Source: a virus. From it: a stretch of 29,036 nt of DNA. Location: positions 1 through 29,036 of the IMG/VR virus record IMGVR_UViG_3300032093_000628, one strand, 5' to 3'. A program made the position numbers and the translations under genes. How positions within the stretch are numbered: the first letter of the stretch is position 1; every line of letters starts with the position of its first letter. Shown one piece after another: positions 1-29,036 of the stretch. The notes under the pieces are model-generated. The model saw nothing but the letters and a program-made list of their open reading frames with translations, was not told where the DNA came from and made no database searches.

Positions 1-16
1 ATAGATTAGTGATATA

Positions 17-44
17 GAGCAATATACTAACTATTGTATTGCTC
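17..44 (-). repeat. Inverted repeat at the 3' end of the GP88-like gene
   Basis: An 8-bp perfect inverted repeat (GAGCAATA at 17-24, TATTGCTC at 37-44) with a 12-nt loop overlaps the TGA stop (43-45) of the gene above it. In minus-strand RNA it would form a weak AU-rich hairpin just after the coding region. No clear U-tract follows, so it may be a processing site or weak terminator rather than a classical intrinsic terminator. Confidence 0.4.
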
Positions 45-654
45 ACAAACTTTTTTTTTTGACTTTGAAGTTGTCGAGTAACGCGAAGCGCTGTATTGAT
101 GCGGCTCGAGCGCAGTCATCATTAGTATCTATTGGCATTCCCTCAGGCACTGACTTCAAGTCGGTATACACTATGGTGTGCTTCAAGCCGTGCTCCGATA
201 TTAAGCCGTCTTCTCTGCCACCGTAACTTGCAGTAAGTTGCAAGTTGCTTGGTATATCATGCAACCTCGCTACCCAGTACCGCAAACTTTTTGTGTATGC
301 CCAAAACTCTACTTCGGGATTGTCTCTACACACTTCGAGCCACAAGTCAAAATATGCTTGGTTAAAAAAATCTCCGCTGGCATGTATCCTTACTGCCTTG
401 CAGTCCCGCGGAAGCACTGGTTTTATGCCTTGTCTCACCGACTCAAAGTTTTTCCACCTATGCTCGCGCACTCCTGGAAACCTTTCTGGGTTTGCTGCGT
501 AGCACTTATAGGCGTTACTCTCGTTATGAAATTTTCCAGTATGCCTATCAACCGTGACTTTGCAGTCGAGTGCAAACGGACAAGTGCTACCTGTTGGCAA
601 GTTCCATTCGTAAACTGTTCCTGTGTAGTACTTTGTATTTTTTACAAACTTCAT
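43..654 (-). CDS. GP88-like phage protein, candidate DNA base-modification factor
   Basis: The 203-residue protein resembles, from memory, the actinophage 'gene product 88' family. It has the N-terminal Cys pattern (C25, C31, C51, with a Tyr-Ala after C51), an RIHASGDFF motif near residues 89-97, a WAYTKSL stretch near 118-124, LTASYGGR near 140-147 and the DTNDDCARA segment near 176-184. The family's biochemical function is not established to my knowledge. The repeated acidic and glycine motifs could sit at strand ends of a barrel, and C181 with the N-terminal cysteines could bind metal. Start: the ATG at 654 directly follows the TAA of the upstream gene and has an AAAGGA Shine-Dalgarno 6-7 nt away. 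The gene sits in an operon with a glycosyltransferase-like gene. A role in 7-deazaguanine DNA modification, such as base exchange, is inference from genome context only. An A10 run lies near the 3' end. Confidence 0.6.
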   Translation of the reverse strand: MKFVKNTKYYTGTVYEWNLPTGSTCPFALDCKVTVDRHTGKFHNESNAYKCYAANPERFPGVREHRWKNFESVRQGIKPVLPRDCKAVRIHASGDFFNQAYFDLWLEVCRDNPEVEFWAYTKSLRYWVARLHDIPSNLQLTASYGGREDGLISEHGLKHTIVYTDLKSVPEGMPIDTNDDCARAASIQRFALLDNFKVKKKSL

Positions 655-1383
655 TTACTGTCCTTTGAGTAGACTGTAATACTGCGGGTAGTCGGCTTTC
701 AATATGTTCCATGCTTTGCTTAACTCGTCTGTGCTACTACCAACTGTTTGACTTCCTACATGGTGAACATACGCAGTTGATATAAAGTGCTTCTTGCCAT
801 TAGCAGACATTTCATAACACTGTAAGTTATCACTAAAGTAATTGATAGGCAAGTAGTCAACCCAACTACTGCGACTCACTACTCCACATATAGGCGCAAT
901 AAAGTTAGTTTGTACTATTGAAAACTCTCGAGCATTATGAATGTTGCCAAGATTATGCACTGCGTCTTCATCATGAGTATCATAATTGCGCCTGATGTTT
1001 TGCATGCCTATTGCGTAGTCGGTGAGACACCCGACCCAACCAAGAGACTCGGCTCCTACCTCGTCGATTAACTTGTTGTAATCTTCAACCAAGTTGTCGT
1101 AAGTTGTCGGAGTAAAAACTACATCATCATTGCAAACTATAACATGCTCATGCTTCTTAAATGCTTCCTGCACTACAAAGTTGTAAGCATCTCCGTAATT
1201 AGTTGCTGTGCTTTTCAAGTCATAAAAAATCTTACCCGACATATTATGACTATTCTTAGCACCGCAGTAACCAATGTATACTTCAACTCCGTTTGGAACA
1301 TACGCACTAATGCTTGATACCAATACTCCAAGCGACTTGCGATGTACCGTGCTGATGCAAATTGCTCTTAACTCTACACTCAT
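655..1383 (-). CDS. Family-2-like glycosyltransferase (GT-A fold)
   Basis: A 242-residue protein. The N-terminus is a typical GT-A nucleotide-sugar beta strand (ELRAICISTVHRKSLG), and near the middle there is a hydrophobic strand ending in CNDD (VIVCNDDVVF), the likely DXD-type metal/UDP-sugar site. The C-terminal half keeps aromatic and acidic residues typical of acceptor regions. Acceptor and donor are unknown: modified phage DNA, a virion protein or a host surface glycan are all possible. I place the start at the ATG at 1383, preceded by AAAGGAG six bases upstream, and not at the in-frame upstream codons, which lie inside the upstream nuclease gene. It begins two bases after the stop of that nuclease and its stop codon abuts the start of the GP88-like gene, so the three are probably co-translated. 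Confidence 0.65.
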   Translation of the reverse strand: MSVELRAICISTVHRKSLGVLVSSISAYVPNGVEVYIGYCGAKNSHNMSGKIFYDLKSTATNYGDAYNFVVQEAFKKHEHVIVCNDDVVFTPTTYDNLVEDYNKLIDEVGAESLGWVGCLTDYAIGMQNIRRNYDTHDEDAVHNLGNIHNAREFSIVQTNFIAPICGVVSRSSWVDYLPINYFSDNLQCYEMSANGKKHFISTAYVHHVGSQTVGSSTDELSKAWNILKADYPQYYSLLKGQ

Positions 1384-1385
1384 GC

Positions 1386-1733
1386 TCAACTCCTTTTGAA
1401 TAATTCGAGTAACATCAAATAAGTTTGCTCTTGCTTGAGTTGTTGAGGAGTAAAACGAAGCACTCGCCAACCTTCAAGCGTAGCAAGGTTATATTTTTCC
1501 ATGTCTTTCAAGTAACCGAGACCTCGGGTGTGTCTGCCTTGTATCCATATACCACCTTCAACTTCGACCGCAATTTTTTTGTCAATAAAAGCATAGTCAA
1601 ATCTGAAGCGCCTGCCCTTCATGAATTGAAACTCCCGTGTTGATGCGGGTAGTTTGTAGGCATTGCAGTAAATTTGAAAAGCAACATCGCTTTCTTTTTG
1701 AACATCAGCACTCGTCTTCTTTTGCTTCGCCAT
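1386..1733 (-). CDS. PD-(D/E)XK-type endonuclease (DUF559/Vsr-like)
   Basis: A 115-residue protein with the architecture of small phage endonuclease-like proteins: a FRFDYAF strand with the first catalytic Asp near residue 45, then IAVEVEGGIW with the second acidic pair near 54-59, followed by a GRHTRG loop, DMEKYN and GWRVLRFTPQQ. This is the restriction-endonuclease-like fold with the E-V-E-G-G core seen in DUF559, Vsr and VRR-type proteins. It could be a Holliday-junction resolvase, a repair nicking enzyme or a genome-processing nuclease. The start at 1733 overlaps the upstream gene by 29 bases and has no strong Shine-Dalgarno, which suggests translational coupling. Its 3' end contains the Shine-Dalgarno of the next gene. 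Confidence 0.7.
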   Translation of the reverse strand: MAKQKKTSADVQKESDVAFQIYCNAYKLPASTREFQFMKGRRFRFDYAFIDKKIAVEVEGGIWIQGRHTRGLGYLKDMEKYNLATLEGWRVLRFTPQQLKQEQTYLMLLELFKRS

Positions 1734-2103
1734 CTTGACTCAACTTGAATAGATTAACCAAAGGTATCAAGACCGCAAGCGACTGGTTACTGTCTCCCAT
1801 TGCTTTTATCTTGCCTTGTTTGTAGTACAATCTACTCAATTTTTTTAACTCGCTTACAGACATCAGCAAAACTATTTCTTTGCATGATGCTCGCGGTATA
1901 ATGTAAGCATAATAGTCTGCATGAGTTGTAGCAATGCCACTCGGCTTGCCTCTACACATGTACTCGACTGCGATGTTGCCTGTAGTGTGCGCCATGAAGT
2001 CGGTCTTTACTTCAATTTTTTTGTTGTCAAATATATGTCCAAGGCGCTCTTCGTAAGTGCGACCGACCATTAAGTCAAACTTGAAGTCAGAGTTGTTCTT
2101 CAT
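1705..2103 (-). CDS. Putative PD-(D/E)XK nuclease-like protein
   Basis: A 132-residue protein. Residues around 10-12 (FDLMVG), GRTYEERLGHI and KKIEVKTD near 29-36 give the order D, E, then E-x-K expected for a PD-(D/E)XK nuclease core. The IAVEYMCRGKPSGI segment and THADYYAYII that follow are typical of phage nucleases that cut or resolve DNA. I do not recognise a precise family. The start codon overlaps the stop of the primase-helicase (TATGA), with no independent strong ribosome site. It lies between a helicase and another nuclease, which supports a role in replication, recombination or resolution of replication intermediates. Confidence 0.55.
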   Translation of the reverse strand: MKNNSDFKFDLMVGRTYEERLGHIFDNKKIEVKTDFMAHTTGNIAVEYMCRGKPSGIATTHADYYAYIIPRASCKEIVLLMSVSELKKLSRLYYKQGKIKAMGDSNQSLAVLIPLVNLFKLSQDGEAKEDEC

Positions 2104-3779
2104 AGCAGTTCTGTAAACCGTTGAGTATGCTTATCGAATTGAAACTTGCTACTGCCTATTTGTCCGCTATACTTTGTTTTGACTTTTTGGACATGAGCAT
2201 GAGTTATTGAATGGTCATTGTCTTGGTTTAAGAACTCTCGATATATGCTCATGATGTTGTCTGCTACATTGTAAAAGTGTGCAGACCCCGAGATGTCATA
2301 CGCAGTCGGTATTTCGTAGTTGCCATCAAGTCCTTTCTGCATCTTTCTGGGGTGAGCAATCAAAACAATATGCACTCCTGTTTGCCTTGCGAATGTTCGC
2401 AACTTTACAAGTATCTTCGCAGCATTTGTTGTTTCGTTTTCTCCTGACTTTATTTTGACCTCGAGGTTGTTCCATGGGTCAATGACTAACACATTGATGC
2501 CCGCTCGCCTTATTAAACTTTTAGCAATGGCAAGTATGCTTTCCACACTGTAGTCGTCAGTCGGGTTGATAAGATAGAAGTACTGACTCAGTGCGTCTAT
2601 CGTGCCTTTTATTTTTGACTCATCTATTCTTTGCTGACCAAAAAAAGTTTCTCCTGTTGCTATCTCAAGCAACCGAATAATCCACATCTCAGGCATAGGG
2701 TTCTCAGGCGAGAAGACTGCACTGCGCCAACCATTGTGTCGAGCAAGAAAAACTATCAAGTTGTCTATGAAGTTTGACTTGCCATGGCTGGGTATGCCTG
2801 TAACTACAGTCAAGTGCCCAGGAAACCATTTGATAAGTTGGTCAAACTTCGGCCACTCATTAGTCATCACGCCTTGCGGGAACCCGTTGCGGTAAATATC
2901 AATCACTGACTGTGCTGATTCATTCAGCATCTGCACGCCTTCTATGGGAAAGTCGTAGGCATTGTCTTTGCAATTATGCAATGCTTCGACTCCATGTTGA
3001 GTCAAAACATCATTAGCATCTTTGCAACCTTCTGGAAACACAATAACCTTGCACCTATCTTTACCGAACCTACGAGCGAGTTCTTCAGTCATGCGCCTAC
3101 CATTCGCATCAGCATCAAGTGCTAAGTATATTGTATCGATGTGGTCAAAGTAGTCAATGCTGTTGTCTACAAATTTCATCTTGCCAGTTACATTTCGAGC
3201 ATCAGCATTCAATGCTCCGTCAGGCACACTAAGCACATTAGTTATTCCGGCTTCGATAAAACTCAGCGCGTCAACTTCGCCTTCGACTATGTATACTTCG
3301 CGTACTGACTTAACTGCATCGATGTTGTAAAAAATTCTATAGCCATTTGGTGTCTGCGAGAACTGTTTATCTATTGTCCTGTACTTGATGTTTACAACTT
3401 TGCCTTCATGAAAGTATGGGAAAGCAATATACTCCAGTGAAGAGTTGTCTACATATATGCCTTGCCATTGCAAAGTTGCTTGACTGATGCCTCTTGTCTT
3501 GAAGTATTCGAGTATATGCTTAGGATATTTGTTAGGCACTCCAAGCAAACTGACGAAGTCGGGCAACTCAACTTGTTTTTTTGCATCGCGCTTTAATGCG
3601 CCCGCCCAACCACAATGATGACAAAACCAAGTGCCTTCTTGAATGTTTACACTCAAGCATTTTTCATGTTGCTTTTTTCTTGTGTGAGAACATTCAGGGC
3701 AAGTCGTATGTTGCTGCGTATGTAAACTCGGGTCAACTCCTGTGATACCGTAGTCTCTGAAGGTTGTTGCTACACTCAT
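2100..3779 (-). CDS. DNA primase-helicase (T7 gp4/Twinkle type)
   Basis: A 559-residue bifunctional replication protein that primes lagging-strand synthesis and unwinds the fork. The N-terminal zinc-binding domain has CPEC (C27, C30) and CHHC (C53, C56) spaced as in T7 gp4. The TOPRIM primase core follows, with VEGEVDAL near 165 and LALDADANG near 220. The C-terminal RecA-like DnaB-family helicase has the Walker A motif GIPSHGKS near 330, a Walker B-like VLVIDPWNN near 430 and a VLIAHPRK segment near 470-480. Length and domain order match T7 gp4 and mitochondrial Twinkle. The start overlaps the stop of the upstream DnaA-like gene (ATGA). No DNA polymerase is seen within the window, so it should be encoded elsewhere in the phage. 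Confidence 0.95.
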   Translation of the reverse strand: MSVATTFRDYGITGVDPSLHTQQHTTCPECSHTRKKQHEKCLSVNIQEGTWFCHHCGWAGALKRDAKKQVELPDFVSLLGVPNKYPKHILEYFKTRGISQATLQWQGIYVDNSSLEYIAFPYFHEGKVVNIKYRTIDKQFSQTPNGYRIFYNIDAVKSVREVYIVEGEVDALSFIEAGITNVLSVPDGALNADARNVTGKMKFVDNSIDYFDHIDTIYLALDADANGRRMTEELARRFGKDRCKVIVFPEGCKDANDVLTQHGVEALHNCKDNAYDFPIEGVQMLNESAQSVIDIYRNGFPQGVMTNEWPKFDQLIKWFPGHLTVVTGIPSHGKSNFIDNLIVFLARHNGWRSAVFSPENPMPEMWIIRLLEIATGETFFGQQRIDESKIKGTIDALSQYFYLINPTDDYSVESILAIAKSLIRRAGINVLVIDPWNNLEVKIKSGENETTNAAKILVKLRTFARQTGVHIVLIAHPRKMQKGLDGNYEIPTAYDISGSAHFYNVADNIMSIYREFLNQDNDHSITHAHVQKVKTKYSGQIGSSKFQFDKHTQRFTELL

Positions 3780-4306
3780 AGATAGTCCATTTTGTTAAGT
3801 CGCATGAAGTAGTCGAACACTTTCAAAAATTGTTCTTCATCATGCACTCCGTTTTGCGTTTCTTTTTTGAAGTGCCTATGAGTTTGAGTAGTTATGTCTC
3901 TTGTCATATTGAAGTATGCTGCAATATGCTGAGCATTTAAGTCAAAACATTGGTAAGCAATATAACATACGAATAGTAACCAGTATCTGTTCTCTATCAT
4001 GTCTAAGTCCTGTATGCTATTGAGGTCTATTACTTTCGTTTTGCGTAAGTAGTTCATAATAGTTTCCAATGCTAAGACTATTTCTGCTTCGTTGTAAGGC
4101 TGAACTGTATTGCTACCTCTTCTAACTGCACGAGGCAGAGTGTGAGTTATATTTCGTTTTGCTTTTTTCTTGTTACCGAACAGTAGTTCTTTTTCTTCGC
4201 GTAGCATTTCACTCAATTTTCTTTTTGGCTTTGCCACTGCACAACCGTCCCATCTCTTCGGAGCAATCATGTCTCCTAAGTTGCCTATTGACTTTAACTG
4301 ATTCAT
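3776..4306 (-). CDS. Replication-module DNA-binding protein with DnaA domain IV-like helix-turn-helix
   Basis: A 176-residue protein. The N-terminal third is basic and probably disordered (KKKAKRN near residue 50). The C-terminal part has a long hydrophobic helix, then HIAAYFNMTRDITTQTHRHF, which resembles the end of bacterial DnaA domain IV (AxxFxxxRDHTTVxHA). DnaA domain IV recognises DnaA boxes, so this could be an origin-recognition or helicase-loading factor without its own AAA+ ATPase. Its position directly before the primase-helicase supports a loader or initiator role; this is inference. Start: I prefer the ATG at 4306, with GAGG five bases upstream, two bases after the previous stop. 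A GTG at 4312 is a less likely alternative. Confidence 0.5.
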   Translation of the reverse strand: MNQLKSIGNLGDMIAPKRWDGCAVAKPKRKLSEMLREEKELLFGNKKKAKRNITHTLPRAVRRGSNTVQPYNEAEIVLALETIMNYLRKTKVIDLNSIQDLDMIENRYWLLFVCYIAYQCFDLNAQHIAAYFNMTRDITTQTHRHFKKETQNGVHDEEQFLKVFDYFMRLNKMDYL

Positions 4307-4308
4307 GC

Positions 4309-4845
4309 TCACCTCACCACTCTTGGTATGTTAACTTTTGTTGCCTTCGCATTGATTGCCAAGAAAACATCTATGTAGTAAACTTCGTCTTTGTTTTTTC
4401 TGTGCAACTTCATCAGTGTTCTAAACTGCTTCGACCAGAAGACATCTCGAGTAGCATTGTAAACTGCTTGATGAATTGCTTTGTCCGTATATCCTAACTT
4501 AACCAACTTGCTATACATGATGCAAGCATTGCTTGTGCTCGTATCGCTTACAAGTCTTTCTTTTTCAAGTTGACTAACATTCGGTAATATCATTTTAGTC
4601 AATTCAATTACTTTGCTTCGATGTTGCAAAACTTCTTCTTTCATTCGTTTTGCACTTTTGTCTTTCGTAGGTTTATTATATTCTTCATTACATATACTAA
4701 GAGATAATAAACCTTCGCACTTCGAAAGTGAAGAAAGAGACTTTTTGAGCTTTTCAACAAAATGAATAAACTTTTCTATTTGATAATTCGCATCCTCAAG
4801 TTGCTGTTTGATTTGCTCGCGCTCCATTTGTATGTAGTCTGCCAT
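4309..4845 (-). CDS. Coiled-coil protein of the replication module, unknown
   Basis: A 178-residue protein starting MADYIQMERE. The first 60 residues form a heptad-like charged helix (EREQIKQQLEDANYQIEKF), followed by a Ser-rich stretch and a second half with basic helices (FWSKQFRTLMKLHRKNK). I do not recognise a family. It may be an accessory DNA-binding or helicase-loader-like protein, given that it sits two bases before the DnaA-like gene. Start: the ATG at 4845 has CGGAG upstream at good spacing. A longer reading from a TTG at 4923 would run through a strong RNA hairpin and lacks a ribosome site, so I reject it. Confidence 0.6.
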   Translation of the reverse strand: MADYIQMEREQIKQQLEDANYQIEKFIHFVEKLKKSLSSLSKCEGLLSLSICNEEYNKPTKDKSAKRMKEEVLQHRSKVIELTKMILPNVSQLEKERLVSDTSTSNACIMYSKLVKLGYTDKAIHQAVYNATRDVFWSKQFRTLMKLHRKNKDEVYYIDVFLAINAKATKVNIPRVVR

Positions 4846-4964
4846 AATTTTCTCCGAATTATTGAAAACCGTCATAAACTGCTTATACGGGGCGAAACCC
4901 CGACGCCCCATATAAGAACACAAAAAGTATAGTTTCGTTGAATGTAACGGGGTTTATGGTAGAA
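4846..4964 (-). promoter_or_regulatory. Leader with a stable RNA hairpin (stem-loop 4884-4914)
   Basis: This 119-base gap precedes the coiled-coil gene. Minus-strand RNA can fold an 11-bp stem (UAUAUGGGGCG paired with CGCCCCGUAUA) around a 9-nt loop; one position is a G-U wobble on the minus strand but an A-C mismatch on the plus strand, which favours the minus-strand RNA as the functional form. No U-tract follows, so it is not a standard intrinsic terminator. A TATACT sequence (4926-4931 read on the minus strand) could be a -10 element that would place the hairpin at the 5' end of a transcript, but no good -35 is visible. Confidence 0.5.
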
Positions 4965-5582
4965 TTACGCATATTGTAAGCGTTCTTCATGTTGCAAGTT
5001 TAACATATACATCAAATCCACCGCTTTTTCAAGCATTGATTTGAACTCGTGCTCCGTGCATGTATTGGTATACATCATCATGGAGTTGTAATCTTTCACA
5101 CGAATAACCTCGCCTGCACCTTTCGGCTCTTGTAAAGTCCAAACTTGATATTGAACTTTCTCAACTCCGAACAAATAAGAGTAAGCTCGCCATTGCATCG
5201 ACTCGCAGTACTGGTCATAACTGAAAGAACTGTAAGTCGTCTTAAACTCGTGCACTACATTGCCGACTATTTGGTCAGCAACTCCTGTAAACATAACCAC
5301 ACCATGTTTTGTATCGATAGGCAGTCGAAGTTTATACTCAAATATCTGACTCCTATTATCTACTTTTGCTCTCGCGTCAATAATGTCTTGCTCGTCAAAC
5401 TGAATGCGCTCATCTTCCTCATGCTGCATGCCTTGTATCTTCGCATGAAAGATACTGCCTGCTATCATTTTGAGCGACGGCTCAGTTCGTTTCGTCCATG
5501 AGTCAACTAATTGTTGCAAACTAATCTTGTCGAGCAAGTATCTCCGATAGGACTCAAGTTGAGTTGCGCTTATCTTCAGCAT
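4965..5582 (-). CDS. RecB/Cas4-like PD-(D/E)XK exonuclease
   Basis: A 205-residue protein with the compact RecB-family nuclease layout: SATQLESYRR at the N-terminus, GSIFHAKIQG near residue 42 (the helix with the conserved His), FTGVADQIVG near 98 carrying the catalytic Asp, HEFKTTY near 111 providing E-x-K, and the QWRAYSYLFG helix near 130. These are the motifs of PDDEXK_1/Cas4-type nucleases, which phages use in recombination together with a single-strand annealing protein. A Sak4-like ATPase is encoded about 700 bases upstream in the same operon, making a nuclease-recombinase pair likely. The start at 5582 has a near-perfect AAGGAGG six bases upstream. The gene overlaps the upstream gene by 29 bases. 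Confidence 0.8.
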   Translation of the reverse strand: MLKISATQLESYRRYLLDKISLQQLVDSWTKRTEPSLKMIAGSIFHAKIQGMQHEEDERIQFDEQDIIDARAKVDNRSQIFEYKLRLPIDTKHGVVMFTGVADQIVGNVVHEFKTTYSSFSYDQYCESMQWRAYSYLFGVEKVQYQVWTLQEPKGAGEVIRVKDYNSMMMYTNTCTEHEFKSMLEKAVDLMYMLNLQHEERLQYA

Positions 5583-5862
5583 ACCATGCCTCCTTAGTTA
5601 AGTATTGTTCTTGACCATTGTATCGAACTTGCCAATATAAATTTGCGAGCGTCTCAACATCATTGCACTTGCCACTGCAGTCATAACCAAATTTGAATGC
5701 TTCGATAATTTGCTTACGCTCTTCTATCATTAGTTCTCTTGCGAGTGCTTGCAAGTGCGGACGCAACTTGACTGCATCATACTTTGCCGTGATAAATTCT
5801 TCATAACCAAAACCGAGGTAGTGATATAAAGAATACGCTGGGCTGTTTTGTCTTACTCTCAT
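5554..5862 (-). CDS. Hypothetical protein in recombination operon
   Basis: A 102-residue protein rich in aromatic residues and charged helices (MRVRQNSPAYSLYHYLGFGY, then a basic/acidic helix ELMIEERKQIIEAFKFGY, and a Cys pair CSGKC near 62-66). No family is recognised. It starts with AGAGGAG upstream and its ATG overlaps the TGA of a 32-residue membrane peptide (ATGA). It ends inside the RecB-like nuclease gene. Tight coupling to the nuclease suggests an accessory role, but nothing in the sequence shows this directly. Confidence 0.65.
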   Translation of the reverse strand: MRVRQNSPAYSLYHYLGFGYEEFITAKYDAVKLRPHLQALARELMIEERKQIIEAFKFGYDCSGKCNDVETLANLYWQVRYNGQEQYLTKEAWYAEDKRNST

Positions 5863-5957
5863 GACTTGTCTCCTCTCTTCAATGCGAACAAAGCAATTGC
5901 CATGATGAAGATGGTAGAGACATGCAAAATAAGTTCTGGGAGGTAATCAGTACACAT
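5859..5957 (-). CDS. Small 32-residue membrane peptide
   Basis: This short reading frame encodes 32 residues beginning MCTDYLPELILHV and containing one hydrophobic segment (LILHVSTIFIMAIALFAL) followed by a positively charged tail KRGDKS, a typical single-pass orientation. Its ATG overlaps the 3' end of the upstream gene by 11 bases, with GGAGG about 9 bases upstream, and its TGA overlaps the ATG of the next gene as ATGA. The otherwise unexplained 84-base gap between two tightly packed genes is exactly filled by it. Function unknown; small phage membrane peptides are often involved in superinfection exclusion, lysis timing or host takeover. Confidence 0.65.
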   Translation of the reverse strand: MCTDYLPELILHVSTIFIMAIALFALKRGDKS

Positions 5958-6273
5958 GATATTCTTCCTCCATTTCTTCGGTAAAGTTTTCAGCAATGCT
6001 AACAACTTTCTCCGAACCTATGCGAGCAATCAAGTAATTAAGCAATGTCTCTGCTTGCTCGTCATTGATAGAGCGAAAGAAATAGTGTATGTTGTAATTT
6101 ACTACATACCTATAGTAATGGTCATTGCTTTGAACATCAGCAAGCATTTTTGTTGCGGGTGGCAAATGCTTACTTGACACTTCGTGACGCTCATCAATCT
6201 GGAGTACTGTCAAGCCGTAGTAACCATTGTTGAAGTTGGTTATTACTTTTCGGTTTGTTGCGACTGTTTTCAT
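5947..6273 (-). CDS. Hypothetical protein downstream of Sak4-like ATPase
   Basis: A 108-residue protein beginning MKTVATNRKVITNFNNGYYG. It contains a VNYNIHYFFRSI segment and a C-terminal acidic tail (TEEMEEEYHVY), a pattern seen in single-strand-binding and Sak4-partner proteins, though I do not recognise a family. I chose the ATG at 6273, which overlaps the stop of the ATPase gene as ATGA and has GGAGG five bases upstream; a longer frame starting at 6330 would lie wholly inside the ATPase gene. An acidic C-terminal tail next to a recombinase makes an SSB-like or mediator role worth testing. Confidence 0.6.
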   Translation of the reverse strand: MKTVATNRKVITNFNNGYYGLTVLQIDERHEVSSKHLPPATKMLADVQSNDHYYRYVVNYNIHYFFRSINDEQAETLLNYLIARIGSEKVVSIAENFTEEMEEEYHVY

Positions 6274-7178
6274 GACGCCTCCGCTTTCCAACTTGCGTCT
6301 GGCAAGAATATTTTTAACTCTTTGTTCCATTCAAAGCCTCGTGTCTTCATCACTGCAGTTACCGATGCCCACACTGCTGTCTTCTCTGACTTCTTCAACT
6401 TCGCTTGCTCGAGTTCAGAAAAGATAGTTTCGGGGTCGCATGTTTCAGCAAAGGTTGTCCATTGCGCAACTGTTGTGATTGCTTCGCGATGCTCTTGTTC
6501 TTGAGCGTGCAAACTTTTGTGGGTGCTTTGCAAGATGTCAGTCATTGCAGTACTCATTGATGCAACCTCACCCATGACAACTGGCTTAATGCTCGCGCAG
6601 TTCTTCGCAGTAATTGTGTCGCTTAGGTCGAATGTTAGCACGCGCTTGTTGCCTTGTGTCGTGTAGTAACCAACTAAGTCGCATGATTGCATGAGCAAGT
6701 CGTAAGAACTGCCCGCAATGAGTGGACGCTTGATGCGAATGTCTCCTTCTTCTTTTTCTTTTGCATGAGCAATGAAGATGATATTCTTTCCGAGTTGTCT
6801 TAATGGGTTGAAGAACTCAGCAAAGGTCTTTTTCAGAGCACCCCACAACTTAATACTGTTGGTTGCTAACTTCGGGTCTTGCTCAACTAAGTATTGTTGC
6901 ATGTAGTCGAGCAATGTTCCTGCGGTGTCAACTATAACAGTGTCGCACTCCGCATAAACATCAGCAAGAGTGTGCTTGCAGTTAATCACATCTTGCCAGT
7001 TCACAAATTGCAAAACCTTTTTTCTTAAACTACTCCGATGTGCTCCACGGTCAAAGTCAAGTATGACTGGTCGGGGTGCCGTGTTAGCAAGTGTTGTCTT
7101 GCCGATACCTGGGTCGCCATAGATAAGAACAGTCAGTCCGCTCAATGGCAATTGGTCATTCTCTTCGTATACTCTCAT
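6270..7178 (-). CDS. Sak4-like RecA-family ATPase (single-strand annealing/recombination)
   Basis: A 302-residue protein. The Walker A motif GDPGIGKT is at residues 21-28, a PVILDFDRGAHRS strand follows, Walker B is CDTVIVDTAG near residue 85, and a sensor-like NIIFIAHAKEK lies near 135. This order and the short N-terminus match the phage AAA/RecA group (Sak4-like, AAA_24) used as recombinases with help from SSB. The C-terminal 100 residues are charged helices. It is separated from its upstream gene by 10 bases and has TAGGAG before the ATG. A RecB-like nuclease is encoded in the same operon, forming a plausible recombination system. Confidence 0.8.
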   Translation of the reverse strand: MRVYEENDQLPLSGLTVLIYGDPGIGKTTLANTAPRPVILDFDRGAHRSSLRKKVLQFVNWQDVINCKHTLADVYAECDTVIVDTAGTLLDYMQQYLVEQDPKLATNSIKLWGALKKTFAEFFNPLRQLGKNIIFIAHAKEKEEGDIRIKRPLIAGSSYDLLMQSCDLVGYYTTQGNKRVLTFDLSDTITAKNCASIKPVVMGEVASMSTAMTDILQSTHKSLHAQEQEHREAITTVAQWTTFAETCDPETIFSELEQAKLKKSEKTAVWASVTAVMKTRGFEWNKELKIFLPDASWKAEAS

Positions 7179-7188
7179 GTCTCGTCTC

Positions 7189-7410
7189 CTATAAGGTTGA
7201 TAAAAAAGGACTCAATGTTTTCTCCAACAAAAATAGCAATGATGTTATGAGTCCGAGTATTGCTATTCCTATTACTGTCTTACTTACATCGATGATTCTG
7301 CGCAGGCGTCTGCACTCTTGCTTGTAGAACTCCGCTTCGTTGCGAGCAACTTGTACTTCGTGTGGAGTCGTGCTATACATGTAGTCATACCTTCTCGTGT
7401 CTTTGCTCAT
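7189..7410 (-). CDS. Small membrane protein with coiled coil
   Basis: A 73-residue protein: a polar N-terminus, a charged helix (ARNEAEFYKQECRRLRRII) with coiled-coil character, then one transmembrane segment near residues 45-63 (TVIGIAILGLITSLLFLL) and a short tail. The topology, an N-terminal helix in the cytoplasm anchored at the C-terminal end, recalls small phage membrane anchors. It could also be a divergent spanin or antiholin, but there is no neighbouring lysis gene. GGAG lies 7 bases before the ATG at 7410. Confidence 0.65.
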   Translation of the reverse strand: MSKDTRRYDYMYSTTPHEVQVARNEAEFYKQECRRLRRIIDVSKTVIGIAILGLITSLLFLLEKTLSPFLSTL

Positions 7411-7411
7411 T

Positions 7412-7609
7412 TTACTTCTCCAATTCTGTAAGCAATGCTGTTAGGTCAGCACATATCTTGTCGAGTCGTTTTGACTCCGCTTCGCTCAAGGCATCAAACT
7501 GTCGTGATGTGTAGTATGCCTTCCATAATTTTGTCCGCACTCTTCGTGCAAGTGCTCGCGTCTCATTGCGAAGTTCAGTTGCTTCGCTTGTTGATTGTGT
7601 GGTTGCCAT
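7412..7609 (-). CDS. Small helical hypothetical protein
   Basis: A 65-residue, mostly helical protein with a Thr/Ser-rich start (MATTQSTSEATELRNE), a basic helix (ALARRVRTKLWKAYY) and an amphipathic C-terminal helix. AGAGG precedes the ATG. No family is recognised. It ends one base before the start of the small membrane protein gene, so the two are likely co-translated. Confidence 0.6.
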   Translation of the reverse strand: MATTQSTSEATELRNETRALARRVRTKLWKAYYTSRQFDALSEAESKRLDKICADLTALLTELEK

Positions 7610-7635
7610 GCAAACCTCTTGTAAATGTGAAAGAA

Positions 7636-8046
7636 TTACTCGACCTCTTCAAGGTCTTCGATGTCATAACCGTATCGCTTTAACTTTGCTTTGTAACTTT
7701 CTAACTCTTCAAGCAGGTCAGTGTACTCCGCATCGAGTTCAACATAACCTTCCGAGGACTCTTTGTCGTTTGTAAATTCAGAGTCGGCATAATCTGCAAG
7801 GTAGCATCTGAATGCTGTAGGGTCGCAGTGCTTCAATATGTCAGAGGCAAAAAAGAATTGCCCCTCAACTCGGCAGTGACCGCCTTGCTCGTCAAGCATC
7901 TCCATATATTTTTCTTCGTACTCTTCTGGCTCGGGTTCGTAGTTGTCTAACTGCGCTTTAATAGTGCGGGCATCTTCGAGTGTTGTCTCATAATCAGTCA
8001 ATAGCATTTGTACTATTTGCTCGTTATCGAGTTGGTCGTTATTCAT
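7636..8046 (-). CDS. Acidic hypothetical protein
   Basis: A 136-residue, strongly acidic protein with helical heptads at both ends (TLEDARTIKAQLDNY, then LLEELESYKAKLKRYGY) and a central EGQFFFASDILKHCDPTAF segment that looks like a small folded core. Such acidic phage proteins sometimes mimic DNA or bind host polymerase or anti-phage factors, but nothing specific identifies a target. Strong AGGAG precedes the ATG at 8046. Confidence 0.6.
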   Translation of the reverse strand: MNNDQLDNEQIVQMLLTDYETTLEDARTIKAQLDNYEPEPEEYEEKYMEMLDEQGGHCRVEGQFFFASDILKHCDPTAFRCYLADYADSEFTNDKESSEGYVELDAEYTDLLEELESYKAKLKRYGYDIEDLEEVE

Positions 8047-8059
8047 GATGCGTCTCCTA

Positions 8060-8239
8060 TTAGTTAAGTTGTTTGTAAAGTAATACTAAACTTGCTCTAT
8101 CAATTTCTAAGTCCCACAACTCTTCAAGCAATGCGTATGCTTCATGCTTTTCAAGTTTGCCTATTGCATATTGGAGTGTCTTCATTCGCATTTCCAACAA
8201 CTGCAGTTCTTGTGTTAACTCTTGTGTGCTCTGCTTCAT
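8060..8239 (-). CDS. Small 59-residue helical protein
   Basis: This frame encodes 59 residues starting MKQSTQELTQELQLLEMRMK and is predicted to be almost entirely helical, with leucine heptads suggesting a coiled coil. Its ATG overlaps the TAA of the upstream gene by one base (TAATG), with AGGA about ten bases before it. It fills the gap between the Cys-rich gene and the acidic protein gene. No family is recognised. Confidence 0.6.
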   Translation of the reverse strand: MKQSTQELTQELQLLEMRMKTLQYAIGKLEKHEAYALLEELWDLEIDRASLVLLYKQLN

Positions 8240-8445
8240 TACATTATTCCTATCTTAATCAATACACTCGGGTTGCCATGTTCACAATAACCGTCTGGCT
8301 CGGTAATACATTCGTGCTCGCAACATGCGTAGCAATCTTCATCATGAAGAACAACTGCCTTCAAATAGTCATTCCAGTCTTCGTGATGTTCAAGTCCTAT
8401 CATGTCTCTAAACTCTTTGATGCTCATGCTCTTGTCTTGTCTCAT
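8239..8445 (-). CDS. Cys/His-rich small protein, possible zinc ribbon
   Basis: A 68-residue protein with a cluster of Cys and His residues near 38-54: CYACCEHEC, then YCEHGN. These could form one zinc-binding site, although the spacing does not match a zinc-finger family I can name. The N-terminal part (MSIKEFRDMIGLEHHEDWND) is helical and polar. The ATG overlaps the TGA of the upstream gene as ATGA. Function unknown; small zinc proteins in phage early regions often act on host transcription. Confidence 0.6.
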   Translation of the reverse strand: MRQDKSMSIKEFRDMIGLEHHEDWNDYLKAVVLHDEDCYACCEHECITEPDGYCEHGNPSVLIKIGIM

Positions 8446-8660
8446 TTCGCTTCTCCTTTGACTTGAGTAAGACCTAACTCTCTACATGCGTAGTTAATGT
8501 GCTTGCTTGTTGTCATTGACCAATACCCGAGCACTTCGCAAGTGCGGTTGATATAATCAACCTTTCCAACCTTTGTGCCGTATGATGTTATGTAGTCATA
8601 ACCATCATGATTGCTTGTCACCATTGCCAAGTTTGTTTTGTACTTTTCGAACTGTCTCAT
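8442..8660 (-). CDS. DUF8033-like small phage protein
   Basis: A 72-residue protein with the pattern NHDGYDYITSYGTKVGKVD, then YWSMTTSKHINYACRELGL. From memory this resembles small phage proteins with an YGTxV...WSxTTxRHIN signature (DUF8033-type); the assignment is tentative. It is the last of four neighbouring genes sharing the ACAAACGGAG leader box. Confidence 0.6.
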   Translation of the reverse strand: MRQFEKYKTNLAMVTSNHDGYDYITSYGTKVGKVDYINRTCEVLGYWSMTTSKHINYACRELGLTQVKGEAK

Positions 8661-8666
8661 GTCTCT

Positions 8667-8678
8667 ACTCCGTTTGTT
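8667..8678 (-). promoter_or_regulatory. Repeated ribosome-binding leader AACAAACGGAGT
   Basis: First of four copies of an AACAAACGGAG-type box located about 7-8 bases before the start codons of consecutive small genes. The GGAG core is a Shine-Dalgarno; the conserved AACAAAC upstream is not required by base pairing with 16S rRNA and may be an enhancer or common evolutionary origin. Confidence 0.6.
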
Positions 8679-9132
8679 ACATTGTGTTAAGATTGAATAT
8701 ACATATAGCGTCTTCTCCGCAGTCTGAGTTCAGCAATGTTGCAAGCGCCTTGATGAACTCTACCATCTCTACTTTACATGCGTATTGAATTGTAGTGCAC
8801 TCGTTGTATACTGAGTTGCTTGATTTGCTCCGCAAGTTCGAAACATCGCGCAACTGAAAAGATAAAGAAGCAATTGCTCTTGTGAATGCCTCGCCTATAC
8901 CTTCTTTCGTGTCAGGTGCGTTTCTTATAGCTTCGCATAGTTGCTCGACTAACTTCATCATGTACTTTTCTTGAAACAAGTCAAGTGAGTATGTTGGATA
9001 ATTGTTTAAGTAATCTTTGTCGATATTCTTTGACCACCTTGCTGCGGTCTTTTGATGTCGCTCAAATCGCTCGCAAATTTTCGAGTATACTAATTTGCAT
9101 GCTTTGTCTGTTGTAATTGTTTCGGTAATCAT
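8677..9132 (-). CDS. Hypothetical early protein
   Basis: A 151-residue, mainly helical protein (MITETITTDKACKLVYSKI, basic helix RHQKTAARWSKNID, then acidic and hydrophobic helices). I do not recognise a family. CGGAG in the repeated leader box precedes the ATG at 9132. It belongs to the small-gene cluster immediately downstream of the control region, where phages usually keep host-takeover genes. Confidence 0.6.
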   Translation of the reverse strand: MITETITTDKACKLVYSKICERFERHQKTAARWSKNIDKDYLNNYPTYSLDLFQEKYMMKLVEQLCEAIRNAPDTKEGIGEAFTRAIASLSFQLRDVSNLRSKSSNSVYNECTTIQYACKVEMVEFIKALATLLNSDCGEDAICIFNLNTM

Positions 9133-9138
9133 GTTTCA

Positions 9139-9149
9139 ACTCCGTTTGT
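9139..9149 (-). promoter_or_regulatory. Repeated ribosome-binding leader ACAAACGGAGT
   Basis: Second copy of the ACAAACGGAG box, positioned six bases before the ATG of the gene starting at 9132. Confidence 0.6.
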
Positions 9150-9164
9150 ATTGAATGAATAAAC

Positions 9165-9599
9165 TTATACTGACTCACTATTTCTCTTCGTTGCTCTCAT
9201 GTATTGTTTCTTGTATTGCTTGAGTTCTTCGATGAAGTCAAGGCGCTGCATGAATTCCCAAGTGCTTGCTTCATTTGTAAGCATACATGTTGATGCACTG
9301 CGAACATTGTAACTGCGACTCGTGTATTTCTCTTGCTCTTCAATCACAATGTCTATTGCTTCGATGTAATGATAGCAGTCTGCTTCGTTGAGTTGTGAGC
9401 GAAGTTCTTTGTAGAGCTTGCGGTTGAATGATGCAACATATATGTCTTTGCTTGCCCATGTGAAGCGGCTCAAGTAATTGCTTGTCAAGTCAAGCAGGTC
9501 GCGTTCTATTTGCGCATCGAGTCTACTCATTGTTGACTCCACATCATTATAGATGTCTGATGCTACTTGTGGGATTGAGATTTGTGCGCTCTTGCTCAT
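9165..9599 (-). CDS. Hypothetical early protein
   Basis: A 144-residue protein starting MSKSAQISIPQVASDIYNDV. It is helical with repeated acidic and tyrosine residues (ADCYHYIEAIDIVIEEQEKY) and a basic C-terminus. No family is recognised. I choose the ATG at 9599, with CGGAG upstream in the repeated leader; the longer frame from 9656 starts inside the previous gene and would translate the leader repeats. Confidence 0.6.
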   Translation of the reverse strand: MSKSAQISIPQVASDIYNDVESTMSRLDAQIERDLLDLTSNYLSRFTWASKDIYVASFNRKLYKELRSQLNEADCYHYIEAIDIVIEEQEKYTSRSYNVRSASTCMLTNEASTWEFMQRLDFIEELKQYKKQYMRATKRNSESV

Positions 9600-9605
9600 G
9601 ATGTT

Positions 9606-9616
9606 ACTCCGTTTGT
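9606..9616 (-). promoter_or_regulatory. Repeated ribosome-binding leader ACAAACGGAGT
   Basis: Third copy of the box, preceded on the minus strand by further AAAC/AAAAC repeats, before the start at 9599. Confidence 0.6.
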
Positions 9617-9642
9617 TTTGTTTGTTTATTATTGATGTTGAA

Positions 9643-9882
9643 TTACTTGGTATCAAATGCGCCTGCGTTATTCATTTGGAGCAAAGCCATTCTTGTTGAC
9701 TCTTCATTCAATTTGCTTGTGTATACTTCGCCTCTGTTTGCTGCAACATTCATAAAGAAACAATATAGGTCTTGGAATGTTGTGTTAAGTTCTGATGTTG
9801 TAACCAACATGTAATAAGCATTGGTTGGGTTTTCATTCATCAATTGAACTCTTGTGCTGTTGTTTGTTGTGCTCGTTGTCAT
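9643..9882 (-). CDS. First gene of the early operon, hypothetical
   Basis: A 79-residue protein: Ser/Thr/Asn-rich start (MTTSTTNNSTRVQ), then NAYYMLVTTSELNTTFQDLY and a FFMNVAANRGEVY segment. No family is recognised. The ATG at 9882 has CGGAG eight bases upstream within the fourth copy of the leader box. A longer in-frame reading from a TTG at 10059 gives a Lys-rich extension encoded by A-tracts and is most likely the translated promoter region, not protein. As the first gene after the putative tandem promoters, it should be expressed early. Confidence 0.6.
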   Translation of the reverse strand: MTTSTTNNSTRVQLMNENPTNAYYMLVTTSELNTTFQDLYCFFMNVAANRGEVYTSKLNEESTRMALLQMNNAGAFDTK

Positions 9883-9888
9883 TGTCGT

Positions 9889-9912
9889 TCTCCGTTTGTT
9901 TGTTTGTTTGTT
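9889..9912 (-). repeat. Fourth leader box with tandem AAAC repeats
   Basis: On the minus strand four to five AAAC units run directly into CGGAG before the ATG at 9882. This unstructured A/C-rich leader would keep the ribosome site open. The same AAACGGAG junction occurs before the next three genes. Confidence 0.65.
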
Positions 9913-9927
9913 ATCGTTTCTGGATGC

Positions 9928-9975
9928 AATATGGGATATTGATATTTCCAATGCAACCTTTTTTTTACTTTTTTT
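9928..9975 (-). promoter_or_regulatory. Candidate early promoter, copy B of the A-tract repeat
   Basis: The repeat at 9949-9975 carries two A-tracts on the minus strand, followed by TTGCAT (9951-9956), a 17-base spacer and CATATT (9928-9933). It aligns with copy A 108 bases upstream at 24 of 27 positions. The A-tracts would act as an UP element. Start of transcription is expected near 9921, about 40 bases before the first early gene. Confidence 0.5.
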
Positions 9976-10035
9976 CTTTTTGTCAATTATGACGCTTTGT
10001 TCATTTCGTTTGTTATCGCGCCATCTTCTACTACA

Positions 10036-10083
10036 AACATAAGGTCTCGTTTTACTCAATCCAACCTTTTTTGAACTTTTTTT
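10036..10083 (-). promoter_or_regulatory. Candidate early promoter, copy A of the A-tract repeat
   Basis: The repeat at 10057-10083 has two A-tracts on the minus strand, then TTGGAT (10059-10064), a 17-base spacer and TATGTT (10036-10041). The extended element TATGTTTG also fits the Bacteroidota consensus TAnnTTTG with a TTG about 20 bases upstream, so the sigma class is uncertain. Same layout as copy B; transcription would start near 10028. Confidence 0.5.
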
Positions 10084-10149
10084 TAACTGCTTGATTTATA
10101 TGGAGTTACGACGACAAATAGTTTTAAGGGTTTGCTTACCCCTTGTTTA

Positions 10150-10317
10150 TTCGCATCAATTCGGAGTGCATGATATTATATGTATGGAGTATTTCGATGT
10201 GTAATAACTTAAAGGTTGTAAGTTATTCGTGCAGTGGTTATATTCTATGACGGTTCATCATGACCGCGTCTCCCCCCGAGTCGTGCCTGTCGCATCATGT
10301 GGCAGGCATATTTTTTT
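10150..10317 (+). ncRNA. Candidate plus-strand small RNA with its own terminator
   Basis: A possible promoter (TTCGCA at 10150-10155, 18-base spacer, TATTAT at 10174-10179) would start a transcript near 10186. It would contain a hairpin from the perfect 8-bp inverted repeat AATAACTT/AAGTTATT (10203-10227) and end at a strong intrinsic terminator at 10317, giving roughly 130 nt. No open reading frame of note lies within it. The terminator is well supported; the promoter and the RNA itself are inference. It would be the only plus-strand transcript in the window. Confidence 0.4.
10284..10317 (+). terminator. Intrinsic terminator on the plus strand
   Basis: Arms TGCCTGTCGCA (10284-10294) and TGTGGCAGGCA (10298-10308) pair over 11 bp around a 3-base loop, followed by TATTTTTTT. 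Two pairs are G-U wobbles in plus-strand RNA but A-C mismatches in minus-strand RNA, and the T-tract is only on the plus-strand side, so the direction is clear. Confidence 0.8.
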
Positions 10318-10351
10318 GCCTTGCCTACTCGTCATGTGTTTAACTTTGTGA

Positions 10352-10411
10352 GCATTCGAGATAATTAAACTTATATTTTCTTTTTGAGTTGTTATGCTGC
10401 AACTCGAATGC
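10352..10411. repeat. 9-bp inverted repeat enclosing a second hairpin
   Basis: GCATTCGAG (10352-10360) matches CTCGAATGC (10403-10411). Inside, GAGTTG (10386-10391) can pair with CAACTC (10400-10405), sharing three bases with the outer repeat. The two stems could be stacked in one structure or be partly exclusive. It lies just before the plus-strand terminator at 10417-10450. Confidence 0.5.
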
Positions 10412-10416
10412 ACTCG

Positions 10417-10450
10417 GGCGGGGTGGGGACTCCGCCTATTTTTTATTTTT
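10417..10450 (+). terminator. Second intrinsic terminator on the plus strand
   Basis: GGCGGGGT (10417-10424) and ACTCCGCC (10429-10436) pair over 8 bp with a GGGG loop and are followed by a T-rich tract to 10450. One pair is a G-U wobble only in plus-strand RNA. The T-tract overlaps the end of the ribbon-helix-helix gene (stop at 10443-10445), so it would stop rightward transcription at the boundary of the tail genes. Confidence 0.75.
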
Positions 10451-10634
10451 GCTTTTCCTCTTTCTTAATGCGAAGCATGAACTGCAGTGTGGCAATCTTA
10501 CCTTTATACCAGTAGACATCATTCGCAAGTCGCATCGCTTCCCCGACTGCCTTTGTGAGTGGCAAGCCTTTCGCTCGAGCAAAATGTCTTATTGCCTCTT
10601 CATCTTTTTTGTCTCTTATTTTTATGTGCATCAT
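10443..10634 (-). CDS. Ribbon-helix-helix DNA-binding protein (Arc/MetJ/VapB-like)
   Basis: A 63-residue protein whose first 40 residues fit the ribbon-helix-helix fold: a short strand (HIKIRDK), helix one (DEEAIRHFARAKG), a turn LPLT and helix two (KAVGEAMRLAND), then a helical tail ending in Lys/Glu. The LTKAVGEAMR pattern is that of VapB/MazE-type and phage Arc-type repressors that bind DNA as dimers. No toxin gene is adjacent, so a phage repressor is more likely than an antitoxin. It lies directly before the control region with the putative early promoters and could regulate them. TAGGAG precedes the double ATG (10634 and 10631), next to a perfect inverted repeat. Confidence 0.7.
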   Translation of the reverse strand: MMHIKIRDKKDEEAIRHFARAKGLPLTKAVGEAMRLANDVYWYKGKIATLQFMLRIKKEEKQK

Positions 10635-10644
10635 GTTATGTCTC

Positions 10645-10833
10645 CTACGGTCCTATCGGAGGACCGCCTGTTAGTTGATTGATAATATATGACCATGAGT
10701 TGCTCACATCTACATACTCGCCAGTGGTTAGTTCGAGTATGTTAAATGGTTCGCACTCATAGGCGCAGGCAATATCGTTTTGGTCAAGGATAACCGTTGC
10801 GCCAGTGTTTACTTCTGTAAAACTAATTGCCAT
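10645..10833 (-). CDS. Small hypothetical protein at end of tail module
   Basis: A 62-residue protein (MAISFTEVNTGATVILDQND, then FNILELTTGEYVDVS, ending GGPPIGP). The beta-rich pattern suggests a small structural or capping protein, but no family is recognised. Its start codon overlaps the stop of the upstream virion protein gene (TAATG). Its last codons overlap the perfect inverted repeat 10648-10666. Confidence 0.55.
   Translation of the reverse strand: MAISFTEVNTGATVILDQNDIACAYECEPFNILELTTGEYVDVSNSWSYIINQLTGGPPIGP
10648..10666. repeat. Perfect inverted repeat beside the RHH gene start
   Basis: CGGTCCT (10648-10654) and AGGACCG (10660-10666) form a 7-bp perfect palindrome with a 5-base centre. 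It abuts the TAGGAG ribosome site of the ribbon-helix-helix gene, and could be its operator or an RNA hairpin that affects its translation. Confidence 0.55.
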
Positions 10834-11327
10834 TAGTCAACCTCGCAAACTACTTGCATGATGAGTCGAGCAGTTGAATGAAAAGTATATGCTGCTCGAA
10901 CTTCAGGCACTACATACAGAGCAGTGCTTGTATCTTGAACATCATAAGGCAAGTATACTGTTGCATCATAACTTGCAACTCCAGTAAGGCAGTTAATATA
11001 AGTTACAGTGTTCACATCGATAGTACCAACAAGACTGTCTATTTGTGTTGAAGTAAAAGCCTGAGGCGCGTTTCGTGATGCGGGTGATAGGGGTGCACCG
11101 AAAAACCACAAGCGTAGTGAAGGTCTTTGTAAAGTGCCTGATGTTGTTTCCTTTATCATGATGCGGACAATACGACCGCTCATACCTTGTGCTCGTGCCA
11201 TACTTGGTATCACGAGTGCACTCGAAGTGAGTATGTCGCCTGTGCTATATGCAACAGTATCTAGTACTCCGAAGTCTACAACTTGTTTTCTTTGGTCGTA
11301 TCCAATCTTGCCTGAGTAAAATTCCAT
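10833..11327 (-). CDS. Virion-associated protein, probable tail tip or decoration protein
   Basis: A 164-residue beta-rich protein starting MEFYSGKIGYDQRKQVVDF. Segments such as AYSTGDILTSSALVIPSMARAQG, GRIVRIMIKETT and LRLWFFGAPLS recall a widespread phage structural protein of unknown exact role (G-x-I-x-x-x-x-I-x-D followed by L-x-L-x-F-F). AGG lies seven bases before the ATG. Its position after the tail-tip proteins suggests it is part of the virion, possibly the receptor-binding apparatus. Confidence 0.5.
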   Translation of the reverse strand: MEFYSGKIGYDQRKQVVDFGVLDTVAYSTGDILTSSALVIPSMARAQGMSGRIVRIMIKETTSGTLQRPSLRLWFFGAPLSPASRNAPQAFTSTQIDSLVGTIDVNTVTYINCLTGVASYDATVYLPYDVQDTSTALYVVPEVRAAYTFHSTARLIMQVVCEVD

Positions 11328-11329
11328 AG

Positions 11330-12073
11330 TTATACCTGTGTTAGTATTCGTCTTGTTGAGTATTCAATGTCGCTTAGTCTTATTACTTGTAATGAAGCAA
11401 CGGTCGTGTCTGTTCCAAGTGAAACATTATTTGCTGATGATTGCAGTCGCAATTTGAAACCTGGCAAACCGTTGTTAGTTGTCTGCACGGTTGCTGGTAT
11501 ATTCAGCATAGTTGTGCCATTGACATACGGATGCTTAGGGTGATGATTGTAGTCTACCCAAGTATTGTAGTCTTCGTAGTCGGCTCCCGATAAAGTTATA
11601 TTGCTTATTAACCTAACGCCCCACTCATGCGCAGCATTAACTGCGGGAGCAAACATAAATACTCGCACTAAATACCAACCCGGCTTGCGAATATACACGA
11701 AGCGGTCTACGGGATTGTAAAAATAGAATGGCGAGTTGACTATTATTCTGTTAGCATTCCAATTTATGTCCATTCCATTTACGCCACTTTGCAAGACATG
11801 ATTGACTATACCACCTGTGCTCATGAAATTTCCTTGCATGCCTGCAATCTCAAAGCAGACATTTTGTATATCTTGCTTTAATGATGTAGCAGTTGCCGTA
11901 GAAATTGCTCGAGCAAAAGACACCGCACTGACTTTTCCTTCAATGCCATGCTGTTCAACTATGCTGATTTCATCAGGGTTTTTGACATCCAATGGTGATA
12001 GTCTGCGACTTGTGTTGAATGCTACTTGTCCCCTGCCTATACCTGCAGGTCTGACTGGTTCGTTTTGCTTCAT
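11330..12073 (-). CDS. Tail tip protein with C1q/TNF-like jelly-roll domain (putative receptor binding)
   Basis: A 247-residue protein. The N-terminal 90 residues include a possible attachment region (SFARAISTATATSLKQDI). From about residue 110 the pattern FYFYNPVDRFVYIRKPGWYLVRV, then GFKLRLQS and VASLQVIRL, resembles the C1q/TNF-like jelly-roll fold of many phage receptor-binding proteins. The similarity is by eye and distant. It starts as ATGA overlapping the upstream tail gene with GGAG at good spacing. A receptor-binding role is inferred from fold and position. Confidence 0.5.
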   Translation of the reverse strand: MKQNEPVRPAGIGRGQVAFNTSRRLSPLDVKNPDEISIVEQHGIEGKVSAVSFARAISTATATSLKQDIQNVCFEIAGMQGNFMSTGGIVNHVLQSGVNGMDINWNANRIIVNSPFYFYNPVDRFVYIRKPGWYLVRVFMFAPAVNAAHEWGVRLISNITLSGADYEDYNTWVDYNHHPKHPYVNGTTMLNIPATVQTTNNGLPGFKLRLQSSANNVSLGTDTTVASLQVIRLSDIEYSTRRILTQV

Positions 12074-13953
12074 TGTGCTTCTCCGTCTATTCGTATTCCT
12101 ACTTCAACCATGCCTTCATATACTTTGTGACTATGCTTGAATAACACACCGCGAGCAGTTGCTGAACTATACGCATCGAATAGCAAAGAGTTGTAGTCGC
12201 TCAAATTAACTATGCACCTATTGCCGACTTGGTTTTGCTTCGCATCAACATAAGTAGTTGTAAGCGTAGCTTCTGCTTGCGTCTTGCGACCGTAAAACTC
12301 TACCAATGCTCTTGCAGTTGTATATGCCGAGCCTGCAAATCTTTGCTCATACAAAATATCCATAGTCGGGTTGTCAAGGTATCGGAGTTGCGAGTCAGTC
12401 TCTACAGTTTCATTACCAAAAGTTAGTCGAGTCTTTATTCCAACTTTAATGATGTTCGCAGCACCACCGTACCATTCGTTAGTCGGATAACGAATAGTCA
12501 GTATAGTTGCTGGGTTTACTGTTCTTCTTATCCATGCCTTACCTCTGGTTGTCCATGGGTCAGTCAGTTCGAAGTCGCCTGCGCCAAACTCATTGCGGTC
12601 AGTAATGAGTGTGTAGTTATGAAACATTTGCTTTAAGTCTTTAGTCATACTGCCTTCGGCACCTTCGCCGTACTCGTATGACTCAGTATCTTCTCCCTCT
12701 CTCACAGCAGGCAAAGCAACCTTTGCAACTTGCAGTGTTTCAGAAAATAACTTTAACTTAAAACTCGCGTAAGTGTTTGCTCGTGTAAATGTTATGCTGG
12801 TGCCTGTAACTGCGGGATAAGGATTGTTTGCTGTCGCAGTGACCGTGTATCTATCAGGGTTTGCGGCTACCATGCTGTAGTCGAACTTTACTATCTCAAC
12901 CATGCTATCACACATTGCTCGGAGTACATCGTAGAAAGTTTTATACTCGGCAAACATGTTTACATCTGCATGTGCTCCACTAACTAAACGAGGCGCAGTA
13001 TCTCCTTTTTCTATTTGCCATATCTCTGCTATGTAGCATAGTTGTAAAGTTGAAGGAGACAACGGAGTGCCTATCGGAATATCAGCATCAAGCCATTGGT
13101 CAAAAAAAGTAATAGTGTTAGTATAGAAAGAATTGCAAACATAACTTGCTTGGAAGTTCTGTGTGATTGCTCGCATGTATGCAGTATACATTGCGCTTAT
13201 CTTATCTCGCAATCTTGCAAAGGTGCTTATATGCAAATAGAAGTTATTAGGTGGTGTGTCAACTGCTCGTGTATACTTGCCTTCTTTGAAGTAGTAACCA
13301 AGTATGTAACTTGTGTGCTCAGTGTTTTCAGCATAGATACCAGTTGCACCATCATAGTTAATAAGCGTACTGTCGCATCGAAGCAAGTACTGCCACACTG
13401 CAGGCTTTATCATTTCTCCTATGCATCTAATTATGTCGTATGCTTCAACATCGTATCTTATTATGTTTTGCAAAGTGGTGACTTCGAGTTCGTTCTCTGC
13501 TGAGTATTTTTGGCAACCGATAAAACTTACCTTCCATCCTGTGCCATCATTGTACTGAAGCACGAATGTATTGAAGCAGTCAAACTCTTTGTCTGCTAAC
13601 ACGGAAGCCGCATCATACCACGAGTCCGCGTTGCCAATTAAGTCAGTGCCCGTCACTGTCAAAGGAAACTTTTTTGTAGTACTACCTTTGAGTAACTGTA
13701 TTCTTAAGTTGTTTAAGTCAGCAGTTCCTTCAAGCGAAGCAATGTTGAAAGACATCTTTAATACTTGACTCATCATGCCCGAAGGTAACTCGCCAAGTTC
13801 TGTATCGAGAGTCATGTCTCGTAGCAAGAAGTCACTTGGCAAAGTCACATCAGTGCTACCGCCTGCGTAGTTAGCATTGGACGGTATGATGTAAAGCCGA
13901 TAGTTGATAGCGTCTTCGCTTGTCCATGTTGTAACATATCTTCTATTGCTCAT
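12070..13953 (-). CDS. Large tail protein (baseplate/tail tip)
   Basis: A 627-residue protein starting MSNRRYVTTWTSEDAINY. It lies two genes after the tape measure, the usual position of tail-associated hub or tip proteins in siphoviruses. Segments such as LPSDFLLRDMTLDTELGELP and GWKVSFIGCQKYS, then long beta-rich and aromatic stretches, fit a multi-domain baseplate protein; no catalytic motif was recognised. The start at 13953 overlaps the upstream stop as ATGA, with AAGGA about twelve bases away, so translation is probably coupled. Exact family unknown. Confidence 0.6.
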   Translation of the reverse strand: MSNRRYVTTWTSEDAINYRLYIIPSNANYAGGSTDVTLPSDFLLRDMTLDTELGELPSGMMSQVLKMSFNIASLEGTADLNNLRIQLLKGSTTKKFPLTVTGTDLIGNADSWYDAASVLADKEFDCFNTFVLQYNDGTGWKVSFIGCQKYSAENELEVTTLQNIIRYDVEAYDIIRCIGEMIKPAVWQYLLRCDSTLINYDGATGIYAENTEHTSYILGYYFKEGKYTRAVDTPPNNFYLHISTFARLRDKISAMYTAYMRAITQNFQASYVCNSFYTNTITFFDQWLDADIPIGTPLSPSTLQLCYIAEIWQIEKGDTAPRLVSGAHADVNMFAEYKTFYDVLRAMCDSMVEIVKFDYSMVAANPDRYTVTATANNPYPAVTGTSITFTRANTYASFKLKLFSETLQVAKVALPAVREGEDTESYEYGEGAEGSMTKDLKQMFHNYTLITDRNEFGAGDFELTDPWTTRGKAWIRRTVNPATILTIRYPTNEWYGGAANIIKVGIKTRLTFGNETVETDSQLRYLDNPTMDILYEQRFAGSAYTTARALVEFYGRKTQAEATLTTTYVDAKQNQVGNRCIVNLSDYNSLLFDAYSSATARGVLFKHSHKVYEGMVEVGIRIDGEAQ

Positions 13954-14432
13954 GATGTTAGGAGTTCCTTGCGGTAGCATGTAAGAGTAAGTTGCTCAAG
14001 ACCACTCGCCCATTTCTTTTCGTTAGCAAGGTCGCATCGTGCAAAGACAAAACCATTTGCGAGCAATGATGTAGTCAGCGGAAAGTTGCCCGCGCTATCC
14101 CACCTATCAGGCAGTTGCTTGTTATTCGTGCCTAGGTCTGGTTTTATCAGGCGAGTATGCTTCATTTGTAGTATTGAGCGAAGCAAATACTGTATGCTAT
14201 CAGTGTTGACTGTGCCTGTGTCCCAAGTAGAAACTGCAACAAGATTGACTTCGAGTACTACTCTTATTTTCCTTTGTGAAATTTCGGAGCCACTCATAGA
14301 CACTTCAGCATTTGACTCTACTTGGTAAGTTGGATGTATACCAAAGATTGGTAACTCGACTGACAAAGTATTGACCGGCTGAAAGGTTGGTTCCGTAGCG
14401 CCTTGTATTTTTATCCAGTATCTCCATCCCAT
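13950..14432 (-). CDS. Distal tail protein candidate
   Basis: A 160-residue protein starting MGWRYWIKIQGATEPTFQPV. It lies directly after the tape measure gene, the canonical place for a distal tail (Dit-like) protein, and is beta-rich (KIRVVLEVNLVAVSTWD, LANGFVFARCDLA). I do not recognise a family by sequence, so the assignment rests on synteny. It starts one base after the tape measure stop codon. Confidence 0.5.
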   Translation of the reverse strand: MGWRYWIKIQGATEPTFQPVNTLSVELPIFGIHPTYQVESNAEVSMSGSEISQRKIRVVLEVNLVAVSTWDTGTVNTDSIQYLLRSILQMKHTRLIKPDLGTNNKQLPDRWDSAGNFPLTTSLLANGFVFARCDLANEKKWASGLEQLTLTCYRKELLTS

Positions 14433-14433
14433 C

Positions 14434-17400
14434 TTAACCTCGTCTGCTTAGTTTGCGTCTGTTAGTTTCTACTAGTGCGGTAATGTGCTTGCTGTCTACT
14501 CTCAATTCTCCGTGGACATCAACTGTTGTTTTGTGTGATATGCTTTTGCCAAGTGCTTGTGTATCTTTGCGTAGCAACTTAAGTTCTTCAAGTACTTCGC
14601 TGTCGAAGATTGCTGACGCAGTGCGAGTTGTTACTGCATTAAAGTGACTTGCTCTATGATGTTCAGTATTCTGAAGCATGCCATTTTTATCTATGTATGT
14701 AGTTGAACTATGCGTAGCGTAGTATTCTCTTAAAGACTTGCCTGTCTTATTCATCCATTCCAACTCCTCTTTATTCATGCGGGTTGCACGGGCGGTAATA
14801 ACTGACTCGCCTTTCGACAACCACGCTGGAATTGAGTCAGATGTTTCAGTACCTTCGCCTTGCAAATTGACTACACCATCTTTGAAGCCTGCCGAGGACC
14901 GCGCTGCGAATACCAACCCAATTAAGGTTGCTTGTAAAGCAGCGGCTACTGCAAGACCACCTATACCAAGTTGAGCAACTGATGTACCGAATATCTGCGC
15001 AGTCCAAATAGGTATCATCTCAAGCATGGCATTAACTGCTATGTCTATCGTAGCGCTTGCAAAGTCTTTGAGTGTTGCCTTGCCTGATGCTGCGAGCTCC
15101 CCAAACTTACCAGCGAGTTTTGCAAACGACTCGAACATCACCTTCTCACCATCCTTCATGTCCTTTGCCATCTTCTTAAAGATGTCTCCTGACTTTGCAA
15201 AGATAGTTGATGCTGCTTTGTCTCCTGCCGCTTTTAGTCTATCAAGAAAAGTTTTTTGCTCTATCTCTTCAGCATCTTGTCTTTTCTTATTGATGTCTCC
15301 GAGTTGTTTAGCGTAGGCATCAAAAGTTATCTCGCGCTTGGCAAAACTTTTTTGCAAGTCTTTTTCTTCTTGAGCAAATCCTTTCCGTTGTTCTTCAAGT
15401 CGTTTTTCTGTTTCTTGTTTTTCTTTTTTGTATGCCTTAAAGTCAAATGCTTCTTGCATTGCTCCTTTGATTGCAAGAGACGACTGGAGGACTATGTCTT
15501 TTTCTGACTCTGCTTTTTTCATTGACTCAAGTGACTGCTTCTCATAAGCAGACAAACGAGTTTGTAGTGTGCCTATGTACTCTTTAACTTTGACTAATGA
15601 GTCTTCTAATCCTTTTGCAGTTTCCGTTTGTCCGCCGAGTGTTGCCTTAGTAAATAAGTTTTGTATTTCTATTGACTGTAATTCTAAGAAGCCGATAAAT
15701 GTTTTGACTTGTTCTATCGTTTGCTTCAAACTATCTTGAGTTGTGGCAAGCGCCTTCGGGACAATGGTTTGCATAGTCGACTCAAAGACTTTAACGGAGT
15801 CACTCCAATCTTTTGATACAGACTTTAATGATGCGACTTCTATTTCCGCTTTGAGCTTTGCTTCTGCTACGAGTCCTTTTTGGTTTTTCTTTATCTCGCT
15901 CAAGTAAAACTCAATAACATCCTCAGCCGTTTCGCCTTTCTTCTCGCTTGGCTTGATGATACTTGTTATCTCTTCATTGCTCAAGACTTGATTAGCGTCT
16001 TTGACTTTTGCAAGGCGGTCATTCAAGAAAGTATTTAACAACCGACTGCGTTCTCCTTCTTGTCTTTGTGCGAGCGCTTTAAGGTCTTCGCCATTTTTCT
16101 CCGCAAGGATTTGCTCGCGGTCAAATCTTTGTTGCAAGAGTTGTTCTTCTTTTTCGTATTGCTTCTTAAGCGCTTCGAATTCTGAGTCTTCTTCTTTTGG
16201 CTTGTCTGCTTTTGGCTTCGGACTTTTTGGAAGCTTCGGTCCGCCTGGTGGTTTCAAGTCAAGGTTCGACTTGTTCACTACTTCATTTGACTTAACTATC
16301 GCTTCTTCAGTCTTCTTAACTTCGGCACGCTGTTGCTCGCCTGTCTTCTTGCTGGAGTTGTAAGCATCATCGTATGCCTTCTTGGCATTGGTAAAACCGT
16401 TTGCCATGATGTTGCCTATATCATCCCAGTTAAAAGATGTTATTGCTCGCCACACCTCACCGAGTGTTCCAACGAGTGAGTTGAACATCGCTCCCACTCC
16501 TCGCCCGATTGCATCAAGGTTTGCGAAGAAGTTATAGACGGCCATGCCTGCATCCCATAGCAGAGTGAATCCTGTGATAAGCAAGCCAACATTAAAGACA
16601 AGAACATCAATTATGAATTTGCCAATAGGTTCGAGTATAGCGTAGAGAAACTTGAATACTTCTTTTACTCCGTTTGTGATGCCTTCGAGTCCACCCATTC
16701 TATCCATGAGTGGTTTGATTGCTTCGTTGATTTGGTCAAAGGCATACACGGCTAAGTTCCAAACCATGCGTAGCAAGCCCATAACATTTTCTAATGCTGC
16801 TAAGAATGTAGTCTTCAATATATCAGCAACGCCTGAGATGATTCCTCCGAAGTCAACTGCGGGCCCGCCTGCTCCAGCAAAGGCATTTGTAATTATGTCT
16901 TTTGCTTCGTTGAATATACTGACCAAGAAGTTCATTGCCTTTGGGATGCCGTCAGTGAGAGCAGGCATCAAACCAGTGAGGAGCGGGCCTATTGCATCAT
17001 ACACTCCCGAGCCGATTGTCTCAAAGGCTTCGTTTGCTATGTTAGAAAGTTTGTTCAACTGACCACCCGCATCTCCTTGTTGGTCGGCAACTGTCTTAAA
17101 CGACTCACCAAGTAACTCGTTTGCAACTTTCATTTTTTCTGCGGGGTCTAAATTACTGCGTAGTGTTTCTGCAAGTTGTGGATACTTCTTAGCAAGCCTT
17201 TCAATTGCTGCTGCGCCTTCAGGGTCAGCGAGACCTTTGGAGAATGCAAGCGCAACTGCTTCGCCTTTGACCGCACCACCTGAGAACACTTCAAGTCCTG
17301 CAGACAACTTAGTCAACTCCTCCGCTTGCTTGCCTGAGACGCCACCCATAGTAGCGACAGTTGATGCGAGTTCTCGCGTTCTCTGTACTGGTAGTCCTAA

Positions 17401-17862
17401 GTCATTGGCAAGGTTGAGTGTTGATGCTCGCACCTTTTCCATTTCGCCTTCGATGTCTCCGATGCCTTGCTGAGCAAAAGCAACTTCCATTGTGTCGCCA
17501 AACTCATCTGCTGCAAGAGCGCCGTCCATAATTTTTTGTCCGAGCATTTGCACACCACCGACTGCTGCTTGTATTCCCATGCCCGCAACAGTACCGAGTG
17601 CGCCACCGAGTGTTGCTCCCCAAAAGCCTGCCTTGTCTATTCCTTCGTCTGCAACATCATTTGCTTTTTTGCCAAGGTTGTCTAACTCTCCTTGTGCTTG
17701 AGTTGTGTCAAGGTCAATCTTTTGGTCATCAATTTGTGCAACTGCTGACTCTGTTTTGTTCGCAGTAGAGATGAGTGACTCTAACTGGTTTATTGCCTTG
17801 CGTAAACCAGCCATGAGTTCGTCTGCTTCAACGCCAAGGCTTATCTTAATATCTTCGGACAT
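14434..17862 (-). CDS. Tail tape measure protein
   Basis: A 1142-residue protein that sets tail length and occupies the tail lumen. It begins MSEDIKISLGVEADELMAGL with coiled coil, then Gly/Ala-rich hydrophobic segments (GATLGGALGTVAGMGIQAAV near 100), a lambda H-like GVSGKQAEELTKLSAGLE region, and membrane-compatible stretches (LLITGFTLLWDAGMAVYNFF and later ALQATLIGLVFAARSS). A Pro/Lys linker (PGGPKLPKSPKPKADKP) precedes a very long charged coiled coil. The size predicts a tail of roughly 170 nm by the usual 1.5 angstrom per residue rule. The ATG at 17862 overlaps the frameshifted chaperone frame by 17 bases, with GGAG ten bases upstream. Confidence 0.9.
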   Translation of the reverse strand: MSEDIKISLGVEADELMAGLRKAINQLESLISTANKTESAVAQIDDQKIDLDTTQAQGELDNLGKKANDVADEGIDKAGFWGATLGGALGTVAGMGIQAAVGGVQMLGQKIMDGALAADEFGDTMEVAFAQQGIGDIEGEMEKVRASTLNLANDLGLPVQRTRELASTVATMGGVSGKQAEELTKLSAGLEVFSGGAVKGEAVALAFSKGLADPEGAAAIERLAKKYPQLAETLRSNLDPAEKMKVANELLGESFKTVADQQGDAGGQLNKLSNIANEAFETIGSGVYDAIGPLLTGLMPALTDGIPKAMNFLVSIFNEAKDIITNAFAGAGGPAVDFGGIISGVADILKTTFLAALENVMGLLRMVWNLAVYAFDQINEAIKPLMDRMGGLEGITNGVKEVFKFLYAILEPIGKFIIDVLVFNVGLLITGFTLLWDAGMAVYNFFANLDAIGRGVGAMFNSLVGTLGEVWRAITSFNWDDIGNIMANGFTNAKKAYDDAYNSSKKTGEQQRAEVKKTEEAIVKSNEVVNKSNLDLKPPGGPKLPKSPKPKADKPKEEDSEFEALKKQYEKEEQLLQQRFDREQILAEKNGEDLKALAQRQEGERSRLLNTFLNDRLAKVKDANQVLSNEEITSIIKPSEKKGETAEDVIEFYLSEIKKNQKGLVAEAKLKAEIEVASLKSVSKDWSDSVKVFESTMQTIVPKALATTQDSLKQTIEQVKTFIGFLELQSIEIQNLFTKATLGGQTETAKGLEDSLVKVKEYIGTLQTRLSAYEKQSLESMKKAESEKDIVLQSSLAIKGAMQEAFDFKAYKKEKQETEKRLEEQRKGFAQEEKDLQKSFAKREITFDAYAKQLGDINKKRQDAEEIEQKTFLDRLKAAGDKAASTIFAKSGDIFKKMAKDMKDGEKVMFESFAKLAGKFGELAASGKATLKDFASATIDIAVNAMLEMIPIWTAQIFGTSVAQLGIGGLAVAAALQATLIGLVFAARSSAGFKDGVVNLQGEGTETSDSIPAWLSKGESVITARATRMNKEELEWMNKTGKSLREYYATHSSTTYIDKNGMLQNTEHHRASHFNAVTTRTASAIFDSEVLEELKLLRKDTQALGKSISHKTTVDVHGELRVDSKHITALVETNRRKLSRRG

Positions 17863-18614
17863 TCTTTCTACGCTCCATTTTTTTTCTTTCTTTAGCAAAG
17901 GTTATAGTGTATGCAAGCAACTGCACCACATCCACTCGACTCGTCTCATAGTACAACCGCAAGTAAGTGCCTGCGTCTCCTTTTGCTAATGCCTTGTATA
18001 TCCAATAGTTCTTACTCAGGTCTTCGCCTAAGTAATAATTCGCACCATCATCTTCTTCGTCTTCGTACTCATCATCATCTGGGTCATTGAAGACAACTAA
18101 GTTTTCAAGATAAGACTCACATAATGCGGACTCTTCTACATACTGTAGTACGAAAAAACTCTAAGTCAGTCAGCATCCCTTCTATATCTTGTTGTTGCCA
18201 GAACTCCGAAGTCACTTCTGACTGTATGCCCGCAAGCAAGTCTGCGTCTGCAACTTTAGAAGCATCAATACATTCCTTGGCAAAGGCAAGTATGAGTGGC
18301 ATAGTTTCCGCATCAACATTGATGACTTCAAAGAGTCGCTGTCTTACTTTTAAGAAAGATAGCTTGACAAGTTGTTGCCCTTCATTTGTAGCAAGTAGGT
18401 TGTCAAAAGCATTTGCCCCTTTTTGCAAGTCGATGAGTTGAGCAAGCGCGGGATTGCTGAATGCTTCTTCAAGAATCCATTGCTCTGCTGCGGAGTTTCC
18501 ACCGCGACTATTGGCTAAGCCATTGAGCAGAGGAGTCACCTTGTCATGTAAGTAAGGAGTGAGTTTTGTTTGCAGTGGTACTTCAAATTCTTTGTCATTG
18601 AGATATAGCTTCAT
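17846..18614 (-). CDS. Tail assembly chaperone gpGT-like fusion by +1 (or -2) frameshift
   Basis: Beyond the gpG-like stop at 18117, a second frame runs 101 codons to a TAA at 17846 (begins VLQYVEESALC, acidic middle DDDEYEDEEDD, ends with basic RRKNVRRY). It has no ATG until ten codons before its end, so it cannot plausibly be a free-standing gene. The frame is reached by a +1 or -2 shift from the gpG frame, and a TAG in that frame at 18161-18163 limits the shift to a 44-base window. That window contains TTT TTT CGT (18158 down to 18150), where the P-site Phe codon can slip to TTC. This is the classic gpG/gpGT arrangement before a tape measure, but with an unusual direction of shift. Expected product about 258 residues. 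Confidence 0.75.
18117..18614 (-). CDS. Tail assembly chaperone gpG-like protein
   Basis: A 165-residue mainly helical protein starting MKLYLNDKEFEVPLQTKLTP, whose short beta start and helical remainder (AFAKECIDASKV, then SEFWQQQDIEGMLTDLEFF) fit phage tail assembly chaperones. It lies between the tail tube and tape measure genes, where lambda gpG is found. I choose the ATG at 18614, with TGGAG seven bases upstream. The end of the frame contains the likely slip site for the gpGT fusion, so both the short and the long product are expected. Confidence 0.75.
   Translation of the reverse strand: MKLYLNDKEFEVPLQTKLTPYLHDKVTPLLNGLANSRGGNSAAEQWILEEAFSNPALAQLIDLQKGANAFDNLLATNEGQQLVKLSFLKVRQRLFEVINVDAETMPLILAFAKECIDASKVADADLLAGIQSEVTSEFWQQQDIEGMLTDLEFFRTTVCRRVRIM
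18150..18158 (-). promoter_or_regulatory. Probable ribosomal frameshift site (TTT TTT CGT)
   Basis: Read on the minus strand, six T residues are followed by CGT inside the 44-base overlap of the two chaperone frames. A +1 slip from TTT to TTC keeps full pairing of the Phe tRNA. A -1 slip would hit a TAG after five codons. Confidence 0.6.
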
Positions 18615-18638
18615 GCTTAACTCCATTGATGAATAAAG

Positions 18639-18666
18639 GCACAAGGGAGTGCGAACTCCCTCGTGC
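18639..18666 (-). terminator. Hairpin terminator after the tail tube gene
   Basis: In minus-strand RNA a 12-bp stem (GCACGAGGGAGT with ACUCCCUUGUGC) closes a four-base UCGC loop, with one G-U pair on this strand only. A moderately U-rich CTTTATTC follows. It likely tunes expression downstream of the abundant tail protein. The plus strand also has a T-rich tract on its side, so it may work in both directions. Confidence 0.65.
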
Positions 18667-18680
18667 TGTGTTTTGTTTTT

Positions 18681-19229
18681 TTAGATTGGACCTGTGCTTG
18701 TAAACCACACTTCTTTGTATCCATAGAGTCTTGGGATTGTTACCGCAGTTGCTCCTGTTACGAGTGTAGTGTCAAAATAAGTTCCTGCAACAACCATGTC
18801 CGCATCAGGATTGACAACATCACCAGACACTTTTGGTTTTGTGTACTTGCCTGACTCTTGGTCGAATGAACCAGAGTCCTGCATCAGCTTGCAAAGCATC
18901 AAGACAACCTTGCGCTTTTTTGGAACACTGTTTACGTCCACGCCACCGTAGATAATTTGCAACAGTGTCTGACTTGCTGCGTTTCCTGAGTTGAACTTTT
19001 CACCGTTCTCGTACTCGCCCGTATCAGCAGTCGCTTGGTTTTGCGGAGCGTATGCATCCAAGAAAGTTGTGAGTGCTTCGGAGTCTTCATTCTGGTCGAT
19101 GGTGAATGAAGTGCGAGTGATTGATGTTTTGATTTTCTTTACCAATGTGAATGTTGGCAACGGGCCAACTGTATTGGCAACTTCATCAGCAGTGAAGAAG
19201 ACGGATTTATTTGCGCCACCTACTACCAT
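18681..19229 (-). CDS. Probable major tail tube protein
   Basis: A 182-residue beta-rich protein starting MVVGGANKSVFFTADEVANT. It is placed between the tail completion genes and the chaperone/tape measure genes and is followed by a strong hairpin terminator, both typical of the abundant tail tube protein. The IKTSITRTSFTIDQNED and YKEVWFTSTGPI segments fit beta strands of the tube fold, but no family signature is certain. GAGG lies eight bases before the ATG. Confidence 0.65.
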   Translation of the reverse strand: MVVGGANKSVFFTADEVANTVGPLPTFTLVKKIKTSITRTSFTIDQNEDSEALTTFLDAYAPQNQATADTGEYENGEKFNSGNAASQTLLQIIYGGVDVNSVPKKRKVVLMLCKLMQDSGSFDQESGKYTKPKVSGDVVNPDADMVVAGTYFDTTLVTGATAVTIPRLYGYKEVWFTSTGPI

Positions 19230-19233
19230 TTGT

Positions 19234-19917
19234 TTACCTCGTTAGTTTGTGTATTAGATTAAATGTGTTAACTAAGTAACTCCAATTTCTTGCAGAACTT
19301 TCTCTTGTGTACTCCCGTATCATTAACTTGGCATTGCGCTCACATTTGCTCAGCATGTCTGCCTTGCTGATTGCATACCCCGTATGGTAGAGGAGTATGT
19401 CAGTGTCCGCAATAACAATAGGCTTCTCGTCTATGTCTATTGTCTCATGGCAAATGCCAACCCATTTTAGTTTCGATGTTTTTTTATGCAGTCGCATGTT
19501 AGGCAAATTGTATCTCGGTCGGTAAACTTCTTCGGGGTCTTCTTCGTGTGATACTCCAGCAATAGAAACAAAAGCGCAGTCGGCTGTACTTGCAGTGAGC
19601 GTTGTAAGTATGTTGTCTAATTCATCATGCGGAATAGCAAGGCGCTCATCGGAGTCAACATGAAGTATCCATTCGCCTGTTGCATATTCGTCCGCAAAGT
19701 TTCTGCATAGAGAAAAGTCGAAATGCTTTTCTAATGTTGGGAATGTAATTTGCAAACCTACAAGTTTATCAGTTACTCCGAGCACTTCTTTTTTTATCTC
19801 GGTAGCCGACTCGTCAAATATAGTACGGCATGCAACTACCTGTATGTCTTTAGGCAGTGATGCTCGCCAAGGCCTGATGTCTTCGCCTTGCTTGTAGATT
19901 ACACAAACTGTAAGCAT
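19234..19917 (-). CDS. Family-2 glycosyltransferase embedded in the tail module
   Basis: A 227-residue protein. MLTVCVIYKQGED starts a GT-A beta strand; FDFSLCRNFADEYATGEW and ILHVDSDERL contain the hallmark of family-2 transferases (N-A-x-x-x-A-x-G-x-W, DSDE as the metal/nucleotide-sugar site). A KWVGICHETID segment and LLYHTGYAISKADM, near the C-terminus, match the part of such proteins (SPS/GT2 of the 'HE' type, with H for the acceptor site). The start at 19917 has AAAGGA upstream, one base after the previous stop. Glycosyltransferase genes are not part of the tail-assembly set; the acceptor may be a virion protein or modified DNA. Longer frames upstream lack support. Confidence 0.8.
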   Translation of the reverse strand: MLTVCVIYKQGEDIRPWRASLPKDIQVVACRTIFDESATEIKKEVLGVTDKLVGLQITFPTLEKHFDFSLCRNFADEYATGEWILHVDSDERLAIPHDELDNILTTLTASTADCAFVSIAGVSHEEDPEEVYRPRYNLPNMRLHKKTSKLKWVGICHETIDIDEKPIVIADTDILLYHTGYAISKADMLSKCERNAKLMIREYTRESSARNWSYLVNTFNLIHKLTR

Positions 19918-19918
19918 G

Positions 19919-20374
19919 TTATCCTTTGTAGTAAATTGTTCTGAAGACAAGGAGCGTAATACCCTTGGTTTCATCATCGTTGTATGTCGCCACTTGCGAA
20001 CTAACAAAGTGCAAAGGCGAGAACAGAGTACTCTCATACTCACTTTCATAACCAGCCGGTACGAAGTTAGTTAATTTATTTTCTATTGCCTCGCTGATGT
20101 TTGCAAGTGCCTCGCGGAGATTAGCTTTGTTGTTTACTTGTTTCTTGACTTGACTGCCCGCCAACAAGTATACATCAAGAGTCCCGCGGTTAGCAAAAGC
20201 ACTGTCGTCTTCAAGGGCAATGACTTCTCTGTTGTCTTCAACTGCTAATACTCCTACATAGTCGAATTGATAAGTGTTCCATTTGTCAATAGTCACGAAC
20301 TCGTAGACACGAAGCCCACTCATTGTTTTGAGTTGCTCAACTATTTCTTCAACTGCTTTTGATTCACGAGCCAT
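19919..20374 (-). CDS. Tail completion/minor tail protein
   Basis: A 151-residue protein starting MARESKAVEEIVEQLKTM. Its size, position after the HK97 gp10-like protein, and alpha/beta pattern (FDYVGVLAVEDNREVIALED, TLDVYLLAG, then a helical region ALANISEAIENKL) match tail terminator/completion proteins of siphoviruses, which cap the tail at the head-proximal end. The start overlaps the upstream gene by 34 bases. No specific motif identifies a family. Confidence 0.55.
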   Translation of the reverse strand: MARESKAVEEIVEQLKTMSGLRVYEFVTIDKWNTYQFDYVGVLAVEDNREVIALEDDSAFANRGTLDVYLLAGSQVKKQVNNKANLREALANISEAIENKLTNFVPAGYESEYESTLFSPLHFVSSQVATYNDDETKGITLLVFRTIYYKG

Positions 20375-20814
20375 GCTTTCATCTCTCTTATTACTTGCAA
20401 CTTAAGTTCTTTTTTGAATGTTGGCAACCGTTCTGTTTTCCATTCTTTAATTGCTGGCTTTAAGTATGGTCGCTTTGGTATCTTTGCTCCGTTGCCTGCA
20501 ATACCTCCGAACTCATGTATTGCTGCATAAGGCAAATTGCTACCATACTGAAACTGAAAGTTGTTGCCTGTTGTCTTGGCAACGAAGATGTTACCCATGC
20601 TTATCTTCTTCGGAGTAAACGACCTATACAAGTCACCAGTGATGACTCGTAGAGTACCCTTGCCTTTATCAGGGTTTCGCGGGACTGCTTTGCTCTTGCC
20701 TTTTTCAAAGTCAAAGGCAGTGCGCTTCATGTTGAGTCCTATATACATGTGCAACTCCGATGCCAACTCGAAGGCACTGTTTTCATATATCTTTGAGATG
20801 TCAAGCATACTCAT
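20341..20814 (-). CDS. HK97 gp10-like/virion morphogenesis tail-completion protein
   Basis: A 157-residue protein starting MSMLDISKIYENSAFELASE. The C-terminal half has the family's hallmark: YGSNLPYAAIHEFGG followed by IPKRPYLKPAI, as in HK97 gp10-type and phage virion morphogenesis proteins. The N-terminus is a helix and the middle a basic GKGTLRVITGDLYRSF segment. Start: the ATG at 20814 follows the adaptor stop by one base. A frame from 20844 would start inside the adaptor and is not needed. Confidence 0.75.
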   Translation of the reverse strand: MSMLDISKIYENSAFELASELHMYIGLNMKRTAFDFEKGKSKAVPRNPDKGKGTLRVITGDLYRSFTPKKISMGNIFVAKTTGNNFQFQYGSNLPYAAIHEFGGIAGNGAKIPKRPYLKPAIKEWKTERLPTFKKELKLQVIREMKAWLVNQKQLKK

Positions 20815-20815
20815 G

Positions 20816-21442
20816 TTATACCGTTGGTATATAGTGCAGTGCAAAATACTTATGCCATCCTATGTCTGTCTTTAACGACTGACTTACTGTTTGTCCAGCA
20901 CCACCACTCACTATGCTGTTCAGCCCGAACCAGTTGCCACCGTGTGGTGATTGCCTAAACAACAGTGCGACCATTTCAGCTATGCCATGCAAAACCGTGT
21001 TAGGCATTTGTGCATCTGTGTAACCTGTTTGGAGCGTTGCTCTGAATTGTCCTTTGCTGATGTTCTTGTAAACTATGAAGTGCATTGCTGGTTCCGTACT
21101 CCATGTGTAATTGCTTACATCAAATGCCGCGTAGGTATCAAACTCATTTTCTCTATACTGCAAACTAGTAAGCGAAGTGTTTGCAAAGTATGGTACGAAC
21201 TTCCAATAGATATTGGAGTCCTCTGCCTGCCTTGCCTTACTCGCATTGAAAGTATAGTTGACTGATGTGCTGCGAAGAGGCTGACCGCAGTAGCCTTCGG
21301 CCTCCTCGTAGCAAACATCTATCATTGCATCTATCCAACTATAGAGCGCGGTGTCTTCGACCGATGGGTCTCCGCTGACTTCTAAGTTTAAGAAATTCAG
21401 TATCGAATTAAACTGCCGAGGATATGCGCTCACATAGGGCAT
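20816..21442 (-). CDS. Head-tail connector (HK97 gp6-like adaptor)
   Basis: A 208-residue protein. The N-terminal helical region ALYSWIDAMIDVCYEEAEGYCGQPLRS is typical of the gp6-like DNA packaging/adaptor family (PF05135-type), followed by beta segments, TLQTGYTDAQMP and a C-terminal HGIAEMVALLFRQS helix. It assembles as a ring under the portal. It follows the small 54-residue gene by one base and precedes the completion proteins, matching the usual order. Confidence 0.75.
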   Translation of the reverse strand: MPYVSAYPRQFNSILNFLNLEVSGDPSVEDTALYSWIDAMIDVCYEEAEGYCGQPLRSTSVNYTFNASKARQAEDSNIYWKFVPYFANTSLTSLQYRENEFDTYAAFDVSNYTWSTEPAMHFIVYKNISKGQFRATLQTGYTDAQMPNTVLHGIAEMVALLFRQSPHGGNWFGLNSIVSGGAGQTVSQSLKTDIGWHKYFALHYIPTV

Positions 21443-21443
21443 C

Positions 21444-21608
21444 TTACTTACCTACTTTTTTTGTTTCACTTTTCACTTGCTTAACTTGCTCTACTTTTTT
21501 GGCAATGCCTTTTTCAATCAATGACTCCGCAATGTCTTGTGGTAACTGAGTACATTGACCAGCATTGACTCCGCGGTATGCTTCGAGCAACAGAACATCT
21601 ATTAACAT
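21444..21608 (-). CDS. Small 54-residue head-region protein
   Basis: This short frame encodes MLIDVLLLEAYRGVNAGQCT and a Lys-rich C-terminal helix, 54 residues in all. AGAGG lies five bases before the ATG. The YRGVNAG...LP...A..LI..G pattern recalls small proteins encoded between the capsid and connector genes in other HK97-like phages. Stop codon is one base before the adaptor start. It lies downstream of the capsid terminator, so it depends on readthrough. Confidence 0.7.
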   Translation of the reverse strand: MLIDVLLLEAYRGVNAGQCTQLPQDIAESLIEKGIAKKVEQVKQVKSETKKVGK

Positions 21609-21626
21609 TACTGCCTCTGTAAATTA

Positions 21627-21659
21627 GTTAAAGAAAAGATGCGGGGTGTTACCCCCGCA
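21627..21659 (-). terminator. Intrinsic terminator after the major capsid gene
   Basis: In minus-strand RNA a 7-bp stem (TGCGGGG at 21659-21653, CCCCGCA at 21646-21640) with a six-base loop is followed by TCTTTTCTTT. It lies 15 bases after the capsid stop and would give high capsid mRNA relative to downstream genes through partial termination. Confidence 0.75.
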
Positions 21660-21674
21660 CCTGTACTGGTTTTA

Positions 21675-22889
21675 TCAGGTTGTTGATGTCTTCAAGATAC
21701 CAATGGCTGAAGGTGCTGGGAATGCAAAGCCTACTCGCTCTACTACCTCAATACCTTTCTGATGTGTGCCACCAAGTCCTGTTGCACCAAAGTATTCTTT
21801 GTACTCATTCACTGCTACATCTTCACGAATACCCATGACTGTGAACTGTGAGAAGTCGCAGTAAATTGCTGATGCTGTTGTTACTGCTGATGTTGGGAAG
21901 AGTGCATCAGGCACTACATGCAATGGGCGACCTGTGATAGAAACATAAGTGTTGCCTTCGAGTGCAGTCATTCCGATAGATGGTACATCCATTGGTTTAA
22001 CCATGTCGAAGATTGGGCGACCGTTTACTCCGTCAGTTTCTTTCATCAAGAAACCAAAGACAGTTTGTGGTACTACGAAAACTCCGTTAGCACCTACGCC
22101 TGAGTTAATTGACAAGCGCAAGTTAATCAAGTCCTTCCAAGAGATTTCACCAAAGGTGTCTTTGCCTGATGTTGATGAACCGCCTTGAAAAGTAACAGTC
22201 GTGCCTGATGTACCAAGCAATCCTGTAAAGTTTGCTCCTTGTCCATTACCATTGAAGAACTGCTTGTCTTCAGTCTCAGCAAGTGCGCGACCGAGTCCAT
22301 TTACTACATAGTCAAGGAAGGCGGGCGTAGCATCTTGTAGTTGCTCTTCGGAGACGATAGCACCTGCAACAATTTTCTTTGCAATGAGTTGTGTCGGAGT
22401 AAAGAAGTTTGTTGAGTCAGTCAATGTCAAGCCAGAACCTTCGGCAACTACTGCGCCAGTGAAGCCTCCTGATGAAGTCAAGTTTTCTGTCTTGCCTCGC
22501 ATAGGATAAATCTTTGCGAGTGCTCTTGCATAACCGAATGTATCAGCATAGGACTGAATTTCTTCTACCCAGAACTGAGGCACATTCGCACCACCTTGTG
22601 ATGAAGTGCCTGTATTGAAGTTAGCGCGAGTCTGAAACTTCTCATTTGCTCTACGAGCAATCTCGTCTGCTTGACCTTCGAGGCCTTTGTGCTTAGCTTG
22701 AATGTAGTCCGCAATGATGCGTGCTTGTTCGTTTCGTGAGTCATAGTCTGCCTTGATACTTACAAAGCCGTTGCCTCTTTGTTGCGTAGCAAGAGGAGCG
22801 GTTGTTGGTTTTACGGAGCGGAGATGCTCTGCCACTTTAGCATCCACAACTTCTTTTAATTGCTCAGGAGTTACAATAAGTTTTTCCAT
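21675..22889 (-). CDS. Major capsid protein (HK97 fold)
   Basis: A 404-residue protein with the classic HK97 layout. Residues 1 to about 80-95 form a charged, helical delta domain (EQLKEVVDAKVAEHL). The mature shell starts near 88-100 (RANFNTGTSSQGGANVP), followed by the E-loop/P-domain segment ALAKIYPMRGKTENLTSSGG, KIVAGAIVSEEQL, DFLDYVVNGL-like spine helix and the A-domain GFLMKETDGVNGRPIF. The C-terminus ends with KGIEVVERVGFAFPAPSAI. Length and features agree with processing by the S78 protease encoded immediately upstream. AAGGA lies ten bases before the ATG. Confidence 0.95.
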   Translation of the reverse strand: MEKLIVTPEQLKEVVDAKVAEHLRSVKPTTAPLATQQRGNGFVSIKADYDSRNEQARIIADYIQAKHKGLEGQADEIARRANEKFQTRANFNTGTSSQGGANVPQFWVEEIQSYADTFGYARALAKIYPMRGKTENLTSSGGFTGAVVAEGSGLTLTDSTNFFTPTQLIAKKIVAGAIVSEEQLQDATPAFLDYVVNGLGRALAETEDKQFFNGNGQGANFTGLLGTSGTTVTFQGGSSTSGKDTFGEISWKDLINLRLSINSGVGANGVFVVPQTVFGFLMKETDGVNGRPIFDMVKPMDVPSIGMTALEGNTYVSITGRPLHVVPDALFPTSAVTTASAIYCDFSQFTVMGIREDVAVNEYKEYFGATGLGGTHQKGIEVVERVGFAFPAPSAIGILKTSTT

Positions 22890-22902
22890 TGTTATCTTTT
22901 CC

Positions 22903-24354
22903 TTAGATAAGTTTCAAAAGTTCTTCTGTTGTTTTTTGTTGAGGCATTGGCAACTCAATCTTGCGAGTCACTGTCTGCACTTGTTTTGTTTGTGTCGTAG
23001 GTACCGAGCGTTGTTTGCTCTGTGCCATTCTTACTGCATTGATAAGTTTGTAACCTTGCTTAATCATTTGCAGACCTTCTGCTATTTGTATTTCAGTTTT
23101 GGTTGCAATCTTTTTACCGTAACGAACTTCTGTATCATTGAATGATGAATAACTATTGCCTTCGTCTTCATCATCCATGTCTTGCCCTGCCTCGTAACCA
23201 GCACTGGTTTCATCAGCGTCTTCGGCTTCCGCATACTCGCCTTCGACTTCGACTGGTTGCTCTGGCATTGGTTGTTCAGCAACTTGTTCTTCAGGCATTG
23301 CGACTTCGCCTCGCAAGTTAGCAAGCAATGCTTCGGAGCCAACGCCTATCATTGCTTCGACTGCTGCTTGCGCTTCGTCAATGCTGAATCCTAAGTTAGT
23401 TAGTTCAGTAATGATTGCTTCTTTCACTGCTGGCAAAAGTTCGTCTTTTAACTTTTGCTCAATCTCGGGAGTAAGCATTCGTGTTTCTTCCTTGTATCTT
23501 TGAATGAATTGAGAGAGTGTCTCACTGAATGTTCGCTTAATCAAAGCACCTCTGTTCGCTGGCACGGACACAATGCTGAACTCTACAAGTTCAGACTTGG
23601 TGAACACTTTAACTTTGTTGCCATCGATAGTTTGCTCTTCTGACTCTACTGGTATAATGCCCACACTCACCGCCTTTACATATCCCGCCTCTATCAAAGC
23701 GTTTAATGCTTTGCCTTCTTCGGTGATGCACTCTACTTGCACTGTTGCTTCGAGGTTCTCACCATTCATGTAAAGGCCAAGGCACCGACCGACTGGAAAC
23801 CGAGTAGCATCATGCTGCGCAAGTACTATTGGGTTATTCATGTATGCTGTAAAGTCAATGCCTGATGGTATAATGATTGTACCATATCTATCGACCTCAG
23901 GCGTTGAAACAACAAACGACCAGATATTGTTTTCTTTCTCTTCATACATCTCGTCTTCGTCTTCGTAGTAACCGCGACTAAGACTGACCGTGCGAGTTAT
24001 TGACTCCATGTTGTATCCTCGTTCTTGTTCTTCTTTGACAATTTTGTTTCTTATGTTCTCACTCCATGTATATCCTGCATCGCCTCCCCATAGTGCCCAA
24101 GCAACTCTGCCTGCGCTGGGGTATCCATCTTCACCTGGCTCGAAGCCTTCTGCTTGCTTGTTCTTTTCATGTCGACTAAAGAACGAGTACATGCGCATCA
24201 CTGTATCTCGACTTAGTTTTTCTCTTCTTATGATTTGCCTTGCTCGAACAAGACCTATCCTTGTCCCTCCTTGCTTGCCTTCTTCTTTCCAAGCGATGCC
24301 ACGCTCCGCTTCTTCTATCATGCCGTCAGTCACTTCATAACCTTCATCCATCAT
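22903..24354 (-). CDS. HK97-type prohead protease with extra N-terminal domain and scaffold tail
   Basis: A 483-residue protein. Residues 1-115 form a helical domain (GIAWKEEGKQGGTRIGLVRA, then MYSFFSRHEKN, RVAWALWGGDAG) seen in many phage head proteins. The S78 protease core follows, with VLAQHDATRFPVG (catalytic His), YVKAVSVGI (catalytic Ser) and VEFSIVSVPANRGA. The acidic, Gln/Lys-rich C-terminal 190 residues look like a scaffold tail (VEGEYAEAEDADE and KQRSVPTTQTKQV). The ATG at 24354 overlaps the portal stop as ATGA. An internal ATG at 24009, preceded by GAGG at good spacing, would make a 368-residue protease without the extra domain. Confidence 0.85.
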   Translation of the reverse strand: MMDEGYEVTDGMIEEAERGIAWKEEGKQGGTRIGLVRARQIIRREKLSRDTVMRMYSFFSRHEKNKQAEGFEPGEDGYPSAGRVAWALWGGDAGYTWSENIRNKIVKEEQERGYNMESITRTVSLSRGYYEDEDEMYEEKENNIWSFVVSTPEVDRYGTIIIPSGIDFTAYMNNPIVLAQHDATRFPVGRCLGLYMNGENLEATVQVECITEEGKALNALIEAGYVKAVSVGIIPVESEEQTIDGNKVKVFTKSELVEFSIVSVPANRGALIKRTFSETLSQFIQRYKEETRMLTPEIEQKLKDELLPAVKEAIITELTNLGFSIDEAQAAVEAMIGVGSEALLANLRGEVAMPEEQVAEQPMPEQPVEVEGEYAEAEDADETSAGYEAGQDMDDEDEGNSYSSFNDTEVRYGKKIATKTEIQIAEGLQMIKQGYKLINAVRMAQSKQRSVPTTQTKQVQTVTRKIELPMPQQKTTEELLKLI

Positions 24355-26357
24355 GACCTCACTGGGAAGAGTTGGCATCTGCAGTTGATTGCATTCCAAC
24401 CAGACAAGTTAGGGTCGAGTGGTCGCACTGCTTTCTCTCCGCCCACGGTGAAGAACCCCTTTGCATCAGGCATCTTACCGTCTGCTTGCTGGTGAAAGAA
24501 TCTTACTCGTCCGTCTCGTTGAGTAAGCCAAGACATCTTGATTCCGTTCTCACTCATAACTGTATACTGAGTTGCTGCGGTTGCATCAGCACTTGTTGTC
24601 TGTGCTATTGTCTTTGCTCTTGATGTTTCGAGTGAGTCAAACTTTTTCTTTAGTGCCTTTGTTATTTTCGCGGGGTCTTCAGTTGCCGATACTTTGTTGA
24701 AGACATGAAGCACTTCTTCTTTCATTACATTGCCTGACTCTCGGAGTTTGTCAACTGATGCAAGTGTAGTTTGCTCGATGACTTCAGCAACCGTTGGTGG
24801 CATGGTGTCTGGAGTAATGCCTAACTCCAACATCAACTCAGCTTCAATCTTGTTGCATGCTTCAAGCACTGCATCATAATACTGAGTATAAGTCTCTTCG
24901 CTGAAGTCGATGTTCTTAAAGTTCTTGTCTTGCTGTTCGAGTTTTCTTTGCATCTGCTTATTGATTTCTCCTATTGCTCCACTCACTATGCCTTCGAGGT
25001 TGATTGCATTGTCTATTGTGAGTGCATCGTATTGTCTCCAATATAAGTCACGCTTCTGCATGTCAGCAGTGAGATACTGGTCGGAGGTGACCTCTTGAGT
25101 CACCATGGTTTCATCAGCATTCCGCGTTGCCACGGGAGCAGGCGGTAAGCCAAGAGCAACTTGGTCAAGAGGCATATACCCCGCAGCAATCAACGGAGTA
25201 TCACCATCAGGAACTTTGTCATAGCCTCTTTCTGCTCGTGCATCGTTTATAGTTTTTAGTCCCCAGCGCAACTCAAATTCTTCTTGTGCCATTTGCACTG
25301 CGGGGTCTATATAGATATAAGGTTCTGCTTGTATGAGCACATTGCCTTCCCAACGCTTGAAGTGTCTTGTCAGCTCTTCAGCAATATACAATGCTTCGGG
25401 GTCTATTGTGTTTTGTCTGAATATCGCCCACTGCACTTCAGCAGTTGCTCGGTTGCTGTAGTCACTTGTCAGCATGCCAGGTGGTACTCCGAACACTTGC
25501 GCAATCTGAGTGCGAGTGTCCATAGCAACTGTCTCGTAGTTAACATACAAGTCGGACTTCGGTGGTAACTCAAGTCCAAGTCCGCCTGCGAGCAAAGCAC
25601 GCAACTTGTAGTCAGGCATTTCTTCATTCCACCTTGTTTTGAGTTTTTCCCACTCATCATAGTCGAGACGCTCGGGGTACTTGGCAATCAATGGTGGTGC
25701 TGCGTTATTGATGAAGAGACGCTGTAAGTATGCGGCTGACTCGCGGTCGAGGTTGGCATAGTCGAGTGCTGCCTGCACAAGTCCTACACCAAACATATTC
25801 ATACCTACCAACTCTTCTGGTCGTGCCGCGGGACTCAACCGAGCAAGGTGAACGACTTCGTTCTCAGGCAAAGCTATATTGCCTTCTTGTGCTGACTGAT
25901 ATATGTATCCTTCAACAAAGTTGTCACTGCCTTTTACAACTCGCATACGAGTAGGGTTAAGAACCCACATCTGCAAAGGCACTCGGTAACCGTTGGTTGG
26001 TGTCCAGATAAAAGCATTGCCGTTTATAGACAACCAATTCTCGATGTAACCAAAGACCTGCGACCGAGTAAAGTACGGATTAGGATTAGCAAGCAACTCC
26101 GATGTCCAATGACCTCTGCCTAACTCTTCAAGTGAGTAATTCTTTTCAGTGAATGAATTAAACTTGATTGCTGACAAAGCATTTGCTCTATGTTGAAGGC
26201 ATGCGAAGACAGTACCTCGTATTGATGCCTGCAACTCATTGCCACTACTCGTAGCACCAATGTCTCTGTTGCTCCGACCGCGCCGTGTCGGTGCGGCTTG
26301 TCGCCGTGGTTGGATTGCTTGTGCGACTCGTTCTCGCAGTTGGTCAAGTATACTCAT
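24351..26357 (-). CDS. Portal protein fused to MuF-type minor head protein
   Basis: A 668-residue protein. Residues 1 to about 400 are an HK97-family portal: ASIRGTVFACLQHRANALSA, VVHLARLSPAARPEELVGMN and GVPPGMLTSDYSNRATAEVQ are typical of it. The C-terminal 250 residues form a Mu gpF-like region: a long helical linker, the RAKTIAQTTSADATAATQY helix, MSWLTQRDGRVRFFHQQADG and the ending WNAINCRCQLFPV, all diagnostic of PF04233-type head proteins. Fusion of portal and MuF is known in some phages but is not the usual arrangement. The start overlaps the terminase stop as ATGA. Confidence 0.9.
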   Translation of the reverse strand: MSILDQLRERVAQAIQPRRQAAPTRRGRSNRDIGATSSGNELQASIRGTVFACLQHRANALSAIKFNSFTEKNYSLEELGRGHWTSELLANPNPYFTRSQVFGYIENWLSINGNAFIWTPTNGYRVPLQMWVLNPTRMRVVKGSDNFVEGYIYQSAQEGNIALPENEVVHLARLSPAARPEELVGMNMFGVGLVQAALDYANLDRESAAYLQRLFINNAAPPLIAKYPERLDYDEWEKLKTRWNEEMPDYKLRALLAGGLGLELPPKSDLYVNYETVAMDTRTQIAQVFGVPPGMLTSDYSNRATAEVQWAIFRQNTIDPEALYIAEELTRHFKRWEGNVLIQAEPYIYIDPAVQMAQEEFELRWGLKTINDARAERGYDKVPDGDTPLIAAGYMPLDQVALGLPPAPVATRNADETMVTQEVTSDQYLTADMQKRDLYWRQYDALTIDNAINLEGIVSGAIGEINKQMQRKLEQQDKNFKNIDFSEETYTQYYDAVLEACNKIEAELMLELGITPDTMPPTVAEVIEQTTLASVDKLRESGNVMKEEVLHVFNKVSATEDPAKITKALKKKFDSLETSRAKTIAQTTSADATAATQYTVMSENGIKMSWLTQRDGRVRFFHQQADGKMPDAKGFFTVGGEKAVRPLDPNLSGWNAINCRCQLFPVRS

Positions 26358-27508
26358 ACATATATGCTCGGTGACTTACTAATGGAGTTAAAGGCATGAG
26401 CAAGAGCATCCACGAAGTCATCATGTTTGTCTTGCTGAGTGCCTGTAAAGTTCAGCAACTCTTCTATAAACTCAGGCGCAAGGTTAGTCGTGTGATATAT
26501 TAGTCCTTGCTCGTATCGTGCTTCGACTGGTTGAAACCTTATTACTTTGTCTCTGTCTGCTCTGACTCCGACTACATTCATTCGAGTATTCCTCTTTAAC
26601 TCTTGCACCATCCAAGCTTGTGCTTGATTGGACTCGACCGCAACTACTCTCGCTTGCCATTTGTCATGTGCCGCGACAATCTGCTTGCCTATCTCTACGA
26701 ATGTCCACCTGCCTCTTACCGCATCAACAACCACAACTTCATTTTGTGCAGTGATGCCTATGGTAACTATCGCGGTATAATCAGCAGTCTCACGCTGGCT
26801 GATAGCTAAGTCGACTCCGATATAGTAGTCAAGACACTTCATGTCATTAGCAATGCGAAGCCACTCTCTCTTTATCTTGCTTGCTCCTCTGTCTACATAC
26901 TCAGCAAGATACTCCTGAGCGAATGCAAGAGTTGGGAGTTGTGCCTTTGCTAAGTCAATCTCCGTTGGTTTTATCAAAGGATTATCATAGCTTGAATAAT
27001 GAAACGACTTCCAATTGCTATATGTTTGTTGCATCATGTCCAAGTCATAAAAATGATTCCTGCCACTCGGGGTACTCATGAAGTAAGCATCGCCTTCGTA
27101 GTCCGCAAGCGTAGGCATGATAACATCTTGCCATGCCGTGTCTCCATTGTCAGCATACGCCCACTCATCACATAAGACGCGGTGATAAGCGTTACCTCGA
27201 ATTGTCTCGCTCCTCCAGACGCCTGTAAACTCCAAGTAACTCCGCTTTAATTTAATCTCTCCTTCCTTACATGTTGCTCCGAGTGGTTCGAACAACTTCC
27301 TTGCATCTCGGTATCTCTTCTTGAGGTCTTTGTATGTTGGAGCAGTATACAAAACGAATGCACCGTCCACTTCCAACATCTTCTCAAGAGCGAGAGCAAA
27401 AGCAAGATGAGACTTGCCAAAGCGACGACCGCACCTAATAACATTAAACCTATTGCGCTCATCAATAACTTCGTGTTGCTTATCATGTAACTCAATCCTC
27501 AGTTTCAT
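26354..27508 (-). CDS. Terminase large subunit
   Basis: A 384-residue packaging motor. Walker A is CGRRFGKS at residues 26-33 and Walker B is VLCDEWAY near 125. The RNase H-like nuclease half has YYIGVDLAIS, VVAVESNQAQAW and DKHDDFVDALAHAF, giving the three acidic metal ligands. The start at 27508 has AAGGA upstream and overlaps the upstream gene by 17 bases; a longer frame to 27547 lies within that gene. Length is short for a large terminase but all motifs are present. Confidence 0.93.
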   Translation of the reverse strand: MKLRIELHDKQHEVIDERNRFNVIRCGRRFGKSHLAFALALEKMLEVDGAFVLYTAPTYKDLKKRYRDARKLFEPLGATCKEGEIKLKRSYLEFTGVWRSETIRGNAYHRVLCDEWAYADNGDTAWQDVIMPTLADYEGDAYFMSTPSGRNHFYDLDMMQQTYSNWKSFHYSSYDNPLIKPTEIDLAKAQLPTLAFAQEYLAEYVDRGASKIKREWLRIANDMKCLDYYIGVDLAISQRETADYTAIVTIGITAQNEVVVVDAVRGRWTFVEIGKQIVAAHDKWQARVVAVESNQAQAWMVQELKRNTRMNVVGVRADRDKVIRFQPVEARYEQGLIYHTTNLAPEFIEELLNFTGTQQDKHDDFVDALAHAFNSISKSPSIYV

Positions 27509-27806
27509 TGCTTTCCTTCGTTTGCAATTTACCCCACACCAACTCAATCTCAGTATCTGTGTGAGTGCCTATGCCATTAGGGAATGCGTACTTCAACAGT
27601 AGTTCTGCTGCTCGTATGTTGCCTTTCATTGCATCACTCCGAAGTTTCAAAAGGATAATGTCCAAAGCAGTACGCTCATCATTGACTTCGCCAAGCGTTT
27701 GCGCGAGTGCATTGCCTAAGTCAGGTATGCGCTTCGGTCGTCCTTTAGGATTACCGCTTTGTCCTTTCTTCCATTTATGCTTCTCTATGTTTTGTGGATT
27801 CGGCAT
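27492..27806 (-). CDS. DUF5681-type protein, probable small terminase
   Basis: A 104-residue basic protein with the N-terminal signature KWKKGQSGNPKGRPKR (DUF5681) followed by helices (NALAQTLGEV, ALDIILLKLRSDAMKGN, IRAAELLLKYAFP). Proteins of this type lie directly before large terminases and are thought to act as the DNA-recognition (small) terminase. Only weak ribosome-site bases precede the ATG at 27806. It overlaps the terminase start by 17 bases. Confidence 0.75.
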   Translation of the reverse strand: MPNPQNIEKHKWKKGQSGNPKGRPKRIPDLGNALAQTLGEVNDERTALDIILLKLRSDAMKGNIRAAELLLKYAFPNGIGTHTDTEIELVWGKLQTKESNETED

Positions 27807-27842
27807 AGCCTGTTACTTCGCTGATGTAGTCGGTGTTTCGTG

Positions 27843-28658
27843 TCACTTGACATATCTCAAAAACTCATTCCTTGTCTTCTCTTCGTCTTTGAATATACCA
27901 AGCAACTTTGTTGTAGTCGTCATTGCGTTTGGTTTCTTAACTCCTCGCATGCTCATGCACAAGTGTTGTGCCTTTAATGATACCGCAACTCCTTTAGGAC
28001 TCAACTCTTCATTCAACCTATTTGCTATTTGTTGAGTAATGCGTTCTTGATTCTGCAACCTGTTGGCATACAAGTCAACACATCGAGCAAGTTTACTTAA
28101 ACCAACTATCTTTTCGTTTGGTATGTAAGCAACTGTTGCCGTACCAAAAAACGGAGCAAGGTGATGTTCGCATAATGAATAGAACGGTATATCCGTTTGC
28201 ACTATCATTTCATCAGTGCCTTCAGCATCAAAGGCAGTGAATGCGAATTCTTTTGGAGTCAAGAACTCGCGTAAGAACTTAACATAACGCTCAGGCGTTT
28301 GCTTCAATCCTTCACGAGCAACATCTTCTCCGAAGTACTGCAATATACGAGCGACATTGTCTTCGACTGCTTCTTCTTTTTGTTCCCATGGGAAACGAAG
28401 CCACTTGCCTTTTAATTCATCTTCTGTTTGCTTATCGAACAGTGCTACGAATGGTTTCGCATTGACTGAGTACTTATCACGAGTACGACCGCTATCTATC
28501 AAGTCGTCTATGATAACATCACACTCACTTACTGTGTCTACTGGGTTAAGCATTGCTGCGATATATTGACCACCGCGAGGTACTCCGTAATACTTCAATG
28601 ACTTGTCCAATTGCTCAACACGAGACTTAATCTCTTGCCATGTTACAATATATTCCAT
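27843..28658 (-). CDS. folE: GTP cyclohydrolase I with N-terminal phosphoribosyltransferase domain
   Basis: A 271-residue two-domain protein. Residues 1-93 have the type-I PRTase pattern: YGVPRGG near 24-30, the PRPP-binding VIIDDLIDSGRT at 48-59, and ALFDK...FPWEQ near the end, which recalls bacterial xanthine-guanine PRTase (RGG, IDDLVDTGGT, IFAKP...QPWD). Residues 97-260 are GTP cyclohydrolase I, with zinc ligands C163 and H166 (SLCEHHLAPFFG) and C234 (QHLCMSMRGV), catalytic His 232, and EGLKQTPER near 116-124. GCHI makes dihydroneopterin triphosphate, the first intermediate of the preQ0/queuosine pathway, consistent with the QueE-like gene next to it. I choose the ATG at 28658; a GTG at 28688 is an alternative. 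The gene overlaps queE by 16 bases. Confidence 0.88.
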   Translation of the reverse strand: MEYIVTWQEIKSRVEQLDKSLKYYGVPRGGQYIAAMLNPVDTVSECDVIIDDLIDSGRTRDKYSVNAKPFVALFDKQTEDELKGKWLRFPWEQKEEAVEDNVARILQYFGEDVAREGLKQTPERYVKFLREFLTPKEFAFTAFDAEGTDEMIVQTDIPFYSLCEHHLAPFFGTATVAYIPNEKIVGLSKLARCVDLYANRLQNQERITQQIANRLNEELSPKGVAVSLKAQHLCMSMRGVKKPNAMTTTTKLLGIFKDEEKTRNEFLRYVK

Positions 28659-29036
28659 ACCTTGTGACTCTGTAATGAGAGTTTCCACTGCGGGTTCTGT
28701 TTACACAACTCAATGCAATGGCGTAAGTTTACTGTATTGATGCGGGTTCCATCGGAGTGAGGACTCAACCAATAATGCTTTGCTGTTATTGAAGGTTGAG
28801 GCACTGACTGCCCTTGATGCCTAACATAGCGCAACTCAGTCACGCCTTGAGGAAAGTTTTTTGCTATAACATGTTCAGCAACCTTAGGACTCACACATAC
28901 AAAGTCAATTCCTATTGGAGCAGGATGCAGTCCGCTTGTTTCGACTGCTTGATAATATCCTTCGTCTTTGAAGTACTGCACTATGTCTTCAGTTAACTGG
29001 TCAAGAGGTTCTCCGCCTGTCCATGTAATTTCATTG
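28643..29036 (-). CDS. queE: 7-carboxy-7-deazaguanine synthase, C-terminal part (window edge)
   Basis: Only the last 130 residues lie in the window. They contain the radical-SAM glycine motif TGGEPL near the cut end, then a VETSG strand, FVCVSPK, and the conserved ending WKLSLQSHKVWNIL typical of QueE. The CxxxCxxC cluster should be just outside the window. QueE converts carboxytetrahydropterin to 7-carboxy-7-deazaguanine, the second-last step before preQ0. It lies with folE in one operon, so the phage probably encodes a 7-deazaguanine DNA modification pathway, with QueD and QueC expected beyond the edge. Confidence 0.85.
   Translation of the reverse strand, partial: NEITWTGGEPLDQLTEDIVQYFKDEGYYQAVETSGLHPAPIGIDFVCVSPKVAEHVIAKNFPQGVTELRYVRHQGQSVPQPSITAKHYWLSPHSDGTRINTVNLRHCIELCKQNPQWKLSLQSHKVWNIL

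Follow-up and report, generated by a model that had tools for sequence, protein, structure and literature searches.

The window analysed here, a viral contig of 29,036 bases (IMG/VR record IMGVR_UViG_3300032093_000628; all coordinates are positions in it), almost certainly carries the gene of a genuine, conserved phage small RNA, to be referred to as RNA-C. The RNA is about 70 nt long and belongs to a family that is absent from Rfam. It comprises a 5′ hairpin whose loop is conserved, a small second hairpin that holds a run of six cytosines in its loop, and a terminator. Another candidate transcript nearby, to be referred to as RNA-G, would present a run of guanines. Reasoning by analogy, we give a probability of roughly 55% to the reading in which RNA-C is a C-rich antisense RNA that acts by base pairing, with RNA-G as its G-rich partner or sponge, in the manner of RoxS and RosA.

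The RNA-C gene and its conservation

The evident genes of the window are all leftward. The gap between the genes at 9643-9882 and 10443-10634 contains two strong terminators that are oriented for rightward transcripts only, located at 10283-10309 and 10416-10437. The first has 12 base pairs, including wobbles, and a loop of three nucleotides, and is followed by ATTTTTTT; in the leftward sense it has no T-tract. The preliminary description of this DNA had reported such a rightward-only hairpin among leftward genes, and its wobble pairs and T-tract are confirmed here, while the second terminator had been overlooked. The core of that description, a structured small RNA made rightward from the control region, now has the strong support of conservation, covariation and a conserved promoter. 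Moreover, the terminator hairpin is kept in the relatives, together with a 5′ hairpin that had gone unseen. The length of about 130 nt suggested there has to be reduced to about 70 nt, and the perfect 8-bp inverted repeat, for which both arms (AATAACTT at 10203-10210 and AAGTTATT at 10220-10227) are exact, brackets the promoter and is not within the RNA (Table 1).

Table 1. Features of the control region, in window coordinates
Feature	Position	Strand	Basis
RNA-C (small RNA, about 70 nt)	10248-10317	+	Covariance model built without the window, and covariation; exact 5′ end inferred from the promoter
RNA-C promoter: -33 GTTG (10215-10218), 20-nt spacer, -7 TATATTCT (10239-10246)	10215-10246	+	Place and spacing match relatives
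Inverted repeat (8-bp arms) flanking the -33 element	10203-10227	.	Sequence
RNA-C 5′ hairpin, CGGT-TCATCATG-ACCG, conserved 8-nt loop	10251-10266	+	Helix 1: 100% paired cells, double changes in 3/4 pairs
C-run CTCCCCCC with GAG; small hairpin, C-run in loop	10270-10280	+	C-run almost invariant; stem by eye across lineages
Intrinsic terminator of RNA-C with T-tract	10283-10317	+	Helix 2: double changes in 9/12 pairs
RNA-G candidate: hairpin GAGTTG-TTATGCTG-CAACTC, linker, terminator (10416-10437), T-tract to 10444	10386-10444	+	GGGG-type terminators adjoin RNA-C in all relatives examined
Possible RNA-G promoter (weak): TTTG (10345-10348), N23, TATATTTT (10372-10379)	10345-10379	+	Sequence only
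63-aa ribbon-helix-helix-like protein, possible regulator	10443-10634	-	PF07704, E 2e-4, 22.6 bits, below the 28.3 cut-off

The piece from 10247 to 10317 (71 nt) has a folding energy of -26.1 kcal/mol, compared to a mean of -16.0 for its shuffles (z -3.8; 0 of 200 shuffles). The loop of the 5′ hairpin has the consensus CYAYCAUA, and is conserved although its stem changes. The C-run is predicted to be mostly unpaired, with a value of 0.85 in the window and 0.83-1.0 in 13 variants. The stem of its small hairpin varies by lineage yet pairs (CUC/GAG, CUUC/GAAG, UGCC/GGCA), as judged by eye and from folds of single sequences; the covariation statistics cover the other two helices. A search of Rfam finds no family that matches at its cut-off. 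A BsrG fragment returned at a lax threshold is a chance match, with 11.9 bits where the cut-off is 55 bits. RNA-C was also rejected as a coding sequence, since the ATG at 10247 has no ribosome-binding site and is absent from relatives.

Relatives of the terminase (about 66% identity), of the Sak4-like ATPase and of one late-block protein led to a wide range of related phage contigs. At the same place and on the same strand, the relatives have a non-coding block that consists of a Bacteroidota-type promoter, the hairpin CGGY-CYAYCATA-RCCG, the run CTCCCCCC and a terminator. The order of these elements in the window is the same (GTTG-N20-TATATTCT, CGGT-TCATCATG-ACCG, CTCCCCCC, terminator). RNA-C closes the same late-gene block in 23 further distinct variants, 24 with the window. 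For the form that the region takes in the window, no close relatives were found, and this variant is represented by one record. A match of 10384-10406 in six relatives was discarded as a conserved element; it is due to chance and lies inside a coding homolog of the gene at 11330-12073.

A covariance model was built from 19 relatives, with the window excluded. Run against the window with all filters off, it gives a sole match, at 10248-10314 on the plus strand (E 1.8e-5), and it also recovers additional members. The model found nothing significant in 788 kb of sequence taken mostly from elsewhere in these phages. Of the 29 contigs that matched a pattern scanned for in the viral collection, nearly all were already-known members of the group. 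In an alignment of 37 members (24 distinct), which was fitted to the model and is biased towards it, 89% of the cells of the two helices are paired, and 12 of the 16 pairs show changes on both sides, in 43 cells altogether. On all five measures the alignment exceeds every one of 500 shuffles, and only 30-53% of cells are paired in the slid controls. In helix 1, the double changes can be recognized directly by eye (GCGGC/GCCGC, GCGGT/ACCGC, GCTTC/GAAGC, GCGTC/GATGC).

The promoter and a possible neighbouring regulator

The promoter has the form TTTG-N20-TAnnTT(G/T)(C/G) in the relatives. The -7 element TAnnTT is correctly placed in all 23 distinct upstream sequences (12% of shuffles), and 13 of the 23 have a -33 element TTTG or TTG at a distance of 18-21 nt (1.8% of shuffles). 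Judged by these motifs, the RNA-C promoter is of the Bacteroidota type, in agreement with the published consensus TTTG / TAnnTTTG (PMC7366714). The promoter proposed previously, at about 10150-10179, is not the conserved one, and the result of a sigma-70 promoter scan is likewise superseded. From the promoter type only, the hosts of these uncultured phages are probably Bacteroidota. No close cultured relatives were found (terminase 26%, capsid about 25%), and a single genome-contig scan returned only distant relatives of the ATPase.

The 8-bp repeat was not seen in the promoters of the relatives, and by our estimate it is by itself within chance expectation for AT-rich DNA. Centred on the -33 element, it could be an operator, and this operator is perhaps bound by the neighbouring ribbon-helix-helix protein. 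A homolog of this protein adjoins RNA-C in most relatives. In two of them (L112, 1761-2027; L113, 2041-2301), RNA-C is divergent from the ribbon-helix-helix gene, with the promoter directly before its start; the gene in the window is on the opposite side of RNA-C compared to these two.

There are two other observations on leftward expression. A near-copy direct repeat (89%; 9949-9975 and 10057-10083) has a leftward A-rich stretch and then GGTTG(G/C)ATTG, before possible leftward promoters; after its second copy, TATGTTTG stands at the spacing of a Bacteroidota -7 element. In addition, leftward starts such as those at 5862, 7178, 8046 and 10634 have strong GGAG(AC) ribosome-binding sites despite Bacteroidota-type promoters, with GGAGAC common to five. 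Bacteroidota are said to make little use of GGAG-type ribosome-binding sites.

The G-rich neighbour of RNA-C

The terminator of RNA-G has the sequence GGGCGGGGT-GGGG-ACTCCGCCT, followed by ATTTTTT, and the four guanines form the loop. An exposed GGG(G) in a terminator loop, or GGGG just 5′ of the stem, is found beside RNA-C in 34 of the 35 loci scanned, which are related and represent about ten lineages; in the remaining locus (L112) the exposed G-run is located farther upstream. The other terminator-like hairpins of these phages have GGG in the loop in only 1 of 72 cases. The G-run is predicted to be highly exposed in most lineages, and the value is 0.11-0.19 in L112-L114, where pairing with the T-tract is possible. 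The GGGG-loop transcript is downstream of RNA-C in the window and upstream of it in the relatives. Because of these opposite sides, RNA-G of the window is only possibly akin to that of the relatives. An AUGCUG motif is found in the 5′ part of RNA-G in L112-L114, L174 and the window (10394-10400), and is absent from the other lineages.

A sister clade, which has no match to the RNA-C model, possesses two tandem rightward transcripts with the terminator loops GGGA and UUCUUCCC. As read from these loops, the clade keeps the GGG/CCC complementarity with unrelated hairpins. In one case (L215), other sequence replaces the first transcript, and the second transcript has no C-run. By eye, a coding sequence like the glycosyltransferase-like gene of the window (655-1470) is found at the expected place of this first transcript (L215, 5471-6300). 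At that place, a leftward terminator is found in a more distant group (L176-L189), which has no such RNAs.

Possible functions and comparison with known systems

In Firmicutes, C-rich small RNAs and G-rich sponges work by pairing of this kind (PMC8216469, PMC9410917), and the C-runs of RoxS and RsaE bind Shine-Dalgarno sequences (PMC8216469). The ribosome-binding sites of the phages studied here are GGAG. The favoured reading is that the C-run regulates by antisense pairing and that RNA-G is its partner, because the anatomy is that of the C-rich RNAs and G-rich sponges and because of these GGAG sites. RNA-C would act through base pairing, with its exposed C-run binding to G-rich stretches of phage or host mRNAs, for instance their Shine-Dalgarno sequences, and blocking their translation. 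The GGGG of RNA-G would bind the same C-run, which would make RNA-G a partner or sponge, and the ratio of the two transcripts would determine the outcome. As a guess, the promoter of RNA-C may be controlled by the neighbouring ribbon-helix-helix protein. A match of only about 4-5 bases is guaranteed, and the complementarity conserved between the two RNAs is 4-6 bases long. In co-folding, with a program that leaves loop-loop contacts unmodelled, cognate pairs are no better than mixed pairs. Complementarity of RNA-C to phage start regions exceeds that of controls in the window only. More tentatively, the tandem RNAs might form a two-RNA phage switch, in which they recognize each other by their exposed CCCCCC and GGGG runs, with a complementarity kept across clades whose RNAs are otherwise unlike, and time the expression of phage or host genes during infection of Bacteroidota.

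It is considerably less probable that RNA-C and RNA-G are decoys or scaffolds for a protein (an RNA-binding protein, the ribosome, RNA polymerase or a defence protein), bound through the 8-nt loop and the C-run. The conservation of CYAYCAUA on a changing stem would be unusual for a simple antisense RNA, and no recurrent target gene or gene family for RNA-C was found among the phage start regions, both of which speak for protein binding. On the other hand, the exposed G-run of the partner, kept even with unrelated hairpins, fits RNA-RNA pairing better.

An antisense regulator of phage genes, chiefly of the adjoining ribbon-helix-helix gene, is an unlikely role. In the window, GGAGAC and CAUGAUG of this gene face GUCUCC and CAUCAUG of RNA-C (6 and 7 bases), which would cover the ribosome-binding site and the start codon, and the start regions of the window, taken together, match RNA-C more closely than controls do (z -4.2). 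In 11 related genomes, however, no such rule is seen (z -2.1 to +1.6), and no gene family stands out. Many other sites outrank that of the ribbon-helix-helix gene in the whole-window duplex scan, which is not discriminating. Complementarity to this gene is seen in the window, and antisense control of it is unsupported across the relatives. Among the functions suggested in the preliminary description, mRNA regulation by pairing is still the best guess; nothing supports a replication primer, and control as a cis-antisense RNA is not general. RNA-C ends at 10317 in the window and the nearest late gene at 10443, with no overlap; in relatives, RNA-C overlaps the neighbour gene at the 3′ end of that gene only, and with its terminator.

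It is improbable that the rightward terminators merely halt stray transcription into the late genes, with the short transcripts as by-products; they do face into the late block on its antisense side, but for this task neither the 5′ hairpin with its conserved loop nor the conservation of promoter and C-run would be required, and the more distant group has no rightward terminators close to the end of the block. Least probable of all is a replication element with transcripts that prime or control DNA synthesis, as every transcript has a terminator at its end and what is conserved is typical of a released RNA, although the site is the main non-coding control region and has G- and C-rich runs.

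The arrangement of an exposed C-run in one small RNA and a G-run in a second, stand-alone one resembles RoxS of B. subtilis and RsaE of S. aureus with RosA and RsaI (PMC8216469). Unlike RNA-G, RosA is about 229 nt long and has several G-rich regions (PMC8216469). In contrast to RNA-C and RNA-G, these RNAs are chromosomal and belong to Firmicutes, and their pairing and targets are proven, whereas those proposed here are only inferred. To our knowledge, RoxS/RsaE and RosA/RsaI are not adjacent as a tandem pair. No homology of RNA-C to RoxS, RsaE or RosA was found (no Rfam match at cut-off). By analogy, RNA-C may work like them, and it is not a member of their family. IsrR of Staphylococcus similarly has loops that present C-runs, followed by a terminator of poorly conserved sequence; unlike RNA-C, it is iron-regulated, has three C-runs and known targets, and is not phage-borne (PMC9410917).

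Among phage RNAs, OOP of lambda is also short, with its own promoter, and opposite to the neighbouring genes. However, OOP is antisense to cII (PMC12197685), whereas RNA-C of the window overlaps no gene. PreS of lambda and VpdS of VP882 are likewise phage-encoded small RNAs, and act in trans on host or phage mRNAs (PMC12197685). In contrast to RNA-C and RNA-G, they depend on Hfq and belong to Gammaproteobacteria, and no such partner RNA is described there (PMC12197685).

RNA-C would add to these a non-Rfam RNA family from uncultured phages, with a promoter, structure and boundaries that can readily be tested. Small RNAs of Bacteroidota phages are, as far as we know, hardly described, and we know of no phage that has both a C-rich small RNA and a G-rich partner for it. 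If such pairing takes place, these phages themselves bear the logic of small RNA and sponge that is known from the chromosomes of Firmicutes.
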